From Thermoplasmata archaeon (GTDB lineage Archaea > Thermoplasmatota > Thermoplasmata > Thermoplasmatales > Thermoplasmataceae), in NCBI GenBank assembly GCA_021835025.1, contig JAKBQY010000057.1, positions 1-61,357 on the forward strand: 61,357 bases of DNA, given 5' to 3'. Made by a program: the position numbers and the translations under genes. The notes under the pieces were generated by a model. It did no database searches, had not been told where the DNA came from, and was given only the letters and a program-made list of their open reading frames with translations. Of this stretch, positions 1 to 61,357 are shown in pieces (the first letter of the stretch is position 1; each line of letters starts with the position of its first letter).

Positions 1-60
1 CTAAATATAATATTTTTAATTTAGCATAATGCTCATTTTATAATTTAATTTTAAATTAAA

Positions 61-429
61 TTGAATGAAAATGTATTTATATCCACACATAATTATATAT
101 TAATGGAAACAATTAAAGTTGGTAATGGTATTATTAAAATCAATGATAAAATTATGAATATTATAGAAAATAAAATTTTATTTATAAAAATTATACTGGA
201 AGAGGGACCGTGCAAGGATGATTTATGTCCATTGATTAAAAAAATAGCATATGAAATCAATGATAAATATAAGTTCAGTGAAACATATAAGATATCTGGG
301 TCTGTAAAGATAGAATTAATTAAGGAAGTATATGACTCAATAAATAAGGGTAGAGAAAAAATTTATATTAAAAATGGGTTTAAAAATAAAATTGAAATAA
401 AGGGCTTTTCACTGCTCAGTACTTTCTGA
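61..429 (+). CDS. hypothetical protein, 122 aa
   Basis: I do not recognise this small, lysine- and isoleucine-rich protein. The start is TTG at 61, about 20 bases after a TATA-like stretch (36-45), which would suit a leaderless mRNA; an in-frame ATG at 103 gives a 108-residue version and is an equally good choice. No membrane segment or known motif is visible; there are only two cysteines (CKDDLC, in the middle of the chain). Its last 21 bases overlap the 3' end of the convergent tatC gene. Codon use resembles the neighbours, so it is probably a real lineage-specific gene rather than noise. Confidence 0.55.
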   Translation: MNENVFISTHNYILMETIKVGNGIIKINDKIMNIIENKILFIKIILEEGPCKDDLCPLIKKIAYEINDKYKFSETYKISGSVKIELIKEVYDSINKGREKIYIKNGFKNKIEIKGFSLLSTF

Positions 430-1233
430 TGCTTTTTCACTCTCGTTAAATGCCCTCTCTGCCCGCCTTGCAAAATATATTCCACCAAAATATAAAGCTA
501 TCATGGGTAGGGCTATAATAACCATTGTAAATCCAGTAACACCAGGGGAGAAAATCATTCCATAAATCAATGCCCCTATAACTGCATATCTCCAGTTATT
601 TCTCCATGTATCCGCTGTTACAATTCCAAACCTGCTTAAACCAGTCATAAAAACGGGAATTTCAAAGGACAATCCGAAGGCAATTATATACATGAATAAA
701 AATGAAATAAAACCTGACACACTCAATGTTGCTGAGGCACCCAGGCCTATATCAAAAGATGTGAATATCCTAAATAACTCAGGGGAAATAAAATATACAC
801 CAACAAATGACCCGGCGAAAAAAAGCAATGATGCCGGTATAATGATAGATTTCAATAGTGCCATTTCCTCATTCTTTAACGCTGGAGCTATAAATTTAGA
901 AACGTGATATATTATAACCGGCATGGATAGAATAAGAGATAGGGCCATACATGTATAAAAATCAGCCATGACACCATCCACTGGTTTTATGATGATCAAT
1001 TGTGTTCCTGGAGGGAGTATGTGGGCTTTTAATAAAAATAAAGCCTGTGCACCTATATTATCATACGGGTTAGGGTATATAAAAAGAAAATGGTACCCAA
1101 AAATAGTTATATATTGAACTTTAAATACAACAAAAAGCAAAAAAAAGAAACTAAAAACAATTAAAATTCTAATAACCCTGTATCTTATTTCATCCGAATA
1201 TTTTACCAGATATTCCAGAAGTTCATTTTCCAT
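409..1233 (-). CDS. tatC: Sec-independent protein translocase TatC
   Basis: Multispanning membrane subunit of the twin-arginine translocase, which recognises RR signal peptides and exports folded proteins. The 274 residues show a polar N-terminus with the typical TatC opening (ENELLEYLVKYSDEIRYR), about six hydrophobic segments, the conserved GLSFEIPVFMTGLSRFG stretch before the last helices, and the PGVTG-type loop. An insertion of about 40 residues lies between the first and second helices. It starts one base after the tatA stop, so the two form an operon. A Rieske protein with a twin-arginine signal lies divergently next door and is an obvious substrate. Confidence 0.95.
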   Translation of the reverse strand: MENELLEYLVKYSDEIRYRVIRILIVFSFFFLLFVVFKVQYITIFGYHFLFIYPNPYDNIGAQALFLLKAHILPPGTQLIIIKPVDGVMADFYTCMALSLILSMPVIIYHVSKFIAPALKNEEMALLKSIIIPASLLFFAGSFVGVYFISPELFRIFTSFDIGLGASATLSVSGFISFLFMYIIAFGLSFEIPVFMTGLSRFGIVTADTWRNNWRYAVIGALIYGMIFSPGVTGFTMVIIALPMIALYFGGIYFARRAERAFNESEKASESTEQ

Positions 1234-1234
1234 A

Positions 1235-1549
1235 TTAGTTGGATTTTGTTATCTGCTCAGTTCTTCCAAGTTTATCATTGATTTCCTTAATTATCTGGTC
1301 TATAGTTTTGTCTTTTATATCTATATTAAGATCTTGAGCGACTTTCATATAATCTATCTGGCCTTCTTTAACCTCTTTGCTGGGATTGTTTGCATTTCTA
1401 ATTTCATTTTCTATATCCATCTGGCCTTTTTTAAATTCTCCCGTTGCCTTACCAAGATTTCTTGCCATTTCTGGTATCTTTTTCGTGCCGCCAAATATTA
1501 CTAAAGCAACCACGGCTATAATTAGTATATCCATATAGGAATCAAACAT
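1235..1549 (-). CDS. tatA: Sec-independent protein translocase TatA
   Basis: Pore-forming subunit of the Tat translocase, 104 residues. A single N-terminal membrane helix is followed by the hallmark segment FGGTKKIPEMARNLGKATG and EFKKG, an amphipathic helix, and a charged tail, the standard TatA/E plan. It is the first gene of the tatA-tatC operon. On the minus strand a TATA-like box lies around 1584-1592, with a short leader and a GTGAT ribosome-binding-like motif just before the ATG at 1549. Only one TatA/B-type gene is present, as is usual for minimal archaeal Tat systems. Confidence 0.93.
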   Translation of the reverse strand: MFDSYMDILIIAVVALVIFGGTKKIPEMARNLGKATGEFKKGQMDIENEIRNANNPSKEVKEGQIDYMKVAQDLNIDIKDKTIDQIIKEINDKLGRTEQITKSN

Positions 1550-1889
1550 TGAATATCACTAATACCATATTTAATGGATATTATATAAATTTTTCTAAAG
1601 TAATTTTTTTTATTTCTTTGTGATTTTTTCATTTTTTTGATAATTTTTTAAAATATAAAAAAAGTAATAAATGCAGGGAAAATGGATGACAAATCAATGT
1701 TTTTTTATAGTTTCAATTTAAATTAAAAACAATAAATAATATCTAAAAAATAACATTCAATTAGGGAATTTTTCATTTATTGAATGAATATTATTTATTA
1801 TTATATGATAACGGAATAGAAATAACATATATAGATATATAAATATTAATTACAACAAATTTTTTATATAAAATAATACTAAACAAGTC
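1550..1889. promoter_or_regulatory. divergent promoter region tatA / Rieske
   Basis: This very AT-rich 340-base gap holds the promoters of two divergent operons. For the Rieske gene, a TATA box (TTTATATA, 1863-1870) lies about 24 bases before the ATG at 1890, so that mRNA is probably leaderless. For tatA, a TATA-like box on the minus strand lies at 1584-1592. I see no coding sequence between them. Confidence 0.6.
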
Positions 1890-2876
1890 ATGGATAAAAG
1901 TAAAAATAATATCCCTGAACCGGAAAGGCGGGCATTTTTAAAGGGTGCTGGTCTTTCTGTTGCCGCACTTATGGTAGGTGGATTGTCTCTTGAAAGATAT
2001 GCAGTTCCAAAGGATAGATCCGTACCCGTAATGGATAACTTTCCTCTAGCCATACTGGAGGATCCAAGTGGAACTCCAATAACGGTTAGCGATGTGGAAA
2101 AATATGCCGCTTCAACCACAACAAAAACAAGTCCTATTTTGGTATTCAATTATCCTTTACAGGATGAACCAACATTTTTGCTTGCATTAAAAGGTGTTAA
2201 AATAACTACACCAAAAACATCTCCTTCGTCTGGATTTGGTGCTGTTTCCGCTGGAAGCAATGCACCGATGGATGGGATTATCTATGATTCCACTCATAAT
2301 ATATCAATTATAGCTTTAAGTGGAATATGCCAACACCTTGGCTGTGTTCCACCTTTTCTTGACTACCATCCTGGACAAAATGTTCCTTTTGAATCTGAAT
2401 TAATAGGGTACAAACTGAATGGAACTGGTGCAACTAAATGGCCCGATTACGGCCTCATATATTGCAAATGTCATGGAAGTCAATTCAATCCTGTATGGGG
2501 AGGCAGGAATTTATATAATAACGGTCCTGCTGCAAGTCCGGCAAACCATTCATTGCCGCAGATATTGCTTGCAACTGATAGTTCTAACCACATATATGCC
2601 TATGGTATAAATTCATCAAATGCTGTTATTAGAACTCATCTAAAATACCCAGGTGGTGAAACATATGGTTCCCAGGTTAAAAGTGAGGATTTAACAGGCG
2701 GCACTTCAGTGGTAAAATCAAGTCGCTCAACGCCTACAACACTGACTTATTTTAAGGGAACGTCACCAATATCGTCCGGACCTTCAACGCTTGGTGTAAA
2801 TCAGGTAAGTAACAGCGTAGTTCTTTATAAAACAACGGTTGTGAGCAACTCAGGACCATGGAAAGGAACATTCTAG
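1890..2876 (+). CDS. Rieske iron-sulfur protein, Tat-exported
   Basis: 2Fe-2S subunit of a cytochrome bc1-like quinol-oxidising complex, acting on the outer face of the membrane. The 328-residue protein begins with a twin-arginine signal (ERRAFLKGAGLS, residues 13-24) followed by a hydrophobic anchor. Rieske box I is CQHLGC (C147, H149 as ligands, C152 for the disulfide) and box II is CKCHGS (C192 and H195 as ligands, C194 for the disulfide), so all ligands are intact. It is longer than bacterial Rieske subunits, mostly through an extra Ser/Thr-rich C-terminal part. The cytochrome b gene starts 10 bases after its stop. The divergent tatA-tatC operon suggests co-evolution of the export machine and its cargo. 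Confidence 0.95.
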   Translation: MDKSKNNIPEPERRAFLKGAGLSVAALMVGGLSLERYAVPKDRSVPVMDNFPLAILEDPSGTPITVSDVEKYAASTTTKTSPILVFNYPLQDEPTFLLALKGVKITTPKTSPSSGFGAVSAGSNAPMDGIIYDSTHNISIIALSGICQHLGCVPPFLDYHPGQNVPFESELIGYKLNGTGATKWPDYGLIYCKCHGSQFNPVWGGRNLYNNGPAASPANHSLPQILLATDSSNHIYAYGINSSNAVIRTHLKYPGGETYGSQVKSEDLTGGTSVVKSSRSTPTTLTYFKGTSPISSGPSTLGVNQVSNSVVLYKTTVVSNSGPWKGTF

Positions 2877-2886
2877 GTGGGGAAAA

Positions 2887-4083
2887 ATGGAAAAAACAGA
2901 ATATGAACATAATGAATATGATTTAACAAAATTGATAAAAGAGGAAAAGGATCTGCCCGAAGGTTCATATAAAATAGGTTTCAAGTCAGTAACAACAAGG
3001 GGTTACAGAATAGATGAATGGACTGGTGCATGGGTTGCAACCGCTTTAATTTATCAGATAGTCAGTGGGATTATATTATTTTATTATTACAGTCAGGTTA
3101 ATCCATATGCTTCAACTTTATATATGATTGATAATGTCCCATTTGGACACATAATATTAACATCACATCTATATATGGCTTATGCCATGATAGCCCTTGT
3201 TTATTTCCATATGATGAGACAGTGGTTTGTTGGATCTTATAAGGGAAAATGGAGATGGCTTCAATGGACCCTTGGTGTTATACTATTTCTGCTAACAATA
3301 TTGACTGCCATTCTCGGATATATGCTTGCAAATACTGCAATAGCAATGGCAGCTCTTCATATAGGTATATTATTTATGCAGAGAAGCGTTATTGGAAGAA
3401 TACTTCCAGGAGCGTTGATAAACTGGGTTGAGGCAATACTTGTTGGCAATTACACAACTACTGCTACATTTTCACATCTTCTTGCATTCCATGTAGCTAT
3501 TTTTACAGTGCTGATGCTTGGAATATTTGCAGTACATTTCATTCTCTTTGAAAGATCAGGATTAGCAAGTGAAAAAGCTGAAAAGGGAAAAATGATACCA
3601 TGGTTCCCCACAAATCTTTTATATGCAACTTTTTCTGCTATAATCCTTGTTGGGGTAATAATAATACTTTCAGCGGTTTTCCCTCAGAAGTTAACACTTG
3701 CATACGGCTCACTGGAATATGGAACTTTTCCTGTACCTGACTGGTACATAACACCATTATATAAATTGATGGATGTTGCTGGTTACGGCCTAGGTACAGG
3801 GGGGGTTCCTCTCGTAATTGGCGTAGTTATATTTATATTCTTAATTCCATTTATAGATAAATATCATAAAAAGGGTGCCCTTGAAAGACCGTGGATAACC
3901 GCATTTGGTATATATTTCGTGATGGGCATAGCCGTTATGACAATATGGGGTTATTCACAACCCGGATTAACGCAGACAAGATTATTGACCGAATACATGT
4001 GGTGGACCATGACTCTGGTGACATTTTTACCAGTATATGCTATGAGATTCGCAAAGAAGGATGGTGAAGAAATTGCAAACTAA
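2887..4083 (+). CDS. cytochrome b subunit of bc1-like complex
   Basis: Membrane di-heme subunit that oxidises quinol together with the Rieske protein. In 398 residues it has the paired heme histidines in two helices: SHLYMAYAMIALVYFH (13 residues between) and FHVAIFTVLMLGIFAVHF (14 residues between, as in b6-type proteins), plus a PDWY version of the Qo-site PEWY motif. N- and C-terminal halves are fused in one chain. A purine-rich GGTGGGG ribosome-binding site precedes the ATG. It is followed by overlapping or adjacent small membrane genes. No cytochrome c1 gene is present, as expected in archaea that pass electrons to a blue copper protein or terminal oxidase directly. Confidence 0.94.
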   Translation: MEKTEYEHNEYDLTKLIKEEKDLPEGSYKIGFKSVTTRGYRIDEWTGAWVATALIYQIVSGIILFYYYSQVNPYASTLYMIDNVPFGHIILTSHLYMAYAMIALVYFHMMRQWFVGSYKGKWRWLQWTLGVILFLLTILTAILGYMLANTAIAMAALHIGILFMQRSVIGRILPGALINWVEAILVGNYTTTATFSHLLAFHVAIFTVLMLGIFAVHFILFERSGLASEKAEKGKMIPWFPTNLLYATFSAIILVGVIIILSAVFPQKLTLAYGSLEYGTFPVPDWYITPLYKLMDVAGYGLGTGGVPLVIGVVIFIFLIPFIDKYHKKGALERPWITAFGIYFVMGIAVMTIWGYSQPGLTQTRLLTEYMWWTMTLVTFLPVYAMRFAKKDGEEIAN

Positions 4084-4267
4084 AAATATAATATATTTAA
4101 TAGGAATAATTCAGCTTGTTGTTATTGATCCGATCATGTGGTACTTTACCCAAGCAAATCCATATAAATATGAAAATGCCTGGGCTGTAACACTGGTCAT
4201 AAACCTGTTTTTATTCGCTGCTATCGTATTTATGATCATGCAGAGAACGATAAAGGAGAGGGTGTAA
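4061..4267 (+). CDS. small membrane protein, 68 aa (bc1 cluster)
   Basis: Predicted two-helix membrane protein with helices at about residues 8-27 and 40-60. The start (GTG or ATG within the end of the cytochrome b gene) overlaps that gene by 23 bases, which indicates translational coupling. I do not recognise a family. Its position between cytochrome b and two further small membrane proteins suggests an accessory subunit or assembly factor of the Rieske/cytochrome b complex; this is inference from context. Confidence 0.7.
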   Translation: MVKKLQTKNIIYLIGIIQLVVIDPIMWYFTQANPYKYENAWAVTLVINLFLFAAIVFMIMQRTIKERV

Positions 4268-4268
4268 A

Positions 4269-4607
4269 ATGGATAAAAAATCTTTGTATTTGTACTATTA
4301 TTCAATGATAGTTTATTTATTTGGTAGTGTACCGTTCATATTATTTGCTATTTTGATAAAACCAATATCTGCATTATATCATGAGAACGCATACCAGATG
4401 ACATCACCAGTGCTTGGAAACTTCGGTGCATACATAAATCTTCTTTTTGCAATAACACTTATATTCATCTTTGTTTCAATAATACTTATGATAATGTCAC
4501 TGTATCATAACAATACAAAAAAAGGTAAAATATCAAAAAGAACGATTATAACGCCTGTTATTCTGTATATATTTACTTTTGCGGCAATTGGGGTGGCTTT
4601 AATATGA
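4269..4607 (+). CDS. membrane protein, 112 aa (bc1 cluster)
   Basis: Predicted membrane protein with about three hydrophobic helices (residues 10-30, 50-76 and 91-111) and a short basic loop (NNTKKGKISKR) before the last helix. It begins one base after the preceding small gene, preceded by GGAGAGGGTG, a good ribosome-binding site, and overlaps the next gene by four bases (ATGA). No family is recognised; it is probably a small subunit of the quinol-oxidising complex or its electron acceptor. Confidence 0.72.
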   Translation: MDKKSLYLYYYSMIVYLFGSVPFILFAILIKPISALYHENAYQMTSPVLGNFGAYINLLFAITLIFIFVSIILMIMSLYHNNTKKGKISKRTIITPVILYIFTFAAIGVALI

Positions 4608-4825
4608 TGGAGAAAATAAATAAAATGAAAAAAAGTTCGAGATACATGATGATAACTGGTATCATATTTTTAATATTATCTATACCAACATTTCTTGACT
4701 ATGATATGTTTCCGAAATATAACAGTGCTATAGGACCACATCAACTGGGAAGTTGGGTATCATTTTTCTTTAGCTTTTTTGGATTCATATTATTGATAGT
4801 TGCTTTTGGACAGGAAGATATGTGA
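4604..4825 (+). CDS. small membrane protein, 73 aa (bc1 cluster)
   Basis: Two predicted membrane helices (about residues 14-27 and 50-68) joined by a loop containing GPHQLGSW. The ATG overlaps the stop of the previous gene (ATGA), making this the last member of the Rieske-cytochrome b operon. Family not recognised. Gene order and overlap support a shared role with its neighbours; nothing in the sequence shows cofactor binding. Confidence 0.68.
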   Translation: MMEKINKMKKSSRYMMITGIIFLILSIPTFLDYDMFPKYNSAIGPHQLGSWVSFFFSFFGFILLIVAFGQEDM

Positions 4826-4842
4826 AAATCTTTTTAATTTTT

Positions 4843-5619
4843 TTATAGCCTATCAAATTCTCTGGCTTTTTTGCATGATGCTTCCACAGCATTTGTTATT
4901 GCGGTTCTTACATTACCTTTCTCAAGTTCATATATCCCAGCTATTGTTGTTCCTCCTGGTGTTATGACTTCATCCCTTAATTCCGATGGTGAGATATTTT
5001 TATCCTTCATTAAATTGGCCGTGCCAAGAAAAGTTTCAATTGTTAAATATCTCGAAACGTCCTTTGGTATACCCAGTTTTATACCTGCAGTAATCATTGA
5101 CTCCATAATTATGGATATAAAACCTGGACCACTCCCACTCAATCCTGTAACTGCATCTATATAATTTTCTTTTATCTTCACGGGTGTTCCAAAATCATTT
5201 AAAATTTTTATTAGTTCATTATAATACTCATCATTTATGTTATCAAAGCAGAATGCATTTACGGATTTCTGTATAATCATGGGAATATTTGGCATAACTC
5301 TCACAATATAAGCATCTTTTACATATTTCTTTATATATTGAATGCTTATGCCGGCCATGACAGAAATAATAAGCTTATTATGTAAATATTCCCTTATTTC
5401 ATTTATAACATATTCTGCATTTCCAGGCTTAACGGCAAGAATTATTATATCTCCATTCTTAGCATTTTCCAGATTGGTCTCATAAATTTTAAACCTGTTT
5501 TTATTCCAGGCACTCAATTTTTCATATGAACCTGAGCTTAAATGCAATTCGTAATCATTTTTAATGCCTTCAGCTATTGATTTGCCAACTGCACCAAGAC
5601 CAATAATTGATACTTTCAT
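4843..5619 (-). CDS. proC: pyrroline-5-carboxylate reductase
   Basis: Last enzyme of proline biosynthesis, reducing 1-pyrroline-5-carboxylate with NAD(P)H. The 258 residues begin with a Rossmann glycine motif (IIGLGAVGKSIAEG), contain the AVKPGN motif after the second strand, VRVMPNIPM, and the C-terminal signature with TGLSGSGPGF and DEVITPGGTT. Length is normal for the family. It converges on the bc1 operon with a 17-base gap. The segment upstream of its start is the repeat-rich accessory patch. Confidence 0.94.
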   Translation of the reverse strand: MKVSIIGLGAVGKSIAEGIKNDYELHLSSGSYEKLSAWNKNRFKIYETNLENAKNGDIIILAVKPGNAEYVINEIREYLHNKLIISVMAGISIQYIKKYVKDAYIVRVMPNIPMIIQKSVNAFCFDNINDEYYNELIKILNDFGTPVKIKENYIDAVTGLSGSGPGFISIIMESMITAGIKLGIPKDVSRYLTIETFLGTANLMKDKNISPSELRDEVITPGGTTIAGIYELEKGNVRTAITNAVEASCKKAREFDRL

Positions 5620-5673
5620 AATAAATAATGCCTAGAGCATATATTATATTTCTCATGGCATAAATAATATTAA

Positions 5674-5847
5674 TAACTGGAGTTTTGAATTAATTTTCTT
5701 CATATTTGTTTATATTACCCATACATCTAAAATTTTAAGCATCTATTGGAGATCAGCCATATATAGGCATTCCAGTATATTTTACTCGGAAAATTCTCCT
5801 TGAACTCGCCTAGAACTTCATGTCATGTTTTGGTAAGGCAAGATGAT
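5674..5847. repeat. direct repeat copy 1 (174 bp)
   Basis: This segment recurs at 7867-8040 with about 5 mismatches in 174 bases and no gaps, at a constant offset of 2193 bases. On the minus strand it contains the end of a reading frame of 30 codons (5727-5819, starting EVLGEFKENFPSK) closed by TAG; two of the three differences from copy 2 inside this frame are silent. It therefore looks like the 3' end of a former gene, possibly of a mobile element. The two copies flank the HEPN cassette. Confidence 0.85.
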
Positions 5848-6600
5848 TCAAACATTTCTGGTAGCCTGCAACAGCAATAAATACATCTGGGGAAAGAAAC
5901 ATTGCACATTTTAATCCACCATTATATATCACACAAACCAGAGCAGTATGAACAAATTTCTATCATATAAAATGGATGTGGGTAGGATATTTCTTAATGC
6001 TATAGTAGCTATAAATACAGTTTATGTTGATGGCATTCTATACATGGATGATACAATATCATAAAAGGTAGGCAAGAATGAAGAAGCTGCAGTATGCACA
6101 TTTTACCACTCCATAGGGAAAACGATATGGGGAATACGGTTTATGAAAACCTCATTATCCGGGTATTATTGAATATATCTCCGATTAACATCAATCTCCA
6201 TGACTAACGAAACACTTGGAAAATATGGAGATATAGGGGTAATCCACAGGATCGATAGAGAGATGAGAGAGCACATATTTCCAAGAAAACGGGGAAAGAT
6301 AGGGTTTTACCACAATTTTATAGCATTTAGGAAAAATATTCCCGAAATAAGCAGTATAAGATCTCTGAATAAATACTAGAATATTCCTGAACGCATTGAT
6401 TTGGCGAATTGGTTACAAACTCATTGAATCTCTGTTTGTGATTTTTAAAAAATATAATGATACACTTCTAAATGTTATCAAAAAATCGATAACTGATCTA
6501 TACAGATCAACAAGATGATCCATGGGGAATCTAAAGAATATCTATAATTTAAACGCAATATGATTAATGCAAAACTCCATTGCATATAATTTTAAAATAG
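5848..6600. other. decayed coding-like region, no intact gene
   Basis: No intact gene is visible here. On the plus strand there are short, protein-like pieces separated by stops: an open stretch from an ATG near 5951 to about 6062, and one from an ATG at 6198 to a TAG at 6377 (59 residues, basic, with REMREHIFPRKRGKIGFYHN). Base composition is coding-like through about 6420, then becomes irregular. It is best read as a pseudogene or remnant of a mobile element; I cannot name the ancestor. Confidence 0.4.
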
Positions 6601-6626
6601 TACCAAAATTATTATCGTGAGATATG

Positions 6627-6635
6627 TTTAAATAT
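6627..6635 (+). promoter_or_regulatory. TATA-like box of the HEPN cassette
   Basis: TTTAAATAT lies about 23-26 bases before an ATG at 6654, the spacing of a leaderless archaeal start. That ATG, however, opens only a four-codon frame (ATG GTG GGA AGA then TAA). The cassette mRNA therefore probably begins near 6654, with the GGTGGG at 6656-6661 in its leader. Confidence 0.45.
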
Positions 6636-6736
6636 CACCTTTATATAAATAAAATGGTGGGAAGATAAAAAATATTGAAATAAAAAATATTCAGGTTATT
6701 ACAATACAAAGAATTACAGATATAGTAAATGGCAAT

Positions 6737-6949
6737 GTGGTTGCACAGATTACCTTTGGGACACCGGTATCAATGACTGAAGAAATTAAGGAACGTATAC
6801 TAGATAATGAGTCACGCGCGCAATCAGAATTATATACCAACATGATGCAGATAATGATTCCTCTTGAAGCTTCTAAGGAATATTACCTTGGAAGTGTATG
6901 GAAAATTGAAATTAATGAAAAAGGAGAGATATCTATTTTGAAGGGATAA
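6737..6949 (+). CDS. small beta-rich protein, first gene of HEPN cassette
   Basis: Seventy residues from a GTG start: alternating hydrophobic strands (VVAQITFGTPVSM, YLGSVWKIEINEKGEISI) around one helix. The same frame is open and protein-like upstream to about 6665 (translation includes IEIKNIQVITIQRITD), but no ATG, GTG or TTG occurs there, so the protein either starts at 6737, uses a rare start such as ATT/ATA, or has lost its start by mutation. One base separates it from the next gene. Function unknown; by position it may be an accessory or antitoxin-like partner of the HEPN protein. Confidence 0.6.
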   Translation: MVAQITFGTPVSMTEEIKERILDNESRAQSELYTNMMQIMIPLEASKEYYLGSVWKIEINEKGEISILKG

Positions 6950-6950
6950 G

Positions 6951-7439
6951 ATGATACAATCAAATTCTCTTCAGTTAGGCAAAATTTCTGGTCTTCAGAA
7001 AAATTATCATACTAAAAGTTTCCCGTATAAAAATGTAGAACCTCAAATACAAATAAATAGAACTTATAATCCAAGTTTGAAATTTATTAATTCGGAATTA
7101 TTGGTGAATAAAATTAATAATCTTGAAAATTATATAAAATTCATGGATACGTTTGAAGTTAAATCTTTCCTCAAAGAAAATTTATTTCTTATTGATATTA
7201 TTAATAAAAGTGTATATATAATAAAAAAAATATTTAAAGATATAAAGTTGGAAATATCACTCGAATACGATCCTGAAATTTTAACAGATTCAAGATTTCT
7301 GTATTTAAAAATATATACTAAAGAAACACCCACTAAAGCAATAAAATTGCTCAAAAAATTCGATTATTCCTGGTGGTTGGATATTAAACCAAAAACAAAA
7401 CATAAACTCATTATTGGAGTAGAGTATGAAGACTTTTGA
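6951..7439 (+). CDS. hypothetical partner of HEPN protein, 162 aa
   Basis: The first 75 residues look flexible and are rich in Asn/Lys; the C-terminal part (about 95-162) is a compact alpha/beta segment with SLEYDPEILTDSR, LYLKIYT, a helix, and FDYSWWLDIKP. This C-terminal pattern (acidic 'DPE' loop followed by a strand and a WW motif) resembles small proteins I associate with HEPN/nuclease toxin pairs, but I cannot name a family with certainty. It starts one base after the previous gene and its last 14 bases overlap the HEPN gene, so the three are translationally coupled. Confidence 0.65.
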   Translation: MIQSNSLQLGKISGLQKNYHTKSFPYKNVEPQIQINRTYNPSLKFINSELLVNKINNLENYIKFMDTFEVKSFLKENLFLIDIINKSVYIIKKIFKDIKLEISLEYDPEILTDSRFLYLKIYTKETPTKAIKLLKKFDYSWWLDIKPKTKHKLIIGVEYEDF

Positions 7440-7842
7440 ATGGTTGGATTATCTGAAGTTGGCCATTGATTTTAAAGAGCACATAAAAGAGGATGATCCA
7501 ATGGCAGAAGCTCTTTATAGAACATCTATCAGCAGATCTTATTATTTTGTATTCCATTATAGCCAGGATTATTTGCAATTACTTGGAATAACCTTTAAAA
7601 AAACTCCAAATGTGCATAAAGAAGTTTGTAAAGTTCTTGAAGATTTGTCCAAAAAAGAAAATAATTATAAAATTTCAAAAGATTTAAAGGAAATTAGTGT
7701 AGATCTTGAAAGACTTAGAACTCTGAGAAATAAAGCTGATTATGATGAATATATGAAAAATATAAGAAAGGAAACAGAAACCTCATTAATTATTAGCAAA
7801 AATATAAAAGAAATTGTTGAAAAGTTAAAAACGTTTAAATAA
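7426..7842 (+). CDS. HEPN domain protein (UPF0332-like)
   Basis: All-helical 138-residue protein with the features of small HEPN (higher eukaryote/prokaryote nucleotide-binding) proteins: SRSYYFVFHYSQ early (R37-Y40), a mid-chain PNVHKEV (H64), and the late motif LRTLRNKADYDEYM (R101, N102, D105, Y106), which corresponds to the RxxADY version of the HEPN signature. HEPN proteins of this kind are often RNase toxins or work beside a nucleotidyltransferase; no such transferase is present here. It overlaps the preceding gene by 14 bases and is the last gene of a repeat-flanked cassette. Toxin activity is inference. Confidence 0.75.
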   Translation: MKTFEWLDYLKLAIDFKEHIKEDDPMAEALYRTSISRSYYFVFHYSQDYLQLLGITFKKTPNVHKEVCKVLEDLSKKENNYKISKDLKEISVDLERLRTLRNKADYDEYMKNIRKETETSLIISKNIKEIVEKLKTFK

Positions 7843-7866
7843 ATTTTACACCATTTGTGACAATTT

Positions 7867-8040
7867 TAACTGGAGTTTTGAATTAATTTTCTTCATATTT
7901 GTTTATATTACCCATACATCTAAAAATTTAAGCATCTATTGGAGATCAGCCAAATATAGGCATTCCAGTATATTTTACTCGGAAAATTCTCTTTGAACTC
8001 GCCTAGAACTTCATGTCATGTTTTGTTAAGGCAAGACGAT
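7867..8040. repeat. direct repeat copy 2 (174 bp)
   Basis: Second copy of the segment at 5674-5847, same orientation. It also carries the minus-strand 30-codon tail (7920-8012). Both copies share a TGA in that frame just upstream of the tail, so the parental gene was already broken, or the tail was read in another frame, before duplication. Recombination between the copies would delete 2193 bases including the HEPN cassette. Confidence 0.85.
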
Positions 8041-8152
8041 AGAATATAAGCACTATCAGAAGTTTTATTCTGGTTTCATTTGAAATTGTTGCATGGTTTT
8101 TCCTCCTTTTCCTGACTGAGTTGCTTTGGGCAAGTAGAGAACGTGTATAGCT
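8041..8152. other. intergenic tail after repeat copy 2
   Basis: No gene is seen. The minus strand carries GGAGG followed after 7 bases by an ATG (8092) that opens only about 12 codons, consistent with the start of a truncated gene. This suits a deleted mobile element whose 3' end is the neighbouring repeat. Confidence 0.3.
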
Positions 8153-8917
8153 TCAATGGGGGTAGAATATTACAAAAATATATGATAAAATTATCATAAC
8201 TATTGTCAATGATGTTCCCCCTATGATAAAGTTAAGAAATTTTTTATTATATATGACAAAAAGAAAGAAATTTACTATTTCCTTCATTTTTAATTTTGAT
8301 TTTCCCTCTGTTCTTTTTACAAATACAACGGGGAATTCGGTTATTTTGAATCCATTTCCATTCAATCTTTTCAGAATATCCACCTGACCAACATAGCCAT
8401 TTTCCAGATCCACCTGAGTTGATAGAAAATTGCATGCTCTTCTGCTGTATATTCTGAAGCCAGAGGTACAATCCTTTATATTTATATCGAAAGAAACATG
8501 AAATAATAAATTTGCAACCTTGCTTATCCCTCTTCTGATAAACTCATCGTTTGAAATTCCATTCTCTGTATATCTGGAACCTATAACAAGATCAGATGAT
8601 GTTTTTATTGCCTGATCAATCATGCCTTTTATGTCTTCAGGTTTGTGTGAAAGATCAGCATCCATAATTACAACATAATCAGAATTTGAAAGGCGCATTC
8701 CATCTATTTCTGCACTTATAAGACCCATTCTATTCTGTCTGAACAGAAAGTGAACATTTGGAAATTCCTTTTTTAAACTAGCCGTTCCATCCGTTGATCC
8801 GTCATCTATAACGTATATTGATTCAAAACTTTCCTGGTTCAACCTATTAATTAACCTTATCAAATTATTTTTTTCGTTTAAGGATGGAATGATAATGCTT
8901 GCCCTATTATTTATCAT
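8153..8917 (-). CDS. family 2 glycosyltransferase, dolichyl-phosphate sugar type
   Basis: Transfers a sugar from a nucleotide donor, most likely to a polyprenyl phosphate, for protein or lipid glycosylation at the membrane. The 254 residues open with the GT-A fold start (IIPSLNEKNNL), then VIDDGSTDGT, the metal-binding DAD in VVIMDADLSHKPED (around residue 92), and GSRY. A single hydrophobic helix ends the protein (about 225-252). Layout and length match DPM1-like enzymes with one C-terminal anchor. It stands alone on the minus strand. Confidence 0.88.
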   Translation of the reverse strand: MINNRASIIIPSLNEKNNLIRLINRLNQESFESIYVIDDGSTDGTASLKKEFPNVHFLFRQNRMGLISAEIDGMRLSNSDYVVIMDADLSHKPEDIKGMIDQAIKTSSDLVIGSRYTENGISNDEFIRRGISKVANLLFHVSFDINIKDCTSGFRIYSRRACNFLSTQVDLENGYVGQVDILKRLNGNGFKITEFPVVFVKRTEGKSKLKMKEIVNFFLFVIYNKKFLNFIIGGTSLTIVMIILSYIFVIFYPH

Positions 8918-8995
8918 ATATTTATTTACTGTTATTATAAATGTATTATTTAATTTTTTGTCTTACAACAACTGCCAAAAAAATCAAAATAAAAA

Positions 8996-9955
8996 TTAAA
9001 GGGAGATTTTTCCTGGAATTTTTGGAAACGTTGACGCATCCTCAATTTTCCCAAGCCCGCAAACGAATCTTGTAAATCTCTCTATGCCTATCCCAAACCC
9101 GCATGACATTTTTATTCCGTGTTTTGCAAGTTCTATAAACCACTTAAACTGCTCCTCAGTTTGATCCTTTTTATGTATTCTCTCAAGTATTTTTGACAGT
9201 TCAAATTCTCTTTCACCGCCTGATGAGGCTTCTTGAAATCCTTCTGGCCATACAAGATCCATATCCCTAAGTATTCCGGGTTTATCTGGATATTCCCTGT
9301 CATAAAATTCTCTCTCCTTTAAAGGTATATCTATTACCCATATTGGAGAATCATATAATTGCGATATCTTTTTTTCAAAATCCTTTCCATATTTCTCCTC
9401 AGCTTCTGTATATGTTATTTTTGGGAATGGTTTTTTATAATCTGGAAGTTTTCTGTTAAAAAATTCAAGTTCTTCGGGATGTTCCTTCTTTATTCTTTCT
9501 ATTGTATATATAACAAGATCTTCTGCCAGATCCATCATTTCCTCCCTGGTTTTCTCCAGAGCCTCTATATCGATCTGTGTAAATTCGTATAAATGCCTCC
9601 CAGAGGTTGCCCTCTCCTCACTTTCGAGTCTTATGTTTGGGGACATGATGAATATTTTTTTCAGTTCCTGTACTGCTATTTGTTTATGAAAAATCATGCT
9701 TTTTGTCAGCCACATATCTCCACCATATGCAGATATCTTTGGATCGTAAACTGGGTGGTTCAGTGGATCGGTAAGTGGGGATATTATAATTGGGGAAATT
9801 TCTGTATATTCTTTTGACCTTAAAAAGTCCATAACGTATGACCGAATGTAGCTCTGTACCTTTATGGCATGCTGCACTCTTTTATCTGATAAATGCTCTA
9901 TAGCTTTATCTATCTCTTTTTTAACATATTCATCTTTTTTATTTATTGTTTCCAT
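8996..9955 (-). CDS. AsnRS-like asparagine synthetase, no anticodon domain
   Basis: Class II aminoacyl-tRNA synthetase catalytic core of about 319 residues with motif 2 (IFIMSPNIRLESEE) and motif 3 (GFGIGIERFTRF), plus the AspRS/AsnRS-type GGDMWLTKS and YEFTQIDIE. The N-terminal OB-fold that binds the anticodon is missing. In archaea such AspRS/AsnRS paralogues include a true asparagine synthetase of the AsnA kind, which is my preferred function. The ATG at 9955 sits about 27 bases after a TATA-like TTTATAAA on the minus strand; a TTG at 9976 is the longer alternative. It is divergent from an Lrp/AsnC regulator. Confidence 0.85.
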   Translation of the reverse strand: METINKKDEYVKKEIDKAIEHLSDKRVQHAIKVQSYIRSYVMDFLRSKEYTEISPIIISPLTDPLNHPVYDPKISAYGGDMWLTKSMIFHKQIAVQELKKIFIMSPNIRLESEERATSGRHLYEFTQIDIEALEKTREEMMDLAEDLVIYTIERIKKEHPEELEFFNRKLPDYKKPFPKITYTEAEEKYGKDFEKKISQLYDSPIWVIDIPLKEREFYDREYPDKPGILRDMDLVWPEGFQEASSGGEREFELSKILERIHKKDQTEEQFKWFIELAKHGIKMSCGFGIGIERFTRFVCGLGKIEDASTFPKIPGKISL

Positions 9956-10019
9956 AACTTGAGTATTACTTTTCAATTTATAAACGTTTTACCATGTTTT
10001 CTGTTGATAAATCAAACGA

Positions 10020-10030
10020 TTTAAATATAT
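10020..10030 (+). promoter_or_regulatory. TATA box of the Lrp-family gene
   Basis: TTTAAATATAT lies about 25 bases before the ATG at 10049, indicating a leaderless transcript. The 93-base gap to the divergent asparagine synthetase-like gene must hold both promoters and any operator. Confidence 0.55.
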
Positions 10031-10048
10031 AATTGTCATTTTGGTATA

Positions 10049-10492
10049 ATGTTGGAAAATATCGATAAAAAAGATATGAAAATAATAGATTATTTGAAAG
10101 AACATGGAAGGGACAAAATATCGGATATTTCGAATTCTCTTGATATTCCTAGGGCCACAATTTTTGAAAGAATGGAAAGACTCAAAAAAGATGGTTTTAT
10201 CAAAAAATTTACAGTTGATCTTAATTATGAAAAACTTGGTTATTCTGTATTAGCATACATACTTATCGAATATGACCCAAAGGCAAAAACAGATCAGAGA
10301 ACACTGTGCTTCAATCTTTCAAAACTCGATAACGTCATTTCAGCATCAATTGTAACCGGAAACTGGGATATAATTATAATGTCATCACATAAATCAATGA
10401 AGGACCTTTCAACATTTGTGCTTGAAAAATTAAGAGTTATGGATGGTATTGGTAAAAGTTTAACGGTGCCATTATTCGAAAAAGTATTATAA
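10049..10492 (+). CDS. Lrp/AsnC family transcription regulator
   Basis: 147-residue feast/famine regulator. N-terminal helix-turn-helix (DKKDMKIIDYLKEHGRD, then ISDISNSLDIPRATIFERME, residues 5-45) followed by a C-terminal RAM domain (about 70-145) for effector binding and oligomerisation. Divergent to the asparagine synthetase-like gene, so control of that gene by amino-acid level is likely, echoing the bacterial asnC-asnA pair; this is inference from context. The next feature downstream is tRNA-Ser. Confidence 0.92.
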   Translation: MLENIDKKDMKIIDYLKEHGRDKISDISNSLDIPRATIFERMERLKKDGFIKKFTVDLNYEKLGYSVLAYILIEYDPKAKTDQRTLCFNLSKLDNVISASIVTGNWDIIIMSSHKSMKDLSTFVLEKLRVMDGIGKSLTVPLFEKVL

Positions 10493-10514
10493 AAATAAAT
10501 AATATACCTATGTT

Positions 10515-10597
10515 GCTGGGATAGCCTAGCCTGGTAGGGCGCAGGTCTGGAAAACCTGTGCTGTAATAGCTCGGGAGTTCAAATCTCCCTCCCAGCG
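10515..10597 (+). tRNA. tRNA-Ser (anticodon GGA)
   Basis: 83-base class II tRNA. Acceptor stem GCTGGGA/TCCCAGC with discriminator G, D-arm with GGTAGGGC, anticodon stem CAGGT/ACCTG with loop CTGGAAA (anticodon GGA, reading UCC/UCU), a long variable arm (about 14 bases, as expected for serine), and T-arm GGGAG-TTCAAAT-CTCCC. No intron. CCA is not encoded. A run of five T follows directly and may end transcription. Confidence 0.95.
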
Positions 10598-10612
10598 TTT
10601 TTATCACAGTGA

Positions 10613-10642
10613 GTGGGAAAACCCACACCATTTATGGGTGGG
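10613..10642 (+). other. mutually exclusive hairpins after tRNA-Ser
   Basis: Two stems share one strand: GTGGG (10613-10617) can pair with CCCAC (10622-10626) around a four-A loop, or CCCACACC (10622-10629) can pair with GGGTGGG (10636-10642) with one bulged A. The sequence continues GATGAAAGTGAAT, which reminds me of ends of IS200/IS605-type elements, but no transposase is nearby. Its role is unknown; the gap 10598-10840 holds no gene. Confidence 0.4.
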
Positions 10643-10840
10643 ATGAAAGTGAATCTATGTCGATCATTGAGAGTTAGAAAAATAGGAGAAATTTTGTCTG
10701 GATAAATTTTTGATCTACTGATAGAGCGGGATTTTTAACTTAAAATATTGAATTATCCAAAATTGCAATTGTTTCAAAAACGTTTGTGAGTGCACCGCTA
10801 TTCTTTTCTAGATATGCACTCTTTGGTGGAAAAATAAAGT

Positions 10841-11863
10841 TCATTTAATTTTTTCGGCGTTTAGATATAATGTTTCCATTCTTATGTCCTCTATTCTTGT
10901 TAATCTTCCACCAACCGTGAATACTTGATTCTCTGTTTCTATTATATATGAATTTTTATATCCAGGTATAATATCTGTACCTTTGATTATTCCGGACACG
11001 TCAACTTCCCCATTCTGTGTTATTCCTATTACCCTTCCATCAAGTTTATACCCATTGTTTAAAAACATATTAATGGCTTCACATGATATCCATGATGTAT
11101 TGAAAATCCATTTATTGTGTATCTGGAATTTTGAGATATATATTGAAGGTTTCCATATAATATTATAGTAATAATAATTTATTATATGAATCATTTCCTC
11201 TTCCTGAAAATCAATGGCGTATTTACTTTTTATATTAAAATTATCAACCTGTACAATAGATTCATTTCTATCCTTGATAATAATTTCTGGAGATATTCCT
11301 GGCCTTCTTTTTATCACTGCTATATTCATAAGGTCATTAATATCATAACGATCTGAATCCGGGAATATTGTCAAAAATATAGAGACTCCCCTCTCCGAAG
11401 CTTCTATGAGATATCTATCAAGATATTTTAAAAGTGGCAGTTTAAATGATGCAATTATCTCATTTTCTGCCCTTATTACCATGTCTTTCATTTGTTCCCT
11501 GATTAACAATTCATTGTCCAGATACCATAAATATGGATTGTATTTTTTGAAATTTGGTGCTGAGTTTTCAACTACCTTTGCTAGATTTTCCTTATATGTT
11601 TTGAGATCATCAATGATTTTGTTCAATGCTATTTCCACCGGTACAGCTCTGTATATCTTCTTCTTCCCAGGGCTAACTTCTATTAAGCCTTTAGTCATTA
11701 AATTGTTGAAAAGGTCATAAACTCTTGGTTGTGGTATACCTGCAGTTGAAACAATTGAGGTCGATGTTTGAGGTCCATTTAATAGAAGAGTTTTATACAC
11801 CTTTATTTCATACGGTGACAGGCCGAATTTCGATAATTTTTCAAAGACTTCATCATCATTCAT
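10841..11863 (-). CDS. TrmB-family transcription regulator
   Basis: 340-residue regulator. The N-terminal winged helix (about 1-75) has the TrmB family pattern: LSKFGLSPYEIKVYKTLL, then GIPQPRVYDLFNNLMTKGLI. A coiled segment links it to the TrmB C-terminal region (from about residue 105) with the phospholipase D-like and sugar-binding fold. Family members sense sugars or related ligands and act as repressors or activators of transport and glycolytic/gluconeogenic genes. No sugar transport genes are adjacent, so its targets are unknown. Confidence 0.9.
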   Translation of the reverse strand: MNDDEVFEKLSKFGLSPYEIKVYKTLLLNGPQTSTSIVSTAGIPQPRVYDLFNNLMTKGLIEVSPGKKKIYRAVPVEIALNKIIDDLKTYKENLAKVVENSAPNFKKYNPYLWYLDNELLIREQMKDMVIRAENEIIASFKLPLLKYLDRYLIEASERGVSIFLTIFPDSDRYDINDLMNIAVIKRRPGISPEIIIKDRNESIVQVDNFNIKSKYAIDFQEEEMIHIINYYYYNIIWKPSIYISKFQIHNKWIFNTSWISCEAINMFLNNGYKLDGRVIGITQNGEVDVSGIIKGTDIIPGYKNSYIIETENQVFTVGGRLTRIEDIRMETLYLNAEKIK

Positions 11864-11914
11864 AAAACATAATTACATGCATATAAATAAATATTTATAT
11901 AGAATAGTATAAAT

Positions 11915-12502
11915 TTATAATTTACCAATATCATTTACTATGTTGATATCCAGTGGTTGTTCGCCTGGTTCCCATCCAGCAGGTATTGCACACATATGCC
12001 CTGCACCCTCAGGTGTATCATGCAAAAGTTTTAATCCCATGAATGCTCCATATATGTGCCTTACATCTTTTCCAAGCCCATCGTTGAATACTGAAAGGTA
12101 TTGGACTTTTCCTTCCGGATCAATTATCACTAATCCTCTCTGCGCCTGATATCCTTTTGTGTCCAGAAATCCATAATTTTTAGCTATTTCCTTTGTGTAG
12201 TCATCTATCAATGGTATTTTGCTTTTGCTCACTCTTGGCGAAGTATCACACCAGGCCTTATGTGAAAATACTGAATCTTCACTGATCCCAAAAACCTGTG
12301 CCCCCTCTTTTAAGAACTTGTCATAAGAACCCATCAAAGCTTCAATATCTGTTGCGCAGACAAATGTAAAATCTCCAGGGTAGAAGGTCAGAATGACCCA
12401 TTTGCCTCTGTAATCCGATAGCTTAACCGTTTTTATTTCCTTTTTTTCCGGGAAATATGTATCTGATTTAAATTCCGGTGCTGCTTCTCCTATCTGTATC
12501 AT
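11915..12502 (-). CDS. peroxiredoxin (2-Cys, AhpC type)
   Basis: Thiol peroxidase that reduces hydrogen peroxide and organic peroxides. In 195 residues it has the catalytic segment FYPGDFTFVCATD with the peroxidatic cysteine around residue 50, and the downstream GHMCAIPAGWEPGE with a likely resolving cysteine near residue 170. The substitution of Ala for the common Pro after the catalytic Cys (VCATD versus VCPTE) is mild. A TATA-like stretch lies near 12526-12537 on the minus strand, 25-30 bases before the ATG. It is divergent from the DtxR-type iron/manganese regulator, a sensible partner for oxidative defence. Confidence 0.92.
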   Translation of the reverse strand: MIQIGEAAPEFKSDTYFPEKKEIKTVKLSDYRGKWVILTFYPGDFTFVCATDIEALMGSYDKFLKEGAQVFGISEDSVFSHKAWCDTSPRVSKSKIPLIDDYTKEIAKNYGFLDTKGYQAQRGLVIIDPEGKVQYLSVFNDGLGKDVRHIYGAFMGLKLLHDTPEGAGHMCAIPAGWEPGEQPLDINIVNDIGKL

Positions 12503-12677
12503 ATTTATCGGTTGAATATAAGAAAATGATATATTAATTTAATTATTCTGTAAAGCTAAATTAAATTTTAATATCCGATGAAATACCATCGAAAATCCAC
12601 ATTTTTTAAACAAATAGACCATTATATGTTTTGTTAATTCATGTTTATTTATAATTCTAATGCTACAACAAATTTAT

Positions 12678-12691
12678 TTAGGTATACCTAA
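12678..12691. promoter_or_regulatory. palindromic operator of the DtxR-type regulator
   Basis: TTAGGTATACCTAA is a perfect 14-base palindrome resembling the half-sites of the DtxR/IdeR consensus (TTAGGTTAGSCTAACCTAA). It lies about 25-30 bases after a TATA-like TTTATTTATA (around 12645-12654), thus over the expected transcription start, and 10 bases before the ATG at 12702. This is the position of an autoregulatory repressor site. Confidence 0.7.
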
Positions 12692-12701
12692 TATAGTTTT
12701 A

Positions 12702-13328
12702 ATGAAATTCAGAAACAACGAGGAGGATTATATCAAATCAATATATGCTTTTATAGAATCATTTGGGGAAGCAAATGAGAATTTAATCAGTGCCGACCTA
12801 AAAGTATCAATGCCAACCGTTTCAGAATATCTAAATAAACTTGAAAAAAGGAATATAATTAAAAAACTTAACAGAAAAATACTGTTAACCGGTTACGGGC
12901 ATAATTTAGCACTTCCAATTGTTAGAAAACATAGAATATCTGAGGTTTTCGCTGTCAAAATGCTCGATGTTCCATGGGAAGAAAGCCATGATGCGGTGAT
13001 GGATCTTGAACATACTATAAATGAAAACTATTTTAACAATCTTTTGAGGAATCTTGGAAATCCCCAAAAATGCCCACACGGAAATCCTATAAATCCAGGT
13101 AAATCAATTTTTGACATCAAGCTTGAAAATGCAAGTAATGGAAGTTATAAAATTTCAAGAATAACGTATGAAAATAAAAAATTGCTCCGTGAACTTGCAG
13201 ACATGCAGATTTTGCCTGAATCATCCATAAAGGTGGTCATTGATGGAGAGCCAGTAATTATCAATGACAATGGTGAATTAAAAATTACAGGAAAAAACAA
13301 ATCATCAATAAGAATAAAAAGTGATTGA
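12702..13328 (+). CDS. DtxR/MntR-family metal-dependent regulator
   Basis: 208-residue metalloregulator. The N-terminal winged helix (EEDYIKSIYAFIE, then ISADLKVSMPTVSEYLNKLEK) is followed by the metal-binding dimerisation domain with AVKMLDVPWEESHDAVMDLEHTI, CPHGNPI and a C-terminal SH3/FeoA-like domain (from about residue 130). I chose the ATG at 12702 because the upstream ATG at 12660 lies before the expected transcription start and would run through the palindromic operator. Its stop overlaps the start of an Nramp-type transporter gene by eight bases, so it likely controls metal uptake in response to Fe or Mn. Confidence 0.92.
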   Translation: MKFRNNEEDYIKSIYAFIESFGEANENLISADLKVSMPTVSEYLNKLEKRNIIKKLNRKILLTGYGHNLALPIVRKHRISEVFAVKMLDVPWEESHDAVMDLEHTINENYFNNLLRNLGNPQKCPHGNPINPGKSIFDIKLENASNGSYKISRITYENKKLLRELADMQILPESSIKVVIDGEPVIINDNGELKITGKNKSSIRIKSD

Positions 13329-14547
13329 TTTGCATGAAAATTTTGAAATAAATAAAAACAAAATAAAGTCATATTTAAAATTTTTTGGCCCTGCGTGGCT
13401 TGTAATGATTGCCGATATGGATGCTTCTAGTACTATAGGTGCTGCAGAAACAGGTGTTCTATTTAAATATGGTTTAATATGGTTTATGCTTATCCTGATT
13501 ATACCGCTATATATTGTTCAGGAAGTTTCAGGAAGAATTGGTATTGCCACTGGTTCTGGACTAGGCGATGTAATAAGAAAAAATTACAGCAGAAAAACAG
13601 CGCTTATTATGTCCTTTCCCATGGCATTAACTGATGTTATTACATATGTAATAGAATATGTTGGAATTGCAATAGGGCTGGAATTAATGGGAATGCCGGT
13701 GTTAATTTCATTGCCCATTATCTATATAATTCATTTATTTGTTGTATCAAAAAAAGAGTATAATACAACCGAAAGAATATTGATTCCGATCAGCCTTATT
13801 CTTATTGCTGCATTTGTTGCAGTATTATTTCTGCGTGGCCCGGTTAATTCCTCTCCATTTTACTTTGTTCCATCAACATCATATCTTTTCATTCTTGCTG
13901 TAAATGTTGGAGCTGTTATAATGCCATTTATGCTATTCTTCCAGGCTTCGGCAACTGCAAATAAGGTCGATGGTGTGCAAAAATCTGTAACAGAAAAACA
14001 TAACATAAAAAAGCAGGCAATGCGTTCAATGAAAATGGAAACGTTTCTTGGAGCAACGGTTTCAGAATTGCTAATGGTGATTATTGAAATGGCCTTTTCC
14101 GGTGTGTCCACAACCACCAACTTTGCATCTCCTGTTCAATTATCCAGTGTCCTCGATGTAATAGCAGGATCTTTTTCGCCTTATTTATTTGGAATTGGAT
14201 TGATTGCTGCTGGTTTCATTGCCCTTATTGTAATTTCACTGGGCAGTGCGTGGGGAATAGTGGAATCATTGGGCATTAAAAAAACCAATACATTCAAAGT
14301 ATATGTTCTGGAAAGTTTGCCTGCAGTGGTTTTGGGCATGATTGTTCCTGCAACGTTACTGGTCAATACAGTATTGAACCTGCTTGTAATTTTTGTATTT
14401 GTTTTGATAGGCCCGGGGGTCATTATGGGCTTAATAGCAGGGAATAAAAAAATCATGGACATTTATACAAGCAAATTAAAATATAGAATTGTATACTGGA
14501 TTAGCTTGATTTTTGTTGTGATGTTCGGTATTCTGGCACTTTATTAA
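13321..14547 (+). CDS. Nramp-like divalent metal transporter, divergent
   Basis: Eleven-helix-type membrane protein of 408 residues similar to the Nramp family (Mn/Fe uptake). GTG start overlapping the regulator gene by eight bases. In helix 1 the family motif DPGN appears as DASS (MIADMDASSTIGAAETG), and in helix 6 the AxxMPH region is IMPFMLFFQASA: the metal-binding Met is kept, the His is replaced by Phe. The family's metal ligand Asn in helix 1 is thus Ser. These changes place it in a divergent Nramp branch whose metal preference may differ. Coupling to a DtxR-type regulator still suggests Mn, Fe or a related ion. Confidence 0.85.
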   Translation: MIDLHENFEINKNKIKSYLKFFGPAWLVMIADMDASSTIGAAETGVLFKYGLIWFMLILIIPLYIVQEVSGRIGIATGSGLGDVIRKNYSRKTALIMSFPMALTDVITYVIEYVGIAIGLELMGMPVLISLPIIYIIHLFVVSKKEYNTTERILIPISLILIAAFVAVLFLRGPVNSSPFYFVPSTSYLFILAVNVGAVIMPFMLFFQASATANKVDGVQKSVTEKHNIKKQAMRSMKMETFLGATVSELLMVIIEMAFSGVSTTTNFASPVQLSSVLDVIAGSFSPYLFGIGLIAAGFIALIVISLGSAWGIVESLGIKKTNTFKVYVLESLPAVVLGMIVPATLLVNTVLNLLVIFVFVLIGPGVIMGLIAGNKKIMDIYTSKLKYRIVYWISLIFVVMFGILALY

Positions 14548-14552
14548 TGTGC

Positions 14553-15311
14553 CTATCTTTTGCCATCATCTTCTTTATCTGCCACTGCCTTCTTTGCTTT
14601 TTTGGTTTTTACTGTATTTGTCTTCAAAACACTCATGTTGTTTGATAAAAGATATCTGTATTTTTCCAGCAATGATTTAAAAATTTCATGTGAAGCGTTC
14701 ATATTGTCTATTATATCCTTATCATTTTCTGCCCTTAATTGCATTGTCTTTATTCTCTGTTCATTATTATAATTTCTTAATTGCAATTCAGAATTTTCAT
14801 TGACCTTTTTGTTATGCTCATTCAAAAGATTGTTATATTTGGTTCTAGTACCAGCGAGTTCTTCGTTCAGCGTTTTTAAATCCGCATTATTATTCCCTAT
14901 TGTTTTATTCATTTCAAGTATTTGCTTTTCCAAAGTATTTATCTGGTCATTGGCATTTTTTAATTTGCCTGTTAAGCTAGCAACAATGGCCTTATTCTCA
15001 TTATTAAGTGAAGATATTGAGTTTTGCATTGTATCCAACTTGTCAGCCAATATATTTATCTGCTGTGAATATTCTTCATTCAGGGCTCTTGCTTTTGATA
15101 GTTCATCATTAAGCATGTTTTCATTGTCAGAATATTTATCTAACTGGCCTCCTTGATTGGATATTTTATCATTAAGAGAACTATTTTCCTCCGTTAACTC
15201 TTCAATCTTTGAGTTTAAATTCGTTATAGACTCATTATTTGAATTTATGGTTTGTTTTAATTTGGCGATTTCGGTGTTTAATTCTTCTATTATCTTTTTT
15301 GCATTTGGCAT
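14553..15311 (-). CDS. long coiled-coil protein, 252 aa
   Basis: Almost the whole chain (residues 2-215) is a heptad-rich coiled coil with many Asn, Lys, Glu and Leu (for example SKIEELTEENSSLNDKIS), ending in a short basic tail (TKKAKKAVADKEDDGKR). No membrane segment, signal or enzyme motif is visible. Coiled-coil structure alone does not identify a function; roles in chromosome or cell organisation are possible. Convergent with the Nramp gene, six bases apart. Confidence 0.75.
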   Translation of the reverse strand: MPNAKKIIEELNTEIAKLKQTINSNNESITNLNSKIEELTEENSSLNDKISNQGGQLDKYSDNENMLNDELSKARALNEEYSQQINILADKLDTMQNSISSLNNENKAIVASLTGKLKNANDQINTLEKQILEMNKTIGNNNADLKTLNEELAGTRTKYNNLLNEHNKKVNENSELQLRNYNNEQRIKTMQLRAENDKDIIDNMNASHEIFKSLLEKYRYLLSNNMSVLKTNTVKTKKAKKAVADKEDDGKR

Positions 15312-15353
15312 AAAATGTTATTCCTTATGTAATATATAATACTTTTTATGAGG

Positions 15354-15941
15354 TTATTTGCCCAATTTTAACAGGAAATCCGAAATGTGTGAATTAAAGG
15401 AATTGTTATCATCAAGATAACAGGCATGCTGTCTTCCAACATTATAAAATTCAGCATTTTTATTGTATTTTATTAATAATTGATAATTATTTACAGGGGA
15501 AACCAGGTCATTTTTTCCCCACATTAACAACATGGGTTTATCGCCAATATTGCTGAGTTTGTTCTCATATTCTGAAACACCCACTGCCCCTGTCAGTATT
15601 AAAGCCTGGACCTTCTCAGGGTGATTAACGGCAAATCCAACAACGGCTTCGCCACCCATTGATGCTGCAAGTATTACTGTATTTTCCAGTTTCATGGCAT
15701 CAACAAATGTATTTATAAATTCCGATAGGGAAATATTCATGTTTGATGATTTGCCGAAGCCAGGAAAATCAACGGATATAGCATGAAAATTTGCACTGGC
15801 TATTGCTTCAATGGTTCCGGTTTCATCAAATGTCCTGCAATTGAATCGAGCGCCATGAAAAAGAAGGACTGGTTTTCCCTCGCCAGCTTCAATATAGTGA
15901 ATGTTCGCATCGCCAATGTTAATGAATCTGTCTTCCAACAT
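15354..15941 (-). CDS. alpha/beta hydrolase, 195 aa
   Basis: Small serine hydrolase. Oxyanion-region motif LLFHGARFN near residue 30, nucleophile elbow AASMGGEA (Ser near residue 95; the family GxSxG appears as AxSxG), a likely catalytic Asp in WGKNDLVS and His in GRQHACYL near the C-terminus. At 195 residues it lacks a full cap domain. Esterase or dienelactone-type activity is possible; the substrate cannot be told from sequence. It stands alone on the minus strand, downstream of the PEP synthase promoter region. Confidence 0.85.
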   Translation of the reverse strand: MLEDRFINIGDANIHYIEAGEGKPVLLFHGARFNCRTFDETGTIEAIASANFHAISVDFPGFGKSSNMNISLSEFINTFVDAMKLENTVILAASMGGEAVVGFAVNHPEKVQALILTGAVGVSEYENKLSNIGDKPMLLMWGKNDLVSPVNNYQLLIKYNKNAEFYNVGRQHACYLDDNNSFNSHISDFLLKLGK

Positions 15942-16327
15942 AACACTCTAATAAGCATATCTTTATTAAAAGTTTCTCTAATGAAAATTTAAATGATTAT
16001 ATTCATAAAATTTATTGATTTATAAAAGAATAATGAGGGTTTGCTAAATAATATAAAAGTAGATGGATAATAATATATAAAATACTTATATAAAACTTAT
16101 ATATTTTTATCTGTTATATAAATTTTATGTATTATTTTGACATTTAAAAATATTATGTTAATCACGTTCTAAATCAAGAAATTACAGGATTTCTGTTTCA
16201 TTTATTAAAAATTAACATTATCGATTTTAATATTTACCTACCTATAAAAAAATAAAATTTCGGCAATTGCCTTTTTTTTAAAAAAATTCGTAATAGAATT
16301 TAAATATAATAAAAAAATAAATAAATA
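15942..16327. promoter_or_regulatory. regulatory region upstream of PEP synthase
   Basis: 386 bases without a gene, extremely AT-rich. It contains the 13-mer ATTTCGGCAATTG (16257-16269), which also occurs upstream of malic enzyme at 53991-54003; here it is extended to the palindrome GGCAATTGCC (16262-16271) followed by eight T. A TATA box (TTTAAATAT, 16299-16307) lies about 25 bases before the ATG at 16328, so the mRNA is probably leaderless. Confidence 0.6.
16257..16269 (+). promoter_or_regulatory. shared 13-bp element, PEP synthase copy
   Basis: ATTTCGGCAATTG, identical to the copy upstream of the malic enzyme gene. It ends 58 bases before the start codon (59 for malic enzyme) and about 29 bases before the TATA box. 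An activator or repressor site common to two pyruvate/PEP enzymes is the likely meaning. Confidence 0.55.
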
Positions 16328-18682
16328 ATGACAGATAAAAAAAAGGAATTAGCTTTGTGGTTTAGTGAAATTGATAAGAATGATATAGATCTTGTTGGTG
16401 GAAAATCAGCAAATCTTGGGGAAATGGCAAATAATAGCAAGGTACCAATACCGGATGGTTTCTCCACGACGTCGACTGCATATAAAAATTTTATATCATA
16501 TAATAATTTACAGGATAAAATTAATAAAATTTTGGAAAATCTCAATGTTGATAATTCTGAGGCACTTGTAAATGCAAGTAAAAATATTAGGAAAATTTTT
16601 AAGGAATCAAAATTCCAAAAGAACTTTGAGGATATAGTAAAAAAATATTATAATGAACTAATTACAAAACAGGGTAGTGTTTTTGTTGCTGTTAGATCAT
16701 CTGCCACAGCCGAAGATTTGCCGGATGCAAGCTTTGCAGGTGAACAGGAAACATATTTAAATGTTAATTGTGAGGATGAAGTACTTAAAAAAATTAAGGA
16801 ATGCTACGCGAGCCTTTTTACACCAAGGGCCATATATTACAGGGAAAAAAAACATTTCCCACACTTTGAAATATATCTTTCAACCACTATTCAAAAACAG
16901 ATATTTTCTGAGGCCGCAGGTGTTATGTTCACCCTCGATGTTTCAAATGGGGATAAATCCAAAATAATTATAGAATCAAGCTATGGCCTTGGAGAATACA
17001 TAGTTTCAGGGACCGTTACCCCTGATACATTTTATGTGGACAAGAATTCTCTTGAAATAGTAAAGAAAATGATATCCAATAAGGATAAAATGCTTAAATG
17101 TCTTGAAACCGGTGGTACAGAAGAACTGGTTGTTGATACAGAAATTGCAAGACAACAGTCATTGAACGATGATGAAATAAGGGAACTTGCAAGTTATGGA
17201 AAGGCATTGGAAGATCATTACAAACATGCGATGGATATTGAATGGGCAAAGGATTCCATAGACCATAAAATCTACGTTGTCCAGGGAAGAAGTGAAACAG
17301 TATGGAACGATAAAAACGGTGAGAAAAAAATGGAAGTTAATGTTGAAAATAATGGGGAAAATGAAGTTATATTGAAAGGTTTGCCGGCATCGCCAGGTTA
17401 TGCGACAGGAAGTGTAAAAATTCTAATGGATCCATCTGAAATGGATAAAATTTCCAATGGAGAGATACTGGTTACAAAAATGACCGCACCTGATTGGGTT
17501 CCAATAATGGAAAAAGCAAAGGCAATAATTACCGATGAAGGCGGGCTTACATGCCATGCTGCAATAGTTTCCAGAGAACTAGGCGTTCCATGCCTTGTTG
17601 GAACATCATCATATGGAAAGAAGGCAACTGAAGTTTTAAAGGATGGCCAGTTAATAACTATTGATGCAAGAAATGGTGTTGTTTACTCCGGAGAAATCGA
17701 TACAAATGAACAGGAAGAAACAATGCATTACCAGGAAAGCGACATAATTACTGGAACAAAAATTATGGTGAATATGGGTGAGCCATCACTGGCAAATAAA
17801 GTGGCAAAATTGCCATCCGACGGTATTGGGTTAATGAGGGAAGAATTTATATGGACAGAAATAGGCGAACATCCATTATCCTTAATAAAAAACAATAGGG
17901 GAGATTATTTTGTAAATAAATTATCTGATTATCTTGTAAAAGTATGCAGAGCATTTTCCCCGAGACCCGTTGTTCTTAGGTTCAGTGATTTTAAATCCGA
18001 TGAATATAAAAACTTAAAGGGAGGGGGAGAATTTGAACCCACGGAAGATAATCCTCTACTGGGCTGGAGAGGTGCATCGAGATATTATGACCCTAAATAC
18101 GAAAAAGCATTTGAACTTGAACTTAAAGCCGTTAAAAAAGCGAGAGAGGAAAATCTTCTGAGGAATCTCTGGATTATGATTCCTTTCACCAGAACAGTTG
18201 ATGAACTTAAAAAAATCGTTAAAATCATGGAAGAAAATGGCCTTGAAAGAACAAAAGATTTCAAATTGTTTTTGATGGCCGAAATACCAAGCAATATCAT
18301 ACTGGCTGATAAATTCAATCCATATGTTGATGGATACTCAATAGGGTCAAATGACCTTACAATGCTTCTTCTTGGCTCGGATAGGAACAATGGAAAAATG
18401 AGTTCCATGTTTGATGAACGTGATCTTGCAGTGAAAAGGGCAATAAAGTATTTAATAAAAATAGCACATAGGGATGGCAAAATAGTATCCATTTGCGGGC
18501 AGGCACCTTCACAGTATGATGAGATTGTTGATTTTCTGGTAAGATCGGGAATAGATGACATATCAGTAAACCCAGACACAGTTACTCATGTGAGAAAACT
18601 TGTTGCCGGAGTGGAAAAAAGAATACAACTTGAGGCTGCCCTTGGAAAGGTTGAACTCGATAAGGATTGGGACCTTCTATAA
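16328..18682 (+). CDS. ppsA: phosphoenolpyruvate synthase
   Basis: Converts pyruvate, ATP and water to PEP, AMP and phosphate, the entry step of gluconeogenesis. The 784 residues have the N-terminal ATP-binding domain (GGKSANLGEM, AVRSSATAEDLPDASFAGEQET), the central swivelling domain with the phospho-histidine motif DEGGLTCHAAIVSRE (His around residue 407), and the C-terminal PEP/pyruvate barrel with SNDLTMLLLGSDR and SICGQAPS (catalytic Cys). Length and order are standard. The start is supported by a TATA box 25 bases upstream. It ends two bases from a convergent GNAT gene. Confidence 0.96.
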   Translation: MTDKKKELALWFSEIDKNDIDLVGGKSANLGEMANNSKVPIPDGFSTTSTAYKNFISYNNLQDKINKILENLNVDNSEALVNASKNIRKIFKESKFQKNFEDIVKKYYNELITKQGSVFVAVRSSATAEDLPDASFAGEQETYLNVNCEDEVLKKIKECYASLFTPRAIYYREKKHFPHFEIYLSTTIQKQIFSEAAGVMFTLDVSNGDKSKIIIESSYGLGEYIVSGTVTPDTFYVDKNSLEIVKKMISNKDKMLKCLETGGTEELVVDTEIARQQSLNDDEIRELASYGKALEDHYKHAMDIEWAKDSIDHKIYVVQGRSETVWNDKNGEKKMEVNVENNGENEVILKGLPASPGYATGSVKILMDPSEMDKISNGEILVTKMTAPDWVPIMEKAKAIITDEGGLTCHAAIVSRELGVPCLVGTSSYGKKATEVLKDGQLITIDARNGVVYSGEIDTNEQEETMHYQESDIITGTKIMVNMGEPSLANKVAKLPSDGIGLMREEFIWTEIGEHPLSLIKNNRGDYFVNKLSDYLVKVCRAFSPRPVVLRFSDFKSDEYKNLKGGGEFEPTEDNPLLGWRGASRYYDPKYEKAFELELKAVKKAREENLLRNLWIMIPFTRTVDELKKIVKIMEENGLERTKDFKLFLMAEIPSNIILADKFNPYVDGYSIGSNDLTMLLLGSDRNNGKMSSMFDERDLAVKRAIKYLIKIAHRDGKIVSICGQAPSQYDEIVDFLVRSGIDDISVNPDTVTHVRKLVAGVEKRIQLEAALGKVELDKDWDLL

Positions 18683-18684
18683 AT

Positions 18685-19497
18685 TTATTTAAAAATATTT
18701 TTTTGTTTAAGCTCATAATTTTTTCTTAAAATATATGCATAATTTTTTTTCTCAAAATTGATAATTGTATAATTTTTGTTAAATAATCTCTTGAATATAT
18801 CACGGTATTTTATCTTTATATCAAGGGCAGTTTGCATATTATACCTCTTGATTCCCTGAAAATCGCTGAACACCTTCAGGCCTATAGTTTCTTCATCGTT
18901 AAAATCATCAAAATTCACTGTGTAATTTTCACAATCAAGACTGTTTATATATACAGGATCGTGGTAATTTTTATCATATGCATCATTTATATACCACTCT
19001 GCTACCAGCCTATCCGTTGGAAGGCCACTGTTCAGGCCATCGTTCATACTTCCATAGAAATTATCTAGATATGACCTTGAAAATGCACCAAGTTTATTGA
19101 GATTAAACTGTGCATTTGCACTCATCATGGGATCGAATGTCCACGCTATCAGGTTATAACCGTATTTCTGTGCATATTCTTTTTGCTTCATTTTCAATAA
19201 ATATCCAACCCCAGAATGCTTTTTCCCGGATATAACGCCAGTCATATGGGAATACAGGTATACTATACCATTTCTGTATCCAGGATATGAAAAGCTCATT
19301 CCAACCATCTCTCCTTTGTCATAGGCGGCAAGAACAAAGCCTCCATGATATGCCATTGAATGTATTGTATCCTTAAAAGCGGATAAAGCATTGTTTGAGT
19401 TCCACGCAGATTTTATAACAGGCATAAAATTTTCTATTTCGTCAGAACTGGATATTTTTTCTATATTCATAGGCAAATCATGAGTACAATTAATCAT
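18685..19497 (-). CDS. GNAT-fold acetyltransferase-like protein (COG3375 type)
   Basis: 270 residues. The first 160 show an acetyltransferase-like fold: GGFVLAAYDKGEMVGMSFSYPG, HMTGVISGKKHSGVGYLLKMKQ (acetyl-CoA loop position, with a weak GxG), and IAWTFDPMMSANAQFNLNKLGA, a pattern I know from a conserved archaeal/bacterial family (COG3375). The C-terminal 100 residues are specific to the family. Substrate unknown. ATG at 19470 is an alternative start. Confidence 0.75.
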   Translation of the reverse strand: MINCTHDLPMNIEKISSSDEIENFMPVIKSAWNSNNALSAFKDTIHSMAYHGGFVLAAYDKGEMVGMSFSYPGYRNGIVYLYSHMTGVISGKKHSGVGYLLKMKQKEYAQKYGYNLIAWTFDPMMSANAQFNLNKLGAFSRSYLDNFYGSMNDGLNSGLPTDRLVAEWYINDAYDKNYHDPVYINSLDCENYTVNFDDFNDEETIGLKVFSDFQGIKRYNMQTALDIKIKYRDIFKRLFNKNYTIINFEKKNYAYILRKNYELKQKNIFK

Positions 19498-19574
19498 ATA
19501 AAAATTTTTAAATAAACAGTATTATATTTTTGATTAACAGAAAATTTAAAATTATAATAAATATATTTGCAATA

Positions 19575-20630
19575 ATGAATGATTTAATAATTTTCATTGA
19601 TTTTGATTACTTTTATGCCCAAGTTGAGGAAATATTCAATCCAGATTTAAAGGGAAAACCCGTTGTGGTCTGTGTTTATTCGGGTAGGACTGAAACCAGT
19701 GGTGCGGTTGCAACTTCAAACTATATTGCAAGGGAAATTGGAATTAAATCAGGTATGCCATTGCCAAATGCTTTAAAAATGGGAAAAGATAAGGCAGTAT
19801 TTTTGCCAATAAGAAGGGACTTTTATAAGGATTTTTCTGATAAAGTTATGGAAATTATATCATCATTTTCCGATGTAATGGAAATTGCCAGTATAGATGA
19901 GGCATACATTGATGTTAGTGATAAATGCCATGACATCAGCGAGGCTGTTTCAATTGCTAGGGAGTTAAAACAGAAAATTTTCAAGGAAACTTCCCTTAGG
20001 GTATCCATAGGAGTATCTATAAACAAGGTTTTTGCAAAGATTCTGGGAGATATGGCAAAACCCGATGGTATTAAATGGATTGGGCAAGATGATGCGGATT
20101 CTTTTTTGCAGAGTTTAAAAATTAAACAGGTTCCAGGCATTGGAAATGTCTTATCAAGAAAATTAAATGAGGTGGGAGTTGATTTTTTAAGGGATATTAA
20201 AAACATAAAAAAGGAAGATCTTCTTAATATTCTTGGAAACTCCAAATATAAATACCTCATCGATATAATAAACAATAATTACAATGCGCCTGTGACTGGC
20301 AGGGTTAAAAAAAATTTTGGAAAATATGTGACATTGAACAAGGATACAAGGGATATCAATAGTATTAAACCATACTTAACGAAGGCCGTTGACCTGGCCT
20401 TTGATAAGGTTCCAGGAATACCTTCAGAGATAAGCGTTATTGCAATAACAGAGGATATAAGCATAATTTCAAGGTCATATACCGGAATGCGTATAGATAA
20501 AAAAAATGCCATGCAGATATCCACAAATTTATTAAATAAAATACTTGAAGACGATCCCAGAAATATCAGGAGAATTGGAATAAGACTGGGTAAATTGACA
20601 AAAAATGAAAGCCTGGATGATTTCTTTTAG
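19575..20630 (+). CDS. dinB: Y-family DNA polymerase (DinB/Dpo4)
   Basis: Translesion DNA polymerase of 351 residues. FIDFDYFYAQVEE (metal-binding Asp), VVVCVYSGRTETSGAVATSNY, and the second catalytic motif ASIDEAYIDVSD are all present, followed by thumb with two HhH motifs (VPGIGNVLSRKLNEVGV) and the little-finger domain. I chose the ATG at 19575, since the family begins a few residues before IFIDFD; an upstream ATG-like start at 19530 would add 15 residues with no family counterpart. The stop lies inside the next gene, a DUF309 protein. Confidence 0.94.
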   Translation: MNDLIIFIDFDYFYAQVEEIFNPDLKGKPVVVCVYSGRTETSGAVATSNYIAREIGIKSGMPLPNALKMGKDKAVFLPIRRDFYKDFSDKVMEIISSFSDVMEIASIDEAYIDVSDKCHDISEAVSIARELKQKIFKETSLRVSIGVSINKVFAKILGDMAKPDGIKWIGQDDADSFLQSLKIKQVPGIGNVLSRKLNEVGVDFLRDIKNIKKEDLLNILGNSKYKYLIDIINNNYNAPVTGRVKKNFGKYVTLNKDTRDINSIKPYLTKAVDLAFDKVPGIPSEISVIAITEDISIISRSYTGMRIDKKNAMQISTNLLNKILEDDPRNIRRIGIRLGKLTKNESLDDFF

Positions 20631-21192
20631 GAAAAATTCATATCCAGAATTATATATCTATGATGCGTTGAGATATATATACATATATAATGCACTATTG
20701 AAAAATGAATTTAGGGATGAAATTCTAAAATCGTTGAAAAAACTAAATCACAATATATACGATGTAAGAATAGGCAAAAGCCATATTGAAATATCTTCAT
20801 TTTCATTATTAAATAAAATAATTGCCAGATTATTTGGCAATAAATACAAAATTATCAATGTTGATTCGCTGAAGAATAATAAATTGCTGGAAAATGCTAT
20901 AAAATATATATCCATGGAATATTACTGGGTTGCACATGAGATTCTGGAAAATATATGGCATGAAGCCACTGGTAAAATAAAGAATACTTACCAGTTTTTA
21001 ATATTATTATGCGTGGCAAATATACATGAACAACGTGGCCATGATCAAACTGCAGAAATTGTAATCAATCGAGCCCTGAAAATAGATACAGAGGATACAT
21101 TGAAATCTATAAATATCAAGATTTTAAAAAATATGGCAATTGATGGAAAATGGAACAATATCAACACATATTTTTTATCCCTGAATGCTTGA
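20605..21192 (+). CDS. DUF309 domain protein, 195 aa
   Basis: The C-terminal part carries the DUF309 signature: YYWVAHEILENIWHEATG (HExLExxWH-like) and LLCVANIHEQRGH, a helical metal-binding-like pattern of unknown function. The N-terminal 90 residues are not recognised. It overlaps the polymerase gene by 26 bases (14 if ATG at 20617 is used), so the two are co-expressed. A link to DNA damage is inference from that coupling only. Confidence 0.8.
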   Translation: MKAWMISFRKNSYPELYIYDALRYIYIYNALLKNEFRDEILKSLKKLNHNIYDVRIGKSHIEISSFSLLNKIIARLFGNKYKIINVDSLKNNKLLENAIKYISMEYYWVAHEILENIWHEATGKIKNTYQFLILLCVANIHEQRGHDQTAEIVINRALKIDTEDTLKSINIKILKNMAIDGKWNNINTYFLSLNA

Positions 21193-21291
21193 AAAATGAT
21201 ATTATTCATATGAATAATTTTTGCTTGATATTAATATTTACATTTTTTAAACAAAAATATATATAGAATGATATTGTATAGCATATTGCAC

Positions 21292-23373
21292 ATGAATAAT
21301 ATTATGGACAATTTTATAAGTATACCCAAGCAAAAGGAGGCGGAATTTTGGAATATAAACAAAATAGAACATATAAGATATTTATCAAATTATGGTAAAC
21401 CGTTTAAAATTTTTTCTGATGAGGATGGTTTGCGTATACTTGATCGAATTAAATTTCGGGGGCATGGTGATAATATAAATGATTCCCCAATAGCTGATAC
21501 CTCTGTGGATTTTCTTGGATTGAAAATGTCCGTTCCCATATATCTTGGAGATATGTCTTTCGGCGCATTAAGTGGAAATCCAAATATAGCCATAGCAAAT
21601 GCAGCAGACATCTCAAAAACTCTTGCTGGAACTGGAGAAGGTGGAATTTTGCCAGAAATTAAAAACCTGAAACGCATATTTGTTCAATGGGCGTCGGCAA
21701 GATTTGGTGTTGATTATTACTCCATAAATTCCGGATCCGGGGTTGTCATAAAAATTGGGCAGGGGGCAAAACCAGGAATAGGGGGACATCTTCCCGGAAC
21801 AAAGGTTACGGGTAAAATTTCACAGGCAAGGAGGATACCTGAAAATATTGAGGCAATTTCTCCTGCCCCACATCATGATATTTATTCCATAGAGGATCTA
21901 TCACAGAGAATAGAAGCCCTTAAAATTATCACAAAAAAACCAGTATTTGTGAAGGTAGCGGCAACAAATTACATACCATACATTGTTACTGGAATTGCAA
22001 GGTCAGGCGCATCTGGTGTCATAATAGATGGACAAGGGGCAGGCACCGGTGCAACGCCGGAGGTCATACGGGACAACCTTGGCATACCTATTGAAATGGC
22101 TGTGGCATCATCACATGATATTCTGATAAAGGAACATCTAAGAAACAATTTCAAGATAATTGCGGCGGGAAGGGTGTCAAACTCCACCGACGCCGCAAAG
22201 TTATATGCCCTAGGGGCTGATATGGTTAGTATGGGCACAGGCATCCTAATTGCAATGGGATGCGTAATGGTTAAAAAATGTAATCTTGGATATTGCCCAA
22301 CTGCATTGACGAATAAACTTGGGACAAACAAAATTTTTGACATTGAATTTGGCGTCAACAATATTGTCAATTTTATAAAGGGGTTCAGGCTTGAACTGGC
22401 GAATATACTGGAAAACCTAAATTTATCATCAATCAGTGAACTTATCGGAAGGAAAGATTTGTTGTATTCCGATGGCATATCGAAAAATACTTCAAATGTA
22501 CTAAATATTAATTCAGTTAACGGAGGCAACACATATTACAAGCAATCTGAGTTCGAGTACAATACAAAATACCTGAATGAACTTATAAATAGGGGTGAAA
22601 TCCCAATTACAAGCATGGGAAGCAATTCTCCTCCGGATGTGTCACTTCCATCAAGAATAATTGACTGGCTTAGAATTGACGGTGCACAGGTCACCAGGCC
22701 ATCAATAGATCCCTATAGGGAAAATATAGACACCACCTTTTACCTGGGAAAAGGGAAAATTAAAATTTCAATGCCAGTAATATTTGATATATCGAATTCA
22801 ACGGATGAAATAAAAAACGCAATCTCATGGGCATCCCAATTCACTGGTACCATGGTTATTGATAACAAAAAAACAGAAAAATATAGAAACGTTACCCTAG
22901 TAAAACACAATGGCATTTATAAATGGAATGATGTAATATATTCAGTTGACCGGGGAAATAATGATGTATCTGGCTATGTAATTGAAGATGCCTCATTCAA
23001 CGAACTTTATATTTCGGAACTTGATAAAAAATTAAAGGAAGAAGGCCATAGATATGAAAGAGATATAATTCCCGTGATAGAGCATTTTAAAAATAGCGGG
23101 GATATTATAAAGTATATTGCAATTGGCGCTGATGCCATTATACTTCCATCAAAAATTTTTGAAATTGGCCTGGGCAACAACCATTCAAATTTGAATTTGA
23201 AGGCCCTTAATTTATTGCTTACGATAAAAAAGGAAATAGCATTAATATCGGGGGCAATGGGGGTATCGAATGTACAGTATTCACTGAGCGGTAACAGAGA
23301 GCTCCTCAGGGGTATAAACCTTGACAATGATATAGAAAATATAATTGGCATTACGGAGGCAGGGTCGTTATGA
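21292..23373 (+). CDS. glutamate synthase FMN-domain subunit, with degenerate second barrel
   Basis: Synthase component that makes glutamate from 2-oxoglutarate and ammonia. The first ~400 residues are the FMN barrel: GDMSFGALSGNPNIAIANAA, TGEGG, SGSGVVIKIGQGAKPGIGGHLPG (shown in parts), AISPAPHHDIYSIEDL, DGQGAGTGATP, and a 3Fe-4S-type Cys cluster CVMVKKCNLGYCPTAL. The last ~270 residues look like a second, eroded copy (RPSIDPYREN, DTTFYLGKGKIKISMPVIFD) lacking catalytic motifs. ATG at 21292 is chosen because a TATA box (21255-21263) precedes it by about 30 bases; ATG at 21268 or 21304 is possible. It overlaps the glutaminase gene by four bases. Confidence 0.88.
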   Translation: MNNIMDNFISIPKQKEAEFWNINKIEHIRYLSNYGKPFKIFSDEDGLRILDRIKFRGHGDNINDSPIADTSVDFLGLKMSVPIYLGDMSFGALSGNPNIAIANAADISKTLAGTGEGGILPEIKNLKRIFVQWASARFGVDYYSINSGSGVVIKIGQGAKPGIGGHLPGTKVTGKISQARRIPENIEAISPAPHHDIYSIEDLSQRIEALKIITKKPVFVKVAATNYIPYIVTGIARSGASGVIIDGQGAGTGATPEVIRDNLGIPIEMAVASSHDILIKEHLRNNFKIIAAGRVSNSTDAAKLYALGADMVSMGTGILIAMGCVMVKKCNLGYCPTALTNKLGTNKIFDIEFGVNNIVNFIKGFRLELANILENLNLSSISELIGRKDLLYSDGISKNTSNVLNINSVNGGNTYYKQSEFEYNTKYLNELINRGEIPITSMGSNSPPDVSLPSRIIDWLRIDGAQVTRPSIDPYRENIDTTFYLGKGKIKISMPVIFDISNSTDEIKNAISWASQFTGTMVIDNKKTEKYRNVTLVKHNGIYKWNDVIYSVDRGNNDVSGYVIEDASFNELYISELDKKLKEEGHRYERDIIPVIEHFKNSGDIIKYIAIGADAIILPSKIFEIGLGNNHSNLNLKALNLLLTIKKEIALISGAMGVSNVQYSLSGNRELLRGINLDNDIENIIGITEAGSL

Positions 23374-25262
23374 ATTATTCCCCATCCAGCTGCGGATTAT
23401 TTGGCATACTTAGAAAAGAAGACTCAGATAAAATAAAGGGCTCCAAGGTTGCAAAATCACTAGATATTATAAAATACCGGGGAAGTGATAAAGGTTCGGG
23501 ATATGCATCATTTAACCTAAACCATAACAATTATTATTCAATAAAAACATTTTACAGGGGCAGTGAAGAGGAGCTGAGACATATTTTCACAGAAAAAAAT
23601 ATGGAAACCCTAGATTGTGTGGTAGAGGATTTCGGCAATATCAAAAGTTATTGTTTCAATATATCTCTTGATAACATAAATCATATTGATGAAATTAACG
23701 ATGACCTATGGTTAAACAATAATGGAAGAGTATATAGTATTGGGAAATCGCTCAATGTATTCAAGGGAGTCGGATATCCCCTAGATGTTGCGGAACAGTA
23801 TAACATATATGACAAATATGCTGATATGTGGCTTGCACATACACGACAACCAACAAATTCACCCGGAAATTACCCATACTGGTCGCACCCTTTTTCATCC
23901 TTTGATATTGCTATAGTTCACAATGGAGACATTAGTTCCTTTGGTTCCAACAGGGAATATTTGAAATCCCTGGGTATCAAAAGTTTTGTCGGCACTGACA
24001 GTGAGGTTATTGCTTATCTTTTCAGGGAATTATTGAAAAAATTTGATATTACAGATACAGTAAAGATACTTTCAAATTCAATTGATGACCCTGAAATAAA
24101 ATACAAATACAGAGGATCTGTTCTGGATGGTCCATATACACTTATAATAAGTTATGAAGATAACGATGACCTTTATATGGTATGCCTTACTGACAATACC
24201 AAATTAAGACCGGTTATTCTTGGAGAGGATGAGCATAATTATTATATTGCAAGTGAGGAAAACCAAATAAGATTGATAAATGAGAATGCAAATGTATGGT
24301 CAATGGAACCGGGTTCATATTTTATTGCTTCAATGAAAAGGGGAATAATAAGCTCGGGGAGACAGGGAATAAGTGAAAGCACAACATATAATCCTGAAAA
24401 ATATGATATTGACGCATTTGCAATAGATTACAATAAACTTGACCAAAGCATATTGAATACTGATAAGGACCATGTAATTGTTAAAAACGTTTTTGGGCAT
24501 AGATATATTGGAATGGAATTTCCAGATAAAGGCAAAAAGCTGGATTTATATGGTTATTGCGGAAATTGCCTGATGAATTTGAACATAAACAATTACGTTA
24601 ATGTTTATGGCAATGTGGCTGATGATTGCTGCGATGGAATGATAGGCGGGAAGGTTAAAATTCACGGTAATGCCGGTGATGTGCTTGCACAGGCATTTCA
24701 AAATGGTAGTATATACGTTAATGGTAGTGTGGGCAATAGGGCAGGCTTGCAAATGAGGGCATACACTAATTTTAAACCATACCTGATAATAAATGGGGGA
24801 TTTGATGATTATCTTGGAGAATATATGTCGGGTGGAATTATTGTTTCATTTTCAAATACGGACCAGCTAATGGGAAAGTATATTGGAAGCGGCATGATAG
24901 GTGGGAAAATAATAATAAGAGGTAAAATAAATAAAAATAGGATTGGAATTCAAACGGACATGTTTATGAATAAAAACATTTTAAAATCTCTATATAATGA
25001 ATCCTTAATTGACAGAAAATTTTATTCCAAAATGAAAGATAAAAATATAGTGGACATTCTTGAAAATATGCCTGAAGAGGGAAAAATCTATACAGATAAA
25101 CTCTTCAACAAACATGAAATCCCATTTTATGAGTATAGAAATTTAAATAAAAATGAACAGGGTGAATTAAGGGATATTATAAAGGATTTTGATATAGAAA
25201 TGGGAACCGATAATATGAAATATCTTCATAGTAAATTCACAATTATTACAGCAGGAAAATAG
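23370..25262 (+). CDS. glutamate synthase glutaminase/GXGXG subunit
   Basis: 630 residues combining a class II glutamine amidotransferase domain and the C-terminal GXGXG beta-helix of glutamate synthase. The nucleophile Cys is residue 8 in SSCGLFGILRK, so a short propeptide must be removed. The amidotransferase region includes WLAHTRQPTNSPGNYPYWSHPF, IVHNGDISSFGSNREYL and FVGTDSEV (given in parts). The GXGXG region (about 375-530) has repeated G-rich strands such as GGKVKIHGNAGDVLAQAF. The ATG overlaps the stop of the FMN subunit gene (ATGA). Together the pair equals the split archaeal form of bacterial GltB. Confidence 0.88.
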   Translation: MNYSPSSCGLFGILRKEDSDKIKGSKVAKSLDIIKYRGSDKGSGYASFNLNHNNYYSIKTFYRGSEEELRHIFTEKNMETLDCVVEDFGNIKSYCFNISLDNINHIDEINDDLWLNNNGRVYSIGKSLNVFKGVGYPLDVAEQYNIYDKYADMWLAHTRQPTNSPGNYPYWSHPFSSFDIAIVHNGDISSFGSNREYLKSLGIKSFVGTDSEVIAYLFRELLKKFDITDTVKILSNSIDDPEIKYKYRGSVLDGPYTLIISYEDNDDLYMVCLTDNTKLRPVILGEDEHNYYIASEENQIRLINENANVWSMEPGSYFIASMKRGIISSGRQGISESTTYNPEKYDIDAFAIDYNKLDQSILNTDKDHVIVKNVFGHRYIGMEFPDKGKKLDLYGYCGNCLMNLNINNYVNVYGNVADDCCDGMIGGKVKIHGNAGDVLAQAFQNGSIYVNGSVGNRAGLQMRAYTNFKPYLIINGGFDDYLGEYMSGGIIVSFSNTDQLMGKYIGSGMIGGKIIIRGKINKNRIGIQTDMFMNKNILKSLYNESLIDRKFYSKMKDKNIVDILENMPEEGKIYTDKLFNKHEIPFYEYRNLNKNEQGELRDIIKDFDIEMGTDNMKYLHSKFTIITAGK

Positions 25263-25371
25263 CAATTTTTTTATTTTTATGGAAAAATATATTTAATTTT
25301 TTCAAAAATTTTCAGCATAATGACAAAAAATATTTAGAAACGTATATTAAATGTGTATATATTTAATATTT

Positions 25372-26754
25372 ATGCTGAATGATATTATTTGGTTGATTTC
25401 TTCAGATGCAACGTGGCTTAGCAATGGAAACAATGGATGGATGCTAACAGCAGCAACCCTGGTTGGTCTGCAAAGTGTGCCGGGACTCGCTCTCTATTAT
25501 GCGGGGCTTACAAAAAGAAAATACATGGTAAATGCAATGATGATGGCTCTTTATGCCTTCGCTGCAGTTCTTATTATATGGGTAATAGCAGGCTATAATT
25601 TTGGTTTTGGCACTTCTAGTACTTTGGAAATTCATGGATTTTACATTTTCGGTTTGCCTTCACCGGCCATGGCCGGGTCATTTATTGGCGGACAGGCTAT
25701 TGTGGGGCCACTAAAACAGGCTTTAACAATACCCAATGCTACGGTTATATTTTTCCAGTTTGTGTTTGCGGCAATAACTCCCGTATTACTTATGGGTGGA
25801 ATTCTTGAGAGGATGAATTTCAAGGCATGGATGGTCTTTGTTCCTGTATGGTCACTGATTGTTTACAGTCCAGTAGCCTACTGGCTTTTCGCTGGTGGAT
25901 GGTTGAACCAGCTTGGTGCCGTTGATTTCTCTGGTGGGTATGTTATACATGTGGACGCTGGTATAGGTGCTCTTGCCGCTGCCATGGCAATAGGGCCAAG
26001 GATCAGAGAAGAAATGCATATGAAGGCAAATAACCTTGCTCTGGTGATGCTTGGTATAGGTTTAATATGGCTTGGATGGGATGGTTTCAATGGTGGAGAT
26101 CCTTATGGAAGTACGATAGATGCAGGTATAGCAATAATAAATACAAATGTTGCAACCGCAGTAAGCATGATTACATGGATGTTCATGGATATGAAATTCT
26201 TCAAAAAACCATCGTTGATAGGGGCAACCATAGGTGCTATCGCAGGTCTGGTTGGAATAACACCTGCGGCAGGATATGTTAACATTTATGGGGCCATGGC
26301 CATCGGAATAGCTACCGGCATTATACCATGGATATTTTTGTACAAAATTGAGCCAAAATTCAAGGTTGATGATACCCTAGGTGTGTTTTCCTCACATGCT
26401 GTTGCTGGTGTGGTTGGTGGCTTATTAACGGGGGTTCTGGCAGATCCGATTGTAACACAATACGTTGATCCGGGCCTCCGGGGTGCACTGTATGGAAACT
26501 TTTATCAGCTTGGCATACAGGCCTTTGCCGCTGTAATTGTAATAGTGTATGTATTTGGCATTACATATGGGCTTTTAAAATTAATAGGGGTGTTTATACC
26601 TTTGAGGGAATCCGAGCATAAACTGAAGATAGGCGATATGGCAATTCATGGTGAAAGTGGCCTTGATATGTCATATCCACCAGTGCGGGCGGAATATATG
26701 GAGGTTCCCGAAAAGGTAAAAAAGAATACAGAAGGGCAAGATATACAGAAATAA
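25372..26754 (+). CDS. amt: ammonium transporter Amt
   Basis: Eleven-helix channel for ammonium, 460 residues from the ATG at 25372 (a 467-residue start at 25351 exists). It shows the family features: [25 protein letters not shown] (in two parts), [20 protein letters not shown] with the first pore histidine region, [11 protein letters not shown], and [19 protein letters not shown] with the second pore His. It directly follows the split glutamate synthase genes, coupling ammonium uptake to assimilation. No GlnB-type regulator gene is seen in the window. Confidence 0.94.
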
Positions 26755-26802
26755 TTTAGTTTCAAACCCTTATAGATAGACTCATCAATTTATAAAATAA
26801 TT

Positions 26803-27048
26803 TTATAATTTTTTTAAAATATCAATATAATACATTAAATCATCAAAATCTCTAAGAATGTGGAGTATATCAATATTTATTGATTCCATCATGGTAAGAG
26901 CTCCAGAAAGGTTCTCATCATTTTCATCATCAAGTTTCTTATCGCTTAAACGATTATATTCATTGTTAACAATACCTTCTATTTTTGATCTGTATTCCTC
27001 AAGTTTTTTTTCCATTTCATTTTCAAATTCCTTGGTTTCTTTTTCCAT
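26803..27048 (-). CDS. small coiled-coil protein, 81 aa
   Basis: Charged helical protein; the first 65 residues are rich in Glu, Lys and Asp (KEFENEMEKKLEEYRSK), the end is more hydrophobic. No family recognised. It lies in a short gap between amt and ilvD, convergent with amt, and has its own AT-rich upstream region (27049-27230). Confidence 0.55.
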   Translation of the reverse strand: MEKETKEFENEMEKKLEEYRSKIEGIVNNEYNRLSDKKLDDENDENLSGALTMMESINIDILHILRDFDDLMYYIDILKKL

Positions 27049-27230
27049 TAATCTTTATTTATAAACTATATAAAATTTTTATGATTGTTCTACAGGTTTT
27101 CATTCATAATATATTCCAGCAAAACTATATTGAAAAATATAAAAAATACAACGGGTAAAATATACAACATACATTTGTTGATATATAAAAAATTAGATAA
27201 TTAATATTCTTATAAAATTTTTAAAATTTA

Positions 27231-28889
27231 TCACTCCATTACAGCTCCTTTGGCTGAGGAAGAAACCAATTTTGAATACTGGTTTAAAAGTCCAGTTTTA
27301 TATCTTGGTTCAGGTTTTTTCCATTCACTTTTTCTTTTGTTAAGTTCATCCTCACTTATTAAAAGATTGATTTTTCCATTTTCTCCATCTATTTCCACAA
27401 TATCATTTTCCTTTACAAGAGCTATTGGTCCACCATCCATCGCTTCAGGTGCCACATGGCCAATCATGATTCCTCTTGTTGCTCCGGAAAATCTTCCATC
27501 CGTTATCAATGCTACAGTTTCTCCAAGACCTTCGCCCACAATTTCTGATGTAACCGAAAGCATCTCTCTCATGCCAGGACCACCTTTAGGGCCTTCATAT
27601 CTTATTATAACTGTATCCCCCGCTTTGATTTTCCTTTCCCTTATCGCTTTAAATGTTTCATCCTCAGAATTAAAAACTTTAGCAGGGCCTTTATGGTATT
27701 TCACTTTGGAAGCAGAAATTTTAAAAACGGATCCTTCCGGTGCTAGTGAACCCTTTAAAATTCTTATACCACCGGTTGAATTGATTGGGTGTTCAAAATC
27801 CATAATGACATTATTCAAATTCATTATTTTTATATCTTTTAAATTTTCCTTTATTGTTTTTCCTGTCACGGTAAGCTGGTCTCCATTTAAAATCCCATGT
27901 TCCATCAAAATCTTCATTAAAATTGGAACGCCCCCTATTTTATTCAGATCGGCCATAACATACTCACCAGATGGTTTCATATTCACAATTTCGGGTATTT
28001 TTTTCGATAATCTATCAAAATCATCAAGGTTTAATTTTATTTTTGCCTCATGTGCTATTGCCATCAAATGGAGAACGGCATTTGTTGATCCTCCAGAAGC
28101 CATCAGGACGGCTATTGCATTGTAAAATGATTCCTCTGTCAATATATCCCTTGGCTTTAAATCGGTTTCTATTAAATCCATAATGGTTTTACCCGTTTCA
28201 TATGCATATTTAGCCTTTGCACCGTCAACTGCTGGAGGAGAAGCACTTCCAGGTAGGGCAAGACCGAGAACCTCAGTCATCATTGCCATGGTATTTGCAG
28301 TATATAAGCCTCCACATGAGCCAACGGTTGGAACAGCATTGTCTTCCATGAGTTTCAATTCTGGAAGGGTCATTAAGCCATTCATGTATGATCCAACTGC
28401 TTCAAATAAATCCCCTACGGCTATCTGTTTACCATGATAATATCCCGGAAGTGTTGTACCACTGTACATAACTAATGAAGGCAAATTCATCCTTGCCATT
28501 GCCATCATCATTCCTGGAGATGTTTTATCACATCCGGATAGGGCAGCAAAACCATCATAATTGTGTGCATTTACAGTCAATTCAACAGTATTTGCGATCA
28601 TTTCCCTGCTTACAAGAGAATATTTCATGCCCTCGGTGCCCATTGCAATCCCGTCAATAACCACTGGGGTGGTAAATAATCTTGGCGTGCCGTTTTTATT
28701 CCTTATCCCCTCTTTCGTGCGCTCTGCAAGGGATAAAACGTGAATGTTGCATGGCCCTGCTTCATTCCATGCAGCTGCGATTCCGACCAGGTAATTTTCT
28801 AGGTCTTTATCATTCAAACCCATTGCTTTCATGTAGGATCTATTTGGTGACCTTTCAGGTCCACTGTATGTTGTATCTGATCTTTTCAT
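27231..28889 (-). CDS. ilvD: dihydroxy-acid dehydratase
   Basis: Fe-S dehydratase of branched-chain amino acid synthesis; some archaeal members also accept sugar acids such as gluconate. In 552 residues the three cluster cysteines are present: AGPCNIH (near residue 48), [10 protein letters not shown], and [12 protein letters not shown]. Further motifs are [10 protein letters not shown] and GHVAPEA near the end. Length is standard. No other ilv genes are adjacent, so substrate breadth cannot be judged from context. Confidence 0.93.
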
Positions 28890-29038
28890 ATTATCCCAAT
28901 GTTTTATAATATTTAATTTTTTTTAAAATATTGTGGAATTTGTCCGACATAACCGTACAAATTAATGAAAAAACACAAAAATAATATATCATCTTTAAAA
29001 TATACCGATTGATGTTTTCATTAAGTTACAGGAAAACA
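28890..29038. promoter_or_regulatory. divergent promoter region ilvD / helical-repeat protein
   Basis: For the plus-strand gene a TATA-like TTTAAAATATA lies at 28994-29004. A start at the ATG 29009 would fall upstream of the predicted transcription start, so the ATG at 29039 is preferred for the helical-repeat protein. Confidence 0.45.
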
Positions 29039-32000
29039 ATGCATAAACTAATACAGTATTTAAAAAATAGTTTAAAGACCAACAATTATGAAAAATTAGC
29101 CACTTTCATAGAAAATAACATAGATGACATCAGGAAAACATATAATGATGATATTAAGAAAGAGATATATGAATACCTGAAGGATACCACCATCCCGGAA
29201 AGAGTTTATGACATTATCAGAGCCATAGACCCGGAAAATTATATAGTTTATCTGTACAATTTAAGGAAATTTTACGAAAAAAATAATGCCTTAGATTTTA
29301 TGGAATATGTAAAGAATAAGCCATTCATGCTTGAAAATGAAGAAATAAAAAAATATTTTTCCGATTTGATTATCAACATGAACTTATTTTCAAAAATATA
29401 TTATTCATCCCATGCAAACATCTATAATGAGGGGGATGTAAACGAATACATATCAAATTTTTATCATTTTGACGACATGAAAAAGGTTATCGATAATTAC
29501 GTTTCACTGGGCAATTATAATGTTGCGGAAAAAATATTAAAAAAATGCATTGAAATAAAAAATGATGTTAACTGTTACTATTATCTGACCGATATATATG
29601 AAATTGCAGGAGAAAAAAGCCTAATGGAGAAATCGGTAAATAAAGTGATACATATAAATAAGGAAAAACCAAATAAAAAAATAGCCGAATATTTGTATTA
29701 TCTGGGGAAATATAAACAAAGTATTGAATATATGGACATAACGGATAACACAAATTCCAGGCTTGGTTATGCTTATTATTACTCAGGGAATTATGAAAAT
29801 GCCCTCGTTATCTTTAAAAATATATATTATAATACTGATAAAAATGTTCTGGATACGATAATAGATATAGAGTATAAAATAGGAGATTATGGGGCTGTTA
29901 TCTCTTACATAAATGCCCACGAAAATCATGATGATAAAAAATTGTTATTGTATAAAATTGAGGGGGAAATAAAATTATATATGTTTATAGAAGCTGAATA
30001 TGACCTTAAAAGATATACAAAATTATACGGGACCGATTACCAACTATTGAACCTTGAATTGTTATATTACCGGGAGAATCACGATGAGGATAACGAGTAT
30101 AAAATAGCGGAGAAAATAATGGCCCTGGGAATTTTAAATGGTACAGACCTCGACATTATAGTAAATTATCTTTATAAAAATGAAAAATATCAGGAATTGA
30201 ATCAATTTATCAAAAATAATAATGTATATGACAAATATAAGGCTCAATTTGCGGCAAGCTTAATATTTACAAAAAATTTTGAGGATGCCTGCAATATAAT
30301 GAAAGAAGACAGGACTCTTCTTAACAGCAGATATATTCTTGATTCCATATTTGAGATGGTCCGTGATGATGATAGTTTATCCATATTTGAAAAACTTGAT
30401 TACAGTAATTCCCTTCTGGAAATAATAATTTCTTACATACGTGGTATTGAACCAGACAATGCGGAGATGCACGTATCTGATATTATTAAAACGGGGTCAA
30501 TAGCGTGTGCATATGTTCTGTCTATGAATGGCTATAATTTTATAAATAATAGGCACGAGGCATATGTTGATGACATTCTGGAAAGGGAAAATTTTGAAAA
30601 CGTAAGAATAATCATTAAAAATATAAAGAATATTTATAAAAACCAGATAAAAAACGACATGAAGGATTCAACATTCTTTATGTACCCATTGAGCTATGCC
30701 ATGGTAAACAAGGGATTATATAACATTGCCGAGAAAAATTTAACGGAATTGTCTGATAAAAATCCAGATCCTTATTTTTATTATTTGCTTGCGCTTATAT
30801 ATTTTTACAAAAATGATTACAGTGAATCAAAAAAGTATATTGATGAAGCACTTGATGTATTGACAAATGCACGATTTTTATCACTAAAAATAATTTTAAA
30901 TTTAAGGGAAAATGAAAATGTGAGGAATATTTTTACAAAAATTATTGATTATAAATTGTATTCTGCGTTTAAATATGTATATGATATTATGGTGGAAACA
31001 AAATATTTTCTGTCAAATGAAGGCATTGCACTGGTAAACAGCAATGAAATAAATGATATAAATTTTTATAGAATAGGGCGTTATATTAATTCCGATTATA
31101 TAGAGAAATTAAAATATTCGGCAAGGATAATTAAATTCAATAACAGAACTATGGATGACCTTATCAATCACTATTACCTTCTTTTAGAAAAAAATGATAT
31201 TAGCGGAATCGAATTTCTTCAGCATTTAAAAATAAAAAATGATGTTATATACTCCTTGATTGGAAACTATTATTTCAATAATAAATTCTTTATTGAAGCA
31301 AGCGTTAATTATATAAATTCATATTTAAGATCGGAAAAGAAAGAGATCCCAGATAATCTTGGCAAAATATTATCGGATGAAAATATTTTCAATTCTGTAA
31401 TTGAAAACAAAGGGAAAAATAATTTTTATTCCATTGTGCTTTTTTACTTGAAAAAGGATTATTCATCAATAGATTCATATATAGATAAAACAAATTTGGA
31501 TAACAGAAAAAGTTTTGAATTTATCATAAATAATCTCTGGTCAAAAAACGGAATCAAATCAAAAATACTGAAACTTTTCAATGAAGTGAAGGACAGCGTT
31601 TTGGGGGAGATAATACGCTCAAAACTTGATATTGATGAGGATTATGATTTGGAAAAAAACATTTTGCATACATTACATAATTCAAATCCAGATAATATAA
31701 AAATAATTATTCAACTTGCAGAAACACTTAACAAAAATCAGGAAAGGGAGGATGCCATGGAATTTTTAAAATCCGCATTTTACAAAATTAAGGAAAAGAT
31801 TTTATTTGACAGACTTCTGGAATTATATTACAACTCAAAAAATTATGAGGCTATAATAAATATACATAAAAAATATTTAAAATTCATTGACCAGGACAAT
31901 ATAAAATATATTTTTTATTCATTGATAAAATTATTTAAATATCAGGATGTGGCTATTTTTGAAAATAAATTTATAAAGATAGTTGATTCAAACCTGAAGG

Positions 32001-32506
32001 AAAATATAAAATTTAAATTGAGGTCAGCGTTTAAATTTAAAAATACACTCACATATGCTAAAAAACTTTTTAAAACAGAATTTGAACAGAACAAGCTGCT
32101 GAATCCCGATGAGGCAGAAAGTTTATTGCCAGAATACTATGTTAAACACGTCTTTAATTTTATCTGGTCAAGGGAGCCGTATACTTTTATAGATAAATAT
32201 GCTTATAATGATATGTCTATAGATGTACTAAAAAAATTATACGATATGGGATATACTGAACTGAATAAACTAAAGATAAACCAGATATTCAATGTATTGA
32301 ACGATGTAATAAAATCAAAAAATTTCTATTTATTCATAAATATGGCAATAAATAATCTTGCTTATATCAAGAACAAAAAAAATTATGGCAACATTTTAAA
32401 ATTTATAAATAAGAAAATGAATAATCCTATAGAAATAGTATGCAACTTTAATATAGGGTTGATTGATGCCATAAATATAATAAATATTGTTGGAGAGGAA
32501 AATTAA
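29039..32506 (+). CDS. giant helical-repeat (TPR-like) protein, 1155 aa
   Basis: The largest gene of the window. The chain is almost entirely paired helices in TPR-like units, for example NYNVAEKILKKCIEI, YYSGNYENALVIFKNIYYNT and KNDYSESKKYIDEALDVLTNA, with spacing near 34 residues. There is no signal peptide, membrane segment or enzyme motif. It is rich in Asn, Lys, Ile and Tyr. Such solenoids act as protein scaffolds. A good ribosome-binding site (GGAGAGG) at its 3' end serves the next gene, one base downstream, a membrane M50 protease; a functional link is plausible. Upstream ATG at 29009 is the longer alternative. Confidence 0.8.
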   Translation: MHKLIQYLKNSLKTNNYEKLATFIENNIDDIRKTYNDDIKKEIYEYLKDTTIPERVYDIIRAIDPENYIVYLYNLRKFYEKNNALDFMEYVKNKPFMLENEEIKKYFSDLIINMNLFSKIYYSSHANIYNEGDVNEYISNFYHFDDMKKVIDNYVSLGNYNVAEKILKKCIEIKNDVNCYYYLTDIYEIAGEKSLMEKSVNKVIHINKEKPNKKIAEYLYYLGKYKQSIEYMDITDNTNSRLGYAYYYSGNYENALVIFKNIYYNTDKNVLDTIIDIEYKIGDYGAVISYINAHENHDDKKLLLYKIEGEIKLYMFIEAEYDLKRYTKLYGTDYQLLNLELLYYRENHDEDNEYKIAEKIMALGILNGTDLDIIVNYLYKNEKYQELNQFIKNNNVYDKYKAQFAASLIFTKNFEDACNIMKEDRTLLNSRYILDSIFEMVRDDDSLSIFEKLDYSNSLLEIIISYIRGIEPDNAEMHVSDIIKTGSIACAYVLSMNGYNFINNRHEAYVDDILERENFENVRIIIKNIKNIYKNQIKNDMKDSTFFMYPLSYAMVNKGLYNIAEKNLTELSDKNPDPYFYYLLALIYFYKNDYSESKKYIDEALDVLTNARFLSLKIILNLRENENVRNIFTKIIDYKLYSAFKYVYDIMVETKYFLSNEGIALVNSNEINDINFYRIGRYINSDYIEKLKYSARIIKFNNRTMDDLINHYYLLLEKNDISGIEFLQHLKIKNDVIYSLIGNYYFNNKFFIEASVNYINSYLRSEKKEIPDNLGKILSDENIFNSVIENKGKNNFYSIVLFYLKKDYSSIDSYIDKTNLDNRKSFEFIINNLWSKNGIKSKILKLFNEVKDSVLGEIIRSKLDIDEDYDLEKNILHTLHNSNPDNIKIIIQLAETLNKNQEREDAMEFLKSAFYKIKEKILFDRLLELYYNSKNYEAIINIHKKYLKFIDQDNIKYIFYSLIKLFKYQDVAIFENKFIKIVDSNLKENIKFKLRSAFKFKNTLTYAKKLFKTEFEQNKLLNPDEAESLLPEYYVKHVFNFIWSREPYTFIDKYAYNDMSIDVLKKLYDMGYTELNKLKINQIFNVLNDVIKSKNFYLFINMAINNLAYIKNKKNYGNILKFINKKMNNPIEIVCNFNIGLIDAINIINIVGEEN

Positions 32507-32507
32507 A

Positions 32508-33116
32508 ATGATGTATAGCAGATTTAATGAACAAAATGATATTTTCATTGCTGTTGTTGTCCTTACTATTGCTTTTACCCTTCTTTTAAATGGCGGATTA
32601 TTTCGTATAAATCCATCATCATTGCCAATATATGCAATTACGGCCTTTGCCGTTACAGTAACTGCCTTTTTACTGCATGAACTGGCACATAGAACGGTAG
32701 CCAGGCGACTTGGAGCTGTTGCATATTTCAAATTATGGAAAATGGGGATATTACTTGCTCTATTGACATCCTTGTTCGGCTTTATATTCGCCGCTCCGGG
32801 GGCAGTCGAATTTGCAGGATTGTATGACAATAAAAGCGAGGGAAAAATTGCACTTGCTGGCCCATTGACAAATATTGTCCTTGGTGGTATATTCTATATA
32901 ATTTATCTGCTTTTCAACACAGGGGTAGCAGGATTTATGCTGTATTATATTGCCATTTTAAATTTATGGTTTGCCCTGTTCAATTTATTGCCAATGCCCC
33001 CATTGGATGGGAGCAAGGTATTTTACTGGAACAGCAAAATATTTGCAGGTATATTTGTATTTGCAATTATTCTAAATGTTGTTGATGGTTTTATTCCATC
33101 ATTTTTTGGAATTTAG
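32508..33116 (+). CDS. site-2 protease-like M50 membrane metalloprotease
   Basis: 202-residue integral membrane protease. HELAH (H57, E58, H61) forms the zinc site within a membrane helix and NLLPMPPLDGSKVF supplies the third ligand (Asp) of the M50 family; both lie in the usual order with about five to six helices. The ATG follows the upstream stop by one base and GGAGAGG precedes it by about 9 bases. Members cleave membrane proteins within the bilayer. No PDZ or CBS domain is attached. Confidence 0.9.
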   Translation: MMYSRFNEQNDIFIAVVVLTIAFTLLLNGGLFRINPSSLPIYAITAFAVTVTAFLLHELAHRTVARRLGAVAYFKLWKMGILLALLTSLFGFIFAAPGAVEFAGLYDNKSEGKIALAGPLTNIVLGGIFYIIYLLFNTGVAGFMLYYIAILNLWFALFNLLPMPPLDGSKVFYWNSKIFAGIFVFAIILNVVDGFIPSFFGI

Positions 33117-33221
33117 AAATATCCTCATATCAATAGATACCCTAATGTATTAATAAATGTATTTAAATACACTTTAACAATTATATTATTGCAGTTAATA
33201 AATCTAAAACTGGTGAAAAAA

Positions 33222-33839
33222 ATGGGAATATTTGTGGATGATTTACCATTGGAGCTGTTCACAATGGCGCTTGTTATGGTTTTATCCCTGTATATTACTG
33301 CAAATGGTTTTCTAAAATATAAAAAAAACAGGAATTCAAACCCTGAACAGACCATGAGGGAGGGAGGCCTTCCCCTGGGAATAATGGCTATAGTGATTCT
33401 GGTACTGGCTATCTATGGAGAATTTAGGTGGCCACTTCCAGGAAGTTACAATATACTATTCTATGATCCGTACATTCTCTTTGGAACAATAGTACTGATG
33501 ATGGCAATTTCACTCTGGTTAAAGCAGAAACTTCAATATGCTGGTTTCCTGGCATTATTTTCAGGTCTTATAACCATCTTCTATGGGTCGAATGGATACA
33601 TTGATAAAATGACATCCGAGCCGCTCGCAATGTTTGGATTGTATATTGCATTTGGGCTTACTGGAGTCTTTACCTATCCCGCAACCCTCATGTTTGATGG
33701 TGCCGAAAATGGGAAATCAACTGGCAATGTCTGGGTAATTATTTTGGTCATATTCTGGTTGGGCCTTGTTGTATCATCTGTTCTTGCGGCTATGATAGGG
33801 CTTGAGGCGGTACCCGCACATCTACTACATCCACCATAA
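33222..33839 (+). CDS. DUF981 family membrane protein
   Basis: 205 residues with about six membrane helices. The segment WPLPGSYNILFYDPYILFG is typical of the DUF981 family found in acidophilic archaea; function unknown. I chose the ATG at 33222 because a GGTGA ribosome-binding site lies seven bases upstream, while a TATA-like box near 33160 puts the transcription start around 33190; a longer TTG start at 33189 is less likely. Confidence 0.8.
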   Translation: MGIFVDDLPLELFTMALVMVLSLYITANGFLKYKKNRNSNPEQTMREGGLPLGIMAIVILVLAIYGEFRWPLPGSYNILFYDPYILFGTIVLMMAISLWLKQKLQYAGFLALFSGLITIFYGSNGYIDKMTSEPLAMFGLYIAFGLTGVFTYPATLMFDGAENGKSTGNVWVIILVIFWLGLVVSSVLAAMIGLEAVPAHLLHPP

Positions 33840-33869
33840 ACTTTTTTAATAATTTTTAATAAAACATTT

Positions 33870-34556
33870 TTACTCTTTTATGGCGGTCAATAGAAAAGGT
33901 ATACCAGTAAATAAATTTTTCATAAAAATATTTTTAAATCCCGTATCGTTGCATATTGATTTTATTTTATTTCTATCCGATTTCAATATGCTGTTTACCA
34001 TAAAGGAATAGCCCTTGTTTATGATTGAGCCCTCGAACAAAAGAATCCTCGAATATAAATAAAATCCAATTTTAATAGGAAACCTCACAGGACGTGCAGT
34101 ATCAGCAAGTACAAGTTTTCCACCCGGCTTCAAGACTCTGAATGCCTCAAGAAAAAATTTTTCCCTGCTGTCAAAGTTTCTCAATGCCATGGAATTTGTA
34201 ACTACATCAAAGGTATTGTCATCATATTGAAGCTGCATTGCATCTCCTATTTCAAAATCAATTTTAAAATTCTTTTCTTCCGCATGTTTTTTGGCAATGT
34301 CAAGCATTCTATTACTTAAATCTATGCCTGTTATCTCAATGTTTTTATTGCTTATTTTAGCAAGGGACATTATATCAAATGCGAAGTCCCCCGTTCCGGT
34401 TGCCACATCAAGAAGTGAGTAGGTTTTTATGTCTAAAATGGCATATTTTGCTGCCTGCCTTCTCCATATTCTATCTATACCAAAACTGAAAAAATCATTA
34501 ACCTCTTCATATTCTGGAGCAATTTCATTGAATATTTCGATATCCTCCTTTGACAT
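33870..34556 (-). CDS. MenG/UbiE-type quinone methyltransferase
   Basis: SAM-dependent methyltransferase, 228 residues, of the UbiE/MenG family that methylates demethylmenaquinone or related quinones. Features: FNEIAPEYEEVNDFFSFGID at the start, SAM motif LLDVATGTGDFAF, GIDLSNRMLDIA, and the family signatures NSMALRNFDSREKFFLEAFRV (in parts) and GGKLVLADTARP. Menaquinone-type quinones feed the Rieske/cytochrome b complex encoded at the other end of the window. Confidence 0.9.
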   Translation of the reverse strand: MSKEDIEIFNEIAPEYEEVNDFFSFGIDRIWRRQAAKYAILDIKTYSLLDVATGTGDFAFDIMSLAKISNKNIEITGIDLSNRMLDIAKKHAEEKNFKIDFEIGDAMQLQYDDNTFDVVTNSMALRNFDSREKFFLEAFRVLKPGGKLVLADTARPVRFPIKIGFYLYSRILLFEGSIINKGYSFMVNSILKSDRNKIKSICNDTGFKNIFMKNLFTGIPFLLTAIKE

Positions 34557-34761
34557 TATACCATTATTTGTTATTCAATATTTAAGTTTTTATAATATTA
34601 CATTTTTAAAATTATAAGCGTACAGATAAATAATATGATATCCCGAATTGAGTTCCTATATAAACATTATAATATAAACAAAAGAATCAAAGAAAAGATG
34701 AAATTAAACAATAAGAAAATAAAATAAAGATTATATATTGTTAATCAATTATCGGAAAGGA

Positions 34762-34938
34762 GTGATTAAAATAAATAATAAAGATACATGTACTTCATGC
34801 GGTATAGGACTTGTAGAAGTTGGATATTCCATTTTCCTATGCCCTAATTGCGGGGAAGAAATGATTGGAAGGTGCAAGCAGTGCAGAGAACATTCAACTG
34901 ATTATGTATGCCCAAAATGTGAATTTATGGGGCCGTGA
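34762..34938 (+). CDS. zinc-ribbon protein before aEF-1beta
   Basis: Small protein of about 58 residues with two Cys4 zinc ribbons: CTSCG...CPNCG and CKQC...CPKC. This is the archaeal predicted RNA-binding Zn-ribbon that usually precedes the EF-1beta gene. The start is uncertain: GTG at 34762 is preferred, but a ribosome-binding-like GGAGTGA spans it and would point to a start about 8 bases further on (ATA at 34771); a TTG at 34738 lies too close to the TATA-like TTATATAT at 34731-34738. Its end overlaps the next frame. Confidence 0.85.
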
Positions 34939-34943
34939 TTAAA

Positions 34944-35210
34944 ATGGGGGATGTAATGGTTTTATTGAGAGTTTTGCCAACATCGGTTGATGTCGATATG
35001 GACCTTTTGGATAAAAATATAGAAAATAAGATAAGGGATATTTGTAGGATTAACAGTGTTAACCAAGAGGAAATTGGATTTGGGTTGAAAGCATTGATGT
35101 TGCAGATAATAATTCCTGATGAGGAAGGGAAAATAGACAAGGTTGAAAGTGCTATCAGCTCCATTGAAGATGTAAGCCAGGTTGATACAAGAGATATTTC
35201 ATTAATCTAA
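34944..35210 (+). CDS. translation elongation factor aEF-1beta
   Basis: Nucleotide-exchange factor for EF-1alpha, 88 residues. Starts MGDVMVLLRVLPTSVDVDM, contains the acidic helix DLLDKNIENKI, GFGLKALMLQIIIPD and ends EDVSQVDTRDISLI, the archaeal family pattern and length. The ATG at 34944 is preferred over a GTG at 34935 that overlaps the zinc-ribbon stop. The next gene, a glycosyltransferase, starts one base after its stop. Confidence 0.92.
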   Translation: MGDVMVLLRVLPTSVDVDMDLLDKNIENKIRDICRINSVNQEEIGFGLKALMLQIIIPDEEGKIDKVESAISSIEDVSQVDTRDISLI

Positions 35211-35211
35211 A

Positions 35212-36291
35212 ATGCTCCATTTAATATTGCTCATTTTTTATATAATTCTGCTCATACTTGTATCTGCAGGTTTTTTATTTATTGAATTTCATAAAAATAT
35301 AGATGAATCCACGGGGGAAAATTATGAACCTGAAACACTGGTTATGGTTCCATGCCGTGGATTGGATTATTCACTGGAAAACAATTTAAAATCAATTAAA
35401 AATCAGAATTACCATAAATACAGGATGGTATGCATAGTTGATAACAAGGAAGACCCGGCGCTTGATATAATAAAAAAACTCAAGATCGATTATATTTTAT
35501 CCAATTACCAGTGCAAAAAATGCAGCGGGAAGGTAAAAGCCCTTTGCAGTGCAATGAATGAATTGAATGATTTTCCAGTTTATGTTATAGCTGATTCAGA
35601 TATTCTGGTTAATGGGCACTGGTTAGCCGATCTTGTTAAACCATTAAAGATGGATAATATTGGATTGTCCACTACATTCCCATATTTTAAACCAAAAAAT
35701 GGATTCTGGAGCAAGGTAAAGGAAATATGGGGATTTGTCGGCATGGGGTTGATGGAATCAAAATTGACAAGATTCGGCTGGGGTGGTTCACTTGCATTTA
35801 AAAAATCACTTATCTCTGATAAATTTGATTTCTTCAGTGAACATATTTCTGATGACACGGCCATGACCAAAATATGCAAAAATAAAAAACTTGACATTGC
35901 ATATGTTAAGAACTCCATGCCAATTGTCAATTCCCCGGAAAAATTTTCAGAGTTTTTTGAATGGGCAAACAGACAGACCGCCTTATCCATCTCAGCTTCC
36001 AAAAAAATATTTTATTATGGAATATTATTCTATATATCGTATATGTTTATTTTCTTCTCTGCCATTTTTATGGGAATTTTTTACAATTATTTATTTTTTA
36101 TTTTCCTGGTCCCCTCAATAATATACGTGGCCAATATACTGAAAAGGCTTGATAAAATAAAATTCGATAGTATTATAGGGGCAATACTCCTGCCCTTCAT
36201 ATATATCATAAATCTATTAATTGCCAATCATATGAAAAATATACAATGGCGTGGCAGAACATACAATATCGAGGATAAAGATTTATTATAA
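35212..36291 (+). CDS. membrane family 2 glycosyltransferase, ceramide glucosyltransferase-like
   Basis: 359 residues. An N-terminal membrane helix (about 3-23), a GT-A domain with VMVPCRGLDYSLENNLKSI and VIADSDILVNGHWL (DSD metal site), and two or three C-terminal helices (about 265-345). NRQT (around residue 248) sits where the (Q/R)xxRW motif of processive enzymes lies but does not match it. This layout is like HpnI and ceramide glucosyltransferases, so a lipid or envelope glycan is the likely acceptor. It is translationally coupled to aEF-1beta (one base gap). Confidence 0.85.
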   Translation: MLHLILLIFYIILLILVSAGFLFIEFHKNIDESTGENYEPETLVMVPCRGLDYSLENNLKSIKNQNYHKYRMVCIVDNKEDPALDIIKKLKIDYILSNYQCKKCSGKVKALCSAMNELNDFPVYVIADSDILVNGHWLADLVKPLKMDNIGLSTTFPYFKPKNGFWSKVKEIWGFVGMGLMESKLTRFGWGGSLAFKKSLISDKFDFFSEHISDDTAMTKICKNKKLDIAYVKNSMPIVNSPEKFSEFFEWANRQTALSISASKKIFYYGILFYISYMFIFFSAIFMGIFYNYLFFIFLVPSIIYVANILKRLDKIKFDSIIGAILLPFIYIINLLIANHMKNIQWRGRTYNIEDKDLL

Positions 36292-36309
36292 GGGGTATAA
36301 TATCACATA

Positions 36310-37647
36310 ATGAATTTAAAATTATTTGGTACAAATGGAATAAGAGGGATTCCAAATGAGGATTTAACAACGGATTTCTCAATGAATGTTGGAAAGGCTA
36401 TTTCAACATTTTTTTATACCGAAAAAATAGCAATAGCCAGGGATACAAGAATAAGCGGCGATATGATTTTAACATCAGTTGTTTCTGGAGTTAACTCCAC
36501 CGGAACCGATATGGTTTATCTAGGCATATTGCCAACGCCTGCGCTCCAGTATTACTGCAAAATACATAAAATTCCAGGTATTATGATTACAGCCTCACAT
36601 AACCCTCCACAATACAATGGCATAAAAGCAATTGACGAAGATGGAACTGAGATCGATGAAGAAAAGGAGGCAAAAATTGAGGATATAATATTCAACAAAA
36701 AATTCAGAACCGTTCCATGGGAAATAGTTGGACAATTTTATGAAGACAATACCGCAGTAAATCTATATGTAAATAATATTCTTAAAAGAATAGATTATAA
36801 AAAAATTCAGGATAAAAAACTAAAAGTTGCAATTGACACGGGCAATGGCGCCTCTTATTTTACCAGCCCATTGTTGTTATCAAGGTTAAATTGCCGCATT
36901 GTCACCCTAAATGCAAATCCAGATGGAAAATTTAGCTCCAGAAATTCTGAACCAAAACCGGAAAATCTAGGGGATTTAATAAACCTAATGAGGTCTGGCA
37001 ATTTTGACATTGGTGTTGCACATGATGGCGATGCTGATAGATGCGTATTTATAGATGAAAATGGAGATTATATAGATGGAGATAAAAGCCTGGCATTAAT
37101 TGCAAAATATACAATAAATGAAAATGACACTGTTGTAACCCCAATTAGCAGTTCGGATGCACTGAATGACATATGCCTTGAAAAGGAAGCGAAACTTGTT
37201 ATTACAAGGGTGGGAGCCCCAATAGTTGCAAGGGCAATGATAGAAAACCATGCAACAATAGGTGGAGAGGAGAATGGTGGTGTTATATATGGAAAGCATC
37301 AGTACTGCAGGGATGGAGCCATGACTATGGGTCTTATGCTCAACCTTTTATCAAGAGAAAATAAAAAACTAAGCGAACTGCTGGGGGAAATTCCGGATTA
37401 CAAGATGGTAAAAACTTCGGTTAAAAGGAATAAAGAATGGGCAGAAATTAAAGACATTATTACGGACAAATTCGGGAAAAATAAAATGAATTTCCTTGAT
37501 GGCATAAAAATATATGAGGATGGAGGGTGGGTACTCATAAGGCCATCTGGAACTGAAAAGATAATAAGAATATTTTCTGAATCAAAGAATCAGGAAATAG
37601 CAGAGGAATTGAATAAAAAATATTATAATTTTTTAAATAACCTATAA
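36310..37647 (+). CDS. phosphoglucosamine/phosphomannomutase family enzyme
   Basis: Alpha-D-phosphohexomutase of 445 residues that moves phosphate between C6 and C1 of hexoses for sugar nucleotide synthesis. Motifs: FGTNGIRGIPNEDL at the start, the phospho-serine loop ITASHNPPQYNGIK, the metal loop HDGDADRCVF, the sugar-binding GGEENGGVIY and the C-terminal phosphate-binding RPSGTEKIIR. Family members use glucosamine, mannose or glucose phosphates; the sequence alone does not decide. Gap of 18 bases from the glycosyltransferase gene; the 3' end overlaps the convergent phospholipid gene by six bases. Confidence 0.92.
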   Translation: MNLKLFGTNGIRGIPNEDLTTDFSMNVGKAISTFFYTEKIAIARDTRISGDMILTSVVSGVNSTGTDMVYLGILPTPALQYYCKIHKIPGIMITASHNPPQYNGIKAIDEDGTEIDEEKEAKIEDIIFNKKFRTVPWEIVGQFYEDNTAVNLYVNNILKRIDYKKIQDKKLKVAIDTGNGASYFTSPLLLSRLNCRIVTLNANPDGKFSSRNSEPKPENLGDLINLMRSGNFDIGVAHDGDADRCVFIDENGDYIDGDKSLALIAKYTINENDTVVTPISSSDALNDICLEKEAKLVITRVGAPIVARAMIENHATIGGEENGGVIYGKHQYCRDGAMTMGLMLNLLSRENKKLSELLGEIPDYKMVKTSVKRNKEWAEIKDIITDKFGKNKMNFLDGIKIYEDGGWVLIRPSGTEKIIRIFSESKNQEIAEELNKKYYNFLNNL

Positions 37648-38256
37648 ATTTTTATACATATCAAAAAATCTCGTTATTGCATTTATATTGCCTGCAAGGC
37701 CAAACCATATTAAAAGTACGCCCGTGGCATATATTTTAATACCGTATATTGAAAGATGAGCGGTTATGAATAGCTGTATTATGATGAATACTATTATAAA
37801 AACAAGCCGGTCTGCCCTTCCAGCAATTCCCGAATAGTTTCTTTTGAGGCCAAGTGCCTGTGATTGTGTGCCCATATAACTTGTTAACAATATGCCAAGT
37901 ATGGCAAATATGCCAAGGTAGACATTTCCAAATAGAGAGAACATCATCCCGGCAATTATGAAAATGTCCGAATAGCGATCGAAAACATGGTCTATGAGGT
38001 CTCCCCGCTTGGATGAAATATTTTTCATCCTGGCAATTTTGCCATCAAGTGCATCAAACAATGCTGATAGGATAATAAATATAAGGGAAAGCAAAAGCAA
38101 ATATTTACTGTAGAATGATATATAGTAAAAGAGCCCGGTTAGCCCGGCAAAAATCAGGGACATAACAGATATGGCATTCGGATTGAATTTTGCCATTTTT
38201 TTTGAAATTGGAATCAGGATCTTATCCGCCTGACCTCTATATGAATCCAGAACCAT
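37642..38256 (-). CDS. CDP-alcohol phosphatidyltransferase (archaetidylinositol phosphate synthase type)
   Basis: Membrane enzyme, 204 residues, that joins a CDP-activated archaeal lipid to an alcohol such as inositol phosphate. The family signature D-G-x2-A-R-x8-G-x3-D-x3-D is complete: DALDGKIARMKNISSKRGDL then IDHVFDRYSD. About six helices follow. Archaeal homologues with the VxMDxYRGQADK-like opening (here MVLDSYRGQADKILIP) make archaetidylinositol phosphate. It lies beside a family 2 glycosyltransferase on the same strand. Confidence 0.88.
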   Translation of the reverse strand: MVLDSYRGQADKILIPISKKMAKFNPNAISVMSLIFAGLTGLFYYISFYSKYLLLLSLIFIILSALFDALDGKIARMKNISSKRGDLIDHVFDRYSDIFIIAGMMFSLFGNVYLGIFAILGILLTSYMGTQSQALGLKRNYSGIAGRADRLVFIIVFIIIQLFITAHLSIYGIKIYATGVLLIWFGLAGNINAITRFFDMYKNL

Positions 38257-38279
38257 ATTTATAGATTAAATAGTGGTTA

Positions 38280-39497
38280 TTAAATTGTTGTTTTTCCAGT
38301 TTTCTTAACCTTATGCCATACTCTTTTTGCCCCTGTTATCTCAAGAATAAATGTATACGTTGAAATTATTGCATTCACTGCAAGATACATATATATCAAT
38401 GGCAAATAAATTATATTATTCTTTTTCTTAATAATGACAAGAATGAAAGCTGCAAGGTATACAGCCAGGCCAATCAGCAACAGTGAAATGAAGTATGTTC
38501 TCATTGAGTGAACGAATGGATTGTAAAAATTCAATAATGATATGTAAAAAGATCCGAAGAACATGATGCCAGAAAACGACGGCGCAAGAACAATCATCAG
38601 GGCATCAAAATCACTGAATTTGCTCAGTGATTTTTTGGAATGTAAAAATACCTGGTGATATCCTCTTAACCATCTTGTTCTCTGTTTGAAATATTCATTA
38701 AATGAAGCTGGTGTTTCTTGATAAACCTTTGCACTTGGGATGTAAACAGATTTATATCTTCCATTTGATATTCTAATTGAACTTTCAAGATCTTCAGTTA
38801 GAAATTTTTCATCCCACCCATTTATATTTTTAATAACGTGCCTTTTAAAATATTGATTTGAGCCAGCAACGGGAACAAATAGGTTTAAGTGCATTCTTCC
38901 TATCATTGATACCTTCACAAGTATCTCGTCTATAACAGCGAGCCTTGTGAATATATTTTCTGTTCTGTTAATATAGGTATTATATCCCTGCACAACATCA
39001 GCATTGTAATAATTCATTCCCATTATCGCATTTTCAAGTGTTTTTTTTGGCAGGTAAGTATCTGCATCATAGGTTGCAATAATGTCACCGTGGGATTTTG
39101 TAAATGCGTAATTCAATGCTGAGGCTTTACTTCTTCCATCTGGTCTGTTGTATACCTTGATTCTTCCATCCTTTAGTTCATATTCCTTTGCATTTTTAAA
39201 TGTATTATCAATTGAATTGTCAACAACAACAAATAATTCTATATTCCTGTATGTCTGGTTGAGTATTGATTCTATGCATCTTGAAATTACATTTTCCTCA
39301 TCCTTTGCAGGAACAAAAATGCTTACAAGTGGATGATACGCAATTGAGGTATTGCTGTATTTTTCACCAATATCAGCGAAGTTTATATCATACTTTTTGA
39401 AATCTTTATATCCAAAAAAAAGTATGGGAAATTGGTATATTGAATATACCAGTCCAATTATAATTAATAGCAGGCCTATTATTTGCAATATATCCAT
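38280..39497 (-). CDS. processive family 2 glycosyltransferase, membrane
   Basis: 405 residues. One N-terminal helix, a GT-A domain with VFVPAKDEENVISRCIES, VVVDNSIDNT, ATYDADTYLP and the acceptor-site motifs TEDLESSIRI and QRTRWLRGYHQ (the QxxRW motif of processive enzymes), then about four C-terminal helices. The plan is that of hyaluronan/cellulose/N-acetylglucosaminyl transferases that build and may export a polysaccharide. The upstream gene order with a phospholipid synthase suggests an envelope role. Confidence 0.88.
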   Translation of the reverse strand: MDILQIIGLLLIIIGLVYSIYQFPILFFGYKDFKKYDINFADIGEKYSNTSIAYHPLVSIFVPAKDEENVISRCIESILNQTYRNIELFVVVDNSIDNTFKNAKEYELKDGRIKVYNRPDGRSKASALNYAFTKSHGDIIATYDADTYLPKKTLENAIMGMNYYNADVVQGYNTYINRTENIFTRLAVIDEILVKVSMIGRMHLNLFVPVAGSNQYFKRHVIKNINGWDEKFLTEDLESSIRISNGRYKSVYIPSAKVYQETPASFNEYFKQRTRWLRGYHQVFLHSKKSLSKFSDFDALMIVLAPSFSGIMFFGSFYISLLNFYNPFVHSMRTYFISLLLIGLAVYLAAFILVIIKKKNNIIYLPLIYMYLAVNAIISTYTFILEITGAKRVWHKVKKTGKTTI

Positions 39498-39577
39498 TGA
39501 TGTGTAATTTTCTTGTTGTATTTAAATTCTTTTTTTATCATTAACAAAATTAAAATATTGCGTTTCCATATAAAAGG

Positions 39578-40366
39578 ATGATCCCAAGGGTAATGACTGT
39601 GGCAAGCACTGATTCTGGTGGTGGCGCAGGGGTTATGGCAGATCTCAAAACATTCACAGCAATGAAGGTTTTTGGAACTGCAGTAATCGTTTCATTAACT
39701 GCACAGAACAGTGTTTCCGTTAAATCCATATATGAATTGCCCCCTGATTTTATAAATGACCAGTTTGATGAAATACTGGATGATATAGGCACCGATTCCG
39801 CAAAAACGGGAATGCTTTATTCGTCCGGCATAATAAATGATGTTGCCAGTAAATTTACCCAGTATGGGGTAAAAAATATAGTTGTTGACCCCGTAATGGT
39901 TTCAAAAACTAATGTAAGGCTTTTAAAGGAAGATGCCATAGAATCAATGGTAAATAAACTTATGAAAATTTCATATTTGATAACGCCAAATATACCTGAG
40001 GCCCAGGTTCTATCTGGAATTAAAATTCATGGCAGGGAAGATATTAAATTGGCTGCAAAATTGATTAATGAAAAAATAGGGACAAATGTATTGATCAAAG
40101 GTGGACATTATCATTCATATTATTCAGATGACCTGCTTTACAATGGCCAGGAATTTTTTGATTTCAAAAGTAAAAGGATAAATACAAAAAATACCCATGG
40201 AACTGGAGATACATTATCCTCATCCATTGCATCATACCTGGCACATGGATATAACCTGAATGAATCTATTAAACTGGCGAAAAATTATATTGAAGGAGCC
40301 ATAAAAAATTCCTTTTCCATGGGTAAAGGATATGGCCCATTAAACCATTTCTGGGTGATAAAATGA
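39578..40366 (+). CDS. thiD: hydroxymethylpyrimidine phosphate kinase
   Basis: 262-residue kinase of thiamine biosynthesis (HMP and HMP-P phosphorylation). ASTDSGGGAGVMADLKTFTA at the start is the substrate-binding signature, DPVMVSKT and TPNIPEAQVLSG follow, and GTGDTLSSSIASYLAHG near the C-terminus is the ribokinase-fold ATP/catalytic motif. No ThiN domain is fused. First gene of a coupled thiD / PurM-like / thiE cluster, with a four-base overlap to the next gene. Confidence 0.93.
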   Translation: MIPRVMTVASTDSGGGAGVMADLKTFTAMKVFGTAVIVSLTAQNSVSVKSIYELPPDFINDQFDEILDDIGTDSAKTGMLYSSGIINDVASKFTQYGVKNIVVDPVMVSKTNVRLLKEDAIESMVNKLMKISYLITPNIPEAQVLSGIKIHGREDIKLAAKLINEKIGTNVLIKGGHYHSYYSDDLLYNGQEFFDFKSKRINTKNTHGTGDTLSSSIASYLAHGYNLNESIKLAKNYIEGAIKNSFSMGKGYGPLNHFWVIK

Positions 40367-41394
40367 TGGGAAAAATATCTAGAGATTTTTTCGAAAAAAA
40401 TATAATAAATAAGATTGGCAAGGAAAGAGATGAAGTTGTTGTCAAACCCGAAAATGGAGTTGATGTTGGGATAATAAAAATAGGAAACAAATATCTGGCA
40501 GTTACCACTGATCCACTTTATATAGACAGAACATTCGGATTTGAGAAGGCAGCATGGTTTGCATTTCACATTTTACTTACAGATTTGTATACATCCGGTA
40601 TAAGGGCCGATTATATGAGCATTGATTTGAACTTGCCCCTGAGCATTTCTGATGATGATTTCAATAAAATATGGAATGTTATAAACGAGGAATCAAAAAA
40701 ATACAATATGGAAATTGTCACAGGCCATACAGCGAGATATGCCAATACCGATTATCCAATGCTTGGCGGGGTAACACTTCTAGGAATTGGGGATGACTAT
40801 ATTACAACCAGGGATGCAAAGGTAGGTGACAAGATAATTATGACAAAAACCTGTGCACTTGAAGCTTCCTGCATTCTATCGTACACATTTCCTGATTATA
40901 TAAAATCAGAACTTGGCCAGGAAACATTCAATGCACTGGCCGATTTATTTTACAACATGACCTGCATAAGGGAGGAGGAACTGGCCATAGACTACGGAAT
41001 AAAGAAACGTATTACGTCGATGCACGACTCCACTGAAGGTGGTCTGTTGAATTCTATATATGAAATTGGGGTGGCTTCTAATAATGGACTTTCCATTAAC
41101 AGAGATGATATAATAATAGATGAACCTGTTAAAAAAGTATGCAAACTTTTTGGCATTGATCCATTGAGATCCATAAGTGAGGGGACTCTCATCATTACAG
41201 TCAATGAAAAATATGCACAGGATTTTTTGAAAATACTGAATGAAAATAATATAAAATCCAGGATAATTGGCGAAATCAGGGACAAATCATTTGGAATTAA
41301 AATTTTTGATAATGGAGTTTACAGAGATATCAAGCCAGAAAGCGACCAGTTCTGGGGAGCTATATCTGATGGGATAAATAAGGGGCTGTCATGA
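40363..41394 (+). CDS. AIR synthase/ThiL/HypE-fold kinase in thiamine operon
   Basis: 343-residue member of the PurM-like ATP-binding superfamily: KPENGVDVGIIKIGNKYLAVTTDPLY is the N-terminal strand with the Asp ligand, DLYTSGIRADYMSIDLNLP follows, and MHDSTEGGLLNSIYEIG is the G-rich ATP loop of the C-terminal domain. It resembles HypE-like AIR synthase-related proteins more than orthodox ThiL. Lying between thiD and thiE with four-base overlaps on both sides, it may serve as thiamine-monophosphate kinase; that role is inference from context. Confidence 0.82.
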   Translation: MMGKISRDFFEKNIINKIGKERDEVVVKPENGVDVGIIKIGNKYLAVTTDPLYIDRTFGFEKAAWFAFHILLTDLYTSGIRADYMSIDLNLPLSISDDDFNKIWNVINEESKKYNMEIVTGHTARYANTDYPMLGGVTLLGIGDDYITTRDAKVGDKIIMTKTCALEASCILSYTFPDYIKSELGQETFNALADLFYNMTCIREEELAIDYGIKKRITSMHDSTEGGLLNSIYEIGVASNNGLSINRDDIIIDEPVKKVCKLFGIDPLRSISEGTLIITVNEKYAQDFLKILNENNIKSRIIGEIRDKSFGIKIFDNGVYRDIKPESDQFWGAISDGINKGLS

Positions 41395-42011
41395 ATCTTA
41401 AGGGACTCTACCTGGTGACACCGGATTACACCGATGATGCCATATTTGAAAAAGCAAGGATATCCATAGAAAATGGGGCATCCATACTTCAGTATAGAGA
41501 TAAATCAAATAACTATGCAAGAAAGATATATGCGGGCAAAAAATTCAGAAAAATCACTGATGAGTACAATATACCCTTGATTGTTGACGATGACCCTGTA
41601 TTAATGGACATAATAAACGCAGATGGTGTCCACATAGGCAAGGACGATATACCTTTTGATTATATTAAAGGGAAATATCCTGGCAGTATAATTGGAGTAT
41701 CAACATATGGTGACATCGAGAAAGCAAAGGAATATGAAAGAGCCGGAGCAGATTACGTTGCTTTTGGATCGTTTTTCAACACCGAAACCAAGAAGGATGC
41801 CACATTATGCGATATAAATATTCTAAATACTGTGAATGATATAAAAATTCCAGTATTTGTAATTGGTGGAATCAATTTAAACAATGTTGAAGAACTCTTA
41901 AAATATAAAATATCTGGCATTGCAGTGGTATCATCCATATTTTCTGCAGAAGATCCAGCAAAATCAACACAATTGTATATAAATAAATTAAAACAGTACA
42001 ATAAAATATAA
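41391..42011 (+). CDS. thiE: thiamine-phosphate synthase
   Basis: 206-residue TIM barrel that joins HMP-PP and thiazole phosphate. Motifs: LYLVTPDYTDD, ILQYRDKSNNYARKIYAG, PLIVDDDPVLMDIINADGVHIGKDD (in parts), IIGVSTYGDIEKAKEYERAGADY, FGSFFNTETKKDA and VIGGINLNNVEELL. The phosphate-binding and catalytic residues of ThiE are in place. Overlaps the PurM-like gene by four bases. Confidence 0.94.
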   Translation: MNLKGLYLVTPDYTDDAIFEKARISIENGASILQYRDKSNNYARKIYAGKKFRKITDEYNIPLIVDDDPVLMDIINADGVHIGKDDIPFDYIKGKYPGSIIGVSTYGDIEKAKEYERAGADYVAFGSFFNTETKKDATLCDINILNTVNDIKIPVFVIGGINLNNVEELLKYKISGIAVVSSIFSAEDPAKSTQLYINKLKQYNKI

Positions 42012-42054
42012 ACAAAAAATAAAATAAATGTAACATATAACACAGTGATAAAAT

Positions 42055-42825
42055 ATGAAGATAGAACAGGCATTAATAACCCAACTTATGATATTATTAA
42101 ATATAAAAAATGGAAAAAATCGCCCTTCTGAAATCTCTAAAGAACTCGATATAACACTGCAAGGGGTTGTTTATCATTTAAAAATACTCAGGGGAAAAAG
42201 GTACATTGATGATAATAATAAAATCACAAAAAGTGGATTTGATTTTCTTTATAATGGATTGAACAACATTGAAAATTTTGTCCATTCCAGTTTGATAAAT
42301 ATTGATGCCTCACTGATCTGGGAAAGCATTTCGGATGATGATACAAATGGGGGTGATAGGCTTTATTTATATATGCAGGATGGCTATCTGCATTCAACAA
42401 AAAGTGTAAAAAAAGTGGCTTCTGGCAGGTCGATTAAAACTACCAAAAAAAACCAATGTGCAGGCGTCACCGATGTAAATGGAATAATACAGGTGAATTC
42501 CGCTAAAATTACTGTGCTTTTACTCGAAAATATTGAAAAAATAGATAAAATATATGAATATGGAAACAATGTGAATGAAAAAATTAATAATATCAATTAT
42601 GATTTCATTGGAATAGTGGGAGAATTGGCCAGGATAATCACAAAAAATATAAAAATAGATGTAAAATTTGAATATGCTGCCATAGAATCAAGTTTTGAAG
42701 CAGCCAAACGTGGGTTCAGTTCCCTTGTTCTCATTTCCGATAGATTGTTTCATTTTGCCTTGAATAACATTAAGGAATTGCAGACAAAAAATCCGGAAAT
42801 AGAGATAAATTTTATTCATGTTTGA
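42055..42825 (+). CDS. winged-helix transcription regulator, 256 aa
   Basis: N-terminal winged helix (about 5-65: RPSEISKELDITLQGVVYHLKILRGKRYI), then a beta-rich middle with GVTDVNGIIQVNSAKITVLLL, and a C-terminal alpha/beta part (about 180-256) ending in IEINFIHV. No metal or ligand site is obvious. It follows thiE by 43 bases with its own TATA-like region, so it may regulate the thiamine genes or act elsewhere. Archaeal specific; I do not recognise the C-terminal domain. Confidence 0.75.
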   Translation: MKIEQALITQLMILLNIKNGKNRPSEISKELDITLQGVVYHLKILRGKRYIDDNNKITKSGFDFLYNGLNNIENFVHSSLINIDASLIWESISDDDTNGGDRLYLYMQDGYLHSTKSVKKVASGRSIKTTKKNQCAGVTDVNGIIQVNSAKITVLLLENIEKIDKIYEYGNNVNEKINNINYDFIGIVGELARIITKNIKIDVKFEYAAIESSFEAAKRGFSSLVLISDRLFHFALNNIKELQTKNPEIEINFIHV

Positions 42826-42932
42826 AAATATATAAACATAAATATAATAATATAATTATTCATATATCGAATTAGTCCTCCATATATTTATTAAATAAAT
42901 CTTATAAAACTATTTTTTATTATTTTAAAAAA

Positions 42933-42943
42933 TATTTAAATAT
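42933..42943 (+). promoter_or_regulatory. TATA box upstream of speH
   Basis: TATTTAAATAT would place the transcription start near 42964, giving speH a leader of roughly 25-30 bases, unlike the leaderless genes elsewhere in the window. The leader carries GAGGTG (42969-42974) and GGAGG (42985-42989). Confidence 0.5.
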
Positions 42944-42982
42944 GACTTCAATATTAACTGAAAGTAAAGAGGTGTAAAAAAA

Positions 42983-43060
42983 ATGGAGGACGATGAAAGT
43001 GGTAGTAGGGGTGCACATAATAGCGGATTTATATGGTGTAGATGCTGGATTAATATCTAG
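42983..43060 (+). other. possible upstream ORF overlapping speH start (25 codons)
   Basis: An ATG at 42983 lies 8 bases after GAGGTG, an ideal ribosome-binding distance, and opens a 25-codon frame (MEDDESGSRGAHNSGF...) that ends at TAG 43058-43060. It is out of frame with speH, whose ATG at 42993 is only three bases after GGAGG. Ribosomes could therefore choose between the two starts. Whether the short ORF is translated is unknown. Confidence 0.35.
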
Positions 43061-43385
43061 TTCCGACAGCATATCCCCAGTTATGGAAAATGCAATAAAG
43101 GCAGGTAATTTAACAAAAATATCATCACAGTATTATCAATTTCGGCCTATGGGTGCCAGTGGAATAGCATTGCTTGCTGAATCCCATCTCTCATTTCATA
43201 CATGGCCCGAATATGGACTTGTGACCCTTGATATATATACATGTGGCGATAGGAGTAACGCCGATAAAGCTTTTAATTATATTTTGAATGTATTGAATCC
43301 CACAAGTATAGAATACAAAAAACTTGAAAGGGGATCAAAAGTGGAGGACAATGTAACTATTGAAAATCCGCAGATGATGCTGTAA
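42993..43385 (+). CDS. speH: S-adenosylmethionine decarboxylase proenzyme
   Basis: 130-residue class 1B AdoMet decarboxylase for polyamine synthesis. The proenzyme cleaves itself before the Ser in LAESHLSFHTWPE to make the pyruvoyl cofactor (around Ser 63); ADLYGVDAGLI near the N-terminus and DIYTCGDRSNADKAF are also family motifs. ATG at 42993 is the only start that keeps the normal N-terminus. An overlapping upstream start at 42983 may affect translation. Confidence 0.95.
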   Translation: MKVVVGVHIIADLYGVDAGLISSSDSISPVMENAIKAGNLTKISSQYYQFRPMGASGIALLAESHLSFHTWPEYGLVTLDIYTCGDRSNADKAFNYILNVLNPTSIEYKKLERGSKVEDNVTIENPQMML

Positions 43386-43388
43386 TAA

Positions 43389-44312
43389 ATGTTTAAAAGA
43401 GTATTTTTAATTGTTTCATTTATTTATTTATCAATAATTGATATTTTTATTTATATTAATAACATTGCATTTATTCATAATTTGCTGTTAATACCTGATA
43501 TAATTGTATCCATTATATCCATATATTTTGCCAGTGATGTATTTCTTGATGTTGCGTCTGATTTTGGAAACAGGATATCGATATCCTCAAGGTCTGTGGG
43601 CATTTTTATTGTGGGCTTTGCCGCGATTTTTGATGAAATTTCAATGTCATTAATGGCTGCAATCCAGGGATACGGGGCAATCAGTTTTGGCGCAATACAG
43701 GGATCAAATACTATATCATTATTGGCATTTTTTATAATTATACCATTATACTTCAGATCTGGTATATCTAAATTCAGGACGGATGCATATTTGATAATTG
43801 GCAGTTCATTATTTTTATACATACTTTCAATATTTTTTATAAAAATACCTTTCTATTTTGGCTTTATAACACTTGTAATTTTTCTAATTTATATGTCCAG
43901 AGTGAGAAAAGAAGAAGACAATGGTGAAATTGCGGAATATTCTAATACAGAATATTCATATTTCTTTGGTCTTTTATCTTTATTTGTAATAATTGTTGCA
44001 TCGTATAATATGATAAATTCCTCCACAATAATTTCATACATTTTTGGAATTAACAATTTCCTATCATCATATATTCTTTTAGGGATATTCGGATCAATTC
44101 CGGAAATATCAATGATGATTATTTCAGCGGCTAAAAATAGAAAAAATATATCCATTGGATTAATTACCGGAAGCACATTATACAAAGAGACTTTTGTTTT
44201 TTCACTCGCCGCATTTACATTTGAGCTAACCTTCAGTGGCAGCTACTTTTCACTGATACTCATGATTATTTTTTCTATAATTCTATTTGTTTATACCTTG
44301 ATTTTCAAATAA
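43389..44312 (+). CDS. Na+/Ca2+ exchanger-family (CaCA) membrane protein
   Basis: 307 residues with about ten helices. Two internally repeated alpha motifs define the CaCA family: FAAIFDEISMSLMAAIQGYG then GAIQGSNTISL (near residues 78-112), and GIFGSIPEISMMIISAAKNR then GLITGSTLYKE (near residues 237-270). Acidic ion-binding residues are present (Asp/Glu in DEIS and PEIS). It starts three bases after the speH stop. The exchanged ion cannot be told from the sequence. Confidence 0.82.
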   Translation: MFKRVFLIVSFIYLSIIDIFIYINNIAFIHNLLLIPDIIVSIISIYFASDVFLDVASDFGNRISISSRSVGIFIVGFAAIFDEISMSLMAAIQGYGAISFGAIQGSNTISLLAFFIIIPLYFRSGISKFRTDAYLIIGSSLFLYILSIFFIKIPFYFGFITLVIFLIYMSRVRKEEDNGEIAEYSNTEYSYFFGLLSLFVIIVASYNMINSSTIISYIFGINNFLSSYILLGIFGSIPEISMMIISAAKNRKNISIGLITGSTLYKETFVFSLAAFTFELTFSGSYFSLILMIIFSIILFVYTLIFK

Positions 44313-44341
44313 GTTTATATTTTGTATTGTATTGATAGTTT

Positions 44342-44509
44342 ATGAACTGTCCAGTTTGTGGAAATCAAATGGATTATCCTCCCCTAAAGGAGTGGAAATT
44401 CAATGATTATGATGTTAAAAGATATATGTGCAATAAATGTGGTTCAATATTTAATTCGTACTCTTATAATGGTGATGAAAAGTTTACCATACCAAAAAGA
44501 ATGGTATAA
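44342..44509 (+). CDS. zinc-ribbon protein, 55 aa
   Basis: Short gene starting MNCPVCGNQMDYPPL and containing CNKCGSIF, so one Cys4 zinc ribbon (CxxC-x~25-CxxC). It starts 29 bases after the exchanger gene, ends at TAA 44507-44509, and is convergent with the IF-2 gene. A TATA-like run precedes it. No further identity is visible; such ribbons bind nucleic acid or act as small adaptors. Confidence 0.72.
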   Translation: MNCPVCGNQMDYPPLKEWKFNDYDVKRYMCNKCGSIFNSYSYNGDEKFTIPKRMV

Positions 44510-44537
44510 TTTCTAAAAAAATATTTTATATTGTTGC

Positions 44538-46280
44538 TTAAAATCCCCAGAATTGACTTTCTTTTCTCTTTATTTTTATAATTTCTTCCAGCGTTTCCTT
44601 TATATCCGGGCTGAGTTCCTGATCCTTCAATTCCTTTGCAACACTTTCAGGTATATCGACATATATAGGTTCTTCGGGAAATATGTGCCTGTTCAGTATT
44701 ACCCCCTCTATTGCGCAGGAAATTTCTGATCCAATATCGGCGAATGGTTTATTTACATCACCATCCCTCAGGCTTTTTATTGTTCCAGCATATTTATTTT
44801 TTGCAGTGATCAGTTTATCACCAACCTTTATCCTGCCACTGAGCACTTTTATACCCACTATTACCGGTTTGGCAGCCCTGAAAATATAATCAGACATTAT
44901 TATGAATTTTGAAGGCACTGGTTTTTGATTCTTTTTTGTTTCGTCTATTTCCTTTTTCCTTGATTCAAGCCATTTGTCGGTTTCATCAATCAGTGAATAT
45001 ATGACTTCGCCAGTTACGACCTTGATATCATTGTATTGAATTGCCTCCTTTGCATCATTTGAAACATTGACATTGAATCCCACAATTATGTGCTCCAAGG
45101 GATTGTTGAGGGTCGATGCATTTATTATATCTTTTTTTGTTATATCTCCTATCTGCGCTTCCTTTATTGATATTTTATTCTGTTCAAGTTCATATGCAAT
45201 GGCTTCAAGCGAGCCAAGAGCTTCTGCTTTAACCATTATGCCAGTTTCCGAAAGTTTAATGTTAGGCTGTGATTCCTTTATAAGTTCTTCAAATATTTTT
45301 TTCTTGTCATAATCAAGTTTTATAACGGATGTGCCTGGTGTGACATCCATTTTATCAGTTATCAATATTCTTATGCCTGCTGCAGCCGAAACCTTTTCTT
45401 TTTCTATTGTCCCCCTCTTTGATGAATTTATAAGTATGGCTTTTATCTTTGTAACCTGTGGTCCACTTGAGGTATTTATTGCAATGCTATCACCCCTTAA
45501 AAAGGAACCCTGATATAAGATTGTATCAAGAGTTGTGCCAAGAGAGCCCTCTTTTTTTACCTCAATTACAGAGCCGCGGCTGCTGATGTTCTCAAATTTT
45601 ATATCGTTTTCCAGAAATTTCTGGGCCAGTCCTGTAAGAACCATCAGTACATCAGGAATGCCGATGTTCATTTTGGCACTTATCGGAACAATTGCAAAAG
45701 TTTTGCTAAAATCTGTTATGTGATCGTATCTATCGGAGGATATGCCTTGAACATATAGTTGATTGATTATCTTATATATCCGGTTATCAAGTTCTTCCTT
45801 ATACTCTTGTCTCTGATTTTTCAATACCTCATAAAATGGTTTATTTTTTTCAGAAACAAAATAGGGTATTAAATCTATTTTATTTGCGGCTATGATGAAT
45901 GGCGTTTTAAACTTCTTCAAAATATCCATGGACTCAATTGTTTGTGGTTTGAGGCCTTCATTTATATCAATAACGAGAATGGCGATATCCGCCAGAGCCC
46001 CCCCTCTGGCACGCATGTTGGAAAAAGCAACATGTCCGGGAGTATCAATAAAAAGGAGCCCGGGTATCATAATTGGCATTTTATTGAAATATGCCTTAAT
46101 TTCATTTTCAAGTGTTTTTCTGTTGATATCTGTGGCTCCTATTTTCTGTGTAATGCCGCCACTTTCCTTTCTTGCTATAGTTGTACCTCTAATATCATCA
46201 AGCAATGTTGTTTTTCCATGGTCAACATGGCCAAGTACGCAAACAATTGGTTCCCTCAAATTATTTTTAGTTGATTCCAT
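44538..46280 (-). CDS. infB: translation initiation factor aIF5B/IF-2
   Basis: GTPase that promotes subunit joining, 580 residues. G1 GHVDHGKTTLLDDIRGT, G3 DTPGHVAFSNMRARGG and G4 NKID are intact; domains II to IV follow, with the archaeal/eukaryal C-terminal region (SDYIFRAAKPVIVGIKVLSG). Short form without long N-terminal extension, as in archaea. Last gene of the L7Ae operon, four bases after ndk. Confidence 0.96.
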   Translation of the reverse strand: MESTKNNLREPIVCVLGHVDHGKTTLLDDIRGTTIARKESGGITQKIGATDINRKTLENEIKAYFNKMPIMIPGLLFIDTPGHVAFSNMRARGGALADIAILVIDINEGLKPQTIESMDILKKFKTPFIIAANKIDLIPYFVSEKNKPFYEVLKNQRQEYKEELDNRIYKIINQLYVQGISSDRYDHITDFSKTFAIVPISAKMNIGIPDVLMVLTGLAQKFLENDIKFENISSRGSVIEVKKEGSLGTTLDTILYQGSFLRGDSIAINTSSGPQVTKIKAILINSSKRGTIEKEKVSAAAGIRILITDKMDVTPGTSVIKLDYDKKKIFEELIKESQPNIKLSETGIMVKAEALGSLEAIAYELEQNKISIKEAQIGDITKKDIINASTLNNPLEHIIVGFNVNVSNDAKEAIQYNDIKVVTGEVIYSLIDETDKWLESRKKEIDETKKNQKPVPSKFIIMSDYIFRAAKPVIVGIKVLSGRIKVGDKLITAKNKYAGTIKSLRDGDVNKPFADIGSEISCAIEGVILNRHIFPEEPIYVDIPESVAKELKDQELSPDIKETLEEIIKIKRKESQFWGF

Positions 46281-46284
46281 ACGA

Positions 46285-46707
46285 TTATTCCATTATCTCA
46301 CTATTGTTGAAGAATATTGGATACTCATGCAAATAGGAATCTTGTGAGTCCGAAGCATGCACAATATTTTCTTCAATATTCAATGAGAAATCTCCTCTAA
46401 TTGTACCCGGAGAGGCTTTGGAGCCGTCTGTGGAGCCGCATATATTTCTGCATGAGAATATTGCATTTTCCCCTTCCCAGATCATCGCAACCACTGGCCC
46501 GGATGTCAAATAGGAAACAAGACCTGAAAAAAATGGTTTTAAACTGTGAACACTGTAATGTAATTCAGCTTTTTCCTTAGTTACTTTCATCAATTTCATT
46601 GCTATTAACTTAAGACCCTTATTTTCAAATCTGGAAATAACGTTGCCAACCAGTTTACGAGATACACCATCAGGTTTTATAAGTATTAGAGTTCTTTCCA
46701 TATTCAT
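46285..46707 (-). CDS. ndk: nucleoside diphosphate kinase
   Basis: 140-residue enzyme that equilibrates NTPs and NDPs by a phospho-histidine. [51 protein letters not shown] and the active-site NIVHASDS (His near residue 116) are all present. The ATG overlaps the L24e stop (ATGA). Gene order L24e-ndk-IF2 is a common archaeal arrangement. Confidence 0.96.
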
Positions 46708-46901
46708 GCCCTTCTCATATCTTTTATTCTGTGGTATTCATTGGTCCATTTTGTATTTCTGGATGCCCTTTTAAGATTTATCATGTTAACTCTGCATTTT
46801 TTAGAACAGAAGTTCATGATAGCCCCATCCTTCCTTACATATATTATGCCGGATGCGGGTTCAATATCATGTCCACAAAATGTGCATTTTCTATTTTCCA
46901 T
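46704..46901 (-). CDS. rpl24e: ribosomal protein L24e
   Basis: 65-residue zinc-finger ribosomal protein. [17 protein letters not shown] and [20 protein letters not shown] hold the four Cys ligands; [10 protein letters not shown] is the typical end. A GGTGATTTAA ribosome-binding site precedes the ATG, and a four-base overlap couples it to ndk. Confidence 0.96.
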
Positions 46902-46906
46902 TTAAA

Positions 46907-47116
46907 TCACCTTATTGAAAGTCTTCTTGCTTCCCTTGCGGTTTCCCTGAGCATCAGGATATCGCCTACCGTCACTGGGCCAAGCACGTTTCTTGCTATG
47001 ATTCTTCCCTGGTCCTTTCCGGCAAGGACTCTAACTTTAACCGTGGTGGCTTCGCCGGTCATCCCAGTTCTTCCCATTAATTCCACAACTTCTGCAGGTG
47101 TAGCATCATCATCCAT
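46907..47116 (-). CDS. rps28e: ribosomal protein S28e
   Basis: 69-residue OB-fold protein of the small subunit: [39 protein letters not shown] and the C-terminal [14 protein letters not shown] are the family landmarks. Five bases separate it from L24e and five from L7Ae. Confidence 0.96.
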
Positions 47117-47121
47117 TTAAA

Positions 47122-47709
47122 TCACTCTTCTTTTGCTTTTTCTTCCTTGGGTTCCTTGGGTTCCTTAGGTTCCTTAGGTTCCTTTGGTTTTTTTGCTCTG
47201 GATTTTGTTTCCTTCTTTTTTGCTTCAGTTTTCTCTTCCTTTTCTTCAGTCTTCTGTTCTTTCGATTCTTTTTCTTCCTTTAGTATTTCTTCTTTGGATT
47301 CGCCAGTTAATTCTTTCTTTTTCTCTTTCTTCTCAGGCTTCTTCCCGGCTTTAATATCGTTGATGCCAGATATTATTGTGTTATAGGCCTCTTCATTTTT
47401 CCCAAAATCCACAATGGCTATTGAGGCTGCAGATGCTATGCCAACTTTAATTCCAAGATCATTTTTATTCTTAACATAGGTGTATGGAACCTTTCTTTCA
47501 TCGCATAATGTTGGCAAATAAAATACAACATCCGCAGGTGAAACGTCCTCAGCAATAACTATCAGTTTGGCCTCTCCTCTATCAATTGACTTGACAACTT
47601 CATTTGTCCCCTTCTTAATTTTACCTGATCTGTAAGAATTCTCTACAAAATCAAGAGTCTCTTTTTCTAACGATTCGGGAGCTTCAAATTTTATGTATGT
47701 GTTTTCCAT
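47122..47709 (-). CDS. rpl7ae: ribosomal protein L7Ae with charged C-terminal extension
   Basis: RNA-binding protein that recognises kink-turns in rRNA, box C/D and RNase P RNAs. Residues 1-120 are a normal L7Ae: GTNEVVKSIDRGEAKLIVIA, EDVSPADVVFYLPTLCDERKVPY (in parts), LGIKVGIASAASIAIVD. From about 120 to 195 there is an unusual low-complexity tail of Lys/Glu with a (KEP)n run encoded by tandem 9-base repeats (about 47147-47190). A strong AAGGAGG site lies 6 bases before the ATG. First gene of the five-gene operon. Confidence 0.95.
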   Translation of the reverse strand: MENTYIKFEAPESLEKETLDFVENSYRSGKIKKGTNEVVKSIDRGEAKLIVIAEDVSPADVVFYLPTLCDERKVPYTYVKNKNDLGIKVGIASAASIAIVDFGKNEEAYNTIISGINDIKAGKKPEKKEKKKELTGESKEEILKEEKESKEQKTEEKEEKTEAKKKETKSRAKKPKEPKEPKEPKEPKEEKAKEE

Positions 47710-47760
47710 ATTAATCCTCCTTCACTTTCTCATCGTATTGTAAACAGCAATATAAATATT
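47710..47760 (-). promoter_or_regulatory. promoter and strong ribosome-binding site of L7Ae operon
   Basis: On the minus strand a TATA-like ATATTTATA (47750-47758) is followed by a leader of about 20-25 bases with AAGGAGGATTAA directly before the ATG at 47709. The strong site fits the high expression of ribosomal genes, unlike the leaderless genes around it. Confidence 0.55.
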
Positions 47761-47810
47761 AGCTTAATGTTTTTCCTTTTATACAACACACAGATGGGTG
47801 TGGTAAACTC

Positions 47811-48054
47811 CTACGTGTTTAAATCTCTGAGGTTTCTTATAGTCCATAAAATTGTAATGCAGACCATGATGTTATATACGATGGATAAAATTATATTGCT
47901 TGAATAAACAAGCGGGTCATCTATTACTGTATAAATTCCATAATATAGCTTTTTGACTTTTCCCCTGAAGAAAAAATGGAATTATCTGCGATATTGTAAA
48001 AACTGGAATCTTGTTGATGGATAATATAAAATCATCTTCAGTTATTTCTTTCAT
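47811..48054 (-). pseudogene. broken AbiEi-like/winged-helix regulator remnant
   Basis: From an ATG at 48054 the minus strand reads KEITEDDFILSINKIPVFTI then SQIIPFFLQGKSQKAILW (45 residues) and stops; a second frame continues DDPLVYSSNIILSIVYNI to a TAG at 47811-47813. Joined by one frameshift the two read like an AbiEi-type antitoxin or transcription regulator N-terminus (helix-turn-helix followed by a 'DDPLVYSSNIIL' segment). No toxin gene is adjacent. The remainder of 47710-48111 holds no gene. Confidence 0.45.
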
Positions 48055-48111
48055 ATTAGCTATATTCAAATTTTATGATAAAACAACACTGAATGCGATA
48101 AAAATATAATT

Positions 48112-49377
48112 TTAATTGTCTGATGAATTTTTATTATGTGAATATCTTTTATTATGAAAATGTGTACCTGAATCGGTTCTTCTGCGGTAATTATTGGCGT
48201 TTATTTTTTTATCAGCATACTCCTCTTCATGTTTTCTATAGTCCTTTATCATTTTTCCAAAATTCATTCCAATAAATCTTTCATTAACAGGTATATTTAT
48301 TTTTTCCATATTTATTTTATCAATTTTCTGGATATTGCGAATCATGCCTGTATCGCCCTCATCGAATATGGTTAGTGCCCTGCCATTTCTTCCCATCCTG
48401 CCGGATCTTCCAACCCTGTGGGTATAGACCTCAATATTATCCGGGGCATCAAAGTTTACAATGTCAGTTACATCTGGGATATCTAATCCACGAGCAGCAA
48501 CATTTGTAGCTACCAGTATACCATGTTCCATATGCCTGAAATCATTTATAGACCTTTCTCTTGACCTCTGCTTCATCCCGCCATGTATCAATATATTTTT
48601 AAATCCGGCTTGATTTAAAATTGAATTAAGGAGATTTCCGGTTTTTTGAGTTTTAACAAAGATTATTGATTTTTTTGTGTTCTCATCATTTAGGTAGGAT
48701 AATAGAGTTGAAAATTTATTATATTTTTCAGATATTGTATACATATGCCTGATGGATTCCGGTATAATTTCTTCCTCTCCTGAGATAAGATATTCGGGTT
48801 TTTTCATGAATTTAACTGCCAATGATTTAATTGATTGTGGCATCGTTGCCGATAATAAAATGGTTTGCCTGTCTTCAGGAGAATGCTTGATAATTTTTTT
48901 GATATCGTCTATAAATCCCATATCAAACATTAAATCAGCTTCATCAAGAACAAGAAATTCTATTTTTGACAGGTTGAGTATTTTCTGATTGATCAGATCA
49001 AGAATTCTTCCGGGAGTACCTATAATTACATCTGCACCGGGTATTTCACGTGCCTGTTTTTCATACGATGCACCGCCATAAATAACTATAGATTTTTTAC
49101 CTAGGAATTTTCCCATTCTATCGGCCACTTTCAGCGTTTGTAATGCAAGTTCTCTTGTAGGCAAAAGTATCAATGCCTTTGCATAATTACCTTTGATATT
49201 TTCAATAAAATTCATAATGGGAACCATGTATGCTGCAGTTTTCCCTGAACCCGTTTTGGACCTAATAATGACATCCTTTGATTGCATTATAGCGGGAATT
49301 GAAATGGATTGCACATCCGTTGGTTTCGTAAACCTCATCGACTTCAATGATTTTTTTATATTATCTGATATATTCAT
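48112..49377 (-). CDS. DEAD-box RNA helicase
   Basis: 421-residue ATP-dependent RNA helicase. Q-motif region FTKPTDVQSISIPAI, motif I SKTGSGKTAAY, motif Ia PTRELALQTL, motif II VLDEADLMFD, motif III SATMP, motif VI HRVGRSGRMGR. The C-terminal 40 residues are basic and His/Asn/Arg-rich. ATG at 49377 is preferred; a GTG at 49404 would add nine residues. Confidence 0.94.
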   Translation of the reverse strand: MNISDNIKKSLKSMRFTKPTDVQSISIPAIMQSKDVIIRSKTGSGKTAAYMVPIMNFIENIKGNYAKALILLPTRELALQTLKVADRMGKFLGKKSIVIYGGASYEKQAREIPGADVIIGTPGRILDLINQKILNLSKIEFLVLDEADLMFDMGFIDDIKKIIKHSPEDRQTILLSATMPQSIKSLAVKFMKKPEYLISGEEEIIPESIRHMYTISEKYNKFSTLLSYLNDENTKKSIIFVKTQKTGNLLNSILNQAGFKNILIHGGMKQRSRERSINDFRHMEHGILVATNVAARGLDIPDVTDIVNFDAPDNIEVYTHRVGRSGRMGRNGRALTIFDEGDTGMIRNIQKIDKINMEKINIPVNERFIGMNFGKMIKDYRKHEEEYADKKINANNYRRRTDSGTHFHNKRYSHNKNSSDN

Positions 49378-49519
49378 ATTTTCAAAATTTAACAATTTTA
49401 ACACTTATATCTATATTATATATTAAGATAAAAACTTAGTTATATGTATTTCGTTTTTATTTTTTGAATATCAAAAATGTATTTTGTATTTACCGCTATT
49501 ACATTAAAAACTTTCACAA

Positions 49520-50512
49520 TTATGTGATAAACCCTGCGTTGAACGGGTCTTCAGGATCCAGGATTATTTTTGAAAATTGTGTTATCCACGCCCTTCCTGT
49601 TATCTCTGGAATGATTTTTTCCTGGGTACCAGTGTCTTTTATACCAAGTACTCTGCAGTTATATTTTGTATCTATTATTGATCTGTGAATGAAGGATCCA
49701 TTATAGCCAATTTTATTTTCATGATATAATAATGCAGCTCTTGCTGCGGTGCCAGTACCACATGGAGATCTATCAAAACTATTCCTTGAAAATACCACAA
49801 TACTTTTATAAACATTTTTTTCTCCTGAGTCTTCAGTAATCATTGCCAAGGGATATTTTATATCTTTATACTTTTTCAATAAATTCGAATATGCTTCTTC
49901 TCTAATTAAATTTCCATAATAAATCAATTTGCCAATGTTTTCTATTTTCAGTTCTATGCCAATATCCTCTGATTTCACTATTGCATAATAATTTCCACCG
50001 TAAGATATATTCACATCAATATTTTTATCCAGTGGTTTTAAATATATATTTTCACTTTCCAAGAAATAAGATTCAACATCTATAATTGAAACATTTATTA
50101 TATTGCCATCCTTGATGTTAACTTTAGCTTCAATCTTTCCAGCCAGTGTATCGTAAACTATTTTTGTATATGGTTCTTCAATTTCCACATAACCTAGGGA
50201 TGTTAAAACGGTACTAACACCTATTGTGGCGTGTCCGCACATATCCAGGTAACCTGACGTTGTCAAAAATAATAGAGAGAAATTTGAACCTTGGTTTATA
50301 GGAGGCAAGATAACAGCTCCAAATTGGCTACTGTGCCCTCTTGGTTCAAGCAACATTAATTTCCTTACATGGTCGTACTTACTTTTAAAATATTCATACA
50401 TTTCCTTTACTGATTTTACATTTGTAGGTATATTATTCCAAAAAATTATTCTGGTTGGTTCACCCTCGGTATGAGTGTCTATAACATCAAGATTCAAAAT
50501 TGTTTTAAACAT
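49520..50512 (-). CDS. proline racemase family enzyme (proline or 4-hydroxyproline epimerase)
   Basis: 330 residues. Both catalytic cysteines are present: LDMCGHATIGV (first Cys near residue 93) and RSPCGTGTAARAA (second Cys near residue 258), so this is a two-base racemase/epimerase, not a trans-3-hydroxyproline dehydratase, which lacks one Cys. EPRGHSSQFGAVILPP is the substrate-binding loop. It follows an amino acid permease gene by 44 bases, with its own TATA-like box near 50535, suggesting uptake and conversion of proline or a proline derivative. Confidence 0.88.
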   Translation of the reverse strand: MFKTILNLDVIDTHTEGEPTRIIFWNNIPTNVKSVKEMYEYFKSKYDHVRKLMLLEPRGHSSQFGAVILPPINQGSNFSLLFLTTSGYLDMCGHATIGVSTVLTSLGYVEIEEPYTKIVYDTLAGKIEAKVNIKDGNIINVSIIDVESYFLESENIYLKPLDKNIDVNISYGGNYYAIVKSEDIGIELKIENIGKLIYYGNLIREEAYSNLLKKYKDIKYPLAMITEDSGEKNVYKSIVVFSRNSFDRSPCGTGTAARAALLYHENKIGYNGSFIHRSIIDTKYNCRVLGIKDTGTQEKIIPEITGRAWITQFSKIILDPEDPFNAGFIT

Positions 50513-50556
50513 AAAAGTATAATAAAAAAATATATTTATAAATTTTTAAAAAATAT

Positions 50557-52173
50557 TTAATCTTCCAGCGCGGTTGATTCTATTATTTTTTCCTTTGGTG
50601 CCGAATTTAAAGCTATTATGTAGAATATCATAGAATATATTAGAACAACAACATAATCATATGGATATGCAATTATATTCAAACCACCTGTAGGAGTTCC
50701 TCCAATATACGAAAGAAAGATCATTCCTGCTAGATATACGGGTATCCATATTGAATTCTTTAAATTTAAACCTGTCCAATTTTTGTTATGGGCATGGTAT
50801 AAAAATACAAATGTCCCTACCAGTGTTGCACCTAGAGCATATAATGTTATTGGATACGTGGCCCAGTATATTAAGAATGTACCTATTATAAAAGCAGCAA
50901 AAGACCATAACATTGGATATGGAATTTTAAAGGGCCTTTCAACGTCAGGATATAATTTTCTTAACACAGGTAATGAAACTGCGGCAATAGCAAAATTAGC
51001 AACGGCTGCTACAACTACAAAGTCAACCAGTTCATACCATGATGGTAATGGAACTAAAAAAACTATGCCTAAAACAACCGCAAGTATTATTGCTAAAATT
51101 GGGGCACCGGATTTTGTTGTCTTCTTAAATATGCCTGGCAATGCACCCTCCTCTGAAAAACCGAATATAATCCTGCTGGCTCCAGTTAAATATATACCAA
51201 GGGTTCCACCAGGAGATATAATGGCAAAAATAACAAATATTATTACCATAATTGCAAGAAGAGATGCAACTCCTGGGCTCACAAAGCTCATATTACTATG
51301 TATTATATCTACAAGTGGCGATGACAAACTACCAACGTATGACCAATCACCAACTGGCCTACCAAAACCCTTCCAGTTAACCGTACCCACTATAACAATT
51401 GCCATAGCAATGTACAATATGCTTTGTATGGCAAGGACTAAACCAATAATTTTAGGCATTGTTTTACCGGGATTTTTCACCTCACCAGCCATATCTGCAA
51501 CCTGCCTATATCCTCCAAATGAGAATAAAATGCCAGATGCAGGTATAGCTATAAATATTCCTCCTGCAGATGGTAAAAATGTTGGTGAGGTGAAATCGGC
51601 TGGATGGAATATGAATAATGGCAATATTATAACAAATGCGACAACTATTCCTATTTTTATCCATGTCCATATTTTATTGAATTTTGTAAACTGTGATATG
51701 CCCCTTAAATTAAGGAAAAGGAAACCCATCATTAACAAAGCCGATAAAAGTATTCCATAACCAGTTAATATACCGGTTGATGAATTATATAAAAATGGAA
51801 AATAAAATGAGGCATACGTTGATACCGCAACAGCCTCAATGGCTGGAATTGTTACCGCCCATATAAAAAGAGCCCAGCCAGAAAGAAAACCGCCATATGA
51901 GCCATATGAATAATATGCTATTCTAGCGCTTATACCGGATCTTGGAAACATCGCAGAATATTCTGCAAATGGCAGAGTTACAAGTACAATAAAAATTGCT
52001 GTTAAAATCCATGATATTATTACTGCAGGCCCTGCATAGGCTGTTCCTCCAGCCGCTGCAAATAGTATGCCGGACCCGACTGCACCACCCACGCCAAACA
52101 TTACTGCTTCATGCGTTGTTATTCCTCGTTTCAAACCTGTCTTTGTAGTTTCAATGTTTTCGTTAACGTCCAT
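50557..52173 (-). CDS. APC-family amino acid permease
   Basis: 538-residue transporter with about 12-14 helices. GGAVGSGILFAAAGGTAYAGPA is the helix-1 substrate loop of the amino acid-polyamine-organocation superfamily; LFSFGGYRQVADMAGEVKNPGKTMP covers the helix 6-7 region (quoted in part). The neighbouring racemase suggests proline or hydroxyproline as a substrate; this is inference. A large antisense frame lies inside and is a shadow. Confidence 0.9.
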   Translation of the reverse strand: MDVNENIETTKTGLKRGITTHEAVMFGVGGAVGSGILFAAAGGTAYAGPAVIISWILTAIFIVLVTLPFAEYSAMFPRSGISARIAYYSYGSYGGFLSGWALFIWAVTIPAIEAVAVSTYASFYFPFLYNSSTGILTGYGILLSALLMMGFLFLNLRGISQFTKFNKIWTWIKIGIVVAFVIILPLFIFHPADFTSPTFLPSAGGIFIAIPASGILFSFGGYRQVADMAGEVKNPGKTMPKIIGLVLAIQSILYIAMAIVIVGTVNWKGFGRPVGDWSYVGSLSSPLVDIIHSNMSFVSPGVASLLAIMVIIFVIFAIISPGGTLGIYLTGASRIIFGFSEEGALPGIFKKTTKSGAPILAIILAVVLGIVFLVPLPSWYELVDFVVVAAVANFAIAAVSLPVLRKLYPDVERPFKIPYPMLWSFAAFIIGTFLIYWATYPITLYALGATLVGTFVFLYHAHNKNWTGLNLKNSIWIPVYLAGMIFLSYIGGTPTGGLNIIAYPYDYVVVLIYSMIFYIIALNSAPKEKIIESTALED

Positions 52174-52303
52174 GGCGTTAAATCAATAGTTTCTATATAA
52201 ATATTTGCCCAAAAATTTCATATATAATTATCAAATTACTGGTATTTTTGAGTTTTTTTAGAAAAAAATAAATTTTTTATCGTAATTATGGAAAACTCTA
52301 TAT

Positions 52304-52888
52304 TTATTTTATTGGCAACAGTAGTAGGGATAAAGAAATCAGAATAATACCTATAATATAATCGGAATACTTGGGTTTAATCCTCTGCAAAAAATTACCA
52401 ATTGAAATTGTGGCAAGATATGTTATTGTTAATAAAGTTATAATTGAAACCAGGTAAAACAACAAAATTATTTCTTCAGTGTCATACATACTGTACCCAA
52501 AGGAAATAAGTATAATAGGAAAAACAGCTATGTCTGGAATTATGCTTACACCTAGAATATTGCTTGATTCAAAATTCATTTCATTTTCCCTGTATCCATT
52601 TATAATAAAATATAACCCTATAATTATGAGAAATGCCATTGCAATATAAATGATAATCTTAATGGCAATTACAATATATGAATATATGAAAAAAGATACA
52701 ATAAATGACAGGGAAATAGAGGATAAAGCGTGAATGGTTCCTATTCCGAAAGAATAGATATACTTTCTACCAGTAGAAAATTTTCTTTTTGCAGATAAAA
52801 TTATTAAAGGTAACCAGTGATCCGGTGCCAGCATATGTAAAAATGCTATTAAAGCTACTATTGAAAATAATGTTATTAACAATTGCAT
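52304..52888 (-). CDS. NicO/RcnA-like membrane protein
   Basis: 194 residues with six helices. H18-x4-DH (HMLAPDHWLP) at the first helix is the Ni/Co transporter signature; GIGTIHALSSISLSF supplies a second conserved His. The protein resembles NicO/RcnA or the related sulfite exporter/UreH-like group. Substrate not provable from sequence. Confidence 0.72.
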   Translation of the reverse strand: MQLLITLFSIVALIAFLHMLAPDHWLPLIILSAKRKFSTGRKYIYSFGIGTIHALSSISLSFIVSFFIYSYIVIAIKIIIYIAMAFLIIIGLYFIINGYRENEMNFESSNILGVSIIPDIAVFPIILISFGYSMYDTEEIILLFYLVSIITLLTITYLATISIGNFLQRIKPKYSDYIIGIILISLSLLLLPIK

Positions 52889-52953
52889 GAACTCTGATAA
52901 AGATATGTTATTTATATTTTATATTAAGTGATTTTTATGTTTATTAAATCAGT

Positions 52954-53850
52954 TTAAATATAGTCATCTCTTTTAACCACATTTTTTGGATGCCCTTCCA
53001 TAAAGTTTTTAACATTTTCAAATGCCCTTATCAATGGTTCATCAAAATAATTTATCAAGGGACCGCCAGCCATATGCGGTGTAATCAGGACGTTTTCCGG
53101 TATTTTATCCTCAATGTGTGGTTCACCCCACCATACATCTGTCAGGAAATATTTTTCAGGATTGGCATTCAAGAAATCAAGCATATCTCTCTTTTTAACT
53201 ATATTGGATCTACCAACATTGATCAGTATATTGCCTTTCATCATATCCAATTTTTTTCTATCAATGAGGTATTCGGTATACTTATTTAGCGGTAATGATA
53301 TTACGATTATATCAGACATTTTCAGAACATAGTCCGAGTCAAATGAAAATTCATCCAGAAATTTATCTTCATGCTCCGTCCTACCATATCCAATTGTTTT
53401 CATTCCAAATGCCTTCCCTAGTCTTGCAACCTCCCTTCCAATGCCGCCATATCCCAGTATGCCAATTGTCATATTATTCAGCGTCATGTATTTCTTGCGT
53501 TGATAAATTCCGTGTTTTATTTCATAATCATGGACGCATATATTTCGTAAATGTGAAAGCAACAGGGCAAATACGTGTTCGGCAACTGGAAATGAATAGG
53601 CATCCGCATTGCTTGAAACCATAATGTTTTCTGGTATTTTTTTAAAATCAAGATGATTGACCCCCGCCGACAGGCTTTGCATGAAAACAACCTTATTGCC
53701 TATTTTGGGTACTCCTGAAAAAACTATTATATCAGCATTTTCATTATAACCTGGATATATTTTTTGCCCTACAATATTTTCAAATTTTCCTGCATACCTT
53801 TCGTTTACAAAATCCATTCTATCAGCATTAATCTGAAGCGAAATTATCAT
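52954..53850 (-). CDS. D-2-hydroxyacid dehydrogenase
   Basis: 298-residue NAD(P)-dependent oxidoreductase. Rossmann motif IGILGYGGIGREVARLGKAF (around residue 130), GRSNIVKKRDML (Arg), ENVLITPHMAGG (His). The catalytic Arg-Glu-His triad is in place, though the Glu region is loosely conserved. Preferred substrates may be glyoxylate, hydroxypyruvate or phenylpyruvate-type acids. It is divergent from malic enzyme. Confidence 0.88.
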   Translation of the reverse strand: MIISLQINADRMDFVNERYAGKFENIVGQKIYPGYNENADIIVFSGVPKIGNKVVFMQSLSAGVNHLDFKKIPENIMVSSNADAYSFPVAEHVFALLLSHLRNICVHDYEIKHGIYQRKKYMTLNNMTIGILGYGGIGREVARLGKAFGMKTIGYGRTEHEDKFLDEFSFDSDYVLKMSDIIVISLPLNKYTEYLIDRKKLDMMKGNILINVGRSNIVKKRDMLDFLNANPEKYFLTDVWWGEPHIEDKIPENVLITPHMAGGPLINYFDEPLIRAFENVKNFMEGHPKNVVKRDDYI

Positions 53851-53990
53851 ACTTGCCTAACAGAGCATATTATAAATATCTATTTATAAACATTAAATAA
53901 AATAACACATATAAAATACATTATTAAACATATTGTGATGAAAAAATTCAATATTATACGTATTTCCGATGCATATTATAGGTTTGAGGT

Positions 53991-54003
53991 ATTTCGGCAA
54001 TTG
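53991..54003 (+). promoter_or_regulatory. shared 13-bp element, malic enzyme copy
   Basis: ATTTCGGCAATTG, identical to 16257-16269 upstream of PEP synthase. It ends 59 bases before the ATG at 54063 and about 32 bases before the TATA-like TTTAATATAAA (54036-54046). The copy here lacks the palindromic extension and T-run seen at the other site. Confidence 0.55.
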
Positions 54004-54062
54004 ATGAAAATTACATTTAATAATATACGTAAAGTTTTAATATAAAATTTATATCTATTTTT

Positions 54063-55373
54063 ATGATAATGAAGGATTCTGAAAGAACTGACAATTACGA
54101 TAAAATCGCAATTGATATATCTCAGAAATATAAAGGTAAAATCAGGACTTTACCCAGAGTTCCAATTCACAGTCTTGATGATTTTTCCGTTTTGTACACG
54201 CCGGGGATAGCTGCAGTATCCAAAAAAATTGCATCGGATGATGATCTTGTATATGATTTAACAGGTAAATGGAATTCTGTGGCAATTTTAACGGATGGTA
54301 CAAGGGTTCTTGGCATTGGAAATGTGGGACCGCATGCTGCTATACCTGTTATGGAAGGTAAAGCGTTGCTCTTTAACTACTTAGGAGGTGTAAACGCCAT
54401 ACCAGTTCCATTAAATGTAAAGAATAATGATGAATTTATAACAGCCGCTCGGGCAATAGAACCATATTTCGGTGGATATAACCTGGAGGATATTGAATCG
54501 CCAAGGTGTTTCTTTTTGCTGGAAAGCCTTCAAAAACAGATGACTATACCAGTATGGCATGATGACCAACTGGGAACGGCCTCAATCATACTTGCAGGGG
54601 CTATCAATTCCTTAAGGCTTGTAAATAAAAAAAAGGAGGATGTTAGGGTTGTTTTCAATGGTGCTGGAGCGGCCAACATAGCGGCAATGTACCTATTTGA
54701 ATCTGCCGGTTTCAGTAAAAAAAATATGATTGCAATAGATTCCCATGGTATACTTGAACCTGAAAGAAAGGATATAGATTCCCTCATGCTGAAGAATCCA
54801 TGGAAATACAAAATAGCTCTTGAAACAAACAAGGACAGGATAACTGGAGAGGTATCCAATGCGTTTAAAGGAGCTGATATGGTTATATCTGCATCCAAAT
54901 CTGAACCTGGAACAATTAAGAAAGACTGGATAAAATCAATGAATAACGAGCCAGTTGTATTTGCCCTTGCAAACCCCTTGCCAGAAATTTGGCCCCATGA
55001 TGCAAAGGATGCGGGTGCAAGAATTGTGGCAACGGGCAGAAGTGATTTCCCCAACCAGATAAATAACAGTATGGTATTTCCAGGAGTATTCAGGGGAGTT
55101 CTTGATGCCAGATCAAGGGGGGTTAATTTTGGAATAATGGTGGCTGCCTCAAACGCAATAGCGGATTATGTTAAAAATCCGGATTATGAACATATTGTGC
55201 CGACAATGAACGATTTTGACCTGTTCCCACATGTGGCTTCAATTGTTGCCAAAAAAACGGTGGAATCAAAATTGGCGAGGAAAATAGATTCCCAAGCAGG
55301 ATTTTTAAGAACTGCAACAGAAATAATAGAGAACAACAGAAAGCTATATAATAAACTATTTAATGAGAAGTGA
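54063..55373 (+). CDS. malic enzyme
   Basis: Decarboxylates malate to pyruvate with NAD(P). The 436 residues match the short bacterial/archaeal form without a phosphotransacetylase tail: VLYTPGIAAVSKKIASDDDL (substrate Tyr), NVGPHAAIPVMEGKALLF, WHDDQLGTASIILAGAINSL (metal and NAD contacts) and the Rossmann segment VFNGAGAANIAAMYLF. ATG at 54063 is about 26 bases after a TATA-like box; the second ATG (54069) is possible. Together with PEP synthase it routes carbon between malate, pyruvate and PEP. Confidence 0.93.
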   Translation: MIMKDSERTDNYDKIAIDISQKYKGKIRTLPRVPIHSLDDFSVLYTPGIAAVSKKIASDDDLVYDLTGKWNSVAILTDGTRVLGIGNVGPHAAIPVMEGKALLFNYLGGVNAIPVPLNVKNNDEFITAARAIEPYFGGYNLEDIESPRCFFLLESLQKQMTIPVWHDDQLGTASIILAGAINSLRLVNKKKEDVRVVFNGAGAANIAAMYLFESAGFSKKNMIAIDSHGILEPERKDIDSLMLKNPWKYKIALETNKDRITGEVSNAFKGADMVISASKSEPGTIKKDWIKSMNNEPVVFALANPLPEIWPHDAKDAGARIVATGRSDFPNQINNSMVFPGVFRGVLDARSRGVNFGIMVAASNAIADYVKNPDYEHIVPTMNDFDLFPHVASIVAKKTVESKLARKIDSQAGFLRTATEIIENNRKLYNKLFNEK

Positions 55374-55384
55374 GGTTGATTATA

Positions 55385-55855
55385 ATGAATTACAAAATAA
55401 GGGAGATGGAAAAGAATGATGTGAATGAAGTCATGGATAAACTTTTAAGGTTAAAGAGATTGAATTCTGAATTTGACTATGCGTTGAAAGTATCCTCTGC
55501 CAATGAAGCTGAAATTAAGAGTAAACTGGACAAAATTATAAATGATAAGGAAAATCATATAGCACTTGTTATTGAAAGCAATAATAAAATTGCAGGTATT
55601 CTTATTTCAGATATCATTTTCAGGATTTATTACGATCCAAAATATGAGGCGAGAATTCGTGAGTTCTATATTATGCCTGAATTCAGGGCACATGGAGCCG
55701 GATCTGCACTTATAGATGAATTCAGAAAAATTATAAATAAAAGGGAAATAAAGATGATCACTGCGGAATTTCCTTCAATGAACGTAATAGCAGCCAACTT
55801 CTATAAGGACCTTGGTTTTCGCGAATTGATAAAAATATATGCAAAGGTAGATTAA
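55385..55855 (+). CDS. GNAT-family acetyltransferase
   Basis: 156 residues with YKIREMEKNDVNEVMDKLL at the start, the acetyl-CoA loop FYIMPEFRAHGAGSALIDEF (R-x-x-G-x-G/A, near residues 100-118), and the last strand with AANFYKDLGFRE. I chose the ATG at 55385, seven bases after GAGGTTGAT; an ATG-like start at 55370 overlaps malic enzyme. Substrate unknown. Confidence 0.85.
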   Translation: MNYKIREMEKNDVNEVMDKLLRLKRLNSEFDYALKVSSANEAEIKSKLDKIINDKENHIALVIESNNKIAGILISDIIFRIYYDPKYEARIREFYIMPEFRAHGAGSALIDEFRKIINKREIKMITAEFPSMNVIAANFYKDLGFRELIKIYAKVD

Positions 55856-58377
55856 TTATTTTTAATTCCATCTGCTATATATTTTAATATTCCACCTTCT
55901 TTTATATAATTCAATTCTGCATTAGTATAAATCAGTGCTGTACCCTCAATTTTATTATCGTTGATTTTTATTTCAAGCTTTTTGTTTTTTGTTATGTCAT
56001 TTATTCCACTAATATTTATAATTTCATCTCCCTTTAGTTCCGGCATTTTATCTATTTTTATAGGTATTACGCCCATGTCTACCAAATTATTTCTATGTAT
56101 TCTCTCAAAGCTTTCTGCTATAACTGCCTTAACTCCCATCAGAGCTGTGACCTTTGATGCCCAATCCCTTGAGCTTCCCGATCCATATTGTTTCCCTGCA
56201 AATATTACCAGAGGCACACCTTCCTCCTGATATTTTATTGAAGCATCATAGAATGACATTTCCTCCATTGAGGGGTAATGTATTGTATTTCCACCAGTAT
56301 GGTTTACCATCATATTTCTGATCTTTGGGTTGGAAAAGCCACCACGCATCATAACTTCATGGTTTCCTCTCCTGGCACCAAAGGTATTCATTTCAGAAAC
56401 ACCAAGGGATGATAAATATTTTCCTGCAACAGAATCCTTGGTAATTGGACCGGCTGGTGAAATATGATCTGTTGTGATTTTATCACCAAATATTGCAAAT
56501 ATCCTCCCATTTTGTATATTGGATGTTTTTTCCATGTGCATCCATGGCGGTTCCAGCACATAAGTGGAATTTTTATCAAAATTGAACAATGTGCCCTTTG
56601 TTGCATTCAATGAATTCCAGTTCGAATCTCCGTCAAATACTTCCAGATACTGTTTTTTATATGCTTCTGGGTCCATTGCAAGATGGAAGAATTCCTTTAT
56701 TTCTTCTGATGTCGGCCAGATATCTTTCAAATATATTGGTTTATCGCCGTTGAAACCAACGGGTTCATTATCAAAATCTATGTCTATTCTTCCTGCTATT
56801 GAAAATGCAACAACAAGTATAGGTGAAGCAAGAAATGCCCCCGCAATATATGGATTAATTCTCCCCTCAAAATTACGGTTTCCGCTCAGCACGGCAAAAG
56901 TTTTTATGTCATTCTTCAGTATATCGTCCTGAACATCCTGTATCAAGGGTCCTGCATTCCCGATGCATGTTGTGCATCCATAGCCAACAATATCATATCC
57001 TATTTTATTCAGATATTCAAGTAAACCTGATCTTGTTAAATAATCCGTAACAACTTTTGATCCCGGGGCAAGGCTTGTTTTTACAAAATCCTTTGAAGTT
57101 AAATGATTTTCATATGCCTTTTTTGCAAGAATGCCTGCCCCAAGCATAACAGTTGGGTCTGAAGTATTGGTACAGCTTGTTATTGCCGCTATAACAACAG
57201 AACCATTTTCAACTACATTCCCCTTCTTTTCTCCTCCTATAATTGAATCAGTAGTTTTCTTCAGTTCGGTGAGTGAAATTAGCTCATCCGGGTTTTTTGG
57301 ACCGGCAACGGAACTTTTAATTTCAGATAAATCTATTTCAACAATGCTATTATAATTTTTTGGGCCATTATAAAATAACCCCTGTTCCTTGAAGTATTTT
57401 TCAACAATGGATGCATTGCGGTTTGTCCCACTTATATATTTCAATGTTTCCTCATCAACCGGAAAGTAGCCTATTGTTGCCCCATATTCTGGTGCCATGT
57501 TCGATATTGTTGCTCGATCCTGCGCGGTTAATTTCCCGATATCCCCAAAGAACTCAACGAATTTATTAACCACATTGCTGTTTCTCAATTTTTTTGTTAT
57601 ATGCAGCACAACATCTGTTGGTGTTATTCCTTCTCCTATTTCTCCTTTAATATTCACTCCCACTATTTCAGGAACATTCATAAAATAGGGTTCATTGAGC
57701 ATTGATGCTTCTGCCTCAAGACCCCCAACACCCCAGCCGAGGACACCTATACCACCTATCATTGTTGTATGTGAATCCGCACCAATCAAGCTTTCGGGAT
57801 AAACCAAACCATCTTTTCTTACAGCAATAGAGGATAAGTATTCAAGATTTATTTGGTGTACTATTCCATGTCCTGGCGGAACAATGCGGACATTCTCAAA
57901 TGATTCCTTGGACCATTTAAGGAAATTGTATCTCTCAATGTTCCTTCCAAATTCATCCTTCATATTAATTATCAATGGTTCCTCGGGATTTGAACCACGA
58001 AATGAGTCCACAATAACAGAATGGTCTATAACAAGATCGGATTGTGTGCTTGGATTTAGTATTTCAGGATTAATACCCTTCTCGTTTAAATATGATCTCA
58101 TTGCAGCAAGATCAACAAGTATCGGTACACCGGTATAATCCTGGAAAATAACCCTGGAAGGCTTAAATGCCATTTCACTTCCAACCTTCATATTTGCAAC
58201 ATTTTCAAGAGATTTTTCATCAATATCCTCATTATCAAAATTTCTCAAAATATTCTCAATCAAAATTTTGAATGAATATGGAAGGCGTTCAATATCATAG
58301 TGATCATATAACTGCCTCAGTGGATAATAGTCATACTTCTTATCTCCATCCATAAATATATCTTTCCTTATTTCCAT
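55852..58377 (-). CDS. acnA: aconitate hydratase
   Basis: 841-residue 4Fe-4S enzyme of the citric acid cycle, AcnA/IRP type. Cluster cysteines: AAITSCTNTSDP (near residue 400) and YGCTTCIGNAGP (near residue 466). DSHTTMIGGIGVLGWGVGG, PEYGATIGYFPVD and the C-terminal swivel with YGSGSSRDWA and ARRGNHEVMMRGGFSN (residues of the active site) are intact. Convergent with the acetyltransferase gene, four bases overlapping. Next to it begins the foreign-looking patch. Confidence 0.95.
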   Translation of the reverse strand: MEIRKDIFMDGDKKYDYYPLRQLYDHYDIERLPYSFKILIENILRNFDNEDIDEKSLENVANMKVGSEMAFKPSRVIFQDYTGVPILVDLAAMRSYLNEKGINPEILNPSTQSDLVIDHSVIVDSFRGSNPEEPLIINMKDEFGRNIERYNFLKWSKESFENVRIVPPGHGIVHQINLEYLSSIAVRKDGLVYPESLIGADSHTTMIGGIGVLGWGVGGLEAEASMLNEPYFMNVPEIVGVNIKGEIGEGITPTDVVLHITKKLRNSNVVNKFVEFFGDIGKLTAQDRATISNMAPEYGATIGYFPVDEETLKYISGTNRNASIVEKYFKEQGLFYNGPKNYNSIVEIDLSEIKSSVAGPKNPDELISLTELKKTTDSIIGGEKKGNVVENGSVVIAAITSCTNTSDPTVMLGAGILAKKAYENHLTSKDFVKTSLAPGSKVVTDYLTRSGLLEYLNKIGYDIVGYGCTTCIGNAGPLIQDVQDDILKNDIKTFAVLSGNRNFEGRINPYIAGAFLASPILVVAFSIAGRIDIDFDNEPVGFNGDKPIYLKDIWPTSEEIKEFFHLAMDPEAYKKQYLEVFDGDSNWNSLNATKGTLFNFDKNSTYVLEPPWMHMEKTSNIQNGRIFAIFGDKITTDHISPAGPITKDSVAGKYLSSLGVSEMNTFGARRGNHEVMMRGGFSNPKIRNMMVNHTGGNTIHYPSMEEMSFYDASIKYQEEGVPLVIFAGKQYGSGSSRDWASKVTALMGVKAVIAESFERIHRNNLVDMGVIPIKIDKMPELKGDEIINISGINDITKNKKLEIKINDNKIEGTALIYTNAELNYIKEGGILKYIADGIKNN

Positions 58378-58978
58378 AGGGCAACATTAACATATTAAAT
58401 TTTAACTTTACTATTTATACCTATGGTGTGCTTATTATTGAGAATTTCCAGAAACATCAGTATTTTAGAATCTTTTTAATTTGTCAGTTCCTAACAACTC
58501 AAGAAAATGCTTATTTTTTAATAATAAGGCAATTACATGGAATATGCAATTTTAAACTGGTCATAACCATCTTCTTTTCTGGTGCCTCTTACTTCTTTAA
58601 TAGCCCTCACCTTTCAGAAACTGGTTCAGCCTTCCCATTAGACTTGCGGCGATATATCTCGTTCGCTTTCGCTGCAGTATGTGGTTTTGCAGTCCATATA
58701 ACTCCATTCGACTCATCACTGAAATGCATGTACCTGCCTGTTTTGGATAAACAGGTAATTTTAGATACCAAACTTACATTGGCTAGTCATATGTCCTCCT
58801 TGGCGTGCTTCGGCATATCCATTCATCACATTACTGTGAAACCACTTCACAATGCTAATTTTGGGTTTACTCATATTCAATCTAGTGGTTTCCGATTATT
58901 TCTACGTTGAAATTTTCACTCATGGGTACTTGCCATTGACGGCGCACATGTCCGGCATAGGTAAATGCAAATAGTATT
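58378..58978. other. accessory patch: no intact gene, one frameshifted small gene
   Basis: Six hundred bases with higher GC than the surroundings and no intact gene. The only support for coding is the minus-strand frameshifted reading described for 58607-58874; the plus-strand frame of 160 codons here (58428-58910) looks like a shadow. The minus-strand frame that extends across 58882-59202 ends in a protein-like FTYAGHVRRQWQVPMSENF, another possible remnant. Confidence 0.4.
58607..58874 (-). pseudogene. frameshifted small gene (about 88 codons)
   Basis: From an ATG at 58874 the minus strand reads SKPKISIVKWFHSNVMNG, YAEARQGGHMTSQCKFGI and stops at 58763. One base off, the other frame continues VSKITCLSKTGRYMHFSDES then NGVIWTAKPHTAAKANEIYR and RKSNGKAEPVSER to TGA at 58607-58609. 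The joined text is strikingly protein-like and its total length (268 bases) is one base over a codon multiple, so one indel breaks it. An internal AAGGAGG precedes an ATG at 58790. Family unknown to me. Could also be a programmed frameshift or assembly error. Confidence 0.4.
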
Positions 58979-59281
58979 ATGCAAAAAACACAATCTAAGA
59001 TTATGGTAACTATGACTAATAAAACTACTACACACAATAGATCGGTGGCGGGAAGGATAGTTTTTTCGTTTAATGGGAAAGTCATAGCCTTTATTGATGT
59101 TGATGAAACATCCTTGAAACCTGACAAAAAGGTGAAGATAGTAGAGGATAAACTAAGTGAAATGGTTAGAAAAAAAGAGATCAAGGATAATGAGAAATTC
59201 AATGTGAGGATTTACACGGAGCGATTTCTTCCCCCAACTTTCTTGTCGTCTACCCACCCCCAAACAACACACCCCAAGTAA
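58979..59281 (+). CDS. small partner protein upstream of RelA/SpoT-domain gene
   Basis: 100 residues. A beta-strand opening (RIVFSFNGKVIAFIDVDET) is followed by a long charged helix (KPDKKVKIVEDKLSEMVRKK) and a short proline/threonine-rich tail (LSSTHPQTTHPK). No family recognised. Its stop lies 18 bases before the RelA/SpoT-domain gene, so both are in one operon; position and size suit a neutralising partner, but nothing in the sequence shows that. Codon use is less AT-rich than the core genes. Confidence 0.6.
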   Translation: MQKTQSKIMVTMTNKTTTHNRSVAGRIVFSFNGKVIAFIDVDETSLKPDKKVKIVEDKLSEMVRKKEIKDNEKFNVRIYTERFLPPTFLSSTHPQTTHPK

Positions 59282-59299
59282 ACAACAAGGGTGTTCTGA

Positions 59300-59950
59300 G
59301 TGGGATCAAAAGATAAATGGGAATCTTGGGGTAAAGATACCTATTCAAAACGGTTTAAAATATTATTGGAAGCGGAGGCCGAGATATCTGGTCTAGCAGA
59401 GGAGTTCTTTGCAAGTAGGGAAGATGTTCCCTTTGTTAAGACAAGACCTAAATCTCTTCCCTCCTTATTGGGAAAGGTTCACAGAAAATTAAGAGAAGGG
59501 GATGAAAAAATTACAGATTTCGTCTCCCAAGAGAGTCTATCAGACAATCTGTTTGTGAACAAAAAAGGGATCTCAGACCTTGTAGGATTAAGATTGATAT
59601 TTCTTAGGTTTCCAAACACTGAACCAATTCGGGTGAACTTTATCACCAATTTTTTGGTTCGTGAACATGGTTTTAAAGCGTTGGTCATGAACGACGTGAA
59701 AAGCAATGAGAGTGGGTATAAAGCATTTCATTTCAAATTACAGTTTCCCAAGAAGTATGACAGTATCAACCTTGAGATTCAATGTATGGGGATAGTACAA
59801 CACCTGTGGATGGAGTCAGAACACAATCTTTTGTACAAACAAGAAAAGTCCCTGTCTAAAGAACAACTGGAATATATGAAAGGGCTTTATAATCATTTAT
59901 CTGGTGTTCTCCGAGAAATAGAGAGTATTCTTTTCCTTGCATGGGATTAG
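59300..59950 (+). CDS. stand-alone RelA/SpoT synthetase domain protein
   Basis: 216-residue nucleotidyltransferase of the RelA/SpoT type, expected to move pyrophosphate from ATP to a GDP/GTP or another acceptor. No HD hydrolase or regulatory domain is present. The catalytic features are in order: R49-x-K51 in TRPKSLPSLLGKVHRK (ATP binding), D93 and R98 in ISDLVGLRLIFLR, the G-loop ESGYKAFHF with Y140 and H144, and EIQCMGIVQHLW then MESEHNLLYK (E159, Q161, H168, W170, E174, H175, Y179, K180). GTG start with no clear ribosome-binding site. Length and plan are those of small alarmone synthetases or ToxSAS toxins. Such genes are rare in archaea; an origin by transfer from bacteria is likely. Confidence 0.85.
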   Translation: MGSKDKWESWGKDTYSKRFKILLEAEAEISGLAEEFFASREDVPFVKTRPKSLPSLLGKVHRKLREGDEKITDFVSQESLSDNLFVNKKGISDLVGLRLIFLRFPNTEPIRVNFITNFLVREHGFKALVMNDVKSNESGYKAFHFKLQFPKKYDSINLEIQCMGIVQHLWMESEHNLLYKQEKSLSKEQLEYMKGLYNHLSGVLREIESILFLAWD

Positions 59951-60396
59951 CAGGGAGTTTTGGAGATCTCTATTCCCCATCGTAATTTCCGTGATTATAA
60001 AAGTAATCTAATCCACCCTGCGCTTTTTCATCTGATTTGTGTAAAAAATTAAACGGGTTTGGCTGAATTCAATTAGAAATTGGTACCCATTTAATTACCT
60101 AACTTTTTAACTTATAAAATCATGATAAATTTACAATAATAATCCATAATATCATAATAGATGTGTAAATATATATTGCAAACTACTTTATGGAAACGTT
60201 AAAATATATTTTATAGATAATTTGTGATCATGCAACATACCAGCCTTATATGCGAGATAGCTATCTATTAGGATAAAATGTTTTGTTTAACTTTCTTTTC
60301 CTGCTCAGTTTCCATCAGAATTTTATAACGGTGCAAAATTTGCATCTTTAACAAATTTATTATTATTTTTATTATTAATGAATAAAGTGAAAAAAC
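59951..60396. other. intergenic region, no gene seen
   Basis: 446 bases without a supported gene. The first 70 bases are comparatively GC-rich; the rest is AT-rich with short TATA-like pieces (for example near 60356-60375, about 25-35 bases before the ATG at 60397). It probably contains the promoter of the desulfurase gene. Confidence 0.5.
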
Positions 60397-61357
60397 ATGA
60401 AAGAAGTTGGAAATATTATCCCAGCAATGGTTGATGTTACAGACTATTTCCCCATATTAAATCGGCAAATTAATGGCCATAAGTTAGTGTATCTGGATTC
60501 CGCGGCAACGTCCCAAAAGCCAAAAAGTGTTATTGATTGTATTACAAAATACTATGAAACGTCCAACGCCAATGTATTGCGAAGTGTTCATACTTTGGCA
60601 GAAGAAGCTACAGAAGAATTTGAAGAATCTCGGAAAAAGGTTGCAGGGTTTATTCATGCCAGATATCCACAGGAAATCATTTTCACCAGAGGATGCACCG
60701 AAAGTTTAAATGTGATTGCCCGGGCATGGGGGGATAAATTTTTAAAATCAGGGGATGAGATTGTTCTGTCGCCAGTTGAACACCATTCCAATTTGATTCC
60801 ATGGCAGCAACTCGCCGGAAGGATTGGAGCGCATTTACGTTTTATAGACCTCGAGGAAGATGGTACTATCACCGTGGATGGGGCAAGGGCACAGATTAAT
60901 TCTAAAACGAAAATAGTGGCATTATCCGCCGTATCAAATGTTCTTGGAACAATAAATCCCATAGGCGATATTGCCCGACTGGCACATGAGGTGGGTGCAA
61001 TTATTGTGGTTGATGGTGCACAGTCTGTTCCACATCAAATCACTGATGTCCAGAAATGGAATATTGATTTTCTTGCATTTTCTGGGCATAAAATGCTGGG
61101 TCCAACTGGTATAGGTATTCTATGGGGGAAAAAAGAATTGTTAAATGCAATGGACCCTGTAATATTTGGAGGGGAAATGATTGAATATGTTGATCGTGAA
61201 AATGCCACCTGGGCTGAACTTCCCGCAAAATTGGAAGGTGGTACACCGAATATTGCAGGTGCAATAGGTCTGGGTGCAGCCGTTGACTACCTCGAAAAAA
61301 TTGGAATGCCCCGAATTGAAAAACATGTTCGGATACTGGCTGAAGAGGCATATAGAA
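60397..61357 (+). CDS. sufS: cysteine desulfurase, SufS type (3' end outside window)
   Basis: Open to the window edge, 320 codons seen. PLP enzyme that takes sulfur from cysteine for Fe-S cluster assembly. YLDSAATSQKPKSVID, the EHHSN histidines (H129, H130), DGAQS (D206) and FSGHKMLGPTGIG with the PLP lysine K232 are all present; the active Cys loop lies beyond the edge. ATG at 60397, or 60427 (MVDVTDYFPIL), which matches the family N-terminus better. Arg codons CGA/CGG/CGT and richer GC than the core genes suggest horizontal acquisition. Confidence 0.9.
   Translation, partial: MKEVGNIIPAMVDVTDYFPILNRQINGHKLVYLDSAATSQKPKSVIDCITKYYETSNANVLRSVHTLAEEATEEFEESRKKVAGFIHARYPQEIIFTRGCTESLNVIARAWGDKFLKSGDEIVLSPVEHHSNLIPWQQLAGRIGAHLRFIDLEEDGTITVDGARAQINSKTKIVALSAVSNVLGTINPIGDIARLAHEVGAIIVVDGAQSVPHQITDVQKWNIDFLAFSGHKMLGPTGIGILWGKKELLNAMDPVIFGGEMIEYVDRENATWAELPAKLEGGTPNIAGAIGLGAAVDYLEKIGMPRIEKHVRILAEEAYR

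Follow-up and report, generated by a model that had tools for sequence, protein, structure and literature searches.

A conserved 18-bp dyad upstream of the PEP synthase, malic enzyme and HMG-CoA synthase genes is a predicted operator in Acidiplasma and its relatives

Two genes in the window, a 61,357-nt stretch of DNA from a Thermoplasmataceae archaeon, carry the same 13-mer, ATTTCGGCAATTG, at nearly the same distance from their start codons, which raises the question of whether one regulator controls them both. The copies are exact and precede the genes for PEP synthase (PEPS) and malic enzyme (ME), ending 58 and 59 nt, respectively, ahead of the start codon, and TATA-like boxes begin 29 and 32 nt past them, in line with the spacing of about 30 nt given in an earlier, sequence-only reading of the window. 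That reading had noticed no third copy, and indeed exactly two exact copies of ATTTCGGCAATTG turned up when all 65 contigs of the genome (1.68 Mb) were searched. On its own the pair is suggestive, not decisive, because about one same-position pair of shared 13-mers is expected genome-wide by chance (mean 1.0, maximum 3, in shuffled upstream regions). The genome has a G+C content of about 33%, and a chance repeat of the kind expected in AT-rich DNA would be consistent with the 121 repeated 13-mers with at least 5 G/C inside the window alone and with the 9 of 100 shuffles that equalled the count of near-matches to the 13-mer in the window. The named relatives of this genome are Acidiplasma aeolicum (PEPS 79% identical) and Ferroplasma acidarmanus, and we therefore treat the window as part of an Acidiplasma species; for the scans described below its genome (G000) was rebuilt to 1.66 Mb.

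The 13-mer proved to be a real element but an incomplete one, comprising one half and the centre of an 18-bp imperfect palindrome, TTTCG-N8-CGAAA, with the consensus TTTCGGCAATTGCCGAAA (Table 1). In each promoter the surrounding TATA region is also conserved, as GTTAAATA/TTTAAATA near the same TATA position in PEPS orthologs and as GTAAAGT[TA]TTAATA in all aligned ME orthologs. Elsewhere in the window, a RelA/SpoT-domain protein (PF04607, E = 2.5e-9) is encoded at 59300-59947 (+), ppGpp-type enzymes being unusual in archaea, and at 6951-7842 (+) the gene for a HEPN-domain protein (PF05168) follows and overlaps a small one that matches no Pfam family, a pair that could be a HEPN-type toxin-antitoxin system.

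Table 1. Features of the predicted operator, its two genes in the window and the candidate binders. Positions are those of the window unless a contig is named.
Feature	Position	Strand	Remarks
PEPS operator dyad (predicted), TTTCGGCAATTGCCTTTT	16258..16275	.	Left half strong; centre 61 nt before ATG; holds 13-mer 16257-16269
PEPS TATA-like box, TTTAAATA	16299..16306	+	36 bp downstream of dyad, centre to centre
PEP synthase (PEPS) gene, 784 aa	16328..18682	+	PF01326, PF00391, PF02896
ME operator dyad (predicted), TTTCGGCAATTGATGAAA	53992..54009	.	Centre 62 nt before ATG; holds 13-mer 53991-54003
ME TATA-like box, TTTTAATA	54036..54043	+	About 39 bp downstream of dyad centre
Malic enzyme (ME) gene, 436 aa	54063..55373	+	PF00390, PF03949
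TrmB-type regulator gene, 340 aa	10841..11863	-	PF01978 + PF11495; leading candidate dyad binder
Lrp/AsnC regulator gene, 178 aa	G000 contig C26:11526-12062; also L278/L279	-	Strongly conserved

Of the family's 77 genomes, 14 have PEPS, namely three of Acidiplasma, ten of Ferroplasma and one (G020) whose genus we infer to be Picrophilus-like, and an imperfect palindrome stands at the same promoter position in all 14. In 12 of these promoters (all Ferroplasma, A. aeolicum and G020) the pattern CG-N8-CG falls at exactly -67 to -56 from the ATG, while the other two, from the window's genome and the closest Acidiplasma, have a left half of the form TTTCG[GT]CAATTG with its CG at the same -67. Of the two halves, the left is the stronger in Acidiplasma (TTTCGGCAATT) and the right in Ferroplasma and G020 (for example CGTGAATTGCCGAAAA and CGTTGATTGACGAAAA). 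The relatives' PEPS promoters lack the exact 13-mer because the strong half switches sides, and such turnover of half-sites about a fixed centre is what would be expected of an operator for a symmetric dimer. PPDK promoters in other genera have no dyad.

The ME promoters show a comparable pattern. The motif TCG[GA]C[AG]ATTG starts at -69 or -70 (CG at -68 or -69) in 10 of 11 Acidiplasma and Ferroplasma ME promoters, and with G056, which also has the element, the count becomes 11 of 12 readable species; the site has been lost in A. aeolicum (G002). Farther upstream these promoters are only 28-40% identical, about background, which makes the element and TATA region conspicuous. The ME promoter of G020, left out of the count, has a weak ATTTCGACAATATG at another distance, and this gene is a doubtful carrier of the site. 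In two other genera of the family (G008, locus L072, and G018, locus L070), a perfect TTCG-N8-CGAA is centred at -68 before ME. In one relative, G009 (contig C13:2149-3469), the ME gene is split across frames with an internal TGA, owing to decay or an assembly error. We take the 13-mer to be real because the element is conserved in relatives. Neither outcome that the sequence-only reading had named as refuting was seen: element and spacing persist in relatives, and the genome holds no further exact copies. A chance repeat is hard to reconcile with an element that keeps its position in the promoters of 14 PEPS and 11 ME genes while the strong half-site changes sides, nor does it agree with the confirmed prediction for a third promoter described below, and we consider it extremely improbable.

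The third promoter emerged from a scan of 1476 upstream regions of the window's genome with a symmetrised matrix built from the sites at PEPS and ME. The top match outside the training sites was a dyad, ATACGTGAATAAACGAAT, between the gene for HMG-CoA synthase and a divergent stomatin-like gene. HMG-CoA synthase was then searched for in eight relatives, of which seven had the gene, and a dyad was centred at -52 or -53 before it in all seven (ATACGTGAATAAACGAAT, ATACGTCAATTAGAGAAA, TATAGTCAATTGACGTTA, TGTAGTCAATTGACGTCA, TTACACCGATTGCCGAAA, AATCGTTAATCAACGAAT and TATCGGTTAACAGCGAAA). With the matrix derived from PEPS and ME only, all HMG-CoA synthase sites lay above the 99.9th percentile of the fixed-position background, and holding out PEPS or ME in turn gave the same result. 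The flank upstream of the dyad in these promoters is near background identity (0.34-0.45), and the adjoining BRE/TATA block is highly conserved.

Carriers of the dyad are very rare, which bears on whether it might be a general upstream promoter element or a chromatin-protein site and not a specific operator. A nearly constant spacing from the TATA box, seen for each gene taken singly, would suit such an element, but a score of 15 or more is reached by only two of 1465 upstream regions of the window's genome, those of PEPS and ME (shuffles would give 0.2), and we regard a general element as very unlikely. The strict dyad pattern TTTCGNCAATNNNCG has five matches in eight whole genomes, four of them in PEPS promoters. 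Across about 500 kb of fetched loci from the three genera, most of which were chosen for these very genes (140 kb of Ferroplasma G011 were not), every match above 14.8 precedes PEPS, ME, HMG-CoA synthase or one 2-oxoacid oxidoreductase gene.

Matches scoring 9-13 in the window's genome are near chance, as are the weaker matches before its lipoyl synthase, enolase, thiolase and Alba genes; the first of these, a dyad-like ATTAGGCAATTAACAAAA (contig C22:2276-2295), is centred about 63 nt before the lipoyl synthase gene. A good match at the right distance in the KDG aldolase promoter (contig C55:99797-99816) is absent in G001, G002 and G011 and was set aside as chance. In G011 (L093, 1501-1518), a 2-oxoacid:acceptor oxidoreductase alpha gene, divergent from a MarR gene, has the exact 13-mer some 60 nt ahead of it. 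Neither gene was kept as a target: the strong site before the oxidoreductase has no counterpart at the G000 ortholog, and the promoter of the G000 ortholog of the MarR gene is without the element.

A regulator shared by the two genes and bound just upstream of both promoters, as the sequence-only reading had proposed, is now the best explanation, its binding being predicted from conservation in relatives. From the sequence, symmetry, position, conservation and genomic rarity of the dyad we infer that a dimeric winged-helix transcription factor binds the 18 bp, whose CG-centred half-sites are one helical turn apart. With TATA boxes read off the aligned promoters, the centres of dyad and TATA box are 36 bp apart at PEPS, 39 bp at ME and about 28 bp at HMG-CoA synthase, which places the last dyad about one helical turn nearer to its TATA box. 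Such positions, 28-39 bp upstream of TATA, are where archaeal activators bind, and because the dyad is so placed at all three genes, the bound factor would most likely activate PEPS, ME and HMG-CoA synthase together (in Acidiplasma, Ferroplasma and the Picrophilus-like genome, the ME gene of G020 being doubtful). Repression from the same operator is an unlikely alternative: access of the basal factors can also be hindered from an upstream site, but the dyad is clear of BRE/TATA, and upstream TrmB sites in Pyrococcus and haloarchaea mostly activate, whereas sites on or after BRE/TATA repress (PMC4706686, PMC10817205). Since about 20-30 nt separate the TATA boxes from the ATG, the transcripts of all three genes are probably near-leaderless and the element itself is probably untranscribed; an RNA element is thus unlikely. 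The explanation as a whole, in which an 18-bp dimer operator is bound by one winged-helix factor that most likely activates the three genes, is in our judgement probable.

Which factor would bind is a question on which the window itself offers candidates. The sequence-only reading had named a TrmB and an Lrp regulator encoded in the window, and the two fared differently: the TrmB has an ortholog in all PEPS genomes and lies near PEPS, but the Lrp gene (10049-10492) adjoins that for TrmB only in the closest Acidiplasma relative. Both domains of the TrmB pass their curated cut-offs (PF01978 winged helix, E = 1.3e-22; PF11495 sugar-binding, E = 3.8e-57), and the protein aligns over its full length with Pyrococcus furiosus TrmB 3QPH (residues 5-328), including the sugar-contact motif VGG...IED (Gly, Glu and Asp in G-x5-ED); the sugar contacts reviewed for TrmB, Gly337, Glu343 and Asp344, have the same spacing (PMC4158304). 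Every one of the 14 genomes with PEPS has a close ortholog (73-93% identity), as does G079; identity in other genera is 44% at most. Wherever TrmB and PEPS are on one contig they are within about 10 kb of each other (12 of 12 genomes; 4.5 kb in the window), with varying genes between them; G020 has the PEPS pair in inverted orientation with respect to TrmB, yet still next to it. The TrmB gene also forms a pair with a peroxiredoxin gene (10841-12502, -) that is kept in every Acidiplasma, Ferroplasma and Picrophilus-like locus that is long enough.

We rank this TrmB first because it co-occurs and clusters with PEPS, because haloarchaeal TrmB binds a palindrome upstream of ppsA and activates that gene (PMC10817205) and because an upstream TrmBL1 site means activation in Pyrococcus (PMC4706686). 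It is the best candidate for the dyad binder, at a likelihood that we put just short of even. The candidate TrmB would bind when sugar is absent and would then turn on the supply of PEP and NADPH together with the HMG-CoA step of isoprenoid lipid synthesis. We caution that the three genera may be one clade and that the co-occurrence of TrmB and PEPS could reflect common descent. TrmB autoregulation through the dyad was rejected, since the TrmB promoter has no dyad in 13 species, and this lack counts against TrmB as the binder.

The same operator might instead be read by another protein, such as the 178-aa Lrp/AsnC regulator or some other winged-helix factor, an alternative that we hold to be a serious one of somewhat lower probability than TrmB. 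The perfect ME dyads of G008 and G018 occur in genomes that have no close ortholog of TrmB, and they point to a regulator of wider distribution. In each of the 11 genomes examined the 178-aa Lrp is conserved (80-97%). Its own promoter has a dyad-like site in the two Acidiplasma genomes G000 and G001, where the score of 9.1 is near the 99th percentile, and a clear TTCG-N8-CGAA, scoring 13.4, in the two Ferroplasma genomes G011 and G055, as autoregulation would give. Against this protein, the own-promoter sites, confined to those four genomes, are at differing distances and are missing in other Ferroplasma, A. aeolicum and the Picrophilus-like genome, and no genomic link of its gene to PEPS or ME was seen. 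Archaeal Lrp/AsnC operators (Sa-Lrp, BarR) are similarly bound by winged-helix dimers, and Sa-Lrp binds its own control region (PMC3584215), a behaviour that the Lrp found here resembles in some species, although its site is unconserved across species.

For TrmB, the first-ranked candidate, the closest parallels are in two other archaeal groups. The Thermococcales glycolytic motif of TrmBL1/Tgr, TATCAC-N5-GTGATA, is likewise palindromic and about 17-18 bp long, occurs in the promoters of central carbon genes, is recognized by a sugar-sensing TrmB with the same two domains as the protein in the window, and upstream of BRE/TATA activates gluconeogenic genes; the dyad at PEPS is also upstream and probably activating. 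Its half-site is unlike the TTTCG.C found here, TrmBL1/Tgr has many more targets than were found here, and the available portion of PMC4706686 mentions neither HMG-CoA synthase nor malic enzyme among them; nor was HMG-CoA synthase found as a reported target in the available portions of the TrmB literature. In Halobacterium salinarum and Haloarcula hispanica, according to PMC10817205, TrmB has a partly palindromic motif upstream of ppsA and activates PEP synthase without sugar, and the regulon also holds fbp, gapII and por, with malic enzyme unmentioned in that paper. Haloarchaeal binding was shown by ChIP-seq, whereas here it is predicted.

A palindromic operator of an archaeal regulator that controls PEP synthase is thus of a kind already known, but the operator sequence, the target set and the link to HMG-CoA synthase appear to be new, and full-text searches of the open-licence literature yielded no operator or regulon that had been defined for Acidiplasma, Ferroplasma or Picrophilus. 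What the analysis provides is an 18-bp operator open to testing, together with three genes as its targets, in as many as 14 species, and a candidate for its regulator. We suggest, tentatively and at somewhat less than even likelihood, that one sugar-responsive regulator acts jointly on PEPS, ME and HMG-CoA synthase, as a Thermoplasmatales regulon with an operator sequence of its own. If so, control of PEP synthase by TrmB-type proteins, as it is known in Thermococcales and in haloarchaea, would operate in Thermoplasmatales as well, through another recognition sequence, and would extend to isoprenoid lipid synthesis; since the HMG-CoA synthase gene stands at the start of membrane-lipid synthesis, gluconeogenesis and NADPH supply would be tied to the making of the archaeal membrane.
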